NCBI RefSeq assembly: GCF_024138165.1
Contig: NZ_CP100000.1
Coordinates: 124,001-188,000, forward strand
Length of the DNA stretch: 64,000 nt
Reading direction: 5' to 3'
From: Halorussus vallis
GTDB taxonomy: Archaea; Halobacteriota; Halobacteria; Halobacteriales; Haladaptataceae
How positions within the stretch are numbered: position 1 is the stretch's first letter; the number at the start of each line of letters is the position of its first letter. Below, one piece after another: positions 1-64,000 of this stretch. The notes under the pieces were generated by a model. It was not told the DNA's origin, made no database searches, and saw nothing but the letters and a program-made list of their open reading frames with translations. Position numbers and translations under genes: made by a program.

Positions 1-932
1 AATGCGACCATCACGCCGGTCCGGGGCGTTCCCAGCGTCGCGAGCGCGAACAGCGCGAAGACGGTGTTGGCGGTGTTGACGCCGCTCGTCGCGACGACGA
101 AGCCCCGCGTGTCGGTGTCGCTCGGCACGAGGACGAGCGCGAGTACCGCCGCGATGGCGCCCGAGACGCCCGGCAGGTAGCCCACGACCGCTCCGGCGAG
201 CGCGCCGGCGAAGGCGGTAACCGCGACGGTGCGGGGGTGCGACGCTATCGTCGGGTCGTCCTGGCGCGGAACGCCCGCACCGCCGAGCGCTTCGATGAGA
301 ACGGGCGCGCCGAACAGGCCGGCGAACAGCGGGGTGAGCATCCCGCCCGCGTCGAGCGGCGCGACCGGGGTCAGGTCCAGCGTCGCGTGGCCGAGCGCTG
401 CGCTTCCCAGGAATCCGGCCGCGCCACCGAGGGCGCTCCGGCACGTCCCCTCCGTGAGCAGGAGGAAAGCCACCACGCCGCCGAGGACGAGCGGGAGGTG
501 GGCGCGCAGGACGGGGTAGGCGGTCGTCATCGCGCGGGTAACCGGCACCGCCAGCGGGACGGCGAAACAGACCGCGAGTCCGCTTCCGAGCGCCGAGAGT
601 CGAACCGCCTCCCGGCCGCGCCCGGCGAGGACGAGTCGGTGGCCGGGGAGCGCGGCCGCGGCCATCGCCGGGTCGGGGACGCCGAGCGCGAGCGACGGCA
701 CCACGTCCAGAAACGAGTGGACGACGCCAGCGGCGAGCATCGCCGCGCCGACGAACCGGGGCGGGCCGGGCACCGCGGGTGCGGCGGCCGCCAGCAGCAA
801 CGCCAGGTTGTTGACGTGGAGGCCGGGGGTGAGTCCGCTGAGCGCGCCGAGGGCCACGCCGCCGAGGACGAACGCGAGCGCCGTCGCTGACGCCGCGGGT
901 TCGAACGCGACTCGCACACCGAGCGCCTCCAT
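1..932 (-). CDS. TctA-like integral membrane transporter, 3' end outside window
   Basis: About 310 codons are in the window and the C-terminus runs off the left edge. The protein is a string of hydrophobic Ala/Leu/Val/Gly-rich helices. It opens with a glycine-rich segment containing SGLTPGLHVNN, typical of the archaeal branch of the TctA-like permease family (large subunit of tripartite tricarboxylate transporters, COG1784 type). Proteins of this family are polytopic membrane proteins of uncertain substrate. The start was chosen at an ATG read from 932 downwards (MEALGVRV). A TATA-like ACTTAAAC lies about 28 bp upstream, which fits a leaderless mRNA. It is divergent from the histidine kinase at 1096. 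Family assignment is moderately sure; the substrate is unknown. Confidence 0.6.
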   Translation of the reverse strand, partial: MEALGVRVAFEPAASATALAFVLGGVALGALSGLTPGLHVNNLALLLAAAAPAVPGPPRFVGAAMLAAGVVHSFLDVVPSLALGVPDPAMAAAALPGHRLVLAGRGREAVRLSALGSGLAVCFAVPLAVPVTRAMTTAYPVLRAHLPLVLGGVVAFLLLTEGTCRSALGGAAGFLGSAALGHATLDLTPVAPLDAGGMLTPLFAGLFGAPVLIEALGGAGVPRQDDPTIASHPRTVAVTAFAGALAGAVVGYLPGVSGAIAAVLALVLVPSDTDTRGFVVATSGVNTANTVFALFALATLGTPRTGVMVA

Positions 933-957
933 CGACCCGGTTTGGTCCCGGTTTCGG

Positions 958-1070
958 ACTTAAACGTTCGGCACGAGTCGTCGGTCTGCGGACCGCGATG
1001 CTGTCGCAGCCGGCGACCGGCGACCGCCCGCGCCGACCGTGCGGCGTGGTGGCAATCCGAATCGTATACT
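958..1070. promoter_or_regulatory. Divergent core promoters for the TctA-like gene and the histidine kinase
   Basis: On the minus strand a TTTAAG-type TATA box lies at 958-965, about 28 bp before the ATG at 932. On the plus strand TATACT lies at 1065-1070, about 28 bp before the ATG at 1096. Both spacings match leaderless haloarchaeal transcription starts. No obvious operator repeat was seen between them. Confidence 0.45.
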
Positions 1071-1095
1071 ACTTTCGAGCACGTCGGCTCTCGAT

Positions 1096-2190
1096 ATGGT
1101 TCGGTGGTCGCGTCCGCTCCCCACGAACGGAGGGGCACGCGCGATACTCGCGCTCGGCGGGGCGCTCTTGGCGTCCGCGGTCGGACGGGCGGCGTTCGCC
1201 GTCGCCGCCGGCCGGTCCCCCATCGGCGTGCTGATCAACTTCGTCCTCGTCGCCGTGCCGGGTGCGGCGATACTGTACGGCGGTTACAGACTCCCCCGGT
1301 CCGGACTCGACCCCGACGTCTACCCCCGAATCGTCGGCTGGTGTTTCGGCGGGTTCGCGTCGCTGCTGGCGGTCGTCGGACTGCTCGTCGCCCATCCCGA
1401 CGTGGACGTCAGCCAACTGTTCTGGTCGGCCACGCTCGCGTCGGCCATCGGCGCGCTCGGCGGCCTCGCCATCGGGACGAACGAGGCGAGGGCCGTCAGC
1501 CGCGCACGGGAGGCCGAACGCCACGAGCGGAAACTCCAGCGCCAGAACGAACGCCTCGAATCGTTCGCCGGCATGCTCGCCCACGAACTCCGGAATCCGC
1601 TCTCCATCGCCCAGATATACCTCCAGTTCGCCGCCGACGGCGACGAGGAGGCGGCCGAGGAGGTCGAGACCGCGCTCTCGCGCATCGAGGAGATGATCGA
1701 CGTCCTGCTCATCACCGCCCGGAACGCAGACGCCCACGTCGAACGGGAGGCGAGCGCCCTCGCCGACATCGCCGCCGAGGCGTGGGACGAGGTCGCCCCC
1801 GAGTCGGCGACCCTCGTCGTCGAGTCGAAGCCGGTGGTCCACACCGACCCGGTCCACCTCCGGCACCTGCTGGAGAACGTCTTCCGGAACGCCGTGGAGC
1901 ACGGCGGTTCCGGCGTGACAGTCAGAATCGGTCGCCTGCCGACCGGGTTCTACGTGGCCGACGACGGGCAGGGGATTCCGGCCGACCAGCGCGGTCGGGT
2001 GTTCGACGCGGGCTACACGACGGAGGCGAGGGGTATCGGCCTCGGCCTCACCTTCGTCGCCCGACTCGTCGAAACCTACGACTGGAACTGCGAAGTGACC
2101 GAGAGCGAGGCGGGCGGCGCGCGCTTCGAGTTCACCGAAACCGAGGTCGTCACCCGCGACGATGGGCGCGTGCGCGAGTCGGTCGAGTGA
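1096..2190 (+). CDS. Membrane sensor histidine kinase
   Basis: The 364-residue protein has about four N-terminal hydrophobic helices (residues 15-127) that form a membrane sensor region without a recognisable extracellular domain. A short coiled coil follows (about 131-157). The HisKA dimerisation box has the phospho-acceptor His near residue 163 (MLAHELRNPLS). A C-terminal HATPase_c domain shows the N box (NVFRNAVEHG), the G1 box (ADDGQGIP) and a GIGLGL G2 box. It should autophosphorylate and pass phosphate to a response regulator. No receiver-domain gene is adjacent, so the partner is unknown. The ATG at 1096 fits the TATA spacing better than an upstream in-frame start at 1039. Kinase assignment is firm; the signal is unknown. 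Confidence 0.85.
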   Translation: MVRWSRPLPTNGGARAILALGGALLASAVGRAAFAVAAGRSPIGVLINFVLVAVPGAAILYGGYRLPRSGLDPDVYPRIVGWCFGGFASLLAVVGLLVAHPDVDVSQLFWSATLASAIGALGGLAIGTNEARAVSRAREAERHERKLQRQNERLESFAGMLAHELRNPLSIAQIYLQFAADGDEEAAEEVETALSRIEEMIDVLLITARNADAHVEREASALADIAAEAWDEVAPESATLVVESKPVVHTDPVHLRHLLENVFRNAVEHGGSGVTVRIGRLPTGFYVADDGQGIPADQRGRVFDAGYTTEARGIGLGLTFVARLVETYDWNCEVTESEAGGARFEFTETEVVTRDDGRVRESVE

Positions 2191-2308
2191 GGCGGTCTGG
2201 TGCGCGCCGAACGCCCGAACGGCGGCGAGTCGGTCGCGTCCTCGGAAACGGTCGTTTCGACCGGCCACAACGGCTTTGCTGACTTGAACTGTGGTCGTTG
2301 TGGGGGAA

Positions 2309-3097
2309 ATGATGACACAACAACAAGTACTGGCTCTCGTACTGGGGGGAATCGTGGCGGTCAGCTTCGCCGGCGGCGCGGTGTTCGGTGTTGCAGCGAC
2401 CGCCTCCGGCGATAGACACTCCGTAGTCGGGTCTGACGACTCGGCGGCTATCCAAGACGGGACGACGAACCAGACGACGCAGGGGACCCAGACCACGCAA
2501 GCGGGACAGGCGACCACGACGACGCAGGCGGGTCAAGTGAACCGGACGGTTCCGATAACGGCGGCGTTGAACGCCGCGGCGAACGCGACGAACGGAACTC
2601 CGGTCGGTGGGTCGCTCGGACAGCAGGACGGCGGTCTCCTGGGTGACGGCGGTTCTCTCGTGTACACCGTCGACGTGCTCCTGGACAACGGGACGCACAT
2701 CGAGGCCCAAGTCAACGCGACGAACGGGTCGGTCGTCCAGACCCAGCAGACCGAGGGATTCCTGCAAGGCATCTTCGGACAGGACAACGTCCCCGACGAA
2801 CCGCTCAACCTGAGCTCGTACTACAACGCGAGCGAGGCGGTTCAGCTCGTCCAGAACCAGTCGAACGTCGACGGGACGGTCACACAGGTCAACCTGAACT
2901 CCAGAGACGGCGACCTCGTCTACGAGGTGCAGGTGAACGCAACCGGCGGACAGCAGACCACCTACGTCGTCGACGCCCGTAGAGACGGCCAGGGAATCAT
3001 CCGACCGCCGGGCGGAACCACCGGCACCGCCACGACGACCGGCGCCGGAACGGCCACGACGACCGCCGCGCGCACCACCGCTGCGACCGGGGGTTGA
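2309..3097 (+). CDS. Secreted or anchored PepSY-like domain protein
   Basis: About 262 residues. An N-terminal hydrophobic helix (about residues 7-28) acts as signal peptide or signal anchor. It is followed by a Thr/Gln-rich linker and then two similar segments of alternating strands with an acidic, Asn-rich surface and several N-X-S/T sequons. The segments, one around TVDVLLDNGTHIEAQVNA and one around YEVQVNATGGQQTTYVVDA, resemble PepSY/YpeB-type domains, small extracytoplasmic modules often linked to peptidase inhibition or signalling. The tail is Thr/Ala-rich and lacks a PGF-CTERM. The start could be the ATG at 2309 or 2312; a purine run (GGGGGA) lies just ahead. The function is inferred only from domain resemblance. 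Confidence 0.55.
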   Translation: MMTQQQVLALVLGGIVAVSFAGGAVFGVAATASGDRHSVVGSDDSAAIQDGTTNQTTQGTQTTQAGQATTTTQAGQVNRTVPITAALNAAANATNGTPVGGSLGQQDGGLLGDGGSLVYTVDVLLDNGTHIEAQVNATNGSVVQTQQTEGFLQGIFGQDNVPDEPLNLSSYYNASEAVQLVQNQSNVDGTVTQVNLNSRDGDLVYEVQVNATGGQQTTYVVDARRDGQGIIRPPGGTTGTATTTGAGTATTTAARTTAATGG

Positions 3098-3327
3098 GAG
3101 GCCACCGAAACCGTCGAGGTCACCGAAACCGTCGGGGCCGTTCGAACGCGCGAGACGGACTGGACCGGCCATGTTCGCGTACTGCGGAATCGATACTTTT
3201 CGTCTCCGTCGGATAGTTCGTGTCTGACTTCCGGCGTTCGCCAGACGACTCCCCGAATCGAGTCACGCCGTAGCCGTCGCTGACCGACTTGCGTCCGAAA
3301 GAAAATCGACTCGAGTGGAGTGCGGAT

Positions 3328-3666
3328 TTAACCGAAGAGTTCGCCGAGGCCCTCGCCGCTGGCCTCGTCGTCCTCGTCTTCTTCTTCTTCCTCGGCGGCC
3401 TCTTCCTCTTCGGCTTCCTCTTCGCCGCCTTCCTCGGCAGCGCCACCCTCGGCGGCCGCGCCGCCCGCAGCGGCACCGCCCGCGGGGACGGCCGCGGCCT
3501 GTTCGACGGCCTCGTCGATGTCGACGTCCTCCAGCGCGGCGACGAGCGCCTTGACGCGGGATTCCTCGACGTCGACGCCGGCGGCGTCGAGCACGTTGGT
3601 GAGGTTGTCTTCGTTGATCTCTTCGCCCGATTCGTTCAGGATGAGTGCGGCGTAAACGTATTCCAT
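3328..3666 (-). CDS. rpl12: 50S ribosomal protein L12 (archaeal P1)
   Basis: A 112-residue acidic ribosomal stalk protein. The N-terminal helical dimerisation domain begins [14 protein letters not shown] and is followed by an Ala/Gly hinge and a very acidic tail of Glu/Asp runs. It ends in GEGLGELFG, the conserved C-terminal motif by which archaeal and eukaryotic P-proteins recruit translation GTPases. It is the last gene of the rpl1-rpl10-rpl12 operon, 24 nt after rpl10. The same end motif appears in the L10 gene upstream (GLGAMFG), as expected for stalk partners. Length and context are normal. Confidence 0.97.
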
Positions 3667-3690
3667 TGGTAGCAGTTTGTGAGTTGGTGG

Positions 3691-4731
3691 TTATCCGAAC
3701 ATCGCGCCGAGGCCCTCGGCACCGCCGTCGTCGTCGTCTTCGTCGTCATCGTCGTCTTCGGCTTCGGCCTCGTCGGCTTCGGATTCGGTGTCTTCGTCGG
3801 TCGGTTCGTCCTCGGCGCCGCCCGCGGCCGGAGCCTCGATGTCACGAAGTTCCTCGGGCAGCGCCTCCTCGTCGTCGATCTGCGCGGCGAGCGCGCGGAC
3901 CTGCGCGTCGGCCTTGCTCACAAGGTCGTCGGCGAGGTCCGGGCTCTCGATGGCCGCGGACAGGCCGAGACTCTTGGCCTCGCCGGTCGCCTTCTGGAGA
4001 AGGGTCGGCGTGGTCTGGGCGGTCGGGAAGACCGCGTTGACCGAGAGGTTGCGCGCGCGGGCCGCGGCGGCCTCGACGTCGGCGCGGTACTCCTCGACGT
4101 CGATGGCCAGTTCGTCGGCCTCGAAGAGGACGCCGTCGGAGTAGACGCCCTTGAGGTCAAGGCCCACTTCCTTGGGCTCCACGCCGAGTTCCGCTAGAAC
4201 GTTCGCGACGTCGGCGGAAACCTCCTCGCCTTCCTCGGCGACGAGGCTGTCCTCGGTCACTTGGATGGAGCCTTCCATGATGCGGGCCTGCGCTCCGATG
4301 CTCTGGAGTTCGCCCACGAACGGACCCGGGTCGACGCCCGTGTCACCCTCGGGGATAACGATGTCGTTGGGCGCGATCTCCCCCTCGCTGATGGGGGCCG
4401 GGCTCTTGGACTCCTCGAGCTGTTTGTACAGTCCGAAGGGGTTGTCGTTCGTGCCGATGAGGCCGACTTCGCCTTCGACGTACTGGGTCAGCTCCTCGAC
4501 GCCCTCGTCGACTTCTTCGAGGGCGCGGTGGAGGAGCGTGTTCCGGCTGATCCGGAGTTCGGCGCTCCCGTGGAGGTTGCGACGCATCGTCTGGAGCTGG
4601 CGCGACGGGATGCCCGTCACGTTGACGATGCCGACGCTGCTGTAACCGCTGATGAGGTCGACCAGTTCGTCGACCTCCTCTTGCTTCCACTGGGGAATCG
4701 TTTCGGTCTTGCGTTCGGCTTCTGCCGACAT
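3691..4731 (-). CDS. rpl10: 50S ribosomal protein L10 (archaeal P0)
   Basis: A 346-residue P0-type L10, the stalk base that binds 23S rRNA and carries several L12 dimers. The N-terminal RNA-binding domain has the typical sequence around [16 protein letters not shown] middle insertion domain characteristic of archaea and eukaryotes follows, then helical spine segments that hold L12 copies. The long acidic tail of about 50 residues ends in [10 protein letters not shown]. Its ATG lies one base after the rpl1 stop, so the two are translationally coupled. The gene is not truncated. Confidence 0.97.
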
Positions 4732-4732
4732 G

Positions 4733-5371
4733 TTAGGCTACCTCCACGGACGGTCCCATTGTCGTCTTGACGTAGACGCTGTCGACGTTGAGCGGCCCCT
4801 TCTCGAGGTTCGCTTCGAGACGACGGAGGATGACGTCGATGTTGTCGGCGATCTCCTCCGCGCTCATGTCTTCGGCGCCGACGCGAGTGTGGAAGGTCCG
4901 CCGGTCGCCGCTCCGAAGCTGGACCGTGTTCTTCATCCGGTTGACGGTCTCGACGACGTCGTCGTCGGGCTGGAGCGGTTCGGGCATCTTCCCGCGAGGG
5001 CCGAGGATGGTACCGAGATACCGACCGATGTCTTGCATCATCGACGCTTCGGCGATGAAGAAGTCGGTATCGTCGGCCAGGTCCTTGGCCTCGTCGTCGT
5101 CGTCCCCGAGGTCTTCGAGGGCGTCGCCGTCGAAGACTTCGTCGGCGACTTCTTCGGCGCGCAGGGCGGTTTCGCCCTCCGCGAACACGACGATCTTCGT
5201 CTCCTGGCCGGTGCCGGCCGGGAGAACGACACTCTCGTCTACACGATTCGACGGTTCGTTAAGATCTAGATCGCGCAAATTGATCGCGAGGTCCACCGTT
5301 TCGCGGAAGTTCCGCTCAGGGGAGTCCTCGAGTGCGCTGGATACTGCTTGCTCTATCTCCTGATCTGCCAT
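4733..5371 (-). CDS. rpl1: 50S ribosomal protein L1
   Basis: A 212-residue L1 protein, which binds the mobile L1 stalk of 23S rRNA and is a known translational autoregulator in archaea and bacteria. It carries the family signature around [22 protein letters not shown] and the N-terminal block [19 protein letters not shown]. It is the first gene of the stalk operon, preceded by a leader of about 60 nt with a strong Shine-Dalgarno sequence, unlike most genes here. That leader is annotated separately because a hairpin overlaps the SD. Confidence 0.97.
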
Positions 5372-5463
5372 TGTTCACCTCCGTAGTACGCAGGATGCTC
5401 CTACGGGTCAGTGAAACAGGCTACGCCTGTCTCGTCCGAAACGACGGCCATGCCAAACTTAAA
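5372..5463 (-). promoter_or_regulatory. rpl1 operon promoter and structured leader
   Basis: On the minus strand a TTTAAG TATA box (5458-5463) predicts a start near 5433 and a leader of about 60 nt. The leader holds a small hairpin (ACAGGC/GCCTGT, 5416-5430). A second stem CCGTAG/CTACGG (5401-5406 with 5381-5386) has a 14-nt loop, and its 3' arm includes the first two G of the GGAGGTGA Shine-Dalgarno (5375-5382), three nt before the ATG. Ribosomal protein L1 represses its own mRNA in several archaea, so this leader is a plausible L1 target. That role is inference. Confidence 0.55.
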
Positions 5464-5636
5464 CCCGTCGAAGCAGTACGAGTCCGGCGACAGGTCGCCC
5501 GAATCGGGCGTTCGCGACCGGGCGTCACTCAGCCGTCGCGTCGCTCCGGCGGTCCGTCGCCGCCATCTCGAATGTCGCTCGCGGCGTGACGTGGCCGTAA
5601 CCCGTTTTGACGGATGTGCCGAAACGACGGGTATCC

Positions 5637-6371
5637 GTGGCAACTTCGTTTCCCCTGGTCGTCGCCGCGTCGGGTCTGGCGCTGGCCGCCGTTCACGCGG
5701 CCGCGGGAAGGCTCCGGTTCCGGACCATCCCGCGTAGCTACTGGCTCTCCGGAGCGGGCGGCGTCTCGGTCGCGTACGTGTTCATCCACATCCTTCCCGA
5801 ACTCGACGCGGGTCAGGCGGCCATCGAAGCGTCCGTGCTCGGCTTCCTCGAACACCACGTCTACCTCCTCGCGCTGTCGGGGTTCGCGCTGTACTACGGC
5901 GTCGAACGCCTCGCACAGCGGTCGACCGACGACGGGGAGGGCGGCGAGCGCCCGGACCTCGAAGAATCCGACGGCGTCTTCTGGGTGCACGTCGGGTCGT
6001 TCGCGGCGTACAACCTCATCATCGGCTACCTGCTGGTCCACCGCGAGCGCCCGGGCCTGGACAGCCTCCTCTTCTACGCCTTCGCGGTCGGACTCCACTT
6101 CCTGGTCAACGACCACGGCCTCCGCGAGCACCACCACGACGCCTACGACCGGGTCGGTCGGTGGGTTCTGGCGGCGGCCGTCCTGACGGGGGTCGGCGTA
6201 GGACTGTTGACCTCCGTCGGGGAGCCGCTGGTGATGTCGCTGTTCGCGTTCCTCGCCGGCGGTATCATCCTCAACGTCATCAAGGAGGAACTCCCCAAGG
6301 AGCGCCGGAGCAACTTCTGGGCGTTCGGCGTCGGCACGGCGGGGTACGCCGCGCTGTTGCTGTTGGTGTAG
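5637..6371 (+). CDS. ZIP-like polytopic membrane protein
   Basis: About 244 residues with seven to eight hydrophobic helices. A conserved-looking helix reads VAYVFIHILPELDAG, where HILPE resembles the H-x-x-P-E metal site of ZIP-family metal permeases. A later helix begins HFLVNDHGLREHHHDAYDR with a cluster of histidines, and the last helices contain FLAGGIILNVIKEELP. These features fit a divergent ZIP-like transporter, though the protein is shorter than usual. Upstream in-frame GTG (5616) and TTG (5607) starts are possible; the GTG at 5637 was chosen because it leads straight into the first helix. A perfect palindrome follows the stop. Metal transport is inferred, not shown. Confidence 0.55.
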   Translation: MATSFPLVVAASGLALAAVHAAAGRLRFRTIPRSYWLSGAGGVSVAYVFIHILPELDAGQAAIEASVLGFLEHHVYLLALSGFALYYGVERLAQRSTDDGEGGERPDLEESDGVFWVHVGSFAAYNLIIGYLLVHRERPGLDSLLFYAFAVGLHFLVNDHGLREHHHDAYDRVGRWVLAAAVLTGVGVGLLTSVGEPLVMSLFAFLAGGIILNVIKEELPKERRSNFWAFGVGTAGYAALLLLV

Positions 6372-6380
6372 GTTCCGCTC

Positions 6381-6414
6381 GCGACCGCCGACGCCTGCAG
6401 GCGTCGGCGGTCGC
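6381..6414. terminator. Perfect 34-bp palindrome after the ZIP-like gene
   Basis: The 17-base arms are exact reverse complements with no spacer; the centre is CTGCAG and the left arm starts GCGACCGCCGACGC. It begins 9 bp after the stop codon at 6371, so it may serve as a terminator hairpin or an mRNA 3'-end stabiliser. It belongs to the set of unrelated perfect palindromes described in the findings. Confidence 0.55.
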
Positions 6415-6600
6415 GTCGGTTCGGTCAGGTGGTCGCGTCGGTTCGGTCCGATTCGGCCGACTCACGCGCACGCGCTAGAAACAGCAAGCAGGTGTCCCGT
6501 CGGAGTACAGCCAATCGGTACGCCTACTCGGAGTTCGAGCGGTCGCTCACACCGAGCGATGCCGCTGTCGGTCGTGGAAAGCAGTGAGAGAAAATCGCGT

Positions 6601-7092
6601 TCAGGCCGCCGCTTCTTCTTCGCCGAGCACGTCGTCGTACTCGCCGGCATCGACCTTTTCCTTGAACTCGCGAGCGTCGACACCTTCGATGGTGACGCCG
6701 AGCGAGGCGCAGGTGCCGACGACTTCCTTCGCGGCGTTGCGCGTGTCGTAGGCGAGCAGGTCGGGGGCCTTCTGCTCTGCGATGGTCTTCACTTGTTCGA
6801 TGGAGAGGTCGGCGACGAAATCCTTCTGGGGTTCGCCGCTCCCGGTGTCGAAACCGGCCTCGTCCTTGATGAGCGCCGCCGTCGGCGGCACGCCAACTTC
6901 GATCTCGTAGCTCCCGTCCTCTTCGACGGTGATGGTCACGGGGACCTCGGTGCCGTCGAAGGCTTCGGTCTGCTCGTTGATGTCATTGACGACCTCCTGC
7001 ACGTTGACCGGGGTCGGTCCCAGTTCCGGACCGAGTGGCGGGCCGGGGTTGGCCTGACCGCCGGGTACGAGCACTTCTATCGTCTCAGCCAT
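6601..7092 (-). CDS. rpl11: 50S ribosomal protein L11
   Basis: A 163-residue L11, which binds the GTPase-associated centre of 23S rRNA. The N-terminal domain has the invariant PGPPLGPELGP segment. The C-terminal RNA-binding domain includes AAKEVVGTCASLGVTIEG, matching the family GTA-S-GI-EG block with normal substitutions. A short acidic tail follows. It has its own promoter: on the minus strand a CTTAAAA box at 7116-7122 lies about 27 bp before the ATG, indicating a leaderless mRNA. It is separated from rpl1-rpl10-rpl12 by the ZIP-like gene on the other strand. Confidence 0.97.
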   Translation of the reverse strand: MAETIEVLVPGGQANPGPPLGPELGPTPVNVQEVVNDINEQTEAFDGTEVPVTITVEEDGSYEIEVGVPPTAALIKDEAGFDTGSGEPQKDFVADLSIEQVKTIAEQKAPDLLAYDTRNAAKEVVGTCASLGVTIEGVDAREFKEKVDAGEYDDVLGEEEAAA

Positions 7093-7218
7093 ACCTAAAC
7101 GAACCCCCGCGTCGGTTTTAAGGCTTGCTAAGTCGCCCGCCGGCGTGCGAGGGCGTCTCGGTGTTCGATGACGCCCACCGCTCGGACCGGAGCGGACCCG
7201 CTCGGGGAGAGGACTCGC

Positions 7219-7422
7219 TCAGGGAAGGCTCACGCCGCGGCGCGCGAGGAAGTCGCTGGCGGCCTTGATCTCGACCGGACTGCCGATGATGCGGACGTGG
7301 TCCTCGTCCATCCCGAAAATCGTCAGCGTGAACTCGGCTTCGAGTTCGTCGCGGACCTCCTCTAGTTCGTCCACCGGGAGGACGATCTGCGTGCTGTCTC
7401 TGAGTTTCGAGGGGTCCGGCAT
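7219..7422 (-). CDS. Small conserved haloarchaeal protein next to rpl11
   Basis: A 67-residue soluble protein with a predicted beta-alpha-beta arrangement (IVLPVDELEEVRDEL, then TLTIFGMDEDHVRIIGSP, then IKAASDFLARRGVSLP). The last part resembles the fold pattern of small RNA-binding KH-like modules (a glycine turn followed by an alpha helix), but no GxxG motif is present. I recall a haloarchaeal family of this size beside rpl11 (VNG_1110C-like), but I cannot confirm membership. It lies 126 bp upstream of rpl11 on the same strand, so co-transcription is possible. Function unknown. Confidence 0.7.
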   Translation of the reverse strand: MPDPSKLRDSTQIVLPVDELEEVRDELEAEFTLTIFGMDEDHVRIIGSPVEIKAASDFLARRGVSLP

Positions 7423-7595
7423 CCGTCTGGTTTATCCGTGCCGATTACCCGCACATTAACGTATCGAAGTCGTTCCCCGGGCGTTCCCGGCGGTAGCGGC
7501 CGCGAACGGACGTTCGAAGGCGTCCGGCGACTCCTGGGTGACGCGGCGATGGGCAACGAAAGGGTTTTTCGGCGCGCACGCCCCACGAACGGGTA

Positions 7596-8705
7596 ATGGG
7601 ACTGGAGGAAGAAATCGAGGACCTCCGCGAGGAGATAGCCAACACGCCCTACAACAAGTCCACCGAGAGTCACATCGGACGGCTGAAGGCCAAGCTCGCG
7701 GAGAAGAAGGAGAAACTCGAGAACCAGTCCTCGGCCGGCGGCGGCGAAGGCTACCACGTCGAGAAGTCCGGCGACGCCACCGTCGCGTTCGTCGGCTTCC
7801 CGAGCGTGGGGAAGTCGACCCTGCTCAACTCGCTCACCGCGGCCGAGAGCGAGGTCGGCGCCTACGAGTTCACCACGCTGAACGTCAACCCGGGGATGCT
7901 CCAGTACAACGGCGCGAACATCCAGTTGCTCGACGTCCCGGGGCTCATCGAGGGCGCGGCCCAGGGCCGGGGCGGCGGTCAGGAAGTCCTGTCGGTCGTG
8001 CGCGCGGCCGACCTCGTGGTGTTCGTGCTCTCGGTGTTCGAGATCGAGCAGTACGACCGCCTCCGCAAGGAACTCTACGAGAACAAGATTCGCCTCGACC
8101 AGACGCCCCCGAGCGTCAAGATTGCGAAGAAGGGCAAGGGCGGCATCCGGGTCACCTCCAGCGTCGACCTCGAACTCTCCGAGGACGTCGTCAAGGAGGT
8201 CCTCCGGGAGTACGGCTACGTCAACGCCGACGTGACCATCCGCGAACAACTGAACGTCGACCGCCTCGTCGACGGCGTGATGGACAACCGGGTCTACCTC
8301 CCTTCCATCGTCTCGGTCAACAAGGTCGACCTCATCGAACCCGACTACGTCGAGACGGTCAACGAGGACCTCCGCGAACACGGCATCGACCCCGAGGAGG
8401 CCATCTTCATCTCCGCCGAGAAGGAGAAGGGCCTGGAGTCGCTCAAGGAGACCATCTGGAAGGAACTCGGCCTGATGCGCATCTACATGGACAAACCCGG
8501 CCGCGGGGTCGACTACGAGGAACCGCTCATCCTCCAAAAGGGTAGCACCATCGAGGACGCTGCGGAGAAACTCGGCGGCGACCTCAAACAGCGGTTCCGC
8601 TTCGCCCGGGTGTCGGGGCCCAGCGCCAAGCACGACGAACAGCAGGTCGGCATGGGTCACGAACTCTCCGACGAGGACGTGCTCCGACTCGTCGTCCGGA
8701 AGTAA
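7596..8705 (+). CDS. DRG/Obg-family GTPase with TGS domain
   Basis: A 369-residue developmentally-regulated-GTP-binding (DRG, Rbg) protein, an archaeal/eukaryotic relative of Obg associated with ribosomes. A basic helical N-terminus (residues 1-45) precedes the G domain. G1 is GFPSVGKSTL at 67-76, the G2-region FTTLNVNPGM follows, G3 is DVPGLIEGAAQGRGGG, and G4 is NKVD. The DRG-specific helical insertion lies between G3 and G4. The C-terminal TGS domain starts around GLMRIYMDKPG. Length is typical. The downstream gene begins 4 bp after the stop, so they are likely co-transcribed. Confidence 0.93.
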   Translation: MGLEEEIEDLREEIANTPYNKSTESHIGRLKAKLAEKKEKLENQSSAGGGEGYHVEKSGDATVAFVGFPSVGKSTLLNSLTAAESEVGAYEFTTLNVNPGMLQYNGANIQLLDVPGLIEGAAQGRGGGQEVLSVVRAADLVVFVLSVFEIEQYDRLRKELYENKIRLDQTPPSVKIAKKGKGGIRVTSSVDLELSEDVVKEVLREYGYVNADVTIREQLNVDRLVDGVMDNRVYLPSIVSVNKVDLIEPDYVETVNEDLREHGIDPEEAIFISAEKEKGLESLKETIWKELGLMRIYMDKPGRGVDYEEPLILQKGSTIEDAAEKLGGDLKQRFRFARVSGPSAKHDEQQVGMGHELSDEDVLRLVVRK

Positions 8706-8709
8706 CCCG

Positions 8710-9168
8710 ATGGGCGACGCCCGGCGTCGAACTTCGATTTTCGCACTCCTCGCAACTCTCGCGCTACTCTTCGTCCCGTGGACTATTCTGGGCGGCCGGG
8801 ACTTCGTGTTCCTCTGGGGATTGGCTACCCTCGACCCGGTCCACGTGACCACCATCACCGACTACCTGTTCGTCTACACCGCGGGGCTTCCCCGGCGACT
8901 GCTCGCGTGGCCGGTGAGTTCGTTGCTGTACCTGCTGGCCGTCGGGAGCGCCGCCGGCGGTTTGCTGGTCGGCCGAGAGGACCGCCGGGTCACCGCCGGA
9001 CTGCTGGTGCTCTCGGGGGTGAGCCACCTCTGGTTCGCGCTCGGAATGGTCCGGCGGTCTACTCTGGTGGCGATTCCGCTCGGAACGGTGCTGGTCTGGG
9101 CGGTCGCGTGGTGGTTCTACTGGCCCGACCTCCGTGCGATGGTCGTTTTCGACGATTCGCGGGCGTGA
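8710..9168 (+). CDS. Small four-helix membrane protein (TIGR04206-like)
   Basis: A 152-residue protein with four predicted membrane helices (about 12-30, 65-84, 95-115, 118-135) and short Arg-rich loops. The conserved-looking Trp/Tyr-rich end is WAVAWWFYWPDLRAM. It starts 4 bp after the DRG GTPase stop and probably shares its transcript. I recall a haloarchaeal family (TIGR04206) of this length and topology, but that identification is from memory. No catalytic motif is seen. Function unknown. Confidence 0.65.
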   Translation: MGDARRRTSIFALLATLALLFVPWTILGGRDFVFLWGLATLDPVHVTTITDYLFVYTAGLPRRLLAWPVSSLLYLLAVGSAAGGLLVGREDRRVTAGLLVLSGVSHLWFALGMVRRSTLVAIPLGTVLVWAVAWWFYWPDLRAMVVFDDSRA

Positions 9169-9689
9169 GGGTTCCGGGTTTCGTGAAGGCGAGGAGTTCC
9201 GTCTCACGGACGACCACGACTGCATCTCGTACGAACCGCCGACCGCTACTTACACGGTACACCGAGTATCCTACGAGGAACTGTGCCGAGAGAACGACCG
9301 AACTGCAGACCGCCGCTCGCACGAATCAACTGAAGACCGCACCGCGACCGCCGTCGGACCGAAGGTCCGACGAGCCTGCACTCGCTTCGCTCGCGCAGAC
9401 GCAGGCCACGTCCTCCCCAGACGACTGCGCGCGCCGGGGTGGCTACGTCGATGCGGGAACTGGCCTTCGGTTACGGTACGCGCTGGTACGACCTTCTGTC
9501 TCGCCCCCGCGCGTGCGAGGGGAAAACCTGAGCGACCGGAGTCTTCGTGAGCGGAGCGAACGAAGTCGTTCCAAAGGCGGTGTCTTTCGTGATGCGAAAG
9601 ACGTGGCTCGATTGTGACGTGATTCATGCCGTTCTCCGTCTCTCGCCTCCTCTTGTCCTCTTCCGCCGCGGAGGAGTCTATTCTCCAAC
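9169..9689. other. 521-bp intergenic region with hairpins and a dispersed repeat
   Basis: No convincing gene lies here. It holds the hairpin CGTCGGACC-GAA-GGTCCGACG (9352-9372), whose reverse complement reappears at 58854-58874 just ahead of structured element B. It also holds low-complexity CTCGCTTCGCTCGCG text and a copy of the second dispersed repeat at 9546-9602. The last 60 bp are rich in TCTC/CCTC. Open frames here lack acidic haloarchaeal composition and overlap these repeats. Confidence 0.5.
9546..9602 (+). repeat. Dispersed repeat E2, copy 1
   Basis: The text CGTGAGCG, then GAAGTCGTTCCAAAGGCG, then CTTTCGTG and GCGAAAG matches 58776-58822 at most positions, with one 8-9 base insertion (GAGCGAAC) here. 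The end forms an 8-bp hairpin GTCTTTCG/CGAAAGAC. Both copies lie in long intergenic regions on the same strand. Confidence 0.5.
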
Positions 9690-10166
9690 TTAGTCCACGA
9701 CGTCCGCCGCCATGCTAATCTGTCCGAGTGTCCCCTCTTCGTTGACCTCGACGCCGTAGACGACCGGCGTTCCGTTCACGTCCGACGGGTACTCGAAGTC
9801 GAACCGGAGTTCCGAACCCCGAACCACGACGTCCAGGCCGTACGCCCCCTGTTCGTCCAGCACGCCGGAGAACGTCCGCGACTCGCCCGCTTCGAGGGAG
9901 ACGGTCGCGGTCGCCTCGACTTCTCCGCCGCGTTCGGTCGTCTCGCTTTCGGTCGCTCCGTCTTCGGTTCGTTCACCTTCGGTCGTCTCGCTCGCACTGC
10001 CGAGGTACCGCAGGGTCCACCCGACGTCGTGCGGGAGCGAGTCGCTGTTCCGGAAGACGAGCGCTCTCGTCCCGACCTTCGCTTCGTCGTCGCTCCGAGA
10101 TCGACTGCACCCGCTCAGGGACACGGCCATCAGGGCGCTCGTCGTCAGTAGCGTTCGTCTCCGCAT
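9690..10166 (-). CDS. Tat-type lipoprotein, unknown function
   Basis: A 158-residue secreted lipoprotein. The N-terminus MRRRTLLTTSALMAVSLSGC shows an Arg-rich Tat-like start, a hydrophobic stretch and a lipobox LSGC with the lipidated Cys at position 20. The mature part has several beta-strand segments (VGTRALVFRNSDSLPHDVGW, FSGVLDEQGAYGLDVVV) and an E/T-rich loop (about residues 60-85), suggesting a small beta-sandwich like other haloarchaeal lipoproteins. It is monocistronic and divergent from the VOC gene at 10302. No enzyme motif was found. Confidence 0.7.
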   Translation of the reverse strand: MRRRTLLTTSALMAVSLSGCSRSRSDDEAKVGTRALVFRNSDSLPHDVGWTLRYLGSASETTEGERTEDGATESETTERGGEVEATATVSLEAGESRTFSGVLDEQGAYGLDVVVRGSELRFDFEYPSDVNGTPVVYGVEVNEEGTLGQISMAADVVD

Positions 10167-10301
10167 TTCCCAAATATCCGCTCGAATCGGCGCGATATTT
10201 ATCTTCCTGTCGAAGGTCGGAACTTTCACGGCGCCGTTCGCACCCTCCGCTTTCCGCGAACCGTAGCCTTTTCGCGCGCAATCACCAATAACGCGAACGC
10301 C

Positions 10302-11063
10302 ATGAACGCGACGCTCGACCACGTGATGATGCGCGTAGAGGACCTCGAGGAAACCCTCGACTGGTATCAGGGCCACCTCGACTACGAGGAGAAGGGCCGC
10401 TGGGAGGCCGACACCTTCACGAACGTCTACCTCGGCCCAGAGGACCTCCACGAGGAGGGCGCGATGCTCGAAATCACGTACAATCACGACGACCGGAGCT
10501 ACGAGATGGGCGACGCGTGGGGCCACATCGCCGTGCGCGTCGACGACGTCTACGACGCCTACGAGGAGTTGATGGACGAGGGCGTCGAGGACTACCGCGA
10601 CCCCGACTCCTGCGGCGGAAGCTACGCCTTCGTCAAGGACCCCGACGGCCACGAGGTCGAGATCGTCGAGCGCGACCACGGTGCACGCTGGAGCCTCGAC
10701 CACACGATGATCCGGGTCGAGGACGCCGACGAGGCGCTCGGGTGGTACACCCGAAAACTGGAGTACGAGCACACCGGCCGCTGGGAGTCCGACACCTTCG
10801 CCAACTACTTCATGAAACCCGAGGGCGCGGCCGACGAGGCGATGGCGGTCGAACTCACCTACAACTACGACGGTCGCGAGTACACGCTGGGCGACGCGTG
10901 GGGCCACCTCTGCATCCGCGCCGACGACCTCGACGAGGCCTGGGAGACGCTGATGGAGCGCGACGCCGAGGACTACCGCGACCCCGAATCCTGCGACCAC
11001 CGCTACGCGTTCACAAAAGACATGGACGGCCACGAAATCGAGGTGCTCGTCCCCGACGAGTGA
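10302..11063 (+). CDS. Two-domain VOC (glyoxalase-fold) protein
   Basis: A 253-residue protein of two clearly homologous vicinal-oxygen-chelate domains. Each half begins with LDH-MIRVED or LDHVMMRVED, continues through LDWYQ/LGWYT, GRWEADTF/GRWESDTF and GDAWGHIAVRVDD/GDAWGHLCIRADD, and ends in DPDGHEVEIVE/DMDGHEIEVLV. The recurrent His and Glu (LDH and DGHEVE/DGHEIE) are candidate metal ligands. Lactoylglutathione lyase-like enzymes and dioxygenases share this fold; haloarchaea lack glutathione, so the thiol substrate, if any, differs. Internal duplication is visible at the DNA level. Reaction unknown. Confidence 0.82.
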   Translation: MNATLDHVMMRVEDLEETLDWYQGHLDYEEKGRWEADTFTNVYLGPEDLHEEGAMLEITYNHDDRSYEMGDAWGHIAVRVDDVYDAYEELMDEGVEDYRDPDSCGGSYAFVKDPDGHEVEIVERDHGARWSLDHTMIRVEDADEALGWYTRKLEYEHTGRWESDTFANYFMKPEGAADEAMAVELTYNYDGREYTLGDAWGHLCIRADDLDEAWETLMERDAEDYRDPESCDHRYAFTKDMDGHEIEVLVPDE

Positions 11064-11381
11064 GGGGGGCGACGACCGAAACGGAGCGACGGAAGGAAAT
11101 CGAACGACCGCCCGACCATTTCTCGCATCGTTCGACCGCGATTTCTCGACCGGTGATGGGACGTTTCGAGTTCGAGCGGACGCAGTAAGCTACCTTTCGG
11201 GGCACCGTTCCGAACGCGAAACCGAGTATACCGTCGTTTCAGGCCCTGAAACCCTGCGTTTCTACACAAGGCATATCACCGAGGCGACTGTGTATCCGGT
11301 GGTCTTGGCGCAGTGAGAAACCTGCGTTTCGAGGAGGTGTGGGGCACCGACGGGGCGTCGGCGTAGACGGAGAGCGTATCC
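11064..11381. promoter_or_regulatory. 318-bp upstream region of the first S-layer paralogue
   Basis: There is no gene here. Palindrome GTTTCAGG-C-CCTGAAAC lies at 11236-11252 and overlaps GAAACCCTGCGTTTC (11248-11262). A near-identical GAAACCTGCGTTTC follows at 11317-11330. Each of the last two is a 5-bp hairpin with a CTGC loop, 55 bp apart and upstream of the start at 11382. They could be operator half-sites or leader hairpins for the surface protein gene. Confidence 0.45.
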
Positions 11382-13502
11382 ATGATTCGAACAAACAGAA
11401 CTCTGAGCGTACTGACCGTAGTCTTGCTAGTCGCATCGACCGTCACGGGGAGCGTCGCGTTCGTCGATCGCGCGAACGGGCGTCAAGCGCAAGCGCAACC
11501 CGATGCAGCCACAGTCGTCCCGCTCGATTCGGGCGAGACGTACTGGCAGGGACAGATTATTCGCGCCTCGGCCGACCAGACCAACGCCAGCGCGACGTGG
11601 CAGCTTCGGGAGTGGTCGAACGGGAACGTCGGGTCGCTCGTGACCGAGTTCACGTTCAACAACACCGGCGTCGCGCGGTTGCAGACGAGTAACCTGCAGG
11701 GCCAGTACGTCGTCGTCAACCAGAACGGGAACCCGGTCGTCTTCCGGAACGGGACGGCGGTCGGCGTAGGAACGGAAGCCAGCCCGAGCTTCGAGATCAA
11801 CGCCCAGGAGCTGAACGCGAGCTTCGTCGACGAGACGGTGACGAGCGGAATCGGCGAGGGCGCGGTGACCGACCTCGAACTCCGGTCGAACAGGGGTTCG
11901 TACCGAGTCGCACTCCGGTCGGACAACCTGAGCGCGTCCCAGTTGACGGACATCTTCGCCGCGACGCGGACCGACATCGACGGCGACGGCCAGCCCGAAG
12001 TCGTGCTAAACCGAACCGTGACCGGACCGCGGGACGCGCTCGACGCCAACTTTAGCGGCGTCTCCCCGGGCCAGTACGAGATCGTCGTGAGCCCAGTGAG
12101 CGCGGCCGTGACCGCCCGGGCGACCATCCAGGTTCGGGAAGCCGGGCCGCAGAGCGCCAACCTCGCCCAGAGCGTCGTCAGCGAACAGCAAGGTGACAAC
12201 GCCACCTTCACCGTCGACCTGCAGAACACGCAGAACGCGACCCTGACCGTCGGTTCGCAGGACGTAAACTACTTGGCCCAGGTCGGGGTCCGGGACGCCG
12301 ACGGTGACGGGCAGGTGACGCTCCGACTCAACACGTACGTCGCCGGGCGCAACGTGGCCCCCAACGGCGGGTTCACGGCGGTCGGCGAGGACCGCATCAC
12401 GTCGTACACGCTCCAGACCGACCCGCTCCAGACGCCGCTCGACACCGGCCAGTACCCCGTGACGGTGCTGCTCGACGGGGAGACAGCCGACGTCGGCAGT
12501 CTGGTGCTCAGCGAGCCGTCGATCGGGTCGGCGCAGGTATGGACCGCGCCCGACGCGGCTCAGCCAACCGACGAGAACCTGCTCGACGTGGTCAGCCAGT
12601 CCTCCACCGTCGCGCGCGAGGACTGGGCCATCGTGCAGGTCGAGGCGTCCGGCCTCTACGGGTACATCAACTCCTCGGCCGACCTCGACAACTCGACGTT
12701 CGGCCTCTCGCTGAACATCTCCCGGACGGACGTCGGCCCGAACGCGGAGGCCGAAACGATTCCGCTGAACGAGGTCGAGTTCGTCCCCGACCCCGAGAAC
12801 AACCAGTTCTTCCTCGTGATGGACACCAACGGGTTGGAGACGGGAGCGCAATACCGCGTCAACTTCACCGCGACGGAGGAGAACCCGTACTTCGCGCAGA
12901 ACCAGTCGGCGTCCGCGAACTTCTCCATCGTCGAGCGGCAGGTGACCCTGCAGAACGCCACCGGCGACCAGCCGCTCCAGCTCTCGACCGGTAACGCCAC
13001 CGTCCGTGGTGATTCGACGCTCGCACCCGGGAGTCAGTTCCTCCTCCAGGTCCGCAACCGAGGCGGCGAACCGTTCTTCGAGGAAACCGAAGTGACCGTC
13101 GGTGACAACGGCACGTGGACCGCGAATCTGGACATCCCGAGCGTCTCGAACCGGACCAACGCCACGGTCCAGATTCGGGACTACAACGTGAGCAGCGACG
13201 CGGTCATCGTCACGGGCGCGCAGACCGGCGGCGCCCAGCAGACGACGGCGGCGGGCGGCGCACAGCAGACCGAGACGACCGCAGCGACCGAGACGACCGT
13301 TGCAGAGACGACGCCTGCTGAGACGACCACGGTCGCCGGGGAGACGACTACGACGACCACCACTACTACGACGCCCACGACCACCACGGAAGGCGGCGGT
13401 GGCGGGGGCGACGGCGGCATCCCCGGGTTCGGAATCGCCGTGACGCTCGTCGCGCTCCTCGCGGCGGCGTTCCTGGCGATTCGCCGAGGACAGAATCGGT
13501 AG
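11382..13502 (+). CDS. S-layer-like surface glycoprotein with PGF-CTERM (paralogue 1)
   Basis: A 706-residue exported protein. The signal peptide is MIRTNRTLSVLTVVLLVAST and the N-terminal mature block contains SGETYWQGQ, shared with the true S-layer gene 400 bp downstream (GERYWQGQ). Repeated beta-domains follow, including FTVDLQNTQNATLTVGSQ and many N-X-S/T sequons. A Thr-rich stalk (about 610-670) leads to GGIPGFGIAVTLVALLAAAF and IRRG, a complete PGF-CTERM that ArtA would cleave and lipid-anchor. It is paralogous to the 13918 gene across its length, at what looks like about one third identity. Its codons are more GC-rich than those of paralogue 2, suggesting lower expression. Probably an accessory or alternative S-layer subunit. 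Confidence 0.85.
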   Translation: MIRTNRTLSVLTVVLLVASTVTGSVAFVDRANGRQAQAQPDAATVVPLDSGETYWQGQIIRASADQTNASATWQLREWSNGNVGSLVTEFTFNNTGVARLQTSNLQGQYVVVNQNGNPVVFRNGTAVGVGTEASPSFEINAQELNASFVDETVTSGIGEGAVTDLELRSNRGSYRVALRSDNLSASQLTDIFAATRTDIDGDGQPEVVLNRTVTGPRDALDANFSGVSPGQYEIVVSPVSAAVTARATIQVREAGPQSANLAQSVVSEQQGDNATFTVDLQNTQNATLTVGSQDVNYLAQVGVRDADGDGQVTLRLNTYVAGRNVAPNGGFTAVGEDRITSYTLQTDPLQTPLDTGQYPVTVLLDGETADVGSLVLSEPSIGSAQVWTAPDAAQPTDENLLDVVSQSSTVAREDWAIVQVEASGLYGYINSSADLDNSTFGLSLNISRTDVGPNAEAETIPLNEVEFVPDPENNQFFLVMDTNGLETGAQYRVNFTATEENPYFAQNQSASANFSIVERQVTLQNATGDQPLQLSTGNATVRGDSTLAPGSQFLLQVRNRGGEPFFEETEVTVGDNGTWTANLDIPSVSNRTNATVQIRDYNVSSDAVIVTGAQTGGAQQTTAAGGAQQTETTAATETTVAETTPAETTTVAGETTTTTTTTTTPTTTTEGGGGGGDGGIPGFGIAVTLVALLAAAFLAIRRGQNR

Positions 13503-13917
13503 TTAGTCGGTCGCATCGCCGCGAAAACGCCCGATTTCTTTTATAAGCGATACGGCACGGCAGAGTGTCGGCTGGGTCGAAAATCGTCAACTGCCGTATT
13601 TCCTGCCTTGAGGGCGCCTCTGTCCAATTTACTGTGTTGGTTGGGGAAGCCATCAACCCATTATACTGTTTTCTCCCCGAGGCGTTCATCGGGTGTTTCG
13701 AGGCTTCAACGCTCCGTTTATCGAGGGATGGCAATCGTTGGCGAAGCGGATACCAGACCACAAAGCACTTATAATCGGGCCCTAAGTTTTCGTCTGTACC
13801 CCTACCCATGGTGGCAGCAGTGAATACACGCGGTTCGCACCCGGAAATACCGGGTTACGGTAACGGAATCGCGGCGAAAGGTGCTGTCGCCGACCGAATA
13901 AACAACCCAATCAAACC
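13503..13917 (+). promoter_or_regulatory. Upstream region and long leader of the S-layer gene
   Basis: A relatively AT-rich 415-bp region. A TATA element CTTATAA lies at 13768-13774, predicting a start near 13797 and a leader of about 120 nt, like the long leader known for haloarchaeal S-layer mRNAs. The leader contains hairpin ACCCGG-AAATA-CCGGGT (13841-13857) and no Shine-Dalgarno before the ATG. A second TATA-like TTTTATAAG lies near 13539. An open frame of 69 codons at 13565 has no convincing coding character and was not called. Confidence 0.55.
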
Positions 13918-16050
13918 ATGACAAACGATAAACTTCGCAGCGTCTCCCTCGCTGCACTCGTCGTCCTCTCGGTGTTCGCAGGCAGCATCGCCTTCGCTGG
14001 CTCGGCTGCCGCCGCGAACCTCGACGACGGCGAGCGCTACTGGCAGGGACAGACTGTGACGGCAGACTCGCTGACCACGGAAGGTGGCGACACAATCGGA
14101 AGCGGCGTCAAGCTTGAAGTGATGAACGTCGTTAACGACGGTTCCAACACCCTCGCGAAAGAGGTTTTCACTGGCGACAACGGTGGCCTCACGCTCGAAA
14201 CCACGAACCTCGAGGGTAACTACGTCCTTCAGCGCGCCTCGGACGATGCGAAGATCGCTTCGTTCTCGGTTGCGTCCCAGGACCTGAGCGCGTCGTTCGA
14301 CCCCGCTACGGTCGACAACAAGTTCAGCACGACCTCGGACCTCAAGCTGGACTCGAAGCGCGCAGGCTACGACATTACCGTCTCGGCTGACGGCCTCAGC
14401 CAGAGCGAACTCAGCAACATCTTCGGCAAGGACGACCAGGACCCGAACACTGACGGCTATCAGCTTACGGGCATCACGTCCGACACGATCTCGACCGACT
14501 TCGAGAAGGTCAACGCCGGTAACTACACGGTCGAACTCGAAGTCGTCGACACTGGCGCCACCGCCGAAGCCACCATCAACGTCACCAAGGGCGGCGACGC
14601 GACCGCGTCCTTCGAGGACAGCGATGTTGTCGCCCAGGAACGCGGTGACGTCGCGAACTTCACGGTCGACCTCGACAACAGCAACCAGGGCACCGTGACC
14701 ATCGGTAGCTCGGAAGTCAACTGGGTCACGAACTTCACGGTTCACGACGACAACGACGACGGCAACGTCACGATTGACTTCAACACCTACCAGACTGGCA
14801 GCAGCACCTGGAGTGAGGACCCTGAGTCGCTGAGCGCGAAGCAGAAGGTCCAGAAGTTCATCACCGTCGAAGAGGGCGACAGCATCTCCCTCTCGTCGGT
14901 CGATGACGACAGCAACAGTAACAACGCCAACAACGACCAGGGCGTCCACTACGGTAGCAACCTGGTCGCGGGCACCACGAACAACCCGATCGCTGACGGC
15001 GACTACGAACTGACCGTCGGCGTCGGCGGTGAGGAGACTGACGTCAACCAGCTCGTGCTCAGCAAGGGCTCGGTCGACGGTGCTCAGTCCTGGACGTACC
15101 CCGAAACCGCCACCAACATCGACGGCCTCAACACCCTCCTGGACAACGTTGCCCAGGACAACTCGGTTGCGATGGACGACCTCGCGGTCGTTCAGATCGA
15201 CGCGTCCGGCCTCTACGGCCACCTCGGCGCGAGCAACGCGAACGGCATGCTCGACCAGGCCGCTGGCAACAGCCAGGACTACTACTCGCTGAACTTCACC
15301 CAGACGAACGCCGGTGCGAACGCCGACGGTAACTCGTTCGACGGTAGCAGCGACGACGTCGAGACGTACTTCGACGCGCAGAACAACACGTTCTTCGCTG
15401 TCGTCAACACCGCCGGTAGCAACGCTGGCATCCAGGCTGGCGACGAGTACAACGCGACGTTCACGCTCCACAAGGGTAGCCCGGTCACGAAGAAGGCTCA
15501 GTCGGCTACCACTGAGTTCAGCGTCGAACAGCGCACCCTCGAATTCACGGGTCTGAACGAGAGCGACGTGCTCGAACTCGGTGCTGGCAACGCCACCGTC
15601 AAGGGCGACACCAGCATGGCCGCAGGCAGCGAGTTCTCCGTGAAGGTCAAGTCCGACAGCTTCGTCCGAACCTCGACCGCCACGGTCAACGAGAACGGCA
15701 CGTTCACGGCTGACTTCGACTTCAGTAACGTCAACGTCGGCACGAACGTCGAGGTTTCCGCGTCGAACGGCGACGCCAGCGACACGGTCGAAGGCGTCAT
15801 CGTCGAGTCCACTGGCGGCAGCCAGGAGACGACGACGGCCACGACCAACGGCACCTCGACCATCACGACCACCACCACCACCACGACGTCGGTTGGTGGC
15901 ACGGAAACCACGACCACGACGACCGAGACCACGACGACGGACACGACCACCACGAACGGTGGCAGCAGTGGCATCCCCGGCTTCGGTGTCAGCGTCTCGC
16001 TGGTCGCGCTCGTGGCTGGTGCGCTCCTCGCGCTCCGCCGCAGCAACTAG
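13918..16050 (+). CDS. csg: Major S-layer glycoprotein, ArtA-dependent (PGF-CTERM)
   Basis: A 710-residue precursor of the cell-surface glycoprotein (HVO_2072 family) that forms the archaeal S-layer. The signal peptide ends at SAAAA, followed by NLDDGERYWQGQT. The body consists of beta-sandwich domains with Asp-rich surfaces and many N-X-S/T sites (NYTVELE, NFTVDL, NVTIDF). A Thr-rich stretch (about 645-685, O-glycosylation stalk) precedes GIPGFGVSVSLVALVAGALL and ALRRSN, the PGF-CTERM. Codon use differs from its neighbours: GGT, GCT and AAC/AAG are frequent and many third positions are less extreme, typical of a very highly expressed gene. It has its own promoter and long leader. Archaeosortase A follows 182 bp downstream. 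Confidence 0.93.
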   Translation: MTNDKLRSVSLAALVVLSVFAGSIAFAGSAAAANLDDGERYWQGQTVTADSLTTEGGDTIGSGVKLEVMNVVNDGSNTLAKEVFTGDNGGLTLETTNLEGNYVLQRASDDAKIASFSVASQDLSASFDPATVDNKFSTTSDLKLDSKRAGYDITVSADGLSQSELSNIFGKDDQDPNTDGYQLTGITSDTISTDFEKVNAGNYTVELEVVDTGATAEATINVTKGGDATASFEDSDVVAQERGDVANFTVDLDNSNQGTVTIGSSEVNWVTNFTVHDDNDDGNVTIDFNTYQTGSSTWSEDPESLSAKQKVQKFITVEEGDSISLSSVDDDSNSNNANNDQGVHYGSNLVAGTTNNPIADGDYELTVGVGGEETDVNQLVLSKGSVDGAQSWTYPETATNIDGLNTLLDNVAQDNSVAMDDLAVVQIDASGLYGHLGASNANGMLDQAAGNSQDYYSLNFTQTNAGANADGNSFDGSSDDVETYFDAQNNTFFAVVNTAGSNAGIQAGDEYNATFTLHKGSPVTKKAQSATTEFSVEQRTLEFTGLNESDVLELGAGNATVKGDTSMAAGSEFSVKVKSDSFVRTSTATVNENGTFTADFDFSNVNVGTNVEVSASNGDASDTVEGVIVESTGGSQETTTATTNGTSTITTTTTTTTSVGGTETTTTTTETTTTDTTTTNGGSSGIPGFGVSVSLVALVAGALLALRRSN

Positions 16051-16232
16051 ATAGCGAAGTAACCATCGGGACTCCCCCGATTCGACATTCCCTTTCTTTC
16101 GAAACACCGACCCACCAGCGGCGGCCACGCCCCCCGCAGAAACGCCGCGTTTCCGTACCGATAAGCCGACGATAACCCCCTCGACCGGAGGCGTCAACTC
16201 TTTGTACGGGGGACGCTTGCTTCCCCATAACC

Positions 16233-17153
16233 GTGACCAGTGCCCTGACAGACGGACTCGCGTGGCTCACCGTCGGCGTCTTCGCCGGGAGCCTCGTCCT
16301 CGACTGGTACGACCGCGATTTGGCCCGCTACCTCGCGGCGGGCGCGTGGGGTGTCTTCGGCGTCTTCTGGCTGGCGCTGTTCCCACACTTCGCGTTCGAA
16401 CAGAAGAGCCTCATCGAGGGCGTGCTCAGCCTCGCGGCGTTCCCCGCCAGCCTGTACGCCGCCTACCTCCTCGTGCAGGGACGGGAAACCCTGTTCGTCC
16501 TCTCGCGGGCGGTGGCGCTGATGGGACTCATCTACCTGCCGTTCACCATGATTCCGACCGCGAAGGAACTCCTCATCGAAACCGTCGCCGCGCAGGGGCA
16601 CCTCGTGTTCCAGATGACCGGTCAGGACATCGCCCTGGTCGAGCGCGAGGGCGGTATCTTGGGGACGTACTCCTACATGCACCCCCAGAAAGGGGAGTTC
16701 ACCACGAACGTCCTGCTCGCCTGCACCGGCCTCGGGAGTATGGCCATCTTCGGCGGCCTCATCGGCGCGGTCCGCGCGCCGCTCGGCCGCAAACTCCGGG
16801 CGCTCGCGGTCGCCATCCCGATCATCTGGGTGCTCAATCTCGGACGCGTCGTGTTCATCACGATGGCGTTCAGCTACCAGTGGTTCCAGGTGTTCGTCGA
16901 CCCCATCTCGGGGCTGGTCGGCTACCAGAACCCCAACATGGTGTCGTACTTCATCTCCGACCGCGTGCTCGCCCAGAGCCTCTCGGTGGTCGCGCTGGTC
17001 GGCATCGCGTGGGCGGTCGCCCGCGTGCTCCCCGAACTCCTGACCGTCGCCGAGGACGTGATGTTCATCGCGACCGGCGACGAGTATGACCTCCACGGCG
17101 CGGTGGGGACCGACCGGCCGATTCGCGCCGACGGCGAGGGCGAGACGCGATAA
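16233..17153 (+). CDS. artA: Archaeosortase A
   Basis: A 306-residue polytopic membrane transpeptidase that cleaves PGF-CTERM proteins and attaches their new C-terminus to a membrane lipid. The catalytic residues are all visible: Cys164 in LLACTGLGSM, Arg205 in NLGRVVFITMAF and Arg244 in YFISDRVLAQ. Their spacing (41 and 80 residues) equals that of the characterised Haloferax volcanii enzyme (C173, R214, R253). About seven to eight membrane helices are predicted. The start is GTG at 16233. It sits immediately after two PGF-CTERM S-layer genes, placing enzyme and substrates together. It ends 18 bp before the convergent dph5 gene. Confidence 0.95.
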   Translation: MTSALTDGLAWLTVGVFAGSLVLDWYDRDLARYLAAGAWGVFGVFWLALFPHFAFEQKSLIEGVLSLAAFPASLYAAYLLVQGRETLFVLSRAVALMGLIYLPFTMIPTAKELLIETVAAQGHLVFQMTGQDIALVEREGGILGTYSYMHPQKGEFTTNVLLACTGLGSMAIFGGLIGAVRAPLGRKLRALAVAIPIIWVLNLGRVVFITMAFSYQWFQVFVDPISGLVGYQNPNMVSYFISDRVLAQSLSVVALVGIAWAVARVLPELLTVAEDVMFIATGDEYDLHGAVGTDRPIRADGEGETR

Positions 17154-17171
17154 AGCGGAGAACGAGCGTTT

Positions 17172-17945
17172 CTATTCTACTTCGAGCAGTTCTCGGGGCG
17201 CGTCCGCCAGTTCGGCGAGCGCGTCGGCCTCGATGTGATGGAGGTCGCCGGGCACCACCAGCAGGTGGAGCAGGTCGCCGAAGTCGCGGTCGGCGAGCGC
17301 CGACACGCGGTCGGCCGCCACGAGCGGGTCGGGACTTCCCGCCCGCGCGACGACGACGGCGAGTGCGTCGCCGTAATCGTCGCTGAGCAGTTCCGCCGCG
17401 TGATCGGCGGTCATGTACTCGTCGTTCTGGACCTTGATGTCGAGGTAGACGAGCGTGTGGAGGCCGCGCTCGCGGTTCTCGTCTATCGCGTTCGTGACGC
17501 TGGCAGGCACGCCGTCGGCGCCGTGGGCGTAGTCGAACGGGAGCGTCGTCGCCTTGCCGAACCGGTAGTTCTGGAGGCCGGTGAGTCCGCTGGCCGCGGA
17601 TTCGGCGGTCGGCGCGTGAATCACACGGGTGTCGATGCCGCGCTCCTCGGCGCGCAGACGCAGGTCGACGTGGGTGGTCGAAATCATCGTATCGCCGGCC
17701 GTGAGGAAGACGGCGTCGCCGTCCTCGGCGGCCCGCAGAATGTCCTCGGGGTCCTGTTCGACGCCCGCGCGGTCCCGCACTTCGATCTCGATTTCGTGGT
17801 AGGCTTCGAGGTCCGCGACGCTCGCGCCGAGCAGTTTGCTGGTGTAGAACTCCGCGAACGCGCGGTCGGCGTCGCGCAGGGCGTCCCGGCCCTCGACGGT
17901 GATGGACCGCTCGTCGTAGAGGCCGAGGCCGACGAATGTGAGCAT
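17172..17945 (-). CDS. dph5: Diphthine synthase
   Basis: A 257-residue SAM-dependent methyltransferase that methylates the modified His of elongation factor 2 in diphthamide synthesis. It starts MLTFVGLGLYDERSITVEG, the family N-terminus. The class III methyltransferase motifs DAVFLTAGDTMISTTHVDLR and VIHAPTAESAASGLTGLQNYRFGK follow, and KVQNDEYMTADHA lies in the second half. The start at 17945 was chosen from family length; the frame remains open further upstream but gives unlike sequence. It is convergent with artA. Confidence 0.93.
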   Translation of the reverse strand: MLTFVGLGLYDERSITVEGRDALRDADRAFAEFYTSKLLGASVADLEAYHEIEIEVRDRAGVEQDPEDILRAAEDGDAVFLTAGDTMISTTHVDLRLRAEERGIDTRVIHAPTAESAASGLTGLQNYRFGKATTLPFDYAHGADGVPASVTNAIDENRERGLHTLVYLDIKVQNDEYMTADHAAELLSDDYGDALAVVVARAGSPDPLVAADRVSALADRDFGDLLHLLVVPGDLHHIEADALAELADAPRELLEVE

Positions 17946-18104
17946 GGGCGAGTGTAGGTTCCGGACCGGGGTAGAACCTTTCGAGTCCGAGTCGCTCTCG
18001 CCCCGGCGCGTCCAGTCGAACGTAGTTGGCTCGACGCACCATCGAGGGATGCGGACGCGAAATACGCCAGTGGACCTATAGGAGAAAACGCAGTACGAAC
18101 TACC

Positions 18105-19412
18105 GTGGCGACCTACGAACTCGTCCAGATACTCGTCGGTATCGCCATCCTTGGAGCGGCCGTGCTCCCCCGAGTCCTCTCGGACAAGCCGATGTCGTTT
18201 CCGATGATATACGTCGCCGCGGGGGTCGTCCTCTTCTCGCTCCCGTTGGGCGTCGAGATACCGGACCCGGTGAAGCACTCGGACCTCGCCGAACGGTTCA
18301 CGGAGTTCGTCGTCATCATCGCACTGATGGGCGCGGGTTTGAAACTCGACCGCCCGTTCGACCTGCTCTCGTGGACGCCGACGTGGCGACTACTCGGCGT
18401 CACGATGACGCTGACCATCGCACTCACCGCGCTGGCCGGGTGGGGCGTCCTCGGCGTGCTCCCGCCGACCGCGATTCTCCTCGGAGCGGTCGTCGCTCCG
18501 ACCGACCCCGTGCTCGCCTCGGACGTCCAGGCGTCGCCGCCAACCGAGGCCATCGACGAGGAGGTCGACCCGACGGACCAGGAGGGCGAGATCCGGTTCG
18601 CGCTCACCTCCGAGGCGGGCCTGAACGACGGGCTGGCGTTTCCGTTCACGTACCTCGCCATCGCCGCGGCCGCGGCGAGCGGGTCCTCGCTCGCGTGGCT
18701 CGGCGAGTGGTTCCTCGTCCACGTCGTCTACGAGATCGTCGTCGGCGTCGCGGTCGGGTACGCGGGCGGACAACTGCTCGCCCGGTTCATCTTCAACGCT
18801 CCGGCCACCACCGGCCTCGGCCGAGTCATGGCGGGCACCGAGGCGCTGGCGGCCACGCTCATCACGTACGGCGTGGCCGAACTCGCCCACGGGTACGGCT
18901 TCCTCGCAGTGTTCGTGGCCGCGCTCGTCCTCCGTCACTACGAGTGGAGCCACGACTACTACATCCAACTCCACGACTACGCCGTCATGGTCGAGCGAAT
19001 CGTGATGGCGGGGGTGCTGGTGCTGTTCGGCGGGACGCTCGTCGGGGGCTTGCTCGCCCCGCTGACGCTCGTCGACGCCGCGCTCGGCCTCGTGCTCGTC
19101 CTCGTCGTCCGACCGCTGGCCGGACTCGTCGGCCTGCTCGGCACCTCGATACCGTGGGTCGAACGGGTGATCATCTCGTCGTTCGGCATCCGCGGCGTCG
19201 GGTCGTTCTACTACCTCGCCTACGGTCTCAACGAGGCGTCGTCCGGCGAGTGGGAGCTCCTGATCGCCGCCGACAAGCTCTGGGCGCTGGTCGGCTTCGT
19301 CGTGCTCACGTCGATAGTCGTCCACGGCGTCGCCGGCAATCCGGTGATGAGCTCGCTGGACAGAATCCGCGGATTCGGCGACGCCCCGGGCGAGTCGCCC
19401 GAAACGTCGTAG
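18105..19412 (+). CDS. Na+/H+ or cation:proton antiporter (CPA1 family)
   Basis: A 435-residue membrane protein with about twelve helices. The family signature LLGAVVAPTDPVLASDVQ and the ion-site helix with EAGLNDGLAFPF (N-D pair) identify a CPA1 sodium/proton-type exchanger. The extra block GTEALAATLITYGVAELAHG is typical of the NhaP-like group. The gene starts with GTG at 18105. No cytoplasmic regulatory RCK domain is present. In a halophile it is expected to export Na+ and set internal pH. No operon partner is obvious. Confidence 0.87.
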   Translation: MATYELVQILVGIAILGAAVLPRVLSDKPMSFPMIYVAAGVVLFSLPLGVEIPDPVKHSDLAERFTEFVVIIALMGAGLKLDRPFDLLSWTPTWRLLGVTMTLTIALTALAGWGVLGVLPPTAILLGAVVAPTDPVLASDVQASPPTEAIDEEVDPTDQEGEIRFALTSEAGLNDGLAFPFTYLAIAAAAASGSSLAWLGEWFLVHVVYEIVVGVAVGYAGGQLLARFIFNAPATTGLGRVMAGTEALAATLITYGVAELAHGYGFLAVFVAALVLRHYEWSHDYYIQLHDYAVMVERIVMAGVLVLFGGTLVGGLLAPLTLVDAALGLVLVLVVRPLAGLVGLLGTSIPWVERVIISSFGIRGVGSFYYLAYGLNEASSGEWELLIAADKLWALVGFVVLTSIVVHGVAGNPVMSSLDRIRGFGDAPGESPETS

Positions 19413-19541
19413 GCGGACGACGCCGACGGCACGTGGGAATTTGGACAGCTGGGGCGGCCGGGGCGGCCATGACGGCCGCGACGGGCGCCCCGAACGACTC
19501 CGCCGGAAACGTGTTCCGCGAGGCCGCCGTCGGTGGACTCG

Positions 19542-20120
19542 ATGGTCGTCGAACGTCGAGGGTCCTCCCCGTTCGCCGTCGGCGCGCTGGTGGTCGCCAA
19601 CTTCGTGCCGCTCGTCGGCGTCCTGTGGTGGGGGTGGAGCGTCTTCGAGGTGCTGGTACTCTACTGGGTCGAGAGCGGCGTCGTCGGCGCGTACAACGTC
19701 CCGAAGATACTGCTGGCCGCGGGAGACGACTTCGGAGTAGACGGGGAAGTCGACGACTTCGGTGTCGCGCCGGGTGCCGATGGACGTACGGGCGGGGCGG
19801 GCGAAGCGGGCGAGGCGACCGACGGGCGACGGACGTCGCCGTCGGTCGCCTGGCAGGCCGGGGACCTCCCGTCGTGGCTCACCGAGGCGGGCGGCCGGGC
19901 GGACAACCTCGGCGTCGCGGCGTTCTTCGTCCTCCACTACGGCATCTTCTGGGTGGTCCACGGCGTCTTCGTCTTCGCACTCCCGCTATTCGCGTGGGGG
20001 TTCGGCCTCGGCGCGGGGACGACGGTCACCCCGGGCGGTCCGTTCGCACCCGTCGGGGCGTTCGGGTGGGGGTTCCGGCCGCCGGGCCTCGCGTTCGGGG
20101 TCGACTTCGGTGGGGCGTGA
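19542..20120 (+). CDS. DUF6498-like membrane protein, apparently short
   Basis: About 192 residues. The N-terminal part FAVGALVVANFVPLVGVLWW then WSVFEVLVLYWVESGVVGAYNVPKI matches my memory of the haloarchaeal DUF6498 membrane family. A hydrophilic, Gly/Asp/Glu-rich loop (about 62-110) is followed by a second membrane part, FFVLHYGIFWVVHGVFVFAL. The protein then stops after a Gly/Pro-rich stretch (GGPFAPVGAFGWGF) without the last helices I would expect, so it may be C-terminally truncated. The start may be GTG 19533 or ATG 19542. The next gene begins 77 bp later. Confidence 0.6.
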   Translation: MVVERRGSSPFAVGALVVANFVPLVGVLWWGWSVFEVLVLYWVESGVVGAYNVPKILLAAGDDFGVDGEVDDFGVAPGADGRTGGAGEAGEATDGRRTSPSVAWQAGDLPSWLTEAGGRADNLGVAAFFVLHYGIFWVVHGVFVFALPLFAWGFGLGAGTTVTPGGPFAPVGAFGWGFRPPGLAFGVDFGGA

Positions 20121-20197
20121 CGGCCCGGCGCTTCCGTTCGGTCCCGCCGCCGCGCCGAAGCGTCACGGTTAACGCCGCACCGCCACAATCGGCGGGT

Positions 20198-21178
20198 ATG
20201 GAAGTGCCGTGCGTCCGCGTCGAGCGCGAGCGCGGCGAGGAGATCCGCCGGCGACTGGCGGACGCCGACCTCGTCAGCGACGAGTACGAGATCGAAGTCG
20301 AGGACGGCTGGCTGTACATCCCCGTCGAGGACGCCGGCGCCGTCCCCGACGACCTGTCGCTCGTCGACCGCGAGGCCGACGAGCGCGCCACCCGGGACAC
20401 GCCCGCCGACCTACTGGGGTTCGAACCCACCTACGAGCGACTCGGCGACGTCGTCATCGTCGACGAGGACGACCCCGACCGCGCCCGCGAGATCGCCGAC
20501 GCCGTGATGGCCTCGGACCTCCCGGTCCGGACGGTGGTGAACCGCGCCTCGAAGGTCAAGGGCGAACTCCGGGTGCGCGACTGGGAGGTGCTGGCGGGCG
20601 ACGGAACCGACGTCGTCCACCGCGAGTACGGCAACGAGTTCGCGCTCGACCTCGCGGAGGTGTACTTCTCCCCGCGCCTCGCCACCGAGCGCCACCGCGT
20701 CGCCGAGCAGGTCGAGTCTGGCGAGCGCGCCTTCGACATGTTCGCTGGCGTCGGCCCGTTCGCGATTCCGTTCGCCGAGCGCGGCGCCGAGGTCGTCGGC
20801 GTCGACCTGAACGAGCGTGCCGTCGAATTCCTCCGGGAGAACGCCCGGCGCAACGGCGTCGAGGACCGCGTCACCGCGATTCACGGCGACGTCCATGAAA
20901 TCGCCCCCGACTACGCCGACTGGGCCGACCGGGTGGTGATGAACCTCCCCCACAGCGCCAACGAGTTCCTCGATTCGGCCGTCCTGGTGGCCGGCGACGA
21001 CTGCGTCCTCCACTACTACGACATCCAGCACGACGAGGACCCCTTCGGCCCGGGCGAGGAAGCGATTCGCGCCGCGGCCGAGCCGGAGTACGACGTCGAA
21101 GTGGAGACGCGCCGCGTCGTCCGGTCGTACGCGCCCCACGAACTCAACGTCTGTCTCGACGTGCGACTGACTCGCTAA
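20198..21178 (+). CDS. trm5: tRNA (guanine-N1)-methyltransferase, Trm5/TYW2 family
   Basis: A 326-residue class I SAM-dependent methyltransferase of the archaeal Trm5 family, which methylates G37 next to the anticodon. The N-terminal RNA-binding part contains LGFEPTYERLGDVVIVDE. The Rossmann core shows the SAM motif DMFAGVGPFAIPFAERGAEV, then VVGVDLNERAVEF, and the catalytic NLPHSANEFL (N-L-P motif). The end is RVVRSYAPHELNVCLDVRL. The start ATG at 20198 fits the family N-terminus (MEVPCVRVERERGEEIRRRL). A tRNA gene follows 134 bp downstream, probably by coincidence. Distinguishing Trm5a, b and c subtypes is not possible here. Confidence 0.9.
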   Translation: MEVPCVRVERERGEEIRRRLADADLVSDEYEIEVEDGWLYIPVEDAGAVPDDLSLVDREADERATRDTPADLLGFEPTYERLGDVVIVDEDDPDRAREIADAVMASDLPVRTVVNRASKVKGELRVRDWEVLAGDGTDVVHREYGNEFALDLAEVYFSPRLATERHRVAEQVESGERAFDMFAGVGPFAIPFAERGAEVVGVDLNERAVEFLRENARRNGVEDRVTAIHGDVHEIAPDYADWADRVVMNLPHSANEFLDSAVLVAGDDCVLHYYDIQHDEDPFGPGEEAIRAAAEPEYDVEVETRRVVRSYAPHELNVCLDVRLTR

Positions 21179-21239
21179 CGGCGTGCGATTTCGCAACCCT
21201 TATGCCGGTGCTGGCGGGTATATTTGATTGCAGCACGAC

Positions 21240-21319
21240 GGCAGACCGCCGCCTGCCGGTGTCTTACCGAGTGAAGCGAGGTAAGGCTTGGCAGACGAGC
21301 GAAGTGAGTCTGCCGGTGT
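21240..21319 (+). repeat. Three tandem hairpins abutting tRNA-Thr
   Basis: Hairpins GGCAG/CTGCC (21240-21257), CTTACC/GGTAAG (about 21263-21285) and GGCAGAC/GTCTGCC (21290-21314) stand in a row. The string CTGCCGGTGT occurs at 21253-21262 and again at 21310-21319, where its last eight bases are the start of the tRNA. The third hairpin therefore includes the first three bases of the mature tRNA. It looks like a partial tandem duplication of the tRNA 5' flank. Confidence 0.5.
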
Positions 21320-21386
21320 AGCTCAGACTGGCTAGAGCGATTCCTTCGTAAGGAATAGGCCGAGGGTTCAAATCCCTCCACCGGCT
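21312..21386 (+). tRNA. tRNA-Thr (anticodon CGT)
   Basis: A 75-nt cloverleaf. The acceptor stem is GCCGGTG/CACCGGC with a U discriminator, followed by a D-arm with AGACTGGCT. The anticodon stem ATTCC/GGAAT has loop TTCGTAA (anticodon CGT), and the T-arm is GAGGG-TTCAAAT-CCCTC. There is no intron and CCA is not encoded. Hairpins in the 5' flank overlap the acceptor 5' strand (see the repeat at 21240). Confidence 0.97.
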
Positions 21387-21601
21387 CTTTCTACCGAACG
21401 CAACGAGGCCGAGAGCGTTCAGTACCTAACTTCTACGGGACGAGTCGCGTACCTCAACGGACTAGCGAGACAGTCGGGTACTCTATAGCCGAACCGAATC
21501 GAGGCTCTCCGGTAGGGCCGTGTTCGCGAACCCCATACTAAAATTTACTTTTCACCTTTCGCAACTGTTTTACTACCCAGACATAAATATGCGCAACGAA
21601 C

Positions 21602-22537
21602 ATGGTACGAATACACCGCTCAGCGGTCCTCGTAGCGATTCTCCTCGTTGCAGCGACTACCCCGGTCGCTGGCGCCTCCCCGGACGCGACGTTCGAGTCC
21701 GAGCGAGTCGTCGTAACGGCCGGCGAAACGGCGAACGTCACCGTCGAACTCTCTGACACCGACACCGCGACCGTCACGGTCGGTTCCGAAGAGGTCAACT
21801 ACATCGCGACTGTCCTCGCCCGAGACGGAAACGGCGACGGCACCGTCACGGTACGGTACAACACGACCGCCGCGGGACACGGCGGCGCGTTCGCCGCCGC
21901 CGGCGATGCGGACAACGTGACCGTCGAGAGCGAAAGCGAGTTCGACGCCGACCACCTGCTCGCGGCGGGGGCGTACGACCTCTCGGTCGCTCCGGGTACG
22001 AACGCGAGTAACGCGACCGACGCCGGAACGCTCGTCGTCGAAGCGCCGCCGGAGACGTCGACCGAACCCGTCACCGAAACGTCGACTCCGAGTCCGTACG
22101 TGGGGCACGTCGACGACATCGAGAACGGAGTCGTCGTGGCGCCCGCGCGGAACCAGACCATCACCGGCACGCTCAACGTGAGCGAGGGAACCGAGATCGT
22201 GGTCACTGCCAAGAAGAGCGGCGAGTTCCTGAAGACGCAGGCGACGACCGTGGGGAAGGACGGGCAGTTCCGCGCCTCGTTCGACTTCGACGACGTTTCG
22301 ACCGAGGACCCCGAGTTTACCGTCGAAATTCGGGCGAACGACGAAGAAGTGGCCGAGATAAACGGAGTCCTCCAGACGCCGCCGACCACGTCTACGACGA
22401 CCGAGCAGGCGTTGCAGGACGGGACGACCGGAGAGACGACGGACGCCCCTCAGAGCGGCGACATCCCCGGCTTCGGCCTGTCGACCGGCGTACTCGCACT
22501 CGCGGCGTCCGGACTGCTCCTGTTCCGGCGGCGCTGA
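21602..22537 (+). CDS. Short S-layer-like protein with PGF-CTERM (paralogue 3)
   Basis: A 311-residue exported protein. The signal peptide (LVAILLVAATTPVAGA) leads into a domain with the block VTVGSEEVNYIATVLARDGN. This closely matches TLTVGSQDVNYLAQVGVRDAD of paralogue 1 and the equivalent of csg. The second half matches the last S-layer domain (ITGTLNVSEGTEIVVTAKK). The end GDIPGFGLSTGVLALAASGL plus FRRR is a full PGF-CTERM. It therefore looks like an S-layer protein reduced to two domains. AT-rich promoter text with ATAAATA (about 21583-21589) lies 13-19 bp upstream of the ATG, slightly close for a leaderless start. Confidence 0.82.
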   Translation: MVRIHRSAVLVAILLVAATTPVAGASPDATFESERVVVTAGETANVTVELSDTDTATVTVGSEEVNYIATVLARDGNGDGTVTVRYNTTAAGHGGAFAAAGDADNVTVESESEFDADHLLAAGAYDLSVAPGTNASNATDAGTLVVEAPPETSTEPVTETSTPSPYVGHVDDIENGVVVAPARNQTITGTLNVSEGTEIVVTAKKSGEFLKTQATTVGKDGQFRASFDFDDVSTEDPEFTVEIRANDEEVAEINGVLQTPPTTSTTTEQALQDGTTGETTDAPQSGDIPGFGLSTGVLALAASGLLLFRRR

Positions 22538-22862
22538 ACTCCGCAGTTCACCTTCTCGCGGTCGAATCAAAGGCGAATCGTCACCCGACTGCTTTTCAGA
22601 CGCCGAGGCTCCGCCCGGCGCAGATGACGCTCGTCGCTGGCCACTTCCGGACGTAGCGGAAGCCGAGCGTCTGACGTATCTTCAAGGACCCGGCTACCGT
22701 CAGCAGTGTCGATGGCACCACGTGCGTCGCGTGGCGGGGGTTCCCTACGACAGTGCTATGAGGAGACGCTCCTCCCGCCCGGACTCCGACCCGACCTCTC
22801 TCGCGACAGACTGCGAACCGCGCTCGTCTCGCTCTCGCCGATCCACTACCGCGACGGCGACA
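22538..22862. other. 325-bp region with no assigned gene
   Basis: The reading frame of the next gene stays open to a GTG at 22706 or ATG at 22712, and a TATA-like TATCTT at about 22678 fits that longer start. The extra 50 residues are basic and Ser/Arg-rich, so they were not included. Nothing else is recognisable. Confidence 0.3.
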
Positions 22863-23167
22863 TGCGCCGGGACTACGGCTGGACTCGGGCCATCTGCTCG
22901 GCGCTGCTGGTCGCCGGGGCGCTCGCGCTCGGCGTCCGCCTCGTGTTGACGTTGCTGTTCGTCGCGCTGGTCACGACCGACGCGCCGGTGGTCGCGCTGT
23001 TCAACTTCTGTCTCAGCCTCGTCGTCGGTCGCCTGCTCCTCGACGAACACGCGTTCCGACCGAACGAACCGCGCCGAAGCCGCCGTGACGTCTGGCGAGC
23101 GAGCGCGGTCGCGCTCGCTCGCCGCGTTCGTTCGCGCGCGGCGTCGGCCGAGCGAGAGCGACTCTGA
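22863..23167 (+). CDS. Small two-helix membrane protein
   Basis: About 101 residues. Two hydrophobic helices (about 9-36 and 40-58; ICSALLVAGALALGVRLVL and VVALFNFCLSLVVGRLLL) are followed by an Arg-rich cytoplasmic tail. The tail's coding DNA contains a 14-bp-arm palindrome at 23094-23123 (coding AVALARR and flanks). An alternative start at 22712 would add 50 residues. No family was recognised. A strong hairpin follows at 23241. Confidence 0.45.
23094..23123. repeat. Intragenic palindrome, 14-bp arms
   Basis: The arms GGCGAGCGAGCGCG and CGCGCTCGCTCGCC are separated by GT. It lies in frame within the Arg-rich tail of the small membrane protein ending at 23167. Confidence 0.6.
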
Positions 23168-23240
23168 CGGCGACTCAGAGTCGAATCACGGCTCTACAGA
23201 CGGCATCGGCGCTCTCTGCGGGACGATTTTGCGGAAACGG

Positions 23241-23272
23241 CGTCGGTGGCCGGTGTCCACCGGCCACCGACG
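23241..23272. terminator. Bidirectional terminator-like hairpin
   Basis: A 15-bp perfect stem with a TC loop (arm CGTCGGTGGCCGGTG) lies between the plus-strand gene ending at 23167 and a small minus-strand gene ending at 23279. The position between convergent stops suggests a shared terminator. Confidence 0.55.
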
Positions 23273-23278
23273 ACCCCG

Positions 23279-23386
23279 TCAGTACCAGCGGAGGTGCAGA
23301 TACCCTAGAAGCAGACAGAGCGAGAGCGCCACGACCACCCACCCGACCATCAGTCGTCGCTCCCGTTTCGTCGATTCCAGCGACAT
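23279..23386 (-). CDS. 35-residue single-helix membrane peptide
   Basis: The peptide begins MSLESTKRERRLMVGW, then has a membrane helix VVVALSLCLLLGYL and ends HLRWY. The basic segment before the helix fits an inside-positive topology. The stop lies 7 bp from a strong hairpin. No homologue is known to me. The coherent charge and hydrophobic pattern supports a real small gene, but it could be chance. Confidence 0.4.
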   Translation of the reverse strand: MSLESTKRERRLMVGWVVVALSLCLLLGYLHLRWY

Positions 23387-23551
23387 TATTTTCTCGTACC
23401 GTTTCGGAAAGGGGCCGTCGTTCTAAAGATTACGTATGACGGCAAGTTACAAACGCGAGGTGCATGACTACGAGTGGTTAGATTTCGAAACGCGTCGGGG
23501 AGGGCGGCCCGGACCGACGAACGCGGCGCGAGCGACCCACCGACGACGCCG

Positions 23552-24661
23552 TCAGTCCAGCGCCGCTTCGAGCGCGTCCATCGTCCGCTCGACGCGTTCC
23601 GGGTCGGCGTTGTAGCCCATGTGACCCACGCGGAGCACGTCGTCTGCCCGGTCGCCCAGACCGGTCGCCAGCACCACGCCATGGTCCGCTTCGAGTCGGT
23701 CGCGCAACTCGCCCGCTCGGCCGTCGACCTCGAAGGCGGTCACCGTCGGCGAGGAGCGCGCCTCGTCGTCGGCGAACGGTTCCAAACCCAGTTCGCGCCC
23801 GCGTTCGCGGCACCGCCGCGCGACCGACTCGTGGCGGTCGTAGACGCTCTCGAGTCCCTCATCGAGCAGTCGGTCGAGCGACGCCTCAAGCGCGTAGAGG
23901 TTCGATACCGAGTGGGTGTACGGGAGGAACAGCGGTTCGCCCGCGGACGCGCTCTCGGCAGCGTCGGCGGCCGCGTTCCGCCAGGGTTCGAGGCTGGTGT
24001 AGAAGGTGTCCTGGTCGGTGTCCTCGACGGCCGCCCACGCCCGGTCGCTCACCGAGAGCGTGGTGAGTCCCGGCGGCGAACTGAAACACTTCTGGGAGGC
24101 ACCGAGACAGACGTCGATTCGGTCGACGGGGACGGGCGTCCCGCCCAGCGAGGAGACGGCGTCGACGATGGTGAGCGCGCCGGCGTCCTGGAGTATCGCC
24201 AGAACCTCGTCCAACTCGTTCAGCACGCCGGTCGGGGTTTCGCAGTGGACCATCGTCGCCGCGGCGAACTCCCCGTCCTCGACCAGCGACTTCACCGCCT
24301 CGGGGTCGAACGTCTCCTCGGGCGGGACGGCGTGGACCGTCGGGTCGCCGCCGTGCATCTCCACGAAGTCGGCGAACCCCTCGCCGAAGAGGCCGTTGGC
24401 CAGACAGAGCACCTCGTCGCCCTCGGAGAGCAGCGACGCGACGCTGGCTTCGAGGCCGAGCATCCCCTCGCCGGCGAGCACCGCCACGTCGTCGTCGTCG
24501 GTCCCGTAGACGGCGGCCAGTTTCTCCAGCAGGGAGTCGTAGAACGTCGCGAACTCGGCCTGCACGTCCGGGTTCGAAATCCGTCGACCCGCCGCCTCGC
24601 GCACGTCGGGCGGAAGCGCGGTCGGGCCGGGCGTCATGAGCAGTTCGTCGCGGTCGTCCAT
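23552..24661 (-). CDS. Class V aminotransferase (alanine-glyoxylate/serine-glyoxylate type)
   Basis: A 369-residue PLP enzyme. The N-terminus LLMTPGPTALPPDVREA is the family start and GEGMLGLEASVASLL is the cofactor phosphate region. CETPTGVLN, then TIVDAVSSLGG (Asp for the pyridine nitrogen), and GASQKCFSSPPGL with the Schiff-base Lys at residue 191 complete the site. Length matches archaeal alanine-glyoxylate aminotransferase-like enzymes. The substrate (serine, alanine or another) cannot be told from sequence alone. It stands alone, with about 400 bp of empty DNA upstream. Confidence 0.9.
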   Translation of the reverse strand: MDDRDELLMTPGPTALPPDVREAAGRRISNPDVQAEFATFYDSLLEKLAAVYGTDDDDVAVLAGEGMLGLEASVASLLSEGDEVLCLANGLFGEGFADFVEMHGGDPTVHAVPPEETFDPEAVKSLVEDGEFAAATMVHCETPTGVLNELDEVLAILQDAGALTIVDAVSSLGGTPVPVDRIDVCLGASQKCFSSPPGLTTLSVSDRAWAAVEDTDQDTFYTSLEPWRNAAADAAESASAGEPLFLPYTHSVSNLYALEASLDRLLDEGLESVYDRHESVARRCRERGRELGLEPFADDEARSSPTVTAFEVDGRAGELRDRLEADHGVVLATGLGDRADDVLRVGHMGYNADPERVERTMDALEAALD

Positions 24662-25065
24662 GGAGGGGTCTTCGCGACCCCGGTCCTAAAACTGACCGAA
24701 GCGGCGTCTCGGACGGTCGCCCGCGAAAAGTGTCGGCCGGAGATGTCGGCTCGCGTCGAGTTCCGACGCCGGACGGCGTCCATCGGAGAATCGCGCACTG
24801 CTCCCCACCTCGGCGCGTCTCCCGCCGTCGCTCGGACCGCTCCGAGGGGTAACAGGAACTACCGCCGGAAGTCCAACCACCTACCACTCGGGCCAATGAG
24901 CGTGTGCGTTTCGCGTAGGTCTGTCCGGACCCGGTCGGTAGCGGCGTCGACCTGCGCCCCGTAGCGGGTTTCCCGGCGTCGGGTGATAGTTCCTCAGCGG
25001 ACATATGCAAGCAATTTAAGTGATAGACCGTAACCGACGTCGACGCGCCGGCGACGCCGCGCTCG
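24662..25065. other. 404-bp intergenic region, nothing recognised
   Basis: The region lies upstream of the aminotransferase and downstream of the 25066 gene. A TATA-like ATTTAAG occurs near 25014, but no gene follows it on the plus strand. No repeat or RNA fold stood out. Confidence 0.4.
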
Positions 25066-26358
25066 TCACTCGGAATCGCGCGACGCGCTCATCCGGGCCG
25101 CGAGCGTCCGGGAGACGCCCGCGAGGTACGCCCCGCCCCAGATGGCGACGACGACGCCGCCCACCGCGTCGAAGACGATGTCGGACATCGTGTTCGCGAG
25201 GCTGTACTGGGAGAGCACGCTCTCCGTGCCCATCCACGACGCGAGGCCGTCGAACCCGAACTCCAGCAGTTCCCACAGCACGCCGAACGCCAGCGTGAAC
25301 AGCAGGATGAACCCGGCGACGAACCGTCGCGGGAGGTAGACCTCCGCGTCGTGGACGTCGAACGCCCGGACCGTCGTGTAGCCGACCGCCGCGACGAGCG
25401 ACGACGACAGCGCGTGGGTGAGGTTGTCCCAGAGGCCGACCGACCGGTAGAGTCCGAGCGTCCCCACGGCGTGGAGGAACACGGGCACGCAGATCCACAG
25501 CGTCAGTCGAGCGTCGATCGGCAGTTTGTAGTTGCGCTCCAGCAGGCCGGGCAGTTCCATCACGACCAGCGCGACGGCCGCGTTGACGATGACGCCGATA
25601 CTCCGCTCGTAGAGTCCGAGAAGCAGCACCACGACGACCGCGGCCTGGAGCCCACGGACGAGCAGGTTTCGCTGTCGCTCGGAGAGGTGAAGCCAGTCGC
25701 CCGAGTCGGTTTCGCCGGCGGTCTTGTGGTCGCTCGCGGCCGTCGCCCGGCGAGCGCGCGCTCCGTCTCCGGTCGACCGGAAGCCGAGCCGTCTGGCGTC
25801 GACCCGGCGGAAGTACGCGACGAACAGCAGCGCGGCGACGACGCCGATGCCGGTCGCGTACGCCATCGACCACATCACCGGCTGGAGTCCGCGGAGCATC
25901 CGCGTCCCGAGCAGGGAGTCGGACAGCCACTGGACGACCGCCCACGTCCCCGCGGTCGCCATCGTCGCCATGAACACGAACGAGACCGCGAACGCCGGCG
26001 ACATCTCGACCTCGGTGAAGGCGTCGAACTCCACCGCCAGCGCGAGCGCCAGCGCCGGCACCACGAAGAACGTCGCCACCGGTCGGGCCAGCAGGTCGAA
26101 CGACTGGCCGACGAACGGCACCGCCGCGAACAGCACCACCTCCCACGGGAGCATCGCCTCGGGTTCGCGATAGGCCGCCACCGGGACGAGCGCGACGACG
26201 ACCGCCGCACCGCCGAGGCAGGCCCACAGGAAGTCCCCGTCGGCGGCGCTCCGCGCGACGCCGACGGCGACGACGGCGACCAGCGCCCACGCGGCCACGG
26301 CGTTGGTTCGTCGCCGGACGATGCTCTCGTCGCTCCGCGTCTCCGTCCCCCCGGACAT
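25066..26358 (-). CDS. Polytopic membrane protein with DUF2238-like C-terminus
   Basis: About 430 residues and twelve or so helices. The first half is a run of Ala/Val-rich helices without motifs. A hydrophilic Asp/Arg-rich loop (about residues 190-220) separates it from a second half that looks like the YjdF/DUF2238 family. That half has LTLWICVPVFLHAVGTLGLY, then WDNLTHALSSSLVA (acidic D-N-L-T-H), VLWELLEFGFDGL and LANTMSDIVFDAVGG. These acidic and His residues within helices suggest metal or lipid head-group contacts. The start at 26358 (MSGGTETRSDE) is preferred to 26385. Function unknown. Confidence 0.65.
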   Translation of the reverse strand: MSGGTETRSDESIVRRRTNAVAAWALVAVVAVGVARSAADGDFLWACLGGAAVVVALVPVAAYREPEAMLPWEVVLFAAVPFVGQSFDLLARPVATFFVVPALALALAVEFDAFTEVEMSPAFAVSFVFMATMATAGTWAVVQWLSDSLLGTRMLRGLQPVMWSMAYATGIGVVAALLFVAYFRRVDARRLGFRSTGDGARARRATAASDHKTAGETDSGDWLHLSERQRNLLVRGLQAAVVVVLLLGLYERSIGVIVNAAVALVVMELPGLLERNYKLPIDARLTLWICVPVFLHAVGTLGLYRSVGLWDNLTHALSSSLVAAVGYTTVRAFDVHDAEVYLPRRFVAGFILLFTLAFGVLWELLEFGFDGLASWMGTESVLSQYSLANTMSDIVFDAVGGVVVAIWGGAYLAGVSRTLAARMSASRDSE

Positions 26359-26422
26359 GCCAGCGTCTACGCGCGGCGCACACAAAACGTGGACGGGCGA
26401 AGGGACGCGGAACCCCGCCGCG

Positions 26423-27010
26423 TCAGTCGCGCCGCCGCCGGACGAGTCCCGCCTCGACCCGGGCGAACGTCTCGCTCTTGCGGTCGTAGCCGTCGAGGTC
26501 GACGCCGAGTCGGTCGGCGGTTTCGACTACGACGGGGAGCGGGTCGGGGTCGGCCTTCTTCCAGACGGTGCGGAGTTCCCGGAGGAAGATGTTGGTCGTG
26601 ACCGGGCCGACGCCGTAGAAGTCGTCGACCCTGGCTTCGAGGTCGTCGGAGTCGCTCGCGGCGTCGTGGAGGGCGTTCAGGCTCCCGCCGTACTCGGCCT
26701 CGAGCGTCTCGCAGTCCCGGAGGACCTGGCGCGAGCGCCGGTTGTCGTACCGGACGTAGCCGCCCTCGCGCATCACGGGGTCGACCAGGAACTCGAAGCC
26801 CGCGTCCGAGATTCGCTCGGGCGAGAGCAGACCGTGGCGCTCGAACGCCCGGTAGGTGTTCCGGGCGATCTCCTCGGAGATGCGCGCGCCGAAGAGCAGA
26901 CTCGCCAGGAACCACGCGAACAGCGCGTCGTCCTCCCCGGTCGAGAGGTCGATGTCGAGTTCCTCCGAGTAGAGTTCGGTCCGCTCTAACTCCGCGACGT
27001 CGATGCTCAT
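26423..27010 (-). CDS. HhH-GPD-like DNA glycosylase-related protein
   Basis: A 195-residue all-helical protein. The N-terminal part (LFAWFLASLLFGARISEEIA) and the centre resemble the endonuclease III/AlkA fold. The helix-hairpin-helix hallmark is FYGVGPVTTNIFLREL near residues 132-147. The catalytic Asp expected after the hairpin is not obvious, and there is no iron-sulphur Cys cluster, so activity may be lost or different. The end is basic (RRRRD). The gene is monocistronic; the palindrome at 27074 lies just upstream. Confidence 0.6.
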   Translation of the reverse strand: MSIDVAELERTELYSEELDIDLSTGEDDALFAWFLASLLFGARISEEIARNTYRAFERHGLLSPERISDAGFEFLVDPVMREGGYVRYDNRRSRQVLRDCETLEAEYGGSLNALHDAASDSDDLEARVDDFYGVGPVTTNIFLRELRTVWKKADPDPLPVVVETADRLGVDLDGYDRKSETFARVEAGLVRRRRD

Positions 27011-27073
27011 GGTTCGGGGACGGCCCGCGCGCGGGTGGCTCTTTCGGCGGTCGCTCTCCCGAGAAGGGTCGAC

Positions 27074-27114
27074 GAGCCACGACGGCCGACCCGGCGGGTC
27101 GGCCGTCGTGGCTC
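27074..27114. terminator. 19-bp-stem hairpin between two minus-strand genes
   Basis: The left arm GAGCCACGACGGCCGACCC pairs perfectly with its right arm across the loop GGC. It lies 10 bp after the stop (27124) of the acidic protein gene, so it is likely its terminator or 3'-end hairpin. Confidence 0.6.
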
Positions 27115-27123
27115 CGACCGTCC

Positions 27124-27699
27124 TCAGTCGGCGCTCGCGTCCTCTTCGTCGGTTCCCGCGGCTTCGGCGTCGGTCGCTTCGCCTTCGCCGGACTCCTCGG
27201 AGTCGGCGGCCGTCTCGACCTCGTCGGTATCGGCCACGTCGCGCTGGTCGACGTCCTCGGCGTCGACGTCGCTGTCGACTTCCGGCGCGGTGTCGCTCTC
27301 GTCGATGTCGGCGTCGGTGGTGTCGACGACCTCCTCGCCGGTCGCGTGGTCGGTGTCGCGCTCGCGGGATTCGACGTTCTCGTAGTCCGGGCCGGTGTCG
27401 ACCACGTCGGACATCTCGGTCCCCGACGGCCCCGAGTTCCCGCGGCGCTGGGCCACCGCGACGCCCACCCAGAAGAGTCCGGCGAGCGCCTGGAGGAGGC
27501 CGCGCTTGCGGTTGCCTTTCAGGAAGGTTCGGCCCGCCCGGAGCAGCGAGACGACGCCCGTCGCCGCCGTCAGCGTCCCCGACTTCGAGTGGCGGGTGAC
27601 GCGGGGTTCGAGCGCCGACAGCAGTCGGGCGGCGCGGCCCTTCGCTTTCTCGGCGTCGATGCTCTCTGTCGCGTCGGAGGCGACGTCGGTGGGATTCAT
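27124..27699 (-). CDS. Haloarchaeal protein with basic core and very acidic tail
   Basis: A 191-residue protein. The first 85 residues are basic/hydrophobic with one amphipathic helix bundle (AARLLSALEPRVTRHSKSG, then LLQALAGLFWVGVAVAQRR). The remaining 100 residues are almost only Asp, Glu, Ser, Thr, Val and Ala, an unstructured acidic tail. The hydrophobic segment around residue 72 may dip into the membrane. I do not recognise the family. It is divergent from the AI-2E family gene, 199 bp apart. Confidence 0.65.
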   Translation of the reverse strand: MNPTDVASDATESIDAEKAKGRAARLLSALEPRVTRHSKSGTLTAATGVVSLLRAGRTFLKGNRKRGLLQALAGLFWVGVAVAQRRGNSGPSGTEMSDVVDTGPDYENVESRERDTDHATGEEVVDTTDADIDESDTAPEVDSDVDAEDVDQRDVADTDEVETAADSEESGEGEATDAEAAGTDEEDASAD

Positions 27700-27779
27700 G
27701 CGTCGGAACGACGGCGCGAACGTAAAAAGTAGTGGTGGGCGCGCACGAGAGCCGCGGGAGTCGGTCGCGGGTGGACCGC

Positions 27780-27805
27780 GGCGACCGACCGTCGGGTCGG
27801 TCGCC
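27780..27805. repeat. 11-bp-arm palindrome between divergent genes
   Basis: The arms GGCGACCGACC and GGTCGGTCGCC are separated by GTCG. It lies between the divergent starts at 27699 and 27898, so it is not a terminator for either; it could be an operator or chance. Confidence 0.4.
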
Positions 27806-27897
27806 CGGCGACGGCGTTCGCCTCGTGGGCGCTTCTGGCCGCCGATACCGGCCTTACCGGCCGCCTACCTAAGTGCGTCCGGGGCGTCTCCCGTGGT

Positions 27898-28884
27898 ATG
27901 AACGTCCGAGACGCCTTCTTCGCGCTGTTGCTGGGCGCGCTGGCCGTGCTCGCGGCGCTCGTCGTTCGGCCGTTTCTGAGTTACGTGCTCGCGGCGGGAC
28001 TGCTGGCGTTCGTCCTCCACCCCGCCCACCGACGAATCGCCCCGCGAATCGGCGAGCGCCCTGCCGCGCTGGGACTCACGACGCTCGCGGTCGCGGCGAT
28101 GACCGTTCCCTTCGCGCTCCTCACGATGAGCGTCCTGCCCGACGCCGCTGAAACCGCCGAGGAGGTGACCCGCCGTCCGATTCTCGACCGGGTCGAGCGA
28201 CTGTTCCGGTCGGTCGGCGTCCAGGTGGAACTGGGCGACGTGAACTCGCTGTCCCGGCAGTTCGCCGACCTGTTCGTCGGCAACATCTCCGAACTCCTCG
28301 GCGCGACCGTGAAGGTGGTGCTGGGGCTGTCGCTGCTGGTGTTCGTGCTCTACTACCTGCTGGTCGACGGCGAGCGGTTCGTCCGGTGGGTCCGGGACCT
28401 CACTCCGCTTCCGCCGGAGGTCCAGGACCGGCTCTACGACGAGACGTACGAGGTGACGTGGGCGGTGCTGAAAGGCCACGTCTTCGTCGGTGTCGCCCAA
28501 GGACTGCTCTGCGGCGTGGGCTTCTTCGCGGTCGGACTGCCCGACGCGCTGTTCTGGACCGTCGCGACGGTGCTGTTCGCGTTCGTGCCCGTCGTCGGCG
28601 TGGCCGCCGTCTGGGTTCCCGCCGGAGTCTACCTCCTCGCGGTCGGGAACGTCGTCGGCGGCGCGGCCCTGATAGTCTACGGCGCGACGGTCGTCAGCTG
28701 GGTCGACAACTACCTCCGGGCGTACCTGGTCGACCTCGGCGCCGGCCTGCACCCCGCGGTCGTCCTCGTCGGGGTGGTCGGCGGCGTCTACTTCGTGGGC
28801 GCGCTCGGCCTGTTCGTCGGCCCCATCGTGCTGGCGGTGTTCAAGGCGACCGCGACAGTCGTCGACGACTACTACGGGCTTTGA
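27898..28884 (+). CDS. AI-2E family transporter (PerM-like)
   Basis: A 328-residue membrane protein with eight helices in the AI-2E/PerM pattern. Two N-terminal helices are followed by a cytoplasmic amphipathic segment (about residues 88-130). Then come a long helix pair, GLSLLVFVLYYLLVDGERF, and the C-terminal four-helix block with VPVVGVAAVWVPAGVYLL and LHPAVVLVGVVGGVYFVG, which hold the conserved Pro/Gly positions. Members export autoinducer or act as Na+/H+ exchangers; the actual substrate here is unknown. It is probably monocistronic. Confidence 0.85.
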   Translation: MNVRDAFFALLLGALAVLAALVVRPFLSYVLAAGLLAFVLHPAHRRIAPRIGERPAALGLTTLAVAAMTVPFALLTMSVLPDAAETAEEVTRRPILDRVERLFRSVGVQVELGDVNSLSRQFADLFVGNISELLGATVKVVLGLSLLVFVLYYLLVDGERFVRWVRDLTPLPPEVQDRLYDETYEVTWAVLKGHVFVGVAQGLLCGVGFFAVGLPDALFWTVATVLFAFVPVVGVAAVWVPAGVYLLAVGNVVGGAALIVYGATVVSWVDNYLRAYLVDLGAGLHPAVVLVGVVGGVYFVGALGLFVGPIVLAVFKATATVVDDYYGL

Positions 28885-29003
28885 GCGGCCGAAGACCGGT
28901 CCCGAACTCGGCTTCGTCGGTCGGCCGTGACCGCTCGCGGGCGCTCCGCGGCGGGGTCGTATCACCCGAAGAACTAACACGTCAGCCGAACGACTAGCGG
29001 GCG

Positions 29004-29438
29004 ATGTCCTCCACGGCTTCCACCGTCCTGTTCGGCAGACGGCGAATCGACCGGCGTCCATCCGTCCCGTTGATTCTCGCCGTCGGCGTCTTCGCACTCA
29101 CCTTCGTGGGGTACGCGCTCGGCGTCTTCTCCGTTTCGGGCGGCGTCGTCTTCGTCCCGTACTACGCCGCCGTCGTCGGGATGGTCGCCGCTGGCGCCGC
29201 CGGGTACTCGCAGAACGGGGTCGCACTCGCATGGTTGTTCACCTACGCGTCACTGCTCGGATTCGACGCCGACCACGTCTTCCTCGGCCTGTCGGGGCGG
29301 TCGCTCGGGTCCCGACTCGCGGCCTTCCTCCAACCCGACGGACTGGCGTTCTTCGCCGTCCTCGCACTCGTGCTGGGGACGCTCGCGTTCGGTTTCGGCT
29401 CCCTCGCACGACTCGGCGTCGAGTTCGCCCGGCGGTGA
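29004..29438 (+). CDS. Four-helix membrane protein, unknown
   Basis: A 144-residue protein with four hydrophobic helices (about 24-44, 50-66, 70-84, 110-135) and a short basic N-terminus with RRRIDRRPS. A loop LSGRSLGSRLAAFLQPDG separates helices three and four. No motif was recognised. It lies between the AI-2E gene and a minus-strand zinc-ribbon protein. Confidence 0.6.
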   Translation: MSSTASTVLFGRRRIDRRPSVPLILAVGVFALTFVGYALGVFSVSGGVVFVPYYAAVVGMVAAGAAGYSQNGVALAWLFTYASLLGFDADHVFLGLSGRSLGSRLAAFLQPDGLAFFAVLALVLGTLAFGFGSLARLGVEFARR

Positions 29439-29498
29439 GCGCTCGACGCGACTCGACCGACTCGGCTTGACCAGGCAGGCGACGTTCCCGGAAGACGC

Positions 29499-29789
29499 TT
29501 ACCGGAGCGACTCGTCGCAGTTGGTACACCGCACTTCCTTCTTCCCGGTCGGCGCGCGTTCGACGGTGAGCGCGCCGCCGGTGTTGCAGTTCGGGCACGC
29601 GCCGTTGCCGGTTTCGGCGGCCTGGTGGCGGGCCATCCAGGTGACGTTCCCTTCGAGGTCCGAGAGGCGCCGGGTCAACGTCTCGACGGTCTCTTCGAGG
29701 GACTCGACGCGCGCTCGGAGCGCTTCGGAGTCGCCGCCGGATTCCTCGCGGTCGGTGCGGTCGACGGACACGTTTGCGTCGTCGGACAT
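29499..29789 (-). CDS. Coiled-coil zinc-ribbon protein
   Basis: A 96-residue protein. An acidic N-terminus precedes a coiled coil (about 25-50; LRARVESLEETVETLTRRL). It is followed by a zinc ribbon with two Cys pairs, ACPNCNTGG and VRCTNCDESL, about 20 residues apart. Such small proteins are common in haloarchaea, and many are nucleic-acid or protein-interaction adaptors. The start at 29789 (MSDDANVSV) gives the acidic N-terminus; longer frames read into unlike text. It is divergent from crtB. Confidence 0.75.
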   Translation of the reverse strand: MSDDANVSVDRTDREESGGDSEALRARVESLEETVETLTRRLSDLEGNVTWMARHQAAETGNGACPNCNTGGALTVERAPTGKKEVRCTNCDESLR

Positions 29790-30035
29790 GGTGGAAACGA
29801 GCTTGCGCTTCGTTACCGAATGACGGTGTCGAGCGGCAAAAAGGTGTCTGCGCCGAGGGGTCGGCGCGACGACGGGTTCGCCGAGTCGGGGGTCGCCGGA
29901 ACGCGGCCGCTCGACCCCACCGATGGACGCTCGGACCGTCTCGTTCAGCGGCGCCAACAATTAACATCGTGGGTGGCGTACCCGGTTTGGCGCGGAGTCG
30001 CCGTACGGCCGGACTCGCGGACATCGGGGGATTCC

Positions 30036-30998
30036 ATGGTCACCGACCGACAGCTACGACGGAGCAAGACGATTCAGCAGCGGACGGGTAGAACCTTCTA
30101 CTTCGCCACGCGGCTCCTTCCCCGGCGGGTGCGTCGACCGACGTACGTGCTGTACGCGTTCTTCCGGGTCGCCGACGAGGTGGTCGACAGCGCGGACAGC
30201 GGGCCGCCGCCGGAGCAACGCGAGCGACTGGAGCGACTGCGCGCGGAGGCGCTGGGACGTGTCGAGACGGACGACCCCGTGCTCGCGGCCTTTCAGGACG
30301 TGAAAGTCGAGTACGAGATGCCGGACGCCGAAATCGAGCGGTTCGTGGACGCGATGGAGGCCGACATCGACAAGAGCCGGTACGACACCTACGACGAACT
30401 GGAGTCGTACATGCGCGGCTCGGCCGCCGCGGTCGGACTGATGATGCAGGCGATAATGGACGTCGAGAACCCCGAACGGGCGCGACCCCACGCGGTCGCG
30501 CTCGGGGAAGCGTTCCAGTTGACGAACTTCCTGCGCGACGTGCGCGAGGACGTTCGCGACCGCGACCGCATCTACCTGCCCGCCACGACCCGAGAGCGAC
30601 ACGGCGTGACCGAAGCGCAGATTCGGCGTTGCGAACCGACCGAGGGCTTCCGGGCCGCGCTGGCCGAGGAGATTCGGCGCGCGGAGCGACTCTACCGCAG
30701 AGGCGTCGCGGGCATCCAGCACTTGCCCGCGGACTGCCGGTTCGCGGTGCTGTACGCCGCGGTACTGTACGCCGAACACCACCGACTCATCCGAGCCCGC
30801 GACTACGACGTGCTCTCGACGACGCCAGAACTCGGCGCGGCGCGGGCGGCGTGGCTGTTCGCCAGGACTCGGTGGCACTGGCAGTGGTCCCGCGACCCGG
30901 TGACGGTGTTTCGCAGGGTCAGCGCGATACCCGACCGCGAGGAGTCGCGGGTGAGCGCCGACCCCGAGCGCCCCGGTCGCGCTCCGCACGTGGAGTAG
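30036..30998 (+). CDS. crtB: Phytoene synthase
   Basis: A 320-residue squalene/phytoene synthase that joins two geranylgeranyl diphosphates to phytoene, the first C40 carotenoid step. It shows the two Asp-rich sites: FRVADEVVDSAD and NFLRDVREDVRDRDRIYLP. It also has FYFATRLLPRRVR (the usual FYFA-LLP) and VGLMMQAIM, with length normal for CrtB. Downstream (31.9-35.4 kb) lie the three genes that turn lycopene into bacterioruberin, so the window holds the entry and the end of the pathway. The start at 30036 follows family alignment. Confidence 0.92.
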   Translation: MVTDRQLRRSKTIQQRTGRTFYFATRLLPRRVRRPTYVLYAFFRVADEVVDSADSGPPPEQRERLERLRAEALGRVETDDPVLAAFQDVKVEYEMPDAEIERFVDAMEADIDKSRYDTYDELESYMRGSAAAVGLMMQAIMDVENPERARPHAVALGEAFQLTNFLRDVREDVRDRDRIYLPATTRERHGVTEAQIRRCEPTEGFRAALAEEIRRAERLYRRGVAGIQHLPADCRFAVLYAAVLYAEHHRLIRARDYDVLSTTPELGAARAAWLFARTRWHWQWSRDPVTVFRRVSAIPDREESRVSADPERPGRAPHVE

Positions 30999-31175
30999 TC
31001 CCGTACTCCGCCGGGACGCTCCGCGGCGCGATTCGCCCGAGTTTTCGAACGGACCGCGGCCGAAGCGAGGCCGCCGGACACCGCAGACCGCAGACCTCCG
31101 AAGCGGTGGCTTCAAATTGGCCACCCGACTTTTCTGTCCGGCGGTGTTGTCTGTATTCGTCCCCGAGGGACAACC

Positions 31176-31829
31176 ATGTCGGATTACGAGAACACCGAAG
31201 AGCGGCACGAGGGTGAATCGACGCGACGATCGGTCTTGAAGAAGGGTGCGCTCGCAACGGTCGCGAGCGGAATCGCGGGCTCTGCGGTCAGTTCGGTCGC
31301 GGCGCAGGACGACGGTGGCGCCGGCGACGGCGACCAGTTCGACGACGACCTGTACGTCGAAGCGGAGGGGATGAAGGGGCTGATGTGGCGCGACCACTGG
31401 CACCCCGACGACCTCTTCACCGTCGCCTCGCCGATCATCGAAACCAACCCGGACATCGAGGAGGTCAACGACAACATCTGGAGCGGGTACAACACTCGGA
31501 TCGTCCGGTACCTCGACTCCGACGAACACGTCCTGATGTTCGTGGCCAACGAGGCCGAACTCGGCCCGTACGACGACAACTTCGGCTACGTCGTCGACGA
31601 CGACTTCGTCGACAACGACGAGATCGTGCTCGACGGGTCGCCCATCGGCGACGACGGCGGCGTCGACGACCAGGAACTCAGCCAGCTCCGCCCGACCATC
31701 TTCGCGCTGAACCGCGAGAACAACCTGTTCGGCGACACCGAGAACCTCGTCACCGTCCAGTTCAGTCCGATTCCGGAGGACCAGGAGCAGGCGGTCTGGA
31801 ACGAGTACGGCGACGAGTTCGGCGTCTGA
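31176..31829 (+). CDS. Tat-exported acidic protein, unknown
   Basis: A 217-residue protein. The Tat signal ESTRRSVLKKGALATVASG ends near SSVAAQ. The mature domain is very acidic and includes GLMWRDHWHPDDLFTVASPI, then NIWSGYNTRIVRYLD and FALNRENNLFGDTENLVTVQF. Histidines and acidic residues in WRDHWHPDD might bind metal. There are no cysteines after the signal and no anchor, so it is likely released or periplasm-like. It is located between crtB and the cruF end of the carotenoid cluster, but any link is unproven. Confidence 0.65.
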   Translation: MSDYENTEERHEGESTRRSVLKKGALATVASGIAGSAVSSVAAQDDGGAGDGDQFDDDLYVEAEGMKGLMWRDHWHPDDLFTVASPIIETNPDIEEVNDNIWSGYNTRIVRYLDSDEHVLMFVANEAELGPYDDNFGYVVDDDFVDNDEIVLDGSPIGDDGGVDDQELSQLRPTIFALNRENNLFGDTENLVTVQFSPIPEDQEQAVWNEYGDEFGV

Positions 31830-31889
31830 CCCGCGGGGGTGAGACGCAGACTCGAGGGAGCGGAAGTTCGCGTTTTCTCTTCTTTCGGC

Positions 31890-32876
31890 CTAACTCGACC
31901 GTCGGCGGCCGAACACGTCGAAGTCGAATCGCTCGGTCCGGACCAGACCGACGAACAGCGCGAGCGCCAGCGCGACGGGCACCCAATTGCGGAAGTAGGC
32001 GTTCATCGCGCCCCACAGGACGATGAAGCTCACCAAATCGTCGAGCATGAACGGGCAGTCGGCGAGTCGCCCGAACAGCGCCCGGCGGTCGAACGCGAAC
32101 TCGACCAGCGACACCGCGACGAGGCCGCTGAGGAGCCAGCCGAGGTAGTTCGACACCGGCACCCCGTAGTAGGCCCCGGCGGCCTCGTAGCGCCAGAACC
32201 CAAGCGCGACCGCCGCGGGGTCGAGGACGAGGTCGACCACCAGCACCACCCCGAGCGCGGCGAGTGCGCGACGCGCCCGCAATGCGGGCGCGTCGCGCGG
32301 GCCGACGAACAGCAGGACGAGCAGGTAGCTATTGAGCACCAGCGGGAGGAAGAACACGGGGAGTCCGACCGGCACGCCCGCCAGCATCGGCCCGAGTTCG
32401 AGGAGGTAGCGAAAGTCGCCGTAGGGAATCCCGTAGGTGACGCCGACGTACTCGATGGCGTAGGTGTAGGCGGTGAGGACGGCCAGGCCCGCGGCCGCCC
32501 GCCGGGTCACCAACGGCGCGAACCCCGCGACCAGCGGTAGGCGCATCACCAGCGTCCCGAACAGCACCAGCAGGGGATTCATCGCCAACCACCCGGGGAG
32601 CACCCCCTCGTGGCTGGCGACGAACAGCGCCGCGCCCACCAGCGGGAAGACGACCGCGATGGTGAAGCGGTTCTCCTCGACCGCCGCGTCCAGGCGGGCC
32701 TCGACCGCGCGCCTGACCGACCCCGACGACCGCCCGCCGGCCCGGGCCGGCGGGCGGTCGTCGCGGCCGGTTCCTCGGTCGGAATCGCTCGCTTCGCCGC
32801 GTTCGCCTCCGTCACCCCGCTCGCTTTCCTCACCGCACACTTCGTCTCCCTCCGGCGAATCCGTCGGACTACCCAT
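31890..32876 (-). CDS. cruF: Bisanhydrobacterioruberin hydratase
   Basis: A 328-residue membrane protein of the CruF family, adding water to the C50 end groups to give bacterioruberin. About seven helices start around residue 65 (FTIAVVFPLVGAALFVASH). Conserved-looking blocks include EYVGVTYGIPYGDFRY and LNSYLLVLLFVG, then LDPAAVALGFWRYE. The first 60 residues are hydrophilic and contain a perfect palindrome (coding DDRPPARAGGRSS, 32725-32762). A second palindrome (32266-32298) codes the loop RDAPALRARRALA. The ATG overlaps the lyeJ stop by 8 nt. The real start could be a later codon if the N-terminal part is not translated. Confidence 0.82.
   Translation of the reverse strand: MGSPTDSPEGDEVCGEESERGDGGERGEASDSDRGTGRDDRPPARAGGRSSGSVRRAVEARLDAAVEENRFTIAVVFPLVGAALFVASHEGVLPGWLAMNPLLVLFGTLVMRLPLVAGFAPLVTRRAAAGLAVLTAYTYAIEYVGVTYGIPYGDFRYLLELGPMLAGVPVGLPVFFLPLVLNSYLLVLLFVGPRDAPALRARRALAALGVVLVVDLVLDPAAVALGFWRYEAAGAYYGVPVSNYLGWLLSGLVAVSLVEFAFDRRALFGRLADCPFMLDDLVSFIVLWGAMNAYFRNWVPVALALALFVGLVRTERFDFDVFGRRRSS
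32266..32298. repeat. Intragenic palindrome in cruF, 15-bp arms
   Basis: The arm GCGCGACGCGCCCGC, loop AAT and a perfect complement stand in frame in the loop between two membrane helices of CruF (about residues 193-204). Confidence 0.65.
32725..32762. repeat. Perfect 38-bp palindrome in the 5' part of cruF
   Basis: It is exactly self-complementary, with centre CCCGGG and an arm starting GACGACCGCCCGCCGG. In frame it codes Asp-Asp-Arg-Pro-Pro-Ala-Arg-Ala-Gly-Gly-Arg-Ser-Ser at about residues 39-51, in the disordered N-terminus. Confidence 0.7.
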
Positions 32877-33741
32877 GCATCAGCCTCCACAGCCCACCGA
32901 ACGTCAGCGCCATCCCGACGAGGCCGTTGATCGCCGGGAACCACCAGTAGGCTCGTTCGACGTTGACGCCGGCCGCGGCGATTCCGACCGCGAAGACGGG
33001 ATAGAGCCCGAGCAGGAGGCCGGCCCGAACGTCGAGCAGGCCGAACGCGACGGCGGCGAGGCCCCAACAGGACGCGCAGTACGCGAGGGTACGGCGCTCG
33101 CTCAGGACGGTCGCGGTCGTCCGAATCCCGGCCCGGCGGTCGGGTTCGACGTCGGGAATCGCCGAGAACGTGTGCATCGCCATCGTCCAGAGCCACCCGG
33201 CGACCAGCGCGAGCGCCGGCGGCTGACGCCCGGCGAGCGCGACGTAGGCCGCCGCGCCCGGCAGGACGTAGAGGCCGTTCGAGACGGAGTCCAGCGGCGG
33301 CGTCGTCTTCAGGCGGAACGGCGGCGCGCTGTAGGCGTAGCCGAGGACGAGGAAGCCCGTGACCCACAAACCCGCCGCGGGCGCGAGCGCGGCGGCGAGC
33401 GCCGCGCCCGCAAGACCACAAACGACGACGATAGCGAGGACGGTTCTGCCGCCGCGGTAGCGCGCCTCTCGGCCCTCTTTCTTGGGATTCTCGGCGTCAA
33501 TGCCGGCGTCGAAGACGTCGTTGACGCCGTAGAGGTAGACGTTCGCGGGGACCAGGAAATACGCGAACAGCGCGAGCGCGGGCGGGGCGAACAGTTCGGC
33601 GACCGACGACGCGCCGTAGGCGACCCCGACCAGCACCGGCCCGGCGAGGTAGAGCCAGAACCGGGGTCGCGAGAGCGTCAGGAGGTAGCCCAGCGCGGTG
33701 TCGGTGCCGACGCCGACCGCCTCCCCGACGTCGTCGAACAT
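32869..33741 (-). CDS. lyeJ: Lycopene elongase/hydratase (UbiA family prenyltransferase)
   Basis: A 290-residue UbiA-fold membrane prenyltransferase that adds C5 units to both ends of lycopene to make C50 precursors. Two Asp-rich prenyl-PP sites are visible: YGVNDVFDAGIDAENPKK and SAIPDVEPDRRAGIRTT. The start at 33741 (MFDDVGEAVG) is one base before the crtD stop, so the two genes are coupled. Order crtD-lyeJ-cruF is the arrangement known from Haloarcula. Length is typical. Confidence 0.9.
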   Translation of the reverse strand: MFDDVGEAVGVGTDTALGYLLTLSRPRFWLYLAGPVLVGVAYGASSVAELFAPPALALFAYFLVPANVYLYGVNDVFDAGIDAENPKKEGREARYRGGRTVLAIVVVCGLAGAALAAALAPAAGLWVTGFLVLGYAYSAPPFRLKTTPPLDSVSNGLYVLPGAAAYVALAGRQPPALALVAGWLWTMAMHTFSAIPDVEPDRRAGIRTTATVLSERRTLAYCASCWGLAAVAFGLLDVRAGLLLGLYPVFAVGIAAAGVNVERAYWWFPAINGLVGMALTFGGLWRLMHG

Positions 33742-33742
33742 G

Positions 33743-35410
33743 TTATCGGTCGAAGCCCAGTCGCGCGAGCGCGGCGGCGGCCCAGCGGCGGGTCGTCTCT
33801 CGCGCGCGAGTCCGACCGCGGCCGCGGTCGGACCCGCCACTCCCTCGGTCGGTACCGCCGTCTCCCCGCTCGAAACCGCCGCCTCCCCGGTCGGGAACCG
33901 GACCGTCGCCGTAGTCCTCCAACACGGCGTCGGCGGTGTGTTGGCCGGCGATGAGACACATCGGCACGCCGATGCCGGGCGTCGTGTACGACCCGGTGAA
34001 GTAGAGGCCGTCGACCTTCGGCGAGCGGCGACTCGGCCGGAGCGGGCCGGTCTGGCGCAGGGTGTGAGCGAGGCCGAGCGCGGTCCCCCGCATGCTGTTG
34101 TACCGCGAGGCGAAGTCCGACACCGAGAACGTCTCCTCGAAGACGATGCGGTCGCGCAGGTCGACGCCGGTGTTCTCCGCGACGTCCGCCAGTACGTGGT
34201 CGCGGTAGCGCCGGCGGGTTTCCTCGTCGTCGTCCAGGCCGGGCGCGACGGGCACCAGCGCGAAGAGGTTGCTGTGGCCCTCGGGCGCGACGGCGTCGTC
34301 AGTTTGGCTGGGCGCGCAGAGGTAGTAGGCGGGGTCGTCGGGCCAGGCGGGTTCGTCGAAGATGCGCTCGAAGTGGCGGTCCCAGTCGGTCGGCAGGACG
34401 AGGGTGTGGTGGGCCAGCGGGTCGACGTCGCCCTCGACGCCCAGGTACAGCAGGAACGCCGAGGGTGCGTAGGTCCGGGATTCCCAGTAGTCGGCGTCGT
34501 GGGCGCGGTGCTCCGGCGGGAGGAGGTGCTGTTCGGTGTGGGCGTAGTCGGCGTCGCTGACCACGAGGTCCGCCCCGATTCGCTCCTCGCCGACGTGGAC
34601 GAAGAAGTCGCCCGCCGACCCGGTGATGGCGGTCACCTCGCTGTCGGTGCAGTATCCGACGCCGAGTTCGGTGCCCAGTTCGGCGATGCCGTCGACGACC
34701 GCACCCATGCCGCCGGCCGACGAGTCCGAATCGTCGGCCGGGACCGGGTAGTGGACGCCGAGGTTGAAGTCGACGTGGCTCATCAGGTTGTAGAGCGCGG
34801 GGGTGTTCCGCGGCGACCCGCCGAGGAACACGAGGGTGTACTGCATCACCTGGCGGAGTTTCGGGTGCTCGAAGTACCCCGAAACGTGGTCGCGCATCGA
34901 CCCGAGGAACGTCAGCCCGCGGGCGTGGCGGGCGACGTCCCGTGAAACGTAGTCGCGGAACCGCGGCCGGTCCTCGTAGACGAAGTGCTCCATGCCGATC
35001 TCGTATGTTTCCTCGGACTCGGCGAGGTACTCGTCGAGTTTCGCGCCCGCGCCGGCCTCGTACTCCTCGAAGACCTCCTTGGTCGCCTCGCGGTCGGCCG
35101 TGACGGTGACCCGGTCACCGTCCTTGAAGAAGATGCGGTAGTGGGGGTCGAGGTGCTCCAGTCCGTAGTACTCCTCGGGGGACCGGTCGAAGTGACCGAA
35201 GAACCGCTCGAACACGTCGGGCATCAGGTACCACGACGGTCCCATGTCGAACCGGAAGCCCTCGGCTTCGAGGACGCTCGCCCGGCCGCCCAGTTGCTCG
35301 TTCTTCTCGACCACGGTGACGTCGGCGCCCGCGTCGGCGAGGTAGCAGGCCGTCGCCAGCCCCCCGAAGCCGCTCCCGACGACGACCACCGACCGGCCCG
35401 CGAGTGTCAT
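33743..35410 (-). CDS. crtD: Carotenoid 3,4-desaturase (CrtI/CrtD type)
   Basis: A 555-residue FAD-dependent desaturase that introduces the 3,4 double bonds of the C50 carotenoid. The Rossmann dinucleotide motif is VVVVGSGFGGLATACYLADA, and the CrtI family block DMGPSWYLMPDVFERFFGHF and the C-terminal YFTGSYTTPGIGVPMCLIAG (flavin site) are intact. A tail of about 55 residues after EDYGDGPVP is Gly/Arg/Asp-rich and unlike the family. It contains a perfect 24-bp palindrome at 33810-33833. Starts at 35437 or 35464 are possible. It is the first gene of crtD-lyeJ-cruF. Confidence 0.9.
   Translation of the reverse strand: MTLAGRSVVVVGSGFGGLATACYLADAGADVTVVEKNEQLGGRASVLEAEGFRFDMGPSWYLMPDVFERFFGHFDRSPEEYYGLEHLDPHYRIFFKDGDRVTVTADREATKEVFEEYEAGAGAKLDEYLAESEETYEIGMEHFVYEDRPRFRDYVSRDVARHARGLTFLGSMRDHVSGYFEHPKLRQVMQYTLVFLGGSPRNTPALYNLMSHVDFNLGVHYPVPADDSDSSAGGMGAVVDGIAELGTELGVGYCTDSEVTAITGSAGDFFVHVGEERIGADLVVSDADYAHTEQHLLPPEHRAHDADYWESRTYAPSAFLLYLGVEGDVDPLAHHTLVLPTDWDRHFERIFDEPAWPDDPAYYLCAPSQTDDAVAPEGHSNLFALVPVAPGLDDDEETRRRYRDHVLADVAENTGVDLRDRIVFEETFSVSDFASRYNSMRGTALGLAHTLRQTGPLRPSRRSPKVDGLYFTGSYTTPGIGVPMCLIAGQHTADAVLEDYGDGPVPDRGGGGFERGDGGTDRGSGGSDRGRGRTRARETTRRWAAAALARLGFDR
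33810..33833. repeat. Perfect 24-bp palindrome in the crtD tail
   Basis: Arm GTCCGACCGCGG is exactly mirrored with no spacer; it is in frame in the Gly/Arg-rich C-terminal tail (codes part of SDRGRGRT). Confidence 0.6.
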
Positions 35411-35557
35411 GTCGTCGTTTCGGGCCGCTATCGACATAAAACGCCTCGCCGAACGGCGGTTCACCGCGGCGACGATCTTCGGGAGGCGCGCCGACCGAGA
35501 CGGCGTACGGCCCGCCCGCGTTCCGTTCGCGCCGCGTCCGAATCATGTAAAAATCAG

Positions 35558-35581
35558 AACCTATCATCGGTAGGTTTATAT
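35558..35581. promoter_or_regulatory. Promoter with overlapping inverted repeat
   Basis: Inverted repeat AACCTATC-ATC-GGTAGGTT (one mismatch, 35558-35576) ends where the TATA element TTTATAT begins (35575-35581). The TATA box lies about 30 bp before the ATG at 35612. The layout is that of a repressor operator at the TFB/TBP site. The crtD gene diverges about 150 bp away. Confidence 0.55.
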
Positions 35582-35611
35582 CCGTCTGCTTACCTTCTCC
35601 GGGCGAAAGCG

Positions 35612-35920
35612 ATGAACGTGGCGAAGTTCGCGCTGTTGCTCGGTGTCGGTCTTCTGTCGTTCCTGTTCGTGACGGCACTCTACGTCGTCTGGACCAGAAT
35701 CGTTGGGCTCGACCCGACGCTGGCCCAGCGGTGTGCGAAGTTCTCCCGCCCCGTCCGGTTCTGCATCGCGGTGGGTTCGGGGGCGCTCCTCGGCACCGGA
35801 AGCCTGGCCGCGCCCTCGGTCGAACTGGGCGTCGCGGGGGCCGTGATGCTCGCCGCCAGCACGTTCGCGGCGCTGATGGCGTTCGAACTGGTCCAGCACC
35901 GCCAACACGCCCGAGCCTAA
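35612..35920 (+). CDS. Three-helix membrane protein, unknown
   Basis: A 102-residue protein. The helices (about 4-26, 47-65 and 70-92) begin with FALLLGVGLLSFLFVTALYV. A basic loop RCAKFSRPVRFCIAV and two Cys lie between helices one and two. The promoter has an inverted repeat overlapping its TATA box, suggesting regulated expression. It is divergent from the carotenoid cluster and its stop overlaps the end of btuD on the opposite strand. Function unknown. Confidence 0.65.
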   Translation: MNVAKFALLLGVGLLSFLFVTALYVVWTRIVGLDPTLAQRCAKFSRPVRFCIAVGSGALLGTGSLAAPSVELGVAGAVMLAASTFAALMAFELVQHRQHARA

Positions 35921-37284
35921 TCGAACCCGTCGCGTTCGGTTTCTTCGACTTCCGACTCCCCGACTTTCGACTCCTCGACTCCCGATTCCTCGACCGCGTC
36001 TTCCACGGCCGACAGCACGCCGTCCGGACCGACGACCCGGCCGCGCTCGCACAGTTCGCGGTACAGCACCGCGGCCTCGCTGCCGGCGAAGTTCCGTTCC
36101 TCGAAGGGGCGCTCCTCGACCACCACCACCGAGTCGGCCTCGCGGGCGACCCGGAGGTTCGCCACGTTGCCCGCGCCGACCTCCACGTCGGCCAGCACCG
36201 TCGCGTCGGCCGCCCGGACGCGCTCGGCCGCCTCGCGCCGGGCGGCGTCGCCGACCGGCGCGAACGGTTCCTCGGCGACCGCGTCGAGGCCGAGCGAGCG
36301 CGCGGTTTCGAGGTCCGAGTCGCCCTCGTTGAGCACGCCGACCGACACGTCGTAGCCCGCCGCCGACAGCAGGTAGAGGATGCGCGAGACGGTGCCCCCG
36401 CCGCCGACGACGTGGACGCGCCCGGAGCGTTCCGTCGGGCGCTCGGGGAGCGCGGTGACGTAGGTCGCGCCGGTGACGGGGTGGCTGGTGACGACCGCGC
36501 GGGTGTCGAACGCCGATTCGAGGTGTTCCTCGGCGAGCACCGCCGCGGGGTCGCCGGCGGCGGCGATACCGCCGCCGGCGAGCAACAGCAGTTCGTCGCA
36601 GTAGTGGGCCGCGAGGTTCAGGTCGTGGATTGCCGCCACCACGGTCTTGCCGTCCTCGTCGACCAGTTCCCGGACCAGTTCGAGCGTCCGGACCTGGTGG
36701 TTGATGTCGAGGCTGGCGGTGGGTTCGTCGAGCAGTAGAACGGGCGTGTCCTGCGCGAGCGCTCGCGCAAGCAGGACGCGCTGGCGCTCGCCGCCCGAAA
36801 CCGCGGTGACCGAGCGGTCTGCGAACGCCGCGACCTCGGTGCGCGCCATCGCCGCCTCGACGTGGTCGGCGGTCGACCCGGGCGCGTCGGGTGCGGCCTC
36901 GTCGGCGCGAGCGCCGACGAGGCCGCCTCGCGCGGCGGAGTCGTCGCGGCCCAGACCGCCGCTGAACCGCGACCGGTAGGGGTGGCGGCCCATCGCCACG
37001 ACCTCGCGCACGTCGAAGTCGAACGACAGCGAGGTGTCCTGGGGGACCACCGCGACGCGCCTGCTCACCTGCTTCGAGGAGAGGTCGGCGACCGAGTCGC
37101 CGCCGACCCGGACCTCCCCGGAGTCGGGCGCGAGGACGCCGCTGATCGTCCGGAGGAGGGTGGTCTTGCCCGCGCCGTTCGGCCCGACGAGTCCGACGAA
37201 TCTCCCCGCGTCGACGGTGGTGGACACGTCTTCGAGGATTCGATTATCGCCGAGTTCGACGGTGACTCCGTCTATCTCTATCAT
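35917..37284 (-). CDS. btuD: BtuD-like ABC transporter ATP-binding protein with C-terminal extension
   Basis: 455 residues. The N-terminal 260 residues are a FecCD/BtuD-type ATPase: Walker A GPNGAGKTT, signature VSGGERQRVLLARAL, Walker B VLLLDEPTASLD, H-loop AAIHDLNLAAHYCDE. An unusual insertion GLVGARADEAAPDAPG (about 115-135), whose DNA is a palindrome, lies just before the helix DHVEAAMAR. A separate Rossmann-like domain follows (about 285-435; RVHVVGGGGTVSRILYLLSA, then ADATVLADVEVGAGN, VVVVEERPFEERNF). The end is repetitive and acidic (EESGVEESKVGESEVEE). Haloarchaeal B12 ATPases commonly carry this extra domain; its job is unknown. It works with the permease at 37595 and the binding protein at 38762. 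Confidence 0.87.
   Translation of the reverse strand: MIEIDGVTVELGDNRILEDVSTTVDAGRFVGLVGPNGAGKTTLLRTISGVLAPDSGEVRVGGDSVADLSSKQVSRRVAVVPQDTSLSFDFDVREVVAMGRHPYRSRFSGGLGRDDSAARGGLVGARADEAAPDAPGSTADHVEAAMARTEVAAFADRSVTAVSGGERQRVLLARALAQDTPVLLLDEPTASLDINHQVRTLELVRELVDEDGKTVVAAIHDLNLAAHYCDELLLLAGGGIAAAGDPAAVLAEEHLESAFDTRAVVTSHPVTGATYVTALPERPTERSGRVHVVGGGGTVSRILYLLSAAGYDVSVGVLNEGDSDLETARSLGLDAVAEEPFAPVGDAARREAAERVRAADATVLADVEVGAGNVANLRVAREADSVVVVEERPFEERNFAGSEAAVLYRELCERGRVVGPDGVLSAVEDAVEESGVEESKVGESEVEETERDGFD
36893..36926. repeat. Intragenic palindrome in btuD, 16-bp arms
   Basis: The arm GCGGCCTCGTCGGCGC, a GA loop and a perfect complement are in frame in a segment (GLVGARADEAA) that typical BtuD/FecE ATPases lack, about residues 120-131. 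Confidence 0.7.
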
Positions 37285-37337
37285 CGTTTTCGGGCCTCCG
37301 TTGATTCGCTATTTCTGGGGTGAGTCGAGTGTCTGTG

Positions 37338-37527
37338 TTCGCCTCGAACGCTCCTGCCCGCTCGCCACGGAACACTGCAACGATCGTGACTGCGAACACC
37401 TCGAAAGCCCCCGCCCGCTCGCGGTCGCTCTGCAGGATATTCGGTTCGCGCCTGTCGGCGCTCACCGAACAGTGGCCTGCAGAGGCGACCACGTAAACGC
37501 GAGCGGGCGGCCCCTTTCAGTCCCACC
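37338..37527 (-). repeat. Dispersed structured element, copy C
   Basis: Read on the minus strand it begins GGTGGGACTGAAAGGGGCC and its core (37403-37518) ends CGGGGGCTTTCGAGG. Nested pairing: GAAAG with CTTTC, CCGCCCGCTCGCG with CGCGAGCGGGCGG, GGTCGC-CTCTGCAG with CTGCAGAGCGACC, then TTCGGT with ACCGAA and GCGCC with GGCGC at the tip. A second GCGAGCGGGC-GTTCGAGGCG block follows about 50 nt on. It occupies most of the 310-bp gap between btuC and btuD. See copies A and B. Confidence 0.75.
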
Positions 37528-37594
37528 CTGTCGGACGTTTCACCGGGCTCTATGTCGGTCGGTTGGCCGAGCGCGTCCCGCTTCCGAATCGTTT

Positions 37595-38701
37595 TCACAG
37601 CGAACGCACCTCCCGTTTCCGGAGGAGGTAGAGGAAGAACGGCGCGCCGAGGAACGCCGTGACGACGCCGACTGGGAGTTCCGCCGGGCCGGAACGGGCC
37701 ACCGTGTCGGTCGCGACCAGGAAGGTCGCGCCGGCGAGCGCCGAGGTCGGCAAGAGGATTCTGTGGTCCGGGCCGACCAGCAGGCGCATCACGTGCGGGA
37801 CGACCAGGCCGACGAAGCCGATGACGCCCGAGACGGCCACCGCCGCGCCGGTGACGACGCTGGCGACCGCCAGCAGGAGTCGCTTCGTGCGCTCGACTTC
37901 GACGCCGAGCGTGTGGGCGTCCTCCTCGCCGAGCAGGAGGACGTTGAGGTCGCTCGCGTAGGCGTAGAGTATCGCGAATCCGACGGCGGTGACCGGGAGC
38001 GCGAGTTCCACGTCGTCCCACCCCGCGAGGTGGAGGTGGCCCATCAGCCAGTAGACCGCCCGGCGGAGGCTCTCGCCGCTCTGGAGCAGGAGGAACGACA
38101 CCACCGCCCCGAGGAACGTCTGGACCGCAACGCCCGCGAGCAGGAGGGTCGCGACCGGGGTCCGGCCCTCCTCGGTGGCGAGCAGGTAGACCCCGAACGC
38201 GGCGACCATCGCGCCGAGGAACGCCGCGACGGGGAGCGAGAGCGGCATGAGAGTCGGGAGTGCGATGGTCGCGACCGCCCCGACCGCCGCGCCCGACGAC
38301 ACGCCGATGATGGAGGGGTCGGCCATCGGATTCCGGAAGAAGCCCTGCATCACGACGCCCGCGGTGGCGAGTCCGAAGCCGACGACCGCCCCGAGCGCGA
38401 TGCGCGGGAGCCGGAGCGAGGTGACGATGGTCCGGGCGGTGTCCGGGACCGCGAAGTGGAAGAGGGGCGCGAACTCGACCGTCGGCGCGGGGACCGACAC
38501 GGCCGCGCCCGCGAGGTGGACGGTCCGCTCCGCGAGGCCGAGGCCGACGGGCACCGCCAGCGCGTTCAACAGCACCTTGGCGACGACGACGTAGCCGAGG
38601 CTCACGGGACCGACCGCGGCGCTTCCGACGACGACGGCGAGCAGGGCCGCCGTCAACCCGACCGACCAGACGGCGACCCGCGCGTTCGCGCTTCGCTGCA
38701 C
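37595..38701 (-). CDS. btuC: BtuC-like ABC transporter permease (FecCD family)
   Basis: A 368-residue permease with about ten membrane helices. FecCD family blocks seen are [22 protein letters not shown], then [21 protein letters not shown], the coupling region [20 protein letters not shown] and [14 protein letters not shown]. The start is GTG at 38701, facing the binding-protein gene across a 60-bp divergent promoter. The ATPase gene lies downstream beyond element C. Cobalamin is the usual substrate of this haloarchaeal group; siderophore or haem cannot be excluded. Confidence 0.88.
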
Positions 38702-38708
38702 GGTCGAA

Positions 38709-38740
38709 AGCTAACTTGCTTTAGGCAAATACTTATTGGA
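38709..38740. promoter_or_regulatory. btuC/btuF divergent promoter with operator-like repeats
   Basis: Only 60 bp separate the two starts. AATACTTATT (38728-38737) can serve as TATA on the plus strand and, overlapping it, AATAAGTATTT on the minus strand, each near the right distance from its start. Overlapping these are TTGC-N5-GCAA (38716-38728) and CTAA-N6-TTAG (38711-38724), the latter resembling a degenerate haloarchaeal DtxR/Idr-type TTAGG site. Coordinated control by one repressor is inferred. Confidence 0.5.
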
Positions 38741-38761
38741 TACGGTCGGACGTGGAGACGC

Positions 38762-39925
38762 ATGAGACGCAAGGCAGTTCTCCTCGCGGTCCTCCTGGTC
38801 GTCGCGGCGACCCCTGCGGGCGTCGCCGCGACCGCCGGTGGCGCGGGGAGCGCAGGTGTGGCGAGTGGCACAGATGCGGCGAGTAGTACAGGTGCGACGG
38901 GGAGCGCGGCGAGCGTCGCCGGAACGGCGGCGACGCTCCAGACGAACTGTTCGTTCCCGGTCACCGAGACGGACGCGACCGGAACCGAGGTCACGGTCGA
39001 GCAGAAACCCGAGCGCGTCACCACCCTGGGTCCGAGCGCGGCCCAGACGATGTGGGAGATCGGCGGCAAGGCCCAGGTCGTCGGCGTCACCCAGTACGCC
39101 GACTACCTCGACGGCGCGCAGTCCCGGACGAACGTCTCGGCGGCGGGCCAGGGCTTCGTCAACGTCGAGAAGGTCGTCGGCACGAACCCCGACCTCGTGC
39201 TCGCGCCCAACATCATCCCGAACGAGACGGTCCGAAAGCTCCGGGACGCCGGCCTGACCGTCTACAGGTTCGAGGACGCGGCCTCGGTCGAGGACATCTA
39301 CGCGAAGACGAACCTCACCGGCCGACTCACGGGCAACTGCGCGGGCGCGGCCGAGACGGTTTCGTGGATGCAAGACCGCATCGGCACGGTCCGGGAGGCC
39401 GTCGAAGGCGAGCCGAAACCCCGCGTGCTCATCTCGCAGGGCGGCGGCTGGACCGCCGGCAACGGCACCTTCCTCGGCAACCTGGTCGAACTCGCGGGCG
39501 GGACGAACGTCGCCGCCGAGGCCAACGTCTCGGGCTACCAGAAGATAAGCGGCGAGGTCGTCGTGAAGCAGAACCCCGAGTACATCGTCCAGGTCGGCCA
39601 GTTCGGCGTCTACCCGAAGACCGACGCCTACAACGCCACCGACGCGGTGAAGCAGGGCAACGTGGTCACCATCGACGACAACTACGCCAGCCAGCCCGCG
39701 CCCCGGGTCGTCTACCCCATCGTGAAGATGGCCAAGGCGTTCCACCCCGAGGCGTACGCCGCGGCGAACGCCACCACGACCGCCAGCGGAACCACCGCGG
39801 CGGCCATGAACGAGTCGACCGAAACCGCCACCGCGGGCGGTGCCGCCGGCTCGATTCCGGGCTTCGGCGTCGGCGCGGCGCTGGCGGCGCTCTCGGGCGC
39901 GGCGCTGTTGGCCGGCCGGCGGTAA
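38762..39925 (+). CDS. btuF: PGF-CTERM-anchored BtuF-like substrate-binding protein
   Basis: A 387-residue exported binding protein. Signal peptide AVLLAVLLVVAATPAGVAA, an Ala/Gly/Ser/Thr linker, and a two-lobe class III periplasmic-binding fold with KPERVTTLGPSAAQTMWEIG, NPDLVLAPNIIPNETVRKL and FLGNLVELAGGTNVAAEA. The Thr-rich tail ends in SIPGFGVGAALAALSGAALL and GRR, a PGF-CTERM. It would be anchored by archaeosortase A encoded in this window. It is divergent from btuC; ligand is cobalamin by family association, unproven. The start was chosen at the ATG before the signal peptide. Confidence 0.88.
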   Translation: MRRKAVLLAVLLVVAATPAGVAATAGGAGSAGVASGTDAASSTGATGSAASVAGTAATLQTNCSFPVTETDATGTEVTVEQKPERVTTLGPSAAQTMWEIGGKAQVVGVTQYADYLDGAQSRTNVSAAGQGFVNVEKVVGTNPDLVLAPNIIPNETVRKLRDAGLTVYRFEDAASVEDIYAKTNLTGRLTGNCAGAAETVSWMQDRIGTVREAVEGEPKPRVLISQGGGWTAGNGTFLGNLVELAGGTNVAAEANVSGYQKISGEVVVKQNPEYIVQVGQFGVYPKTDAYNATDAVKQGNVVTIDDNYASQPAPRVVYPIVKMAKAFHPEAYAAANATTTASGTTAAAMNESTETATAGGAAGSIPGFGVGAALAALSGAALLAGRR

Positions 39926-39989
39926 CCCCTCCTCTTTTCGAGCATTCTAACTGAAAAGGTGTTTAACGGGCCGGGACGCACCGTGGAGT

Positions 39990-40271
39990 ATGGTCGAGAA
40001 GGTGCTCTGGCCCGCGTACTTCGACGCGGCCAAAACCCGCAGCGATGGACGTCGGGTCGCGACGGAGATGGCCGTCGAGGAACCGACGGTCGACGAGATA
40101 GCGAAGGCGGTCCAGCAGGTCGGCTACGACGCCGTCATCGAGCGGGACAAGGCCTACTCCCGCGAAGGCTGGGAGGAGTCCGGCCGCGTGCTGGTGAAGA
40201 ACGCCGACGACTCCTCGAAGAACGACCTCATCCAGGCCGTGGCGGCCTACGTCGCCGCGCTCCGCGAATAA
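39990..40271 (+). CDS. srp19: Signal recognition particle 19 kDa protein
   Basis: A 93-residue SRP19, which binds helices 6 and 8 of 7S RNA and prepares SRP for SRP54. The N-terminus [21 protein letters not shown] matches archaeal SRP19 (WP-YFD, then R-GRR), followed by the basic-acidic region and an alpha-helical end. The stop codon overlaps the gar1 start by one base (TAATG), so the two form an RNA-protein operon. Confidence 0.93.
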
Positions 40272-40504
40272 TGCCGATGCAGCGACTCGGCGAGGTCGTC
40301 CGGACCGCCCAGGGCCTGGCCATCGTCCGGACGCCGGACGACGCCCACCCGGACATCGGGACGATGGCGGTCGACGAACAACTCGCGACCGTCGGCCGGG
40401 TCGTCGACGTGTTCGGCCCGGTCGCCCGGCCCTACGTCGCGGTCACCCCCGACGAGGGAACGAACCTGGCGACGCTCCTGGGCAAGAAACTCTACGCGCG
40501 ATAG
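40271..40504 (+). CDS. gar1: H/ACA ribonucleoprotein Gar1
   Basis: A 77-residue Gar1, a subunit of the H/ACA pseudouridylation complex that binds Cbf5. It shows the small beta-barrel pattern LGEVVRTAQGLAIVRT, then VGRVVDVFGPVARPYVAV and GKKLYAR, as in archaeal Gar1. It overlaps srp19 by one base. Confidence 0.88.
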   Translation: MPMQRLGEVVRTAQGLAIVRTPDDAHPDIGTMAVDEQLATVGRVVDVFGPVARPYVAVTPDEGTNLATLLGKKLYAR

Positions 40505-40560
40505 CGAAAATCGAAATCGGAATCGAATTCTGTGGGCCGAGTTCCGGGGCGGGCGAGCGC

Positions 40561-43500
40561 TCAGCGCCGCGCCGAGCGCCCGACCAGCAGGGCCGCGCCG
40601 GCGAACGCGGCGACCGGCCCGGCGCGAAGCGGTCCCGCACGGGTCGGACTCGCGTTACTCGAATCGCCGCGGTCGCCAACGACGGTCGGGAGCGTCGTCC
40701 CGGTGACCGTCTCCGTCGCCTGCCCCTCGAACGCCACGACGGCCGCGTCGAAGATCGGCCGGCCGGTTTCGTTCACGTACGGCGTGTCGGCCTGCCCGCC
40801 GCTCTCGACGAACTCGAACGACTGGTCGCCGTCGGTGTCGCGGTGGGGCACCGCCACCAGCAGTTGCTGGCCGGACGGCGACGCGTTCAGCGTCACGGTC
40901 ACGTCCTCGTACTGGCCGGGTTCGAAGTAGTCCGAGACGCCGACGAAGCTCCCGTTCTGGTCGTAGACGGCCACGAAGCCGCCTTCGGGCAGCGTCGCCG
41001 ACGAGACGGTGACGTTGTCGCCGTCGGAGGCCTGGTCGTCGAAGGTGACGTTCGCCGCCGCGGCCGTCTCGGTCGTGGTGGTGGTAGTCGTGGTCGGTTC
41101 TTCGGTCGTCGTGGTGGCCGGTTCCTCGGTGGTGGTCGTGGTGGTCGGCTCCTCGGCCGTGGTCATCGTGGTCGGCGCGACCGCCTCGGTCGCAGTTTCC
41201 TCGGTCGTCGTCACCGCGTCCACGACGGTCGTCTCACCGACCGCGACCGTGGTCTCCGGTTCAACCGCGGTCGTCTCCTCACCCGCGGCGGCCGTGGTCC
41301 CGGGCGCCCGGACGTAGACGGCCGCACCGTCGGCGACAGCGTTGCCGTCGGTCGTGTAGAGAGTGTCCACTTCCCCGCCCGTGAACTCGAAGCTCTCGTC
41401 GTCGTTCGTGTCGCGGTAGGCTATCGCGTACAGCGCCTGGCTCTGGGAGATGGGTTCGTCGAGCGTGACGGTGACGTTCTCGTAGGTGCCGGCTTCGAGG
41501 TACTCCGAGGCCCCGACGACGCTCCCCGTGAGGTCGCCCTCGATGACGCCCCCGTCGTGGATGACGACGAAACCGCCGTCGGGCAGGGTCACCGAGGAGA
41601 CGTTGACGGTCGCGCCCTCGGTGCTCTGGTTCACGAACGTGAGGTTCGCCTCGCCCTCGACGGTCGTCGTGGTCGGTTCCGCGGTCGTGGTTTCCTCGAC
41701 CGCCGCGGTCGTCGTCGGTTCGACGGTCGTCGTTTCGGCCGCGGTCGTCGTGGTCGGCTCCGCGGTCGTGGTTTCCGGTTCCGCGGTGGTCGTCTCCGGT
41801 TCCGCGGTCGTCGTCGCTTCGACGGTCGTGGGTTCGGGTTCCGCAGTTGTCGTCTCGGCGGCCGTGGTGGTCGCCACCGCCTCGATGGTCACGACCGCGT
41901 TCTCGGCGACCGCCTGCTCGTCGACCGCGTACGCGGGGTCGGCCTCGCCGTTGGTTTCGAGGTAGTCGAAGCTCTCGTTGTCGTTCGTGTCGCGGTGGGC
42001 GACGGCGACCAGCGCCTGGGTTTCGGAAACCGGTTCGTCGAGCGCGACCGTGACGTTCTCGTAGGTGCCGGCTTCGAGGTACTCCGAGACGCCGACGACG
42101 TTCTGCGGTTCGGTCGCGTTGCCCGCCGGGACGCTCTCGTTACGGACGACGACGAAGCCGCCCTCGGGCAGTGTCACCGACGCGACGGTGACGTTCTCGC
42201 CCGCGGAGGTCTGATTCCGGAAGGTGACGTTCGCGGCCGCGGGTTCGGCGGTCGTGGTTTCGGCCGCCGTGGTCGTCTCGGCTTCCGTCGTGGTTTCCTG
42301 GTCGCCGTCTCCATCCGCTTCTTCGGTCGTCTCCTCGACCGTGACCTCCTCGACGGTCGTGGTTTCGGGGACGGTCGTCTCCGTGGCGGTTTCCTCGACC
42401 GTCGTCTCCACTTCGATGGTGGAGGCGACGTCCGTGGCGATGTCGCGGAGTTCGTCCGGGTCGAGGTCGGGATTCTCGTTGATCGCCTCGACCGCCTGAA
42501 CCGCCCCGCTTTCGGCCGCGTCGGCTATCTCGCTCGCGTCGGTGACGTTCTGCGCCGCCGCGGCGCCAGCGGCACCTGCGGCCGCGCCCTCCGTGGCGGC
42601 GAGCGTCTGTTCGAGGGTCGCGTTCTCGACCGCCGCGACTCTGTCGACCCCGCCGGCGGCCGCGCCGGTCGCGGCGGCCTGTATCTGGGTGACCGACGCG
42701 ACCTGACTCTGGGAAACCGCGCCGCTGGCGGCGCCTTCCGCGATTATCTGTATCTGTGTGACGTTGACCTCCTGGCGCTGGACGACCCGCACCGCGCCTT
42801 CGCACGCGCCGCGCGCGGCCGCCTGAATCTGTTCGACGCTGGCCTCCTGGGACTGGTCGAGCGCGCCGCCCGCGGCCCCCTGGCAGGCCGCCTGAATCTG
42901 CTTGACGTTGACGACCTGCGTCTGGGTGACGCCGCCCCGGGCCGCGCCGTGGGCGGCCGCCTGGACCTGCCTGACGTTGACGACCTGGTTCTGCACCGCG
43001 CCGTAGGCCGCCCCGGCGGCCGCGCCCTCGGCGATGTACTGTATCTGGACGACGTTGACGACCTGAATCTGGACGACGGTCAACTGGGCGAGCACGCCGC
43101 TGGCGGCGCCGCGACAGGCCGACTGTATCTGCTCGACGTTCACCTCCTGGACCTGGATCAGACCGCCCTTCGCGGCACCCTCGGCGGCGAGTTGGATCTG
43201 TTCGACCGACACCTTCTGCACCTGGCGAACCGAAATCCGCTGAATCTGGGAAACCGCGCCGGCCGCCGCGCCCTTACAGGCCGCCTGGACCTGCTCGACG
43301 TCGACTTCCTGGACCTGGGTGACGCCGCCCTTGGCCGCGCCGAGCGCGGCGACCTGAACCTGCTTGATGTTCACGCGCTGGACCTGGGTCAGCGCCCCGT
43401 CGGCGGCGCCGCGCGCGGCGGCCTGGACCTGCTTGACGTTCACTTCCTGTAGCTGAGTGAGCGCGCCGTAGGCGCTACCCTGGGCGGCCTCCTGGACCTT

Positions 43501-44202
43501 TCCGGGGACGGTCACGTCGTTCCGGACCGCCGACTTCGCTGCGCCGGTCGCCGCGCCGAGCGCGGCGACCTGGATCTGGCGGACGTTCACCTTCTGGCGC
43601 TGGGCGAGCGCGCCGTGGGCCGCACCGTAGGCCGACCCCTCGGAGGCGACCTGCGTCTGCTGGACGTCCGCCTCCTGTATCTGGGTGATGCCGCCGCCGG
43701 TCGCGCCGCGGACCGCCGCCTGAATCTGGTTGATGGTGACCTGCTGGGACTGGATGAGCGCGCCGTGGGCCGCCCCGCGAGCCGCGAACAGGATCTGGCC
43801 GACGTTCGCGGCCTGGCGCTGGTTGACGGCCGTGACGGCGGCCCGGACCGCGGCCTGCCGTTCCCGTTCGCTCACGCTCGCGCCCTGTATCTCGGCGAGT
43901 TGCGCGCCCTGCCTCGCGCCGAGTTCGGCCGCCTCTCGCGGCGTGAGGCCCTGTACCCCCGCGACCGAGGCGTTCACGTCCGCGGGACCGAGCCCGGCGA
44001 CGCGATAGGGCGTCTTCGCGTCGATGCGAGCGGGCGACGGCGTCCGGAGGACCTCGGGCGCGTCGAGGCTCGCGGCCGACGCGTCAGTCGAGGACCCGTC
44101 GCGGGCGGCGGTCGAGGGGGCCGCTCCGACGGTCGAACCCGCGGCGCTGGTGAGCAGTACGACGACGAGAATGACGGTTTCGAGGCGCTGGAGGTTCCGC
44201 AT
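40561..44202 (-). CDS. Giant repeat surface protein: about 17 QIQ/GAA repeats plus three DUF7282-like domains
   Basis: 1213 residues. After a signal peptide (VILVVVLLTSAAGSTVGAA), residues about 95-540 hold roughly seventeen imperfect repeats of about 23 residues, consensus Q-x-V-N-V-x-Q-I-Q-x-A-A-x-G-A-A-x-G-A-L-x-Q-x (for example QEVNVKQVQAAARGAADG). Alternating V-N-V-x-Q-V-Q suggests a strand and GAAxGAL a turn or helix. Four repeats contain Cys (AACKG, SACRG, AACQG, GACEG). Three similar beta-domains follow (each with TLPEGGFVVV or alike, EYLEAGTYENVTV and VAHRDTNDNESF), separated by Thr/Glu/Pro-rich stalks. A final hydrophobic helix GPVAAFAGAALLVG ends in RSARR, without a PGF motif. The start at 44202 precedes the signal peptide directly. 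Likely cell-wall-attached; role unknown. Confidence 0.8.
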   Translation of the reverse strand: MRNLQRLETVILVVVLLTSAAGSTVGAAPSTAARDGSSTDASAASLDAPEVLRTPSPARIDAKTPYRVAGLGPADVNASVAGVQGLTPREAAELGARQGAQLAEIQGASVSERERQAAVRAAVTAVNQRQAANVGQILFAARGAAHGALIQSQQVTINQIQAAVRGATGGGITQIQEADVQQTQVASEGSAYGAAHGALAQRQKVNVRQIQVAALGAATGAAKSAVRNDVTVPGKVQEAAQGSAYGALTQLQEVNVKQVQAAARGAADGALTQVQRVNIKQVQVAALGAAKGGVTQVQEVDVEQVQAACKGAAAGAVSQIQRISVRQVQKVSVEQIQLAAEGAAKGGLIQVQEVNVEQIQSACRGAASGVLAQLTVVQIQVVNVVQIQYIAEGAAAGAAYGAVQNQVVNVRQVQAAAHGAARGGVTQTQVVNVKQIQAACQGAAGGALDQSQEASVEQIQAAARGACEGAVRVVQRQEVNVTQIQIIAEGAASGAVSQSQVASVTQIQAAATGAAAGGVDRVAAVENATLEQTLAATEGAAAGAAGAAAAQNVTDASEIADAAESGAVQAVEAINENPDLDPDELRDIATDVASTIEVETTVEETATETTVPETTTVEEVTVEETTEEADGDGDQETTTEAETTTAAETTTAEPAAANVTFRNQTSAGENVTVASVTLPEGGFVVVRNESVPAGNATEPQNVVGVSEYLEAGTYENVTVALDEPVSETQALVAVAHRDTNDNESFDYLETNGEADPAYAVDEQAVAENAVVTIEAVATTTAAETTTAEPEPTTVEATTTAEPETTTAEPETTTAEPTTTTAAETTTVEPTTTAAVEETTTAEPTTTTVEGEANLTFVNQSTEGATVNVSSVTLPDGGFVVIHDGGVIEGDLTGSVVGASEYLEAGTYENVTVTLDEPISQSQALYAIAYRDTNDDESFEFTGGEVDTLYTTDGNAVADGAAVYVRAPGTTAAAGEETTAVEPETTVAVGETTVVDAVTTTEETATEAVAPTTMTTAEEPTTTTTTEEPATTTTEEPTTTTTTTTETAAAANVTFDDQASDGDNVTVSSATLPEGGFVAVYDQNGSFVGVSDYFEPGQYEDVTVTLNASPSGQQLLVAVPHRDTDGDQSFEFVESGGQADTPYVNETGRPIFDAAVVAFEGQATETVTGTTLPTVVGDRGDSSNASPTRAGPLRAGPVAAFAGAALLVGRSARR

Positions 44203-44396
44203 GGCTGGTGTCCCACCCACGCCGAGGCCGCCTTTGAACCCCGAGAACGGTTGAATTCCGTTCGCCGGCACCGGCCGATTACAACGTCCCGTGTCGGCGG
44301 TCCGCGGTCGGGCCTAGGCCGACCTTACTCGCGGTAACGCTCGTTACGGACGCGGAATCCACAACCGCAAAGGCCCCCCACACCCACGTGCCCGAC

Positions 44397-45452
44397 ATGG
44401 AAGACCGAACGCGCGTGTTCGCGGCGGCCGGGTTCACCGTCGCGCTGTTCCTGCTCGTCCAACTCGGGGCGCTGGCGCTGGTCGAACCGTTCCAGCGGGC
44501 GGGCTACCAGCAGACGCCGGACCCCTCGGACCCGACCAACAGCCTCGTCTACGTCGGGGCGGTGCTGGTCCTGACCGGCGTGATGCTCGCCATCATCAAA
44601 CTCGAAGTCGAGTGGATACTCCGGGCGATGATCATCCTCACCAGCGGCCTGCTGTCGTGGTACGTCTTCTCGGTCGTGATTCCACCCGCCGCGACCGTCG
44701 AAATCGGCGGCACCGCGTTCAACGTCGTCGCCCTGGCGGCCGCGGCGCTCGTCTCGCTCGCGCTGGCGGTCCACCCGGAGTGGTACGTCATCGACGGTGC
44801 GGGCGTCGTGATGGGCGCGGGCGCGGCCGGCCTGTTCGGCATCAGTTTCGGCCTGTTGCCGGCCATCCTGTTGCTTGCGGTGCTGGCGGTGTATGACGCC
44901 ATCAGCGTCTACGGCACCGAACACATGCTGACGCTGGCCTCCGGCGTGATGGACCTGAAGATTCCGGTCATCCTCGTGATTCCGCTCACGCTCTCGTACT
45001 CGTTCCTCGACGGGGGCGAGGAGGTCGGCGAGTCCGGGGGCGACGAACCGGCCAGTGCGAGCGCCGAGGCGAGCGCGCCCGACGGCGGCGAGTCGCTCGA
45101 AGACGCGGTGGGCGACGGCGAAGCTACCGCCGGGGACGCAGCCGAGCGCCCCGGCATCACCGACCGTGACGCTTTCTTCATCGGCCTCGGCGACGCGGTG
45201 ATGCCGACGGTGATGGTCGCCAGCGCGGCCTTCTTCGCGCCCCCCGAGCCGCTGATTTCCGGGTTCGCGATGAACCTGCCCGCGCTGACCTCGATGGTCG
45301 GCACCCTCCTCGGACTGCTCGTGCTCCTCTGGATGGTGCTGAAAGGTCGCGCCCACGCCGGCCTGCCCCTGCTGAACGGCGGCGCCATCGGCGGTTACCT
45401 GCTCGGCGCGCTCGCAAGCGGGATGACGCTGATGCAGGCGCTGGGGCTGTGA
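44397..45452 (+). CDS. Presenilin-type intramembrane aspartyl protease
   Basis: A 351-residue polytopic protease of the presenilin/signal-peptide-peptidase homologue family (archaeal PSH). The two catalytic Asp are seen: YD at 166-167 in LAVYDAISVYG and GLGD at 263-266 in FFIGLGDAVMP. A PAL-like motif GLPLLNGG follows. Nine helices are predicted, with an acidic Gly/Ala/Glu-rich loop of about 50 residues between the catalytic helices (about 204-252). The ATG at 44397 is favoured over GTG 44388. It is divergent from the giant repeat protein, whose membrane helix might be a substrate, but that is only a guess. Confidence 0.9.
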   Translation: MEDRTRVFAAAGFTVALFLLVQLGALALVEPFQRAGYQQTPDPSDPTNSLVYVGAVLVLTGVMLAIIKLEVEWILRAMIILTSGLLSWYVFSVVIPPAATVEIGGTAFNVVALAAAALVSLALAVHPEWYVIDGAGVVMGAGAAGLFGISFGLLPAILLLAVLAVYDAISVYGTEHMLTLASGVMDLKIPVILVIPLTLSYSFLDGGEEVGESGGDEPASASAEASAPDGGESLEDAVGDGEATAGDAAERPGITDRDAFFIGLGDAVMPTVMVASAAFFAPPEPLISGFAMNLPALTSMVGTLLGLLVLLWMVLKGRAHAGLPLLNGGAIGGYLLGALASGMTLMQALGL

Positions 45453-45483
45453 GCGAGGCGTAGGCCCCTTTTCCCGCGGTTGC

Positions 45484-45816
45484 TCAGAACCACTCTCGGA
45501 CCGGCGGGACGAGTTCGAGTATCACCGCGCCGAGGTAGAGTCCGAAGAGAGCGACGCCCGCTCCCAGCGCCATCCCCAGCAAGTTGGTCGCTCGCATCAG
45601 CACCGTCGCGCCGCCCCAGGTGACGGCGAGCGAGACGCCGACGAGCAACAGCGTCCCGATGACGCCGAGGATGGCGTCCTCGACCGCCTCCCGAACGACG
45701 CCGTAGAGGGCGGCCTCGTCGAATTCGGCGGTCGCTCCGCCGTCGGTCATCGTGGCGGTTTCGGTCCTGGTTTCGGTATCGGAGGGGCGTGGAGAGCTGT
45801 CGGAATTGGAGACCAT
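45484..45816 (-). CDS. Two-helix membrane protein, unknown
   Basis: A 110-residue protein. The Ser/Thr/Asp/Glu-rich N-terminus is followed by an amphipathic helix (ALYGVVREAVEDAILG) and two membrane helices (about 50-70 and 78-102; VIGTLLLVGVSLAVTWGGA, MALGAGVALFGLYLGAVIL). It ends VPPVREWF. The start at 45816 (MVSNSDSS) gives a hydrophilic N-terminus of reasonable length. It is convergent with the protease gene and divergent from thi4. Function unknown. Confidence 0.6.
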   Translation of the reverse strand: MVSNSDSSPRPSDTETRTETATMTDGGATAEFDEAALYGVVREAVEDAILGVIGTLLLVGVSLAVTWGGATVLMRATNLLGMALGAGVALFGLYLGAVILELVPPVREWF

Positions 45817-46079
45817 ACGTACTCCCCGGGACGCCGTGATAGAAAAGTGTCGGTGGTTCTGAACGAGGGCGTTCCCGACCCGAATCGCCCCTGTCGCGGT
45901 TTTTCCGCAGTTTTTGGCCACGTTCCGTTCGTCCCCCGTTAGACCGTGCTTCCGTTCTCCGTCCGTCCTCGACTCGCCAGTCTTCCGTTCTTCGTTCGTC
46001 TCCACCGTCTCACCTCGACCCGGAACCGCCGACCGCTCAGTGCGCAACGCTTAACTACTGGGTCATAACACTAGGTGAT

Positions 46080-47009
46080 ATGTCGTTCGACGGATTCAGC
46101 GACGTGGACGAGGCACAGGTCACGAACGCCATCGCGAGCGAGTGGAGCGAGGAGTTCCTCGGTCGGACCGACACCGACGTCATCGTCGTCGGCGGCGGTC
46201 CATCGGGACTGATGGCGGCGAAGGAACTCGCCGAGCGCGACGTCGACGTGACGGTCGTCGAGAAGAACAACTACCTCGGCGGCGGGTTCTGGCTCGGCGG
46301 CTTCCTGATGAACAAACTCACCGTCCGGGACCCCGCCCACGAGGTGCTCGACGAACTCGACGTCCCCTACGAGGAGAGCGACGAGGCCGAGGGCCTCTAC
46401 GTCGCCGACGGTCCTCACGCCTGCTCGGCGCTCATCAAGGCGGCCTGCGACGCCGGAGCCGAGGTGCAGAACATGACCGAGTTCACCGACGTGGTGGTCC
46501 GGGAGAACCACCGGGTCGCGGGCATCGTGATGAACTGGACGCCGGTCCACGCCCTGCCCCGGGAGTTGACCTGCGTCGACCCCATCTGCGTCGAGTCCGA
46601 CCTCGTGCTGGACGCGACGGGCCACGACGCCGTGGTCGTCTCGAAGCTCCAGGAGCGCGGGGTTCTCTCGGCGCCCGGCATCGAACACGCCGAAGAGCAC
46701 AACACGGGGATGGACAAGACCGAGGAGGGCCAGTACGGCGCGCCGGGCCACGACTCGCCGGGCCACGACTCGATGTGGGTCAAAGAGAGCGAGGACGCCG
46801 TGGTCGAGGAGACGGGCAAGGTCCACGACGGCCTCGTCGCCACCGGCCTCGCCACCGCGACCACCCACGGCCTGCCCCGGATGGGACCGACCTTCGGCGC
46901 GATGCTGCTGTCGGGCAAGCGGGCGGCCCAGGTCGCGCTCGACGAACTCGGCTCGGACGCGCCGGACGTGCCGCTGACCCGGTCGCCCGTCGTCTCCGAC
47001 GACGACTGA
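46080..47009 (+). CDS. thi4: Thiamine thiazole synthase (Thi4) with active-site Cys
   Basis: A 309-residue Thi4, which makes the thiazole of thiamine from NAD and glycine. The NAD-binding motif is [19 protein letters not shown], and [16 protein letters not shown] and [17 protein letters not shown] are conserved. The residue that gives up sulphur is a Cys at position 165 in [10 protein letters not shown]. This is the same number as the essential Cys165 shown in Haloferax volcanii Thi4, so this enzyme is probably the self-sacrificing type rather than the sulphide-using His type. It is followed by thiDN one base after its stop. Confidence 0.95.
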
Positions 47010-47010
47010 G

Positions 47011-48522
47011 ATGGCGCCCGAGATGCCGGTCGCGCTGACCGTCGCCGGTTCGGACAGCGGCGGCGGCGCGGGAATCCAGGCCGACCTCGCGACGATGGCC
47101 GCCCGCGGGGTCCACGGGACCAGCGCGCTCACCGCCATCACCGCGCAGAACACGACTGGCGTCGCCGCGAGCGAACTGCTCGACGAGGACCTCGTGACGA
47201 CCCAGATTCGGACCGTCTTCGAGGACTTCGACGTGGGCGCGGTCAAGACGGGGATGCTCGGCGACGAGCAGACCGTCCGGGCCGTCGTGGGCGCGCTCGC
47301 GGACGCGAGCGCGCCCGCGGGAGAAAGCAAGAGTGCGCTCGCGAGAGAACGCGAGAGTGCGCCTGCGGAAGAGGAGAGCGGGACGGCGGGCATGCCCGCC
47401 GTCCCGCTCGTCGCGGACCCCGTGGTTGTCGCCGAGAGCGGCGACCGCCTGCTCTCGCCCGAGGGCGTCGCGGCCGTCCGCGAGGAACTGCTCCCGCTCG
47501 CGACGCTGGTGACGCCCAACGTCCCCGAGGCCGAACTCCTCGCCGACGCCGAAATCGACGGTCCCGCGGCGGCCCGCGAGGCGGGCCGCCGCCTCTGCGA
47601 ACTCGGGGCCGACGCCGCGCTCGTGACCGGCGGGCACTTCCGGGGCGACCCCGCGGACGTGTTGGTCGTCTCCGACGGCGCGGGTTCCCGCGCCGTCGGA
47701 GACGCGGGCGAGGGCGAGGACGACGGAGACGGCGTCCGAGTCGAAACCTTCCGGAGTCGTCGCGTGCCGGACGCGAACACCCACGGGAGCGGCTGCACGC
47801 TCTCGGCCGCGGTCGCCGCCGAACTGGCGAAGGGCGCGCCGGTCGCCGAAGCGGTCGCGCGCGCGACCGACCACGTCGAACGCGCGATTCGCCGGGGCCG
47901 GTCGGTCGGGCGAGGAACCGGACCGGTCGACCACCTCGCGCCGACGAAGGCCCGAGCGGGGACCGTCACGGCCTGCGAGGCGGTCCGCGAGGTCGTCCGA
48001 ACGTTCGAGCGCGAGGACGTCTCGCGCCTGGTGCCCGAGGTCGGGACGAACGTCGCGGTCGCGCCCGCGTACGCCGTCGACCCCGCGGACGTGGCCGCGG
48101 TCGCCGGGCGACTCCACCGAGTTCCCGGCGGCGTCCGCGCGACCGGCGGCGTCTACCCGGGCGCGTCGAGCCACGTCGCGCGGTTCCTGCTCGGCGTTCG
48201 GGAGGCGAGCGACCGCGCCGGAGCAACCGATGTATCCGACGAGAGCGTCGCCGCGGCCTGCAACGTCCGCGCCGACGAGGAGACGGTCGCCGCGGTCGAG
48301 GAACGGTTGGATACCGCGACCGTCGACCGCGCCGACGAACCCGAAGACGCGCCGGGAACGATGGACTGGGTCGCGAGCGAGGCGATGGCGGGCCGGGCGA
48401 GCGCACCCGGCGCGGTGGTCGACCGGGGCGCTGTCGGCAAGGAGCCGATGATTCGACTGCTGGCCGCCGACGCCGAGGCGCTGGCCGTGACGGTGCTGGA
48501 ACTCGACGCGGCGCTGGCGTGA
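47011..48522 (+). CDS. thiD: Bifunctional HMP(-P) kinase ThiD / thiamine-phosphate synthase ThiN
   Basis: 503 residues. The N-terminal ThiD kinase (about 1-300) starts [20 protein letters not shown] and contains [15 protein letters not shown] and [14 protein letters not shown] (the anion hole and catalytic GSGC). The C-terminal ThiN (about 335-500; [30 protein letters not shown]) joins the pyrimidine and thiazole phosphates. The fusion is normal for archaea. Odd feature: residues about 93-133 are an Ala/Glu/Ser/Arg-rich insertion between a helix and the strand PLVADPV. Its DNA has two palindromes (47289-47316 and 47376-47409). It is the second gene of the thiamine operon after thi4. Confidence 0.92.
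47289..47316. repeat. Intragenic palindrome in thiD, 13-bp arms
   Basis: The arm GGGCGCGCTCGCG, GA loop and perfect complement code GALADASAP at the beginning of the ThiD insertion. Confidence 0.65.
47376..47409. repeat. Perfect 34-bp palindrome in thiD
   Basis: Exactly self-complementary without spacer, centre GCATGC, arm starting GAGCGGGACGGCGGG. It codes [12 protein letters not shown] in frame at the end of the ThiD insertion, directly before the conserved VADPVV strand. Confidence 0.75.
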
Positions 48523-48657
48523 CTCGGCGGCGTCTCCGCACCGCGAGACGACGTCCGCCGAGGCCCCCGTGCCACGTCATCACGAGTGATTTGCGAACCG
48601 TTCACGACCTCTTGCCGAGACGACATACTCAAGTGCGAGTAAATATTTAGTAGAGGT

Positions 48658-48765
48658 ATGAACTGGGAACACCGACGCGACCTCCCTAAGGCACAGCGCA
48701 AGAAACAGGAAGCGAAGGCCGGCACCGACTCGAACTTCATCGCCGCGATGCTCATCGCGGCCTGA
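48658..48765 (+). CDS. Candidate 35-residue small protein
   Basis: The frame begins MNWEHRRDLPKAQRKKQEAK and ends TDSNFIAAMLIAA. The N-terminal half is basic and helix-forming, the end hydrophobic. AT-rich TAAATATTTAG lies 8-18 bp upstream, too close for a leaderless start at this ATG, while ACATACT near 48623 is better placed. A perfect palindrome stands 45 bp after the stop, as for other genes here. No family was recognised. Confidence 0.35.
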   Translation: MNWEHRRDLPKAQRKKQEAKAGTDSNFIAAMLIAA

Positions 48766-48810
48766 GAACGGTTCGAGAACGCGAACCTCGATTCTCGCCC
48801 GCCGATTTCT

Positions 48811-48848
48811 GCGCGGACGACCGGCGACGCGTCGCCGGTCGTCCGCGC
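48811..48848. terminator. Perfect 38-bp palindrome between convergent genes
   Basis: Exactly self-complementary, centre ACGCGT, arm starting GCGCGGACGACCGGCG. It lies 22 bp before the stop of the minus-strand cyclodeaminase gene (48871) and 45 bp after the small plus-strand frame, so it suits a bidirectional terminator. Confidence 0.6.
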
Positions 48849-48870
48849 CGTCTTTTCCGCCGCTCGTACG

Positions 48871-49869
48871 CTACTCGCCCGTGAGCGCCTCGCTCGCGGG
48901 TGCGAACGACACCGTCGAGCCGAGGCCCTTCTCCTCGGCCCGTTCGTAGAGCATGTGAGCGGCCGCCACCGTCTCGATGGCGGTGCCACCGCTGTCGAAC
49001 AGCGTGATTTCGTCGTCGGACTCCCGTCCGGGGGCGTTGCCCGCGACGACGTCGCCGAGTTCGGCGTGGACGTGGTCTTCGGTTATCGCGCCCGCTTCGA
49101 GCGCCGCGATGAACGACCCGGCGTCCTGCGCGACCCGCGCCCGGAGGTCGGGGACGTACTTCGCTCGCTCGACGGTGGTCGCGTCGAGTTCGCGCTTCTC
49201 GGGGTGGTACTGTCCCATTGCGGTGACGTGCGCGCCCGGCGCCAGCAGGTCGCCGTCGAAGACGGGGTCGCTCGCGGTCGTCGCCGTGACGACGATGTCG
49301 GCCTCCTCGACCGCGGCGGCGCTGGACGCGACCGCCGCGACCGAGGCGTCGAGGCGCTCGTTCATCTCGGCCGCGAAGTTCTCGCGGTTCTCCTTGGTCG
49401 GCGAGTAGACCCAGACGCTGTCGAGGTCCCGGACCGTCGCGGCCGCTCGGAGCTGTCCGCGAGCCTGCGAGCCGGTGCCGATGAGCGCCAGCGTCGCGGC
49501 GTCCTCGCGGGCCAGCGCGTCGACGCCGACCGCGCCCGCCGCGCCGGTCTTGAACGGGTTCATGCTCGCGCCGTCGATGAGCGCGAGGGGTTCGCCGCTC
49601 TCGGCGTCGTACAGCGGCGTCACGAACCAGGCGTCCTTCTCGCCGAAACCGGCGGCGTACATGTACCCGCCCATCGCGCCCGTCTCGGGCAGGATGGCGG
49701 TGTAGCCCGTGAGCATCCCGGGCGGGTCGGCGTTCGTGAGCTTCGTACGGGGTTCGGCGGGTGCGCCTTCGCCGCGCTGGCGGTAGCCGTCGCGGACGAC
49801 CTCGACGTACTCCGCCGGCGAGGCCAGTCCGGACACGTCGTCGCTGGTGAGGAATCGCGCGTCGGTCAT
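48871..49869 (-). CDS. Ornithine cyclodeaminase / alanine dehydrogenase family protein
   Basis: A 332-residue NAD(P)-dependent enzyme of the OCD/mu-crystallin family. It shows RTKLTNADPPGMLTGYTAIL (substrate-site Arg/Lys), GGYMYAAGFGEKDAWFVTPL, and the nucleotide motif LALIGTGSQARGQLRAAATV. DIVVTATTASDPVFDG and GSFIAALEAGAI follow, then ELGDVVAGNAPGRES and TLFDSGGTAIETVAA. Family members act as ornithine cyclodeaminase, archaeal alanine dehydrogenase or imine reductase; the substrate is not decided by sequence. The start at 49869 (MTDARFLTS) fits the family N-terminus. Confidence 0.87.
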   Translation of the reverse strand: MTDARFLTSDDVSGLASPAEYVEVVRDGYRQRGEGAPAEPRTKLTNADPPGMLTGYTAILPETGAMGGYMYAAGFGEKDAWFVTPLYDAESGEPLALIDGASMNPFKTGAAGAVGVDALAREDAATLALIGTGSQARGQLRAAATVRDLDSVWVYSPTKENRENFAAEMNERLDASVAAVASSAAAVEEADIVVTATTASDPVFDGDLLAPGAHVTAMGQYHPEKRELDATTVERAKYVPDLRARVAQDAGSFIAALEAGAITEDHVHAELGDVVAGNAPGRESDDEITLFDSGGTAIETVAAAHMLYERAEEKGLGSTVSFAPASEALTGE

Positions 49870-50041
49870 GCGCGTGACAACGAAGTCCAGCCCCAAAAGC
49901 CCAGCCCCGATCCTGGCGAGGCGACGGAACGTCGGCCGACGACCCGGCGGTCCCGATCGCGGAACACTGCAGCAGGAGGGGACGAGAATCGGGAGCGAAA
50001 ACGCAGAAGAGAGGCGGAGAGCCGTCGTATCAGAAGGGCGT

Positions 50042-50266
50042 TCAGTCGGCCGCTTCGAAGGAAGGAGAGTCGACAGCCTCGGTCGTAGACTGGGTATCCT
50101 CGACCGGACTGTTGACGAACAGGGCGTGGCCGATGAGCGCGACGGGAACGGCGGCGGCCAGCGGGACGGCCGACGTGATGGAGAACCCGGCGACGCTCAG
50201 CACGGCGGTTGCACCTATCAGTGAAAGCGGAATGAGTCCGAGGATGAGGTCGTAGTACCCAGTCAT
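50042..50266 (-). CDS. Small two-helix membrane protein
   Basis: A 74-residue protein. Two helices (about 5-27 and 31-52; DLILGLIPLSLIGATAVLSV, VPLAAAVPVALIGHALFV) are followed by an acidic Ser/Thr-rich tail. TATATA at 50294-50299 lies about 30 bp upstream of the ATG, supporting the start and a leaderless mRNA. Small membrane proteins of this form are common in haloarchaea; function unknown. Confidence 0.7.
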   Translation of the reverse strand: MTGYYDLILGLIPLSLIGATAVLSVAGFSITSAVPLAAAVPVALIGHALFVNSPVEDTQSTTEAVDSPSFEAAD

Positions 50267-50682
50267 AATCCATTACAATCTATGCGGCGTGGGTATATAG
50301 TTCTTTCTCATAGTTGAAGGAGCCGATATCGATAGGCGTGTTCTATGAACGTAGTTACATCCCCATAACTTATGAGAACCCAATGGATATACATCCGCAG
50401 TTCTCAGGGGTGAAAGGAGCCTGTACGGGCGGCTCAGCGCGGTTTCCGATATTCACGTCGGTAATCCCGATTCTCGTCTGACGGGCGGCGAGTCGGCACG
50501 TCCGTTGATTTCGACACGACCGAACGACAGGCGTTAGAGCGAATGGCGAATCGGCGGTCGTGGTGGGTCGTCGCCGCCGCGACCGCGCGGTCGCGCTCGT
50601 GCCGTCAGGTTCGCACCGTCGTGCTCGACGCCCCGTCCATGTACGCAGCACGCTTATACCGAGAGCGTGTCAAGGTACGACT
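50267..50682. promoter_or_regulatory. 416-bp AT-rich divergent region
   Basis: The first 140 bp are AT-rich. They hold the TATA box of the minus-strand gene (50294-50299), the palindrome GTTC-TAT-GAAC (about 50340-50350), and oppositely oriented copies of GTTCTNNCTCATA-like text (GTTCTTTCTCATA near 50300 and TATGAGAAC near 50370). The rest is GC-rich with no gene. A plus-strand TATA-like CTTATA at about 50653 serves the SdpI gene at 50683. Confidence 0.4.
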
Positions 50683-51324
50683 ATGTCCCTCCGACGCAGC
50701 TACGCGGTCGGTATCGCGCTGGTGGCGCTCGCGGCGGCCGCCAGCGCCCTCGCCGCCTCCGAGATGCCCGCCCGAATGGTGACGACCTGGAACGGCGCCG
50801 GCGAGGCGACCGGCACGACCTCCCGGACCGTCGGCCTCGTCGCCGCCCCCGCGCTGTCGGCGCTGGTGCTCGTGCTGTTCGCGTTCCTGCCGAGAATCGA
50901 CCCGCTCGGCGAGAACGTCCGGCGGTTCCGCCGCCAGTACGACACCTTCGTCGCGCTGTTCGTCGGCTTCCTCGTCTACCTCCACCTGCTGGTGCTGGCC
51001 TGGAACGCGGGCTACCGCTTCGAGATGGTTCAGGCGCTCGCGCCCGCGGTCGGGGTGCTGTTCTACTACGTCGGCGTGGTGGTCGAACACGCCGAGCAGA
51101 ACTGGTTCGTCGGCGTCCGCACGCCGTGGACCCTCTCGAACGAGGAGGTCTGGAAGCGGACCCACCGGCGGGTCGGCCCGCTGTTCAAACTCGCGGGGCT
51201 GGTCGCCGCGCTGGGGGCGCTGGTCCCGGCGTACGCCGAGTTCCTCATCGCCGCGCCCGCCGCCGCCATCGCGATTTACTCGTTCGTCTACTCGTTCGTC
51301 GAGTACCGGCGCGTGACCGCCTGA
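50683..51324 (+). CDS. SdpI/DUF1648-type membrane protein
   Basis: A 213-residue protein. The N-terminal DUF1648 part has the hallmark SEMPARMVTTWNGAGEATG (helix followed by P-x-H-W-like text). Five more helices and the SdpI block NWFVGVRTPWTLSNEEVWKRTHRR (signature R-T-P-W-T-L-N-E-W--T) follow. Bacillus SdpI is an immunity/receptor protein; archaeal relatives have unknown roles. It is transcribed alone, with a TATA-like CTTATA about 27 bp upstream of the ATG. Confidence 0.87.
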   Translation: MSLRRSYAVGIALVALAAAASALAASEMPARMVTTWNGAGEATGTTSRTVGLVAAPALSALVLVLFAFLPRIDPLGENVRRFRRQYDTFVALFVGFLVYLHLLVLAWNAGYRFEMVQALAPAVGVLFYYVGVVVEHAEQNWFVGVRTPWTLSNEEVWKRTHRRVGPLFKLAGLVAALGALVPAYAEFLIAAPAAAIAIYSFVYSFVEYRRVTA

Positions 51325-51335
51325 AAACCGTCGAG

Positions 51336-51752
51336 CTACCGGACCGCCGAAACCGCGACGCGCCACGCGACGAGGCTGACGACGCCGATGCCCGTCACGA
51401 CGAGCGCGAACGTCCACGGCGACTCGCCGTGGAACAGCGAGGTAGCGCGCAAGGCGAGTCCGATCGCGGCGGCCCCGACCCAGGCCCCGGCCGCGCGCAC
51501 GGCCGCAACCCGGGACGACCGCATCGCGCCGGGCGCGTACGCGCCGACCGCCAGCGAGGCGACGACCCATCCGAGGAGGAACGGCGCGACGGTGTCGGCG
51601 ACGACCAACGGCTGGGTCACCGGGTTCACGCCGTGGCGGAGTTCGCCGACGGTCAGGAACGCCAGGATGACCAGCAGGTCGCCCACGGCGAGCAGTCCCG
51701 CGTCCGGCGAGCGCTCGAACCGAGAGCCGAGGAACCCTTCGGCGTTGCTCAT
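51336..51752 (-). CDS. DUF3054 membrane protein
   Basis: About 138 residues. Four helices begin with GLLAVGDLLVILAFLTVGEL then RHGVNPVTQP, a pattern I associate with DUF3054 of actinobacteria and haloarchaea. It continues APFLLGWVVASLAVGAYAPG and ends with WRVAVSAVR. An upstream ATG (51779) would add nine residues. It is convergent with the SdpI gene. Function unknown. Confidence 0.75.
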   Translation of the reverse strand: MSNAEGFLGSRFERSPDAGLLAVGDLLVILAFLTVGELRHGVNPVTQPLVVADTVAPFLLGWVVASLAVGAYAPGAMRSSRVAAVRAAGAWVGAAAIGLALRATSLFHGESPWTFALVVTGIGVVSLVAWRVAVSAVR

Positions 51753-51826
51753 GATTTCCGATTGGAACCCGGCCGTCATGAGTGGCGCGGTCCGTCGCGG
51801 GTGAGCGAGTCCGTCGCGAGTGTCCC

Positions 51827-51860
51827 GGCGTGCGACCGCGCCGGGGCGCGGTCGCACGCC
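51827..51860. terminator. 16-bp-stem hairpin after the methyltransferase gene
   Basis: The arm GGCGTGCGACCGCGCC, a GG loop and a perfect complement lie 33 bp beyond the stop (51893) of the minus-strand methyltransferase, with an AAAATTTT run between stop and hairpin. It is likely a 3'-end structure. Confidence 0.55.
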
Positions 51861-51892
51861 AGAAAATTTGCCGTCGAATCGCCGGCGGGCAC

Positions 51893-52474
51893 TCACTCGC
51901 TCGGGACGCGTCCGACCGCGGTGTACCCCGACCCCGACCCGCGGACGAAGCCCTCCAGTCCGGCATCGGTGAGCATCCCGAGAATCTCCTCGCGCGAGAA
52001 GAAGGTGGAGTCGAAGCCGAAGAGGCGCTCGCCGGCCTGTGCGAACCGACCGGCGAGTCCGGTCGGGTCGAAGTCCCGAATCACGAGGACGCCGCCCGGG
52101 CGGAGGACGCGGGCCGCCTCCGCTATCGCACCCGCGGGGTCGCCGAAGTGGTGGAGTGCGTCCACGACCAGTACCGCGTCGGTCGACCCGTCCCCGAACG
52201 GCAGGGTCGCGGCGTCGGCCCGGACCGCCTCGTAGCCCTTTCGGCGAGCCTCGCGGGTCATCCCCTCGGCGGCGTCGACGACCACGCGGTCGGCCCCCTC
52301 GACCGCGCTCGCGCCGCGGCCCGCGCCCCCGCCCACGTCGAACACGCGTTCGACGTCGCGCTCGGCGAGGTCGAGTCCGGCCCGTAGCTCCGCGGCGTCC
52401 GGTCCCGGCCCGAGCAGGCCGTAGACGCGAGCGATTCGGTCGAAGAACGCGGTGTCGCCGACGCTCTGGCTCAT
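51893..52474 (-). CDS. Class I SAM-dependent methyltransferase
   Basis: A 193-residue UbiE/COQ5-like methyltransferase. Motif I is VERVFDVGGGAGRGASAV, followed by VVVDAAEGMTREARRKGYE, then ADAATLPFGDGSTDAVLVV and DALHHFGDPAGAIAEAARVL, and RPGGVLVIRDFDPTG. It starts MSQSVGDTAFFDRIA; an upstream frame to 52549 is not needed. The substrate is unknown. It is divergent from the GNAT gene by about 83 bp. Confidence 0.85.
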   Translation of the reverse strand: MSQSVGDTAFFDRIARVYGLLGPGPDAAELRAGLDLAERDVERVFDVGGGAGRGASAVEGADRVVVDAAEGMTREARRKGYEAVRADAATLPFGDGSTDAVLVVDALHHFGDPAGAIAEAARVLRPGGVLVIRDFDPTGLAGRFAQAGERLFGFDSTFFSREEILGMLTDAGLEGFVRGSGSGYTAVGRVPSE

Positions 52475-52557
52475 GGGGGATTCGACGGTTCGAAGGCCCA
52501 AAAAGCCGGCCGCGTATCGGGCGAAGGACAGTTGTCGGGCCGGTCCCAAGCGGACTC

Positions 52558-53202
52558 ATGGAGTTCGAACTCCTCGGCTGGCCCGAGGACGGCCCCCAAC
52601 TCAGACTCGACCACCGCGAGTTCAGCTACGCCGGGAAGTTCGTGATGTCCAACACGGGGAAGGCGGTCGTGCGGGAATCCGAAGCGACGTCCGGAGGCGG
52701 AGCGCCGGAAGACGCGACCGAGTCACCGGAGGCGGATTCGCCGCACGGTGAATCCGCCTCCGGCGAAGACGGCGAAACCCCCGACTACGCCGACGACGTC
52801 GTCGCCGCCGTCGCGTTCAACGAGGACCGCACGGACCCGGCGACGGCGTGGCTCCGGTACGTGACCGTTCGGACCGGCCGCCGCGGCGACGGCATCGGCG
52901 CGCGACTCACGGCCTTCGCGGCCGACCGCCTCGAATCGACGGGGTACGACCGGGTGAAGATCGCGGTCAACAACCCCTTCGCCTACCGGGCGCTCCACAA
53001 GGCCGGGTTCGGCTACACCGGCGAGGAAACCGGCCTCGCGGAACTGGTGCTCGCCCGCCCCGGAGACCGCTCGCCCGAACGCTACCGGGCCGGCCTCGAC
53101 GCCTACCGCGAGCGCGACGACCTCGCGCCGGAGGAGCGGTCGTTCCTGGACGAGCAGTCGGGTGCGGGACCGCCCGAACGAATCGACCCGCCGTCGGGGT
53201 GA
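52558..53202 (+). CDS. GNAT-family N-acetyltransferase with hydrophilic insert
   Basis: A 214-residue protein. The acetyl-CoA site is YVTVRTGRRGDGIGARLTAF (R-x-x-G-x-G/A type), then VKIAVNNPFAYRALHKAGFG, typical of GNAT motifs A and B. Residues about 42-78 form a Glu/Ser/Asp/Gly-rich insertion between strands SNTGKAVVRE and VAAVAFN; its DNA holds a 14-bp-arm palindrome (52726-52763). A short acidic/basic tail follows. The substrate is unknown. Confidence 0.82.
   Translation: MEFELLGWPEDGPQLRLDHREFSYAGKFVMSNTGKAVVRESEATSGGGAPEDATESPEADSPHGESASGEDGETPDYADDVVAAVAFNEDRTDPATAWLRYVTVRTGRRGDGIGARLTAFAADRLESTGYDRVKIAVNNPFAYRALHKAGFGYTGEETGLAELVLARPGDRSPERYRAGLDAYRERDDLAPEERSFLDEQSGAGPPERIDPPSG
52726..52763. 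repeat. Intragenic palindrome in the GNAT gene
   Basis: The arms CCGGAGGCGGATTC and GAATCCGCCTCCGG are perfect; the 10-base loop can extend pairing by a further CCG/CGG. It lies in frame in the disordered insert (coding PEADSPHGESASG). Confidence 0.7.
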
Positions 53203-53279
53203 CCGATTCCCGGAGGCGGGGCGGCCACCGCGGTTAAGCGAGGCGGCGTCGAACCCGTATCGGATTGGGGGTTCGGGGA

Positions 53280-54794
53280 ATGAGCGAACGAGAATCACCG
53301 GAGGGCCAACACGAATCGATCTGGACGGACACGACGCCGCGGACCGACTACCCGGCGCTCGACGGCGACCTGGCGGTGGACACCGCGATAGTCGGCGGCG
53401 GCATCGTCGGCGTGACCGCGGCGCTCCACTGCAAGGAGGCCGGCCGAGACGTGGTGCTCGTCGAGTCGGACCGAATCGTCGAGGGCGTCACCGGCAAGAC
53501 GACGGCGAAGCTCACCGCCCAGCACGCGATGAAGTACCACCAGTTGGTCGAGAACTTCGGGACCGAACCGGCCCGGCGGTACGCCGCCGCCAATGCCGCC
53601 GCCATCGAGGAGGTCGCCTCGCGGGTCGAGGAACACGACATCGACTGCGACTTCGGCCGGACGCCGGCGTACACCTACGTGCCCGACCGCCGGAAGATGA
53701 AGCGCGAGGCCTCGGCCGCGAAGTCGGTCGGCCTGCCGGCGTCGTTCGAGGCCGACGCACCGTACCCCGCCGACGACACCGGCGCGGTCAAGTTCGAAGA
53801 CCAGGCCCGGTTCCACCCGCGGAAGTACCTCCTCGACCTCGCCGACGAGATTCCCGGCGACGGCTCGCACGTCTTCGAGGAGACGAAGGCGAACGACATC
53901 GAGGACGGGACGCCCTGTCGGGTCGAAACCGACCGCGGCACGGTGACCGCCGAGAACGTCGTCGTCGCCACCCACTTCCCCATTCAGGACCCGGCGTTCT
54001 ACTTCGCCCGGATGTACCCCAAGCGGTCGTACGTCCTCGCGGTCGAACTCGCCGACGAACCGCCGGAGGGGATGTTCTACCGGAACGAGTCGCCGTACTT
54101 CTCGGTGCGGCCGCACCCGCTGGGTCCCGACGGAATGACGCTCGTCGGCGGGCAGAACCACAAGACCGGACAGGGCGGTAGCACGGCCGACCGCTACCGG
54201 AAACTCGAACGGCAGGCCCGCGGGCACTTCGACGTGGAGTCGGTCGAGTACCGGTGGTCGACCCAGGACTACACGTCGGCCGACCAGGTCCCGTTCGTCG
54301 GGAAACTCGGCCCCGGCGCCGAACACGTCTACGGCGCGACCGGGTTCGGCGGGTGGGGGATGACCAACGGAATCGCGGCCGGGATGATGCTGGCCGACAT
54401 GGTCCAAGGGAAGTCGAACCCGTGGGCCGACGTGTTCGACCCCGAGCGCGTGACGCCGAAGGCCTCCGGGAAGAAGTTCCTCAAGGAGAACGTCAACGTC
54501 GGCAAGGAGTTCACGAAGGACTGGGCGGAGGCGCTGCTGGCCGAGGAGGGCCACACCATCGCGCCCGGCGAGGGGATGGTCGTCCGACGAGGCGGCAAAC
54601 CGCTGGCGGTGTCCCGGGGCGACGACGGCGAGATTCACGCCGTCTCGGCGGTCTGCACCCACATGGACTGCATCGTCCACTGGAACGACGGCGAGCGGTC
54701 GTGGGACTGCCCGTGTCACGGCTCGCGGTTTTCGATGGACGGCGAGGTGCTGGACGGCCCGGCGGTCGAGAACCTGCCGAAGCGCGGCGAGTGA
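53280..54794 (+). CDS. FAD-dependent oxidoreductase with C-terminal Rieske domain
   Basis: 504 residues. The N-terminal DAO-type flavoprotein has VDTAIVGGGIVGVTAALHCK and GKTTAKLTAQHAMKYHQLV, plus the C-terminal FAD motif YGATGFGGWGMTNGIAAGMM. The Rieske [2Fe-2S] domain (about 410-504) has CTHMDCIVHW, then CPCHGSRFSMDG, giving the Cys-x-His and Cys-x-x-His ligands. The same fusion occurs in bacteria and archaea, where it probably oxidises an amine or amino acid and passes electrons to the Rieske centre. The start at 53280 (MSERESPEGQ) is preferred over GTG 53265. Confidence 0.87.
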   Translation: MSERESPEGQHESIWTDTTPRTDYPALDGDLAVDTAIVGGGIVGVTAALHCKEAGRDVVLVESDRIVEGVTGKTTAKLTAQHAMKYHQLVENFGTEPARRYAAANAAAIEEVASRVEEHDIDCDFGRTPAYTYVPDRRKMKREASAAKSVGLPASFEADAPYPADDTGAVKFEDQARFHPRKYLLDLADEIPGDGSHVFEETKANDIEDGTPCRVETDRGTVTAENVVVATHFPIQDPAFYFARMYPKRSYVLAVELADEPPEGMFYRNESPYFSVRPHPLGPDGMTLVGGQNHKTGQGGSTADRYRKLERQARGHFDVESVEYRWSTQDYTSADQVPFVGKLGPGAEHVYGATGFGGWGMTNGIAAGMMLADMVQGKSNPWADVFDPERVTPKASGKKFLKENVNVGKEFTKDWAEALLAEEGHTIAPGEGMVVRRGGKPLAVSRGDDGEIHAVSAVCTHMDCIVHWNDGERSWDCPCHGSRFSMDGEVLDGPAVENLPKRGE

Positions 54795-55027
54795 AACTCG
54801 AATCTTCACAGTCCGCGGTCGGCGCGCGCTGGCGTGACCCGGCGGTCACGCGAGCGAACGCGAGGCGGCGAAGCCGCCTCGGAATAGCGAACGGCGGAGC
54901 CGTGAGCGACGCGAGGGTGACCTCGGAAGATGCGGTTTGTCTTCCGGCGGTTTCGGGTCGCGCCCTCATGCGCGAGGGACGAGGACCGCAGTCGGTTGGG
55001 GAGGGTGTGGCGCTGTGCTGTCACGGG
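54795..55027. other. Hairpin-rich intergenic stretch before element A
   Basis: No gene was found. It contains the hairpins GCGTGACC-CGGC-GGTCACGC (about 54832-54851) and CGAGGCGGC-GAA-GCCGCCTCG (about 54860-54880), then GCGAACGGCGGAGCCG-like text. Together with element A it makes a 529-bp gene-free gap between the Rieske enzyme and fen1. Confidence 0.45.
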
Positions 55028-55183
55028 GGTGGACTGAAAGGGGCCGCCCGCTCGCGCCCGGAGGGCGTGGTCGCTTCCGACGGGCCACTATTCGACGCTC
55101 GCCGATGGCGAGCGTCGAATATCCCGCGGAACGACCGCGAGCGGGCGGGGGCTTTCGAAGCGGTCCCGTTTTTCGAGGCGGTC
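55028..55183 (+). repeat. Dispersed structured element, copy A
   Basis: It begins GGTGGACTGAAAGGGGCCG; the core is 55036-55156. Pairings: GAAAG/CTTTC, then CCGCCCGCTCGCG/CGCGAGCGGGCGG across a GGG:GGG internal loop, then GGTCGCTTCC/GGAACGACC, and a tip hairpin TTCGACGCTCGCC-GAT-GGCGAGCGTCGAA followed by the conserved TATC. The tail TTTCGAGGCGGTCACG repeats the end motif. Stem sequences differ from copies B and C but still pair. Confidence 0.78.
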
Positions 55184-55323
55184 ACGTTAGTAGATTCGTG
55201 GGGAGAACCAGAGTTTCCGTCCTCCTTCGGGGCATCTCCATCTATCGTATCCCCTTCGATACTCTAGCACGGACGCGAAAGCAGTAGCTTTCAAACCCTC
55301 GGAACGCCTACGCCCCGACAGTA

Positions 55324-56307
55324 ATGGGAAACGCCGACCTACGCCAACTCGCGGTCATCTCGGAGGTCCCCTTCGAGGAACTCGACGGGACCACCGTCGC
55401 CGTCGACGCCCACAACTGGCTCTACAAGTACCTCACGACCACGGTCAAGTGGACGAAGGACGCCGCCTACACCACCGACGACGGCACCGAGGTCGCCAAC
55501 CTCGTCGGGGTCGTCCAGGGGTTGCCGAAGTTCTTCGAGAACGACCTCACGCCGGTGTTCGTCTTCGACGGCGCGGTCACCGACCACAAGTCGGCGGAGA
55601 TCGAACAGCGCCGCGAGGAGCGAAAGAAGCGCGAGGAGCAACTGGAGGAGGCCCGCGAGGAGGGTGACGCCATCGAAATCGCTCGCCTCGAAGCCCACAC
55701 CCAGCGGCTCACCGACACGATTCAGGAGACCACCCGCGAACTGTTCGACCTGCTGGACGTGCCCTACATCGAGGCCCCCGCCGAGGGCGAGGCCCAGGCC
55801 GCCCACATGAACCGGACCGGCGCGGTGGACTACTGCGGGACCGAGGACTACGACGCGCTGTTGCTGGGCGCGCCCTGCACCCTGCGACAGCTAACCAGCA
55901 AGGGTGACCCCGAACTGATGGATTTCGAGGCGACGCTCGAGAAACACGACGTGACCTGGGAGCAGTTGGTCGACGTGGCCATCCTCTGTGGCACCGACTT
56001 CAACCCCGGTATCTCCGGCATCGGGCCGAAGACCGCGCTGAAGCTGGTCAAAGAGCACGGCGACATCTGGGCCGTCCTCGAAGCCGAGGGCGAGAGCGTC
56101 GAGAAGGACCTCGACGTGATTCGGGAACTGTTCTTGAACCCGACCGTCAGCGACGACTACGAGTTCGACGCCGCGATGGACCCCGACGTGGCCGCGGCCC
56201 GCGAGTACGTCGTCGAGGAGTGGGGCGTCCACGCGGACGAGGTCGAGCGCGGCTTCGAGCGCATCGAGGAGTCGGTCGTTCAGACCGGCCTCGACCAGTG
56301 GACCTGA
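55324..56307 (+). CDS. fen1: Flap endonuclease 1
   Basis: A 327-residue FEN1 that removes 5' flaps during Okazaki-fragment maturation and repair. The N-terminal nuclease domain has [13 protein letters not shown] (first Asp) and [12 protein letters not shown] (second Asp). The internal nuclease domain has [15 protein letters not shown] and [12 protein letters not shown], and [26 protein letters not shown] gives the metal ligands and the H3TH DNA-binding motif. The C-terminus LDQWT resembles the start of a PCNA-binding (Q-x-x-x-W/F) motif, but it is short. Length is normal. It lies downstream of structured element A. Confidence 0.95.
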
Positions 56308-56347
56308 GAGCCGAACGAAGCGAAAAGGGACCGCGGCGATTCCGTTT

Positions 56348-58141
56348 CTACTCGCCGTCGAAGTCGACTTCCGCGATTCGCGTGGCGTAGGGGTCGCGGC
56401 GTTCGGCACTCGGCGGTACTTCCACGTCGGGCGAGTACTGCGCGACGGTCCAGAAGCGTCCCGAGAGCGGGTCGACCGAAACGCCGTTGTAGTCGCCCCA
56501 GCGCATCACCGTCGAGCCCTCGCCGTAGTCGTAACTGGACTCACCCTCCTGGACCACGACCGAGTCTTCGAGTCGCCCGCGCGGGAAGTCGGCGGTCCGG
56601 CCGGCCACGTCCATCCGGGGGTACGTCTCGGGACCCGAGACGTTGTGCGCGAGGACGGTACGGCCGTCGTCGGCGCCGACGGTCGGGATGAAGTACGACG
56701 TGCCGGGCGCGCCGTAGACGCCGCTCTGGACGAGCGTCTTCGTCTCGACGTCGATCTCGTACCACCGGACCGCCGCGACGGGGGTGCCGTCGCCGTTCCA
56801 GTCGTACAGCACCGAGTGGGCGGTCCAGAGCGACCCGTCGTCGTAGTCGGCGTTCATCAGTCGCGTGCCGAGGGTGTCGACGAGCGCGTCGGTTCCGGGT
56901 TGGCGGGCCGCGGGCGGGTAGCTGTACGGGCCGACTTCAACGGTGTGGCAGGTGAGGCTCGGGTCACTGACCGGGTCGGTCAGTTCCCAGAGGGTGAGCG
57001 CCGACGAGTCGAAGCCGCTGTTGACGAGGTAGAAGCGCCCCGAACTCCCGCCGGAGAACGGCTGGAGCGCCGGCTGAGCGGTGAACGTGAACGGCGCGTC
57101 CGCGTCGGGGTTGTTCATCTTCGTGAAGTGGTGGGCGGTCACGTCCTCGCCGGCGTACAGCGCCGCCTTGTCGAGGGTGGCCATCGTCACCTCGAAGTTA
57201 TCGCCGAAGAAGTTCTGGGTGAGGTAGACCGCGTCGCGGTCGAGTCCGAGCGCGGGGTAGTCGACCAGCCCCTCGTTGTCGAGCGGCGGGACCCGGTAGA
57301 CGTGCCAGTTCCCGTTCGGGTTGCTCGTCGCGGAAACGGCGATCATCCACCAGCCGCGGGGCGGGCGACGGAGTTGGGTTTCGGCGGCGGTGTCGCCGGA
57401 CCCGCCCTCCTCGCCGGGTTCGGCGCCCTCCTCCATCTCCTCGCGGTCGACGAGTTCGCCGTCGGTCGTGATGCCGGGTTCGTACTGGACCGCACAGAGC
57501 ACGAAGCGGTCGGCCGCGCGGTCGTAGCGCGCTCGGGGGTCGAACACGAACGGGTAGCCGTAGGCGAATCCTCCCTCGGGTTCGGGGATGACCGGTTCCC
57601 AGAGCCGTTCGAGGTCGAACATGTGCTGGCGGACTCCCGCCCGCTTGTCGAAGAACGCCACCTGCTGGTTGAGCGCGTGGACGACGTGACCGCTCCCGGC
57701 GGCGACCTGCGAGTCCGAGGGGACGCCCCCGCGGGTTTCGGCGGCGCCGACGCCGTCGTACTCCGCGTGGACCGAGAGGGGACCCTCCTCGCCGACGTTC
57801 GACTCCTGGGCCGCCTTCCGCGGCGGTTGGCGGCCGCTTCGGGTCGTCGCGGCGCCCTTAGGGGTCGCCGCGCTTACGTCGTCGGGCGTTCCGCTCCGGG
57901 CCTGGTCGGCGCGAATTTCGCCGGTGTTGACGGTCGCGCCCGAGTAGGTTCGCTCGAACGGGCCGTCGGCGCAGTCGCTCGCGGCGGTGGCGACGTCGCC
58001 GCCGAATCCGACCAGCGAGAGGCCGCCGAGGCCCGCGCCGGTCGCCTGCAGCAGGCGGCGTCGCTCCATCGAGAGCAGGTCGGCGGCGTTCTCCGGTTCG
58101 CCTTCGCGTTCGCGGTCCGTGTCTTCTGTTGGGGGAGTCAT
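56348..58141 (-). CDS. Tat-exported propeller-like protein, unknown
   Basis: 597 residues. After about 25 acidic residues a Tat-type signal MERRRLLQATGAGLGGLSLV ends near VATAASDC. The mature part has repeated aromatic/Gly-rich strands, typical of a beta-propeller, such as GWWMIAVSATSNPNGNWHVY, PALGLDRDAVYLTQNFFG, GSLWTAHSVLYDWNGDG and SYDYGEGSTVMRWGDYNGVS. There is one lone Cys pair and no membrane anchor. Residues about 65-110 are low complexity. Related secreted proteins carry similar WGDY and sialidase-like strands, but no catalytic set is seen. Function unknown. Confidence 0.7.
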   Translation of the reverse strand: MTPPTEDTDREREGEPENAADLLSMERRRLLQATGAGLGGLSLVGFGGDVATAASDCADGPFERTYSGATVNTGEIRADQARSGTPDDVSAATPKGAATTRSGRQPPRKAAQESNVGEEGPLSVHAEYDGVGAAETRGGVPSDSQVAAGSGHVVHALNQQVAFFDKRAGVRQHMFDLERLWEPVIPEPEGGFAYGYPFVFDPRARYDRAADRFVLCAVQYEPGITTDGELVDREEMEEGAEPGEEGGSGDTAAETQLRRPPRGWWMIAVSATSNPNGNWHVYRVPPLDNEGLVDYPALGLDRDAVYLTQNFFGDNFEVTMATLDKAALYAGEDVTAHHFTKMNNPDADAPFTFTAQPALQPFSGGSSGRFYLVNSGFDSSALTLWELTDPVSDPSLTCHTVEVGPYSYPPAARQPGTDALVDTLGTRLMNADYDDGSLWTAHSVLYDWNGDGTPVAAVRWYEIDVETKTLVQSGVYGAPGTSYFIPTVGADDGRTVLAHNVSGPETYPRMDVAGRTADFPRGRLEDSVVVQEGESSYDYGEGSTVMRWGDYNGVSVDPLSGRFWTVAQYSPDVEVPPSAERRDPYATRIAEVDFDGE

Positions 58142-58209
58142 GGGACGTTCCGGGTTAGTACTGCTACCGTCGAAGGTTAGTTAATGAGATACTACGAGAG
58201 AATACACTG

Positions 58210-58629
58210 GTGAAAGAACATGCAATTTTATCACGGAGGCCGGGGGATGCTTTCGAAGTCACGGTGGCAGAATCGGCCGAGCGCGACCGACCGCGTGCGG
58301 CCGAAGTCTTGAGGGCCGACGACGACCACGTTCGAGCCGTGTCCGACACCATCCGACCGAACGACGTGGAGGAGGAGACGACGGTTCGACTCGAATGGTC
58401 GCCGCGCGGCGGGCCGGGGAACGGCGACAGCGCCGAGGGCCGGGTCACGCGGGTCTGGCGCCCCGACGACGTCCAGCAGTTCACCGTCGAGGCCGACGAC
58501 TCCCTGTTGAACGTCTACGCCGACTACCGGAACCCGGTGGTCGAACGCGTCGCGAATCCGGACGCCGAGGACCCCGACACCGAGACGGTCGGCCGCCTCG
58601 ACGCCATCACGCCCGTCGACGGCGCGTAG
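58210..58629 (+). CDS. Hypothetical acidic protein
   Basis: A 139-residue soluble protein from a GTG start at 58210. Acidic strands and helices include DHVRAVSDTIRPNDVEEETT, TRVWRPDDVQQFTVEADDSL and LNVYADYRNPVVERVANPD. Composition is typical of haloarchaeal cytoplasmic proteins. No family was recognised. A 16-bp-stem hairpin overlaps its stop codon. Confidence 0.6.
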   Translation: MKEHAILSRRPGDAFEVTVAESAERDRPRAAEVLRADDDHVRAVSDTIRPNDVEEETTVRLEWSPRGGPGNGDSAEGRVTRVWRPDDVQQFTVEADDSLLNVYADYRNPVVERVANPDAEDPDTETVGRLDAITPVDGA

Positions 58630-58662
58630 CCGACGCCCGACGCGTCGCGTCGGGCGTCGGCT
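58628..58662. terminator. 16-bp-stem hairpin at the end of the 58210 gene
   Basis: The arm AGCCGACGCCCGACGC, a GTC loop and a perfect complement begin within the TAG stop codon (58627-58629). It is probably the 3'-end hairpin or terminator. Confidence 0.6.
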
Positions 58663-58775
58663 CGGGCGAGAAACAGCCGACCAGCCGCCGGCGACGCTCT
58701 GTGACACACACCACTGGAAGCGCTCGGTCGACCGGCCGGCGAGGCGCTCGGTGAGACACACCACCGGGTGGTTCT

Positions 58776-58845
58776 CGTGAGCGAAGTCGTTCGAAAGGCG
58801 AAGCTTTTCGTGGTTCGAGAGAGCGAGGCTCTCTCGAACCACGAA
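58776..58845 (+). repeat. Dispersed repeat E2, copy 2, with long hairpin
   Basis: CGTGAGCGAAGTCGTTCGAA and AGGCGAAGCTTTTCGTGG match copy 1 at 9546-9602. Its end forms an 18-bp perfect hairpin (arm TTCGTGGTTCGAGAGAGC, loop GAG, 58807-58845). Confidence 0.55.
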
Positions 58846-58873
58846 CGAGAGCTCGTCGGACCTTCGGTCCGAC

Positions 58874-59065
58874 GGTGGACTGAAAGGGGCCGCTCGGTCG
58901 CGGCCGCAGGCCGTGGTCGTCTCAGCAACCCCTGTTCCGTGAGCGGCGGAGCCGCGAACCGAATATGTCGCTGAGCGACCGCGACCCAGCGGGGCTTTCG
59001 AGGCGGTTCCAGTAGCTCTGTATCTTCGGTCTATTGGAACGAATAGTCGTTTTCGAAGCGGTCGC
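58874..59065 (+). repeat. Dispersed structured element, copy B
   Basis: It begins GGTGGACTGAAAGGGGCCG; the core is 58882-58999. Pairings: GAAAG/CTTTC, CCGCTCGGTCGC with GCGACCCAGCGG (one mismatch), GGTCGTCTCAGC with GCTGAGCGACC, and GCGGC-GGA-GCCGC at the tip next to the conserved CGAACCGAATATG. The tail adds a GTTCCAGTAG/CTATTGGAAC hairpin and ends TTTCGAAGCGGTCGCG. It is preceded by GTCCGAC, as is copy C. Confidence 0.75.
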
Positions 59066-59133
59066 GCACATCCACGAAGCAATACGACCGAACTTTCCAC
59101 ACGCATTTTACGCCCGCCCGCCAACGGTGGCCC

Positions 59134-59388
59134 ATGAACGCCGACGAAGTGAAGCGACTCATCGAGGAGAACCTCGACGGCGCCGAGGCGACGGTCACCC
59201 ACCCGCGCGGGGAGCACGACGAAGACCACCTCGCGGCCACCGTCGTCTCGCCCGCGTTCGAGGGCGAGACGCTGGTCCAGCAACACCAGTTGGTCTACGA
59301 CGCGCTCGGCGACCACATGACGACCGACATCCACGCGCTCGAACTCAAGACGTACACGCCCGAGGAGTACGAGGAACGCGGCGAGTAG
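59134..59388 (+). CDS. BolA family protein
   Basis: An 84-residue BolA-like protein with the fold pattern VKRLIEENLDGAEATVTHP, then DHLAATVVSPAFEGETLVQQ and HQLVYDALGDHMTTDIHALE. The helix-turn HQLVYDAL resembles the family H-R-x-V-y-x-x-L motif, and the C-terminal His (DIHAL) is the cluster/glutaredoxin-contact residue. BolA proteins act with monothiol glutaredoxins in iron-sulphur trafficking. It is downstream of element B and convergent with the nitrilase. Confidence 0.85.
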   Translation: MNADEVKRLIEENLDGAEATVTHPRGEHDEDHLAATVVSPAFEGETLVQQHQLVYDALGDHMTTDIHALELKTYTPEEYEERGE

Positions 59389-59403
59389 CCGCTTCTCGAA
59401 GAG

Positions 59404-60582
59404 TTACCGACCGGACTCTAGGGCGGCCGCCACGTCCTCGACGGCGGATATCGGTACGCCGTGAGCCTCGGCGAGTTCCTCGGCCCGGGCGGGCGAGAGG
59501 CCGTCGACCTCCGTCCTGTTCCCGTTCGCCGTCGCCCCGCTTGCGCGTTCGCCCCGACCGACGTGAGCACCGTCGCCCGAACCGCCGTGGCCGTGACCGT
59601 GGACCGGTTCCAGCGTCGCGTCGCTGAGTTCGAGGTTTACGGCGTCCCACCGCGAGTAGTGGCCCATCGCGTCGAAGTAGGCCTTCACGGCCCGGCGCTC
59701 GTCGCGGTCGAACTCGGCGGTCAGCAGGGTCTCCTCGCCGACCGCGGGGCCGGCCTTCACCACGCCCGCGGGGTTGACCAGCATGCTCCCGCCAGCCCCG
59801 AGGTCGTAGCCGAGTTCCTCGTCGTACTCCGCTGGCGGGTCGCCCATGTAGGCCGAGCAGGAGACGACGAACGACTGGGTCTCGAAGGCGTACTCGCGCA
59901 TCGCGGGGTAGATGTCGCAGGTGTCCCGGTCGGCCGCCGACTCGGCCCGCGACTTATCGCCCGGGTGGTCGTTCTGACTCCAGAACCCCGGCCAGGCGGC
60001 GACGTGAATCTCCTCGCCCATCGCGGTCAGCGCCGCCTTCGAGAGGGTCATGTGGTTCTCGTAGCAGACGAGTCCGCCGAGCGTCCCCAAATCGGTTTCG
60101 TGGGTCGTCAGACTCGACGGGTCGCCCCGGCCCCAGATGGAGCGCTCGCCGTGAGTCGGCATGAGTTTCCGGTGGCGCCGCACCAGTCGCCCCTCGCGGT
60201 CGAAGAAGAAGATGGCGTTGTACAGCGTCTCGCTCCCCGGCCGGTCGTCGAGTTCGTTGGTACCGAGCGCGACGTGTAGATTCGCGTCTCGAATCGCGTC
60301 GCCCAGCACGTCCAGCGCGTCGTCGCCGACCGAGAGGCTGTTCTTCTGGAGTTCGACCATCAGTTCGGTCCACCGCGGGATGGAAACCTTTCTGCGCCAG
60401 TACGGGTAGCCGGGGAAGTACGTCTCGGGGAACACCAGCAGGTCGACGTCCTCGCGGCCCGCGCGCTCTATCCAGCGACACGTCTTGTCGAGGGTCGCCT
60501 CCTTGTCGTGGTAGACCGGTTCGACCTGCGCCGCGCCGACGGTGAACGATTCTGCTGGCGCGTCCGGCGAGTCGGTTGGCAT
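59404..60582 (-). CDS. Nitrilase-superfamily carbon-nitrogen hydrolase
   Basis: A 392-residue protein with the full catalytic triad: Glu53 in LVFPETYFPG, Lys139 in HRKLMPTHGE and Cys173 in GLVCYENHM. The sequence FPETYFPGYPYW and the CYEN-type nucleophile elbow are typical of true aliphatic/aryl nitrilases (branch 1) rather than amidases. After the usual end at about residue 315 there is a His/Gly-rich linker (VHGHGHGGSGDGAHVG) and a small helical C-terminus (LSPARAEELAEAHGVPIS). The start at 60582 (MPTDSPDAP) is chosen; the frame stays open upstream. Confidence 0.87.
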   Translation of the reverse strand: MPTDSPDAPAESFTVGAAQVEPVYHDKEATLDKTCRWIERAGREDVDLLVFPETYFPGYPYWRRKVSIPRWTELMVELQKNSLSVGDDALDVLGDAIRDANLHVALGTNELDDRPGSETLYNAIFFFDREGRLVRRHRKLMPTHGERSIWGRGDPSSLTTHETDLGTLGGLVCYENHMTLSKAALTAMGEEIHVAAWPGFWSQNDHPGDKSRAESAADRDTCDIYPAMREYAFETQSFVVSCSAYMGDPPAEYDEELGYDLGAGGSMLVNPAGVVKAGPAVGEETLLTAEFDRDERRAVKAYFDAMGHYSRWDAVNLELSDATLEPVHGHGHGGSGDGAHVGRGERASGATANGNRTEVDGLSPARAEELAEAHGVPISAVEDVAAALESGR

Positions 60583-60770
60583 CGGCGAACCGTGAGATAC
60601 GGAAACACATAACTTGGCGGGTCGCCCCCGCCGCGTGCCGGTTTCGTGTTCTGACACCCGAGTTGACTCGTCGTCCATCGTCGGTCGGTAGCTAAATCGT
60701 CAGCAGAATCGACGCTACTTATTTTCGAGATGAGCGGAACAGTTATCCTCCGTGCAACCTTGGATTCATC

Positions 60771-60983
60771 GTGAACACCACGACAAGTGAACGACGTGCG
60801 AGCGGCGAAGCGGACTACGAGTACAAGGTCGTCGACGCGCCGACCAGCCTTCTGTGGTTCCGAATCAAGCGCGATGAAACCGAACGACTGTTGAACGACC
60901 TCGCGGCGGACGGATGGGAACTCGACGAGGTCGTCGTCAACTGGTGGGGCGGTGCCGAACTGTTCCTTCGACGGTCCCGCTGA
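60771..60983 (+). CDS. DUF4177-like small protein
   Basis: A 70-residue protein from GTG at 60771. The core YEYKVVDAP, then LLNDLAADGWELDEVVVNWW and LFLRRSR follow the DUF4177 pattern (strand, helix ending G-W-E-L, strand, R-R end). Such proteins are widespread and uncharacterised. It stands alone between the nitrilase and the sugar transporter genes. Confidence 0.7.
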   Translation: MNTTTSERRASGEADYEYKVVDAPTSLLWFRIKRDETERLLNDLAADGWELDEVVVNWWGGAELFLRRSR

Positions 60984-61209
60984 GCGACGACGGTTCGTCG
61001 TTCACTAGCACGATTCGATCCACCGCCCAGCAGTCCGCCTGCACACGTTTCGCGGTAGATGGCACGAAGTCCCGCGAGAAATTCGCATCACGTACCGAGC
61101 GAAACCTGACCGGGTCCGGAATATAGACTAGGCACAGAGACTGTATTCCTAACAACGGAAAAGAGCGCACCGAAAGCCGAGGTTCGCCGCTCGAACGCCG
61201 AACCGTCGC

Positions 61210-62376
61210 TCAGACGTTCGGCGTCTCGACTTCCAGGGTTTCGAGGACGCGATTCCGGAGCGCCTCGCCCGTGTCGGCGTCGAAGACGTGAATCGTGTCC
61301 TCGGGAATTCGGGCCACGACGCGCTGGCCCTCCTCGACGCTCCGCATGCCCGAGATGGTGGCGACGAAGGTGCCTTCGCCCGTCCCCTCCGCGGTTTCGC
61401 TCGCCTCGTCGAAGGTGAGGTAGACGTTGTTCTCGTCGCCCATCGGTTCGACCACGTCGACGGTCGTCGGGAAGTCGTGGTCGGAATCGGGGTCGGCGGC
61501 GCCGACCAGTTCGACGTCCTCGGGTCGGACCCCGAGGACGAGGCGGTCGGTGCCCTCCACGGCCCCCAGCGTCTCCTCCGAGAGCGGGTACTCGAAGCCG
61601 TCGCCGACGAGCGTCCCGTTCTCCAGGGTGACGTCGAAGAAGTTCATCGACGGTTCGCCGATGAACCCCGCGACGAACTGGTTGGCGGGTTCGTGGTAGC
61701 ACTCCAGGGGCGTGCCCACCTGCTGGAGTTCGCCGTCGTTCAGGATGGCGATTCGGTCGCCCATCGTCATCGCCTCGGTCTGGTCGTGGGTGACGTACAC
61801 CGTCGTCACGCCCAGGTCCTCCTGGAGGCGCTGGAGTTCGGTCCGCATCTGGGACCGGAGTTTGGCGTCGAGGTTCGACAGCGGTTCGTCCATCAGGAAC
61901 ACCTCGGGATCTCGGACGATGGCGCGGCCGAGCGCGACCCGCTGTTGCTGACCGCCCGAGAGTTCGCGCGGCTTGCGTTCGAGCAGGTCCTCGATGCCCA
62001 TCATCGCGGCGGTCTCCTCGACCCGGTCGCGGATTTCGGCGTCGGCCATGTCGGTCGACTCCTCCAGTCCGAAGCTCATGTTCTCCCGCACCGTCATGTG
62101 GGGGTAGAGCGCGTAGGACTGGAACACCATCGCGATGTCCCGGGTCGTCGGGGGTTCGTCGCGAATCGAGTGTTCGCCCAGGCGGATGTCGCCCCGCGAG
62201 ACGGTTTCGAGGCCCGCGATCATCCGGAGCGTGGTGGACTTCCCGCAACCGGACGGACCGACCAGCACGAGGAACTCCCCGTCGTCGATTTCGACGTTGG
62301 CGTCGTCGACCGCGACGATGCGGTCACCGTCGTCGTCGAACCACTTGGTGACCCCGTCGAGCGTCAGTTCGGCCAT
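61210..62376 (-). CDS. Sugar ABC transporter ATP-binding protein (MalK/UgpC type)
   Basis: A 388-residue ATPase. Walker A is GPSGCGKSTT, with Q-loop MVFQSYALYPHM, signature LSGGQQQRVALGRA, Walker B VFLMDEPLSNLDA and H-loop YVTHDQTEAM. A C-terminal regulatory OB/TOBE domain (about 240-388; VLGVRPEDVELVG, GMRSVEEGQRVVARIPED) is typical of CUT1 carbohydrate importers. It is the third gene after two permeases on the same strand. The substrate cannot be told from this part. Confidence 0.93.
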   Translation of the reverse strand: MAELTLDGVTKWFDDDGDRIVAVDDANVEIDDGEFLVLVGPSGCGKSTTLRMIAGLETVSRGDIRLGEHSIRDEPPTTRDIAMVFQSYALYPHMTVRENMSFGLEESTDMADAEIRDRVEETAAMMGIEDLLERKPRELSGGQQQRVALGRAIVRDPEVFLMDEPLSNLDAKLRSQMRTELQRLQEDLGVTTVYVTHDQTEAMTMGDRIAILNDGELQQVGTPLECYHEPANQFVAGFIGEPSMNFFDVTLENGTLVGDGFEYPLSEETLGAVEGTDRLVLGVRPEDVELVGAADPDSDHDFPTTVDVVEPMGDENNVYLTFDEASETAEGTGEGTFVATISGMRSVEEGQRVVARIPEDTIHVFDADTGEALRNRVLETLEVETPNV

Positions 62377-62419
62377 CAGCTGTACCTCCGAGTTCGAGTT
62401 GCATACACTTTCCTCATGG

Positions 62420-63355
62420 TTACGAAGCCACTCCTTTCGCGAACTGTTCGCCGAACAGCACGTAGACGATCAGCGTCGGCAGCGCCGCGACGAACGCGCC
62501 CGCCATCTGGGTGTTGAACGTCGTGATCATCCCGCCGGTGAGGCTGTTGAGCGCCAGCGTGATGGGGGCGGCCGCGCCGCCGCCCGACGGCAGGATGACC
62601 AGCGCGAACAGCAGGTCGTTCCAGATCTGGGTGAACTGGTAGATGAGCGTCACCGCGAACATCGGCTTCGACAGCGGCAGGACGATGTTGCGGTAGATGC
62701 TGAACACGCTCGCGCCGTCGAGTCGCGCGGCCTCGATCATCTCCTCGGAGAACGACTGGTAGTAGCCGCGGAACAGCAGGAACGTGATGGGAATCCCGTA
62801 GGCGACGTGGGCCACGATGAGGTTGATGATGGACGCGTAGTGTTCGTGCATCAGCGGCAGGCCCCACAGGAACGACAGCAGTTCCGGGGTGTTGACGATG
62901 GCGAACAGCCGCGAGAGGGGCACCAGCACCGCCTGGTACGGGATGAAGATGCCCGCGACGAACAGCGCGACGATGGGCATCTGGTACTTCCAGTCGATGG
63001 TCGTCAGCCCGTAGGCCGCGATGCTCCCCAGGCCGGCCGACAGTATCGTCGCCGGAATCGCCAGCAGCATGCTGTTGATGAAGCCGTTCCAGAGCGTCTC
63101 GAACGCGATTATCCACGGCTCGATGGTGAACCCGCCGGTTATCGGCGGGAGGAACGGAATCGTCCGGTTGAACGCGTCGGTCGTCTTGAAGGCCGTCATC
63201 AGTCCGGCCTCCAGCGGCGCGAGGTAGAACGCGACCAGACCGGCGAGGACGGCGTACAGCGCCACTCGACTGCGGTCTGCGTTCACCACGGCGTAGCGGA
63301 ACCGCTCGCGCCGCGACTGCTGTTCGGGGGTCGGATTCGCCGGCGGACTGCTCAT
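62420..63355 (-). CDS. Sugar ABC transporter permease (MalG type)
   Basis: A 311-residue permease with six helices. The inner EAA loop, SFSEEMIEAARLDGASVFSIYRNIVLPLSKP, carries the EAA---G---------LP pattern that contacts the ATPase. The start overlaps the stop of the upstream MalF-type gene by four bases (ATGA), showing translational coupling. It belongs to the CUT1 family. A 43-bp gap separates it from the ATPase gene. Confidence 0.92.
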   Translation of the reverse strand: MSSPPANPTPEQQSRRERFRYAVVNADRSRVALYAVLAGLVAFYLAPLEAGLMTAFKTTDAFNRTIPFLPPITGGFTIEPWIIAFETLWNGFINSMLLAIPATILSAGLGSIAAYGLTTIDWKYQMPIVALFVAGIFIPYQAVLVPLSRLFAIVNTPELLSFLWGLPLMHEHYASIINLIVAHVAYGIPITFLLFRGYYQSFSEEMIEAARLDGASVFSIYRNIVLPLSKPMFAVTLIYQFTQIWNDLLFALVILPSGGGAAAPITLALNSLTGGMITTFNTQMAGAFVAALPTLIVYVLFGEQFAKGVAS

Positions 63356-64000
63356 AGTTCACCTCGTCTGTATTCGCTGTAGAGGTACGGCGCGACCACC
63401 GCGAGCGCCATCCCGAAGAGGACGATGGCGATGGCCGACCCGTACGCCCAGTTGTTCGACCCGAACGCCTCGCGGAACATCATGGTCGCGAGGATGTCGG
63501 CCGCCGGGCCGGGGTTGTTGCCGAACATCACGTAGAGGAAGTCGAACGCCTTGAGCGCGAACACCATCAGCACCACCGCCGCGCCCATCGTCGACGCCCG
63601 GAGTTGGGGCAGGATGACCCGCCAGTACATTTTCAGCGTGCTCGCGCCGTCGACCCGGGCAGCCTCGTAGTGTTCGGTCGGAATCGCGCGCAGTCCCGCG
63701 AGGTAGACGACCATCGCGTATCCCGAGAACTGCCAGATGAGCGCGAAGATGACCGCCGCCAGTTTCGTCTGAGGGTTCGAAATCCACTGGGTCGTCAGGA
63801 AGTCGAGTCCTAACTGGCGGAGCGTGACGTTGACGATGCCGTACTGGGCGTTGTACATCCACGCCCAGAACTTCGCGGTCACCACGAACGAGAGGCTCAT
63901 CGGGAGCAGGTAGATGGTTCGGAAGGTGTTCTCGAACCGGATGTCCTGGTCGACCAGGATGGCGAGCAGGAGCCCGAACACCAGACAGATTCCCGTGAAC
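63352..64000 (-). CDS. Sugar ABC transporter permease (MalF type), 5' end outside window
   Basis: About 215 codons are in the window; the N-terminus lies beyond the right edge. The translation from the edge reads FTGICLVFGLLLAILVDQDI then FENTFRTIYLLPMSLSFVV, typical of MalF-like partners. The EAA loop is PTEHYEAARVDGASTLKMYW followed by RVILPQLRA. A binding-protein gene is expected further upstream, outside the window. Confidence 0.9.
   Translation of the reverse strand, partial: FTGICLVFGLLLAILVDQDIRFENTFRTIYLLPMSLSFVVTAKFWAWMYNAQYGIVNVTLRQLGLDFLTTQWISNPQTKLAAVIFALIWQFSGYAMVVYLAGLRAIPTEHYEAARVDGASTLKMYWRVILPQLRASTMGAAVVLMVFALKAFDFLYVMFGNNPGPAADILATMMFREAFGSNNWAYGSAIAIVLFGMALAVVAPYLYSEYRRGEL

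Follow-up and report, generated by a model that had tools for sequence, protein, structure and literature searches.

A dispersed intergenic element with a conserved branched fold in Halorussus and other haloarchaea

Results and Discussion

Three intergenic copies of a repeat in the 64,000-nt stretch of Halorussus DNA analysed here (the window) belong to a strongly structure-conserved family that occurs in at least 26 haloarchaeal genera, Haloarcula, Halobacterium and Haladaptatus among them, and lacks an Rfam entry. The family has a conserved fold, is dispersed between genes without a preferred direction, undergoes gain, loss and replacement of copies, and has a core with sharp limits. Its behaviour is most like that of a non-autonomous dispersed element, and we infer copying of the core between sites. 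The explanation which we favour, with about evenly balanced confidence, is that of a dispersed element, structured and non-coding, together with a putative trans-acting system that copies its core to other sites.

Copies in the window and occurrence in haloarchaea

All three copies of the original prediction (A, B and C) were found again in the window at the predicted positions and on the predicted strands. Copies were scored with a covariance model (cmsearch), and in the genome of origin a score of at least 78 bits was taken to mark a strong copy. The core of copy A, comprising helices P0, P1, P1b, P2 and P3, lies at 55029-55167 on the plus strand (155.1 bits, E 1.7e-31), that of copy B at 58875-59010 on the plus strand (106.7 bits, E 4.8e-21) and that of copy C at 37392-37525 on the minus strand (134.6 bits, E 4.5e-27); the best hit elsewhere in the window scored below 17 bits. 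The shared core is 134-139 nt long, about 135 nt, and the surplus 3' bases that had been predicted to belong to the copies repeat the 3' end of the core in degenerate form. Judging from their sequence and from the 3' arrays of the family, such repeats are TTTTTCGAGGCGGTCACG at 55168-55186 on the plus strand, 3' of copy A, and GGCGAGCGGGCAGGAGCGTTCGAGG at 37342-37366 on the minus strand, 3' of copy C. When one mismatch is allowed, the window has three occurrences of the motif GACTGAAAGGGGC, against 0.08 expected in shuffles. Copy A has a Rieske/FAD oxidoreductase-like gene on one side and the FEN1 gene (XPG domains) on the other, copy B is flanked by two genes on the same strand, and copy C lies in the gap between a btuC-like gene (37595-38701, minus strand) and a btuD-like gene (35917-37284, minus strand).

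The genome of origin carries 63 copies at or above the threshold. Within Halorussus the number per genome ranges from none (G009) or one (G007) up to 113 (Hrs. ruber, G012). In a sample of the order, matches were obtained in 70 of 243 genomes, a lower bound because of the strict filters, and in 26 of 77 genera; those with named matching records include Haloarcula, Halobacterium, Haladaptatus and Halosegnis. As far as was searched, the repeat is confined to haloarchaea. A pattern scan of a genome collection also matched unrelated bacteria; the covariance model scored none of eight such records and all 11 of the haloarchaeal records tested. The only window match at Rfam gathering thresholds was a tRNA, with none for the repeat. 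A literature search by sequence and topic found no description of it; supplements and subscription papers lay outside that search, so an older mention may exist. The family therefore has no Rfam entry and no description in the literature searched.

Structure of the core

The minimum-energy folds of copies A, B and C agree with the nested stems that had been predicted, with fold-energy z-scores of -6.4 for A, -1.6 for B and -6.9 for C, copy B alone being unexceptional. The prediction had missed P0 (GAAAG/CTTTC), which is a fourth helix, as well as the side hairpin P1b and several constant unpaired features: a loop of GGG against GGG, a pyrimidine bulging from P2, and an asymmetric loop that precedes P3. 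The core is a branched hairpin with a three-way junction. It starts 5' with GTGG(G)ACT, followed by P0 and the GGG/GGG mismatch, and continues with P1 (CCGCCCGCTCGC/GCGAGCGGGCGG) bearing P1b, with P2 (consensus GGTCG-Y-CTC../..GAGCGACC, Y being the bulged pyrimidine), with the asymmetric loop (CCAC, CAAC or CCCC against T) and with P3 (TATTCG../..CGAATA), after which CTTTCGAGG closes the core.

In copy A, where all features are on the plus strand, the 5' arm of P0 (GAAAG, 55036-55040) pairs with CTTTC at 55152-55156, a helix that covaries across genera, and the conserved GGG at 55041-55043 faces GGG at 55149-55151 in a 3x3 mismatch. The remaining helices were assigned from the fold: the 5' arm of P1, CCGCCCGCTCGC, at 55044-55055 with its partner at 55137-55148; the side hairpin P1b, GCCC-GGA-GGGC, at 55056-55066; the 5' arm of P2, GGTCG-C-TTCCG-A-CGGG with its bulged pyrimidine, at 55069-55084 with its partner at 55123-55136; and the tip hairpin P3, TATTCGACGCTCGCC...GGCGAGCGTCGAATA, at 55089-55121.

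The unpaired features are kept as faithfully as the stems. Of 126 copies from two genomes, 116 have the GGGG motif beside one P0 arm and 115 have it beside the other; 118 of 119 have C or T as the P2 bulge, and the asymmetric loop before P3 is retained in nearly all copies. In one copy (L003, identical with L074) the GGG/GGG loop has become a perfect CCC/GGG palindrome. The type of the tip hairpin varies from copy to copy. Of the 62 P1b triloops found in two genomes, 53 were of the form C-GNA-G, always on the plus strand. GNA triloops give DNA mini-hairpins unusual stability, and their presence in P1b hints at a single-stranded DNA form.

Individual copies depart from this scheme. Three copies of Hrs. 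ruber (L228, L139 and L148) have in common an outer helix in which GAAGG/CTTC stands in place of GAAAG/CTTTC, which suggests homogenisation within the genome. Two otherwise near-identical orthologous copies, L390 and L391, differ by a 51-nt hairpin inserted exactly at P1b in one of them, and in L396 the distal hairpin (the end of P2 with P3) is inverted when compared with L409, its orthologous remnant in the sister species.

Covariation and strand preference

Conservation of the fold by compensatory change, originally predicted from three copies, is supported far beyond them. Both sides vary in 25 of 49 pairs among 15 copies from the orthologous btuC-btuD site (shuffled mean 14.8), in 32 of 49 among the copies of the genome of origin, and in 38 of 49 among 99 copies from genus, family and order, the alignments having been fitted to the covariance model and so being biased towards it. 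Pairing cells amounted to 92% in the 99-copy set and about 40% in slid controls, and none of 500 shuffles matched the observed covariation. Across genera, both-side changes affect 10 of the 12 pairs of P1 and 13 of the 15 pairs of P3. Covariation in palindromes can also come from template switching, an alternative that the original prediction had not considered. Since the unpaired mismatches are kept, mutation that corrects palindromes is by itself no sufficient explanation of the covariation.

At paired sites G-T exceeds A-C, by 87:27 and 86:33, and more weakly (14:7) in the structure-free alignment A1. Together with the C-GNA-G loops on the plus strand, this excess indicates that one strand matters, and a preference for one strand is suggested.

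Genomic context and flanking modules

The copies are nearly all intergenic, and the few overlaps involve ORFs that a rough gene caller predicted. The adjoining genes are ordinary housekeeping genes, with no transposase among the 25 families listed, and five head-to-head pairs of copies occur in the genome of origin. Relative to the upstream gene, 52 copies have the same and 46 the opposite orientation (P = 0.61), and a search upstream of the core for an AT-rich promoter-like stretch found none. The random gene orientation and the lack of a promoter signal speak against both a 3'-UTR signal and an independent small RNA. A 3'-UTR processing signal, one of the roles proposed at the outset, calls for same-strand placement after genes, and the counts contradict this; the proposed small RNA family is still graded as possible, with the missing upstream signal against it.

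The copies might alternatively be genes of a functional structured RNA family (small RNA or RNA scaffold), present in large numbers in each genome and both selected and homogenised. This would explain the order-wide fold with its constant unpaired bases, the greater tolerance of one strand for G-U than for A-C, and the sense-direction copy found between btuC and btuD in 15 of 17 species. Such a family would be hard to reconcile with the absence of both the promoter-like stretch and an orientation preference, with tip hairpins that vary in type, bear inserts and in one case are inverted, with 0 to 113 copies among related species, and with the absence of an Rfam match. We consider it possible, at about half the confidence given to the copied element.

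The flanks of the core are modular. On the 5' side there are tandem units of about 26 nt, CACCGGAAGCGCTCGGTGAC, or a 'left module', or a hairpin module. The left module is a separate repeat family; directly 5' of copy A it runs from GGCGCGCGCTGGCG... to ...GTTGGGGAGGGTGTGGC (54820-55015 with approximate ends, plus strand). At many loci the left module (GGCGCGCGCTGGCGCG ... GAATCGGCTGGGGAGGGTGTGGC) often lies directly 5' of the core, and it was also seen without a core at L140 and L144, upstream of FEN1. The hairpin module, TTCTCGTGAGCG...GTCCGAC, precedes copy B (58775-58873 with approximate ends, plus strand) and stands at the same place in several other copies. On the 3' side there are units of about 54-60 nt, each consisting of the repeated core 3' end and a locus-specific spacer; these downstream arrays are strand-specific and fade outward, with up to five units in a row in Hrs. 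salilacus. Four loci of that species (L269, L273, L279 and L317) have 3 to 5 tandem units 3' of the core. In the Hrs. salilacus arrays a constant core end of about 26 nt takes turns with a spacer of about 28 nt that is particular to the locus; the spacers are identical or alternating inside one locus and different across loci.

Turnover between sites and species

When the genome of origin was compared with Hrs. salilacus (60 copies compared), 11 of 66 copies shared site and direction, and about 4 of 66 had the same site with opposite direction. The flanks at most of the shared sites match at about 75-91%. At the 11 shared sites the mean core identity was 0.74, against 0.73 for random between-species pairs, and the best paralogs inside the genome of origin reach a core identity of 0.79-0.94. 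The similarity of close paralogs extends from GTGGACTGAAAG to CTTTCGAGG and is lost beyond, even where their 5' modules are of different types, and the sharp limits of near-identical cores fall near GTGGNACT/GAAAG and CTTTCGAGG. Examples of near-identical cores in unrelated flanks are L083/L084 (94%) and L113/L120 (93%, with different 5' modules).

Hrs. aquaticus (G002) and G017, whose flanks are about 95% identical, served as a close pair for comparison of sites. The cores are 94-98% identical at three sites; one site is retained with a different core (71-79%), another has a 51-nt hairpin inserted into P1b of one copy, and one has an inverted-tip copy in the first species and the 3' half alone in the second. 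At three further sites the element is present in one species only; at these few sites there was neither a target-site duplication nor a clean empty site, and the element together with some flank was swapped for unrelated sequence, for which deletion is a possible alternative cause. Some MITEs also lack target-site duplications. Since neither mark of insertion was found, we infer mobility and do not regard it as proven. Of the original proposals, a palindromic non-autonomous mobile element fits best, given the turnover in sister species, the near-identical cores in unrelated flanks and the many copies; the clean insertions at orthologous loci of sister species that were to accompany it were not seen, unrelated sequence standing in place of the element.

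The low similarity at shared sites could also be read as fast drift under structural constraint, without replacement. This reading is countered by the 94-98% identical cores of close relatives, which show that the core is kept where it is not replaced. Some sites are old, which speaks against copying: 15 of 17 Halorussus species have a sense-direction copy between btuC and btuD. For the copied element, the core could be transferred by transposition, or older copies at occupied sites could be converted, and a putative trans-acting enzyme or factor would recognise the folded single strand, probably the plus strand, as single-stranded DNA or RNA. A more specific form, which we put forward tentatively and on a par with the RNA family, is cassette replacement, which would make the family a new class of archaeal element: a putative enzyme would copy the folded single-stranded core over old copies at long-lived, fixed intergenic docking sites, and the old ends would be left behind as tandem arrays, outward 'growth rings'.

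The repeat might instead be a neutral long palindrome, with arms perfected by template switching or slippage without structural selection and spread by chance duplication. The GGG/GGG loop turned into a perfect CCC/GGG in L074 (= L003), the inverted tip in L396, the hairpin insert in L390 and the tandem arrays of the 3' end are what such a process could leave. It is already weakened because mismatches that it would erase are kept, also across genera (the GGGG motif in about 115/126 copies, the bulged pyrimidine in 118/119, and the asymmetric loop), and a presence in 26 genera is difficult to account for unless selection or active spread was at work; we think it unlikely.

Distribution over replicons

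In the genome of origin nearly all copies are on the chromosome (P = 3e-5). A chromosome-only distribution was rejected as a general rule, as Hrs. salilacus has about a dozen copies on its 342-kb second replicon. In BLAST searches of phages, plasmids and viral contigs, three Halorussus replicons were the only matches and none came from phages or viruses. Another candidate is a BIME-like site that binds protein or organises the chromosome, the bound structure being maintained by selection at numerous places between genes. It would suit the intergenic location, the many copies, the inverted pairs and the chromosomal bias of the genome of origin, and is slightly less likely still than the neutral palindrome, as that bias does not hold generally, the copy number is only 0 or 1 in two Halorussus species, and positional conservation is limited.

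Search for a possible mobilising partner and comparison with known repeats

A Y1 (PF01797)/RAYT/IS200 transposase was rejected as an obligate partner, being absent from G001, G003, G004, G005, G008 and G011, genomes that carry 28 to 80 copies. TnpB was rejected as well, since it was found in all genomes including the element-free G009. Scanning of 22 Y1 and 30 TnpB loci with the covariance model gave one truncated copy, near a TnpB locus, and weak scores, nothing of which was convincing; an autonomous relative with matching terminal inverted repeats was found neither near the palindromic element nor at the Y1/TnpB loci. Given the absence of Y1 from six element-rich genomes and the presence of TnpB everywhere, the family was not filed under REP-RAYT, PATE or TnpB guide RNAs.

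HEARO/omega RNA and the TnpB guide RNAs of IS200/IS605-type elements are structured, multi-copy and linked to mobile elements. The present repeat resembles both in being structured and multi-copy, and its core is preceded by a TGA-containing motif; it differs from them in that neither its location nor its presence across genomes is linked to TnpB, and in having no Rfam match. ERIC sequences of enterobacteria are intergenic imperfect palindromes of about 127 bp, for which no transposase is known. Compared by description, they belong to another domain of life, and the present repeat is set apart by its conserved side hairpin and by internal loops. The REP/REPIN-RAYT systems of bacteria likewise comprise many intergenic palindromes, some in inverted pairs, with lineage-specific sequence. 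REPs are 20-40 bp long (PMC3733652), whereas the present core has about 135 nt with a three-way junction, carries the 5' motif GTGG(G)ACTGAAAG and no GTAG/CGTC tag, and occurs in genomes without any Y1 transposase.

The small mobile repeats (SMRs) and palindrome-associated transposable elements (PATEs) of Haloquadratum walsbyi are described as transposase-free, short, high-copy repeats, and the mobilisation of SMRs is called enigmatic (PMC3119063). The likeness lies in these being short, high-copy, transposase-free haloarchaeal repeats, and SMRs (HqIRS42/43/55) are, when compared by description, the nearest described category. The passages of that paper on SMRs and PATEs mention neither a branched fold nor an order-wide family (PMC3119063). 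PATEs are similar to IS605-type ends (PMC3119063), unlike the present repeat, for which nothing convincing was found at the 52 Y1/TnpB loci.

If the core is truly copied between sites, a new archaeal enzyme or recombination path would recognise a folded strand; if the family is RNA instead, it would be among the most repeated structured RNAs in archaea. Natural comparisons are offered by the Halorussus genomes G009, with 0 copies, and G007, with one copy, both of which have an empty btuC-btuD gap. In the alignment of the empty G007 site the boundary was unreadable. In G009, btuD stands almost directly after btuC, an arrangement that is possibly the pre-insertion state.
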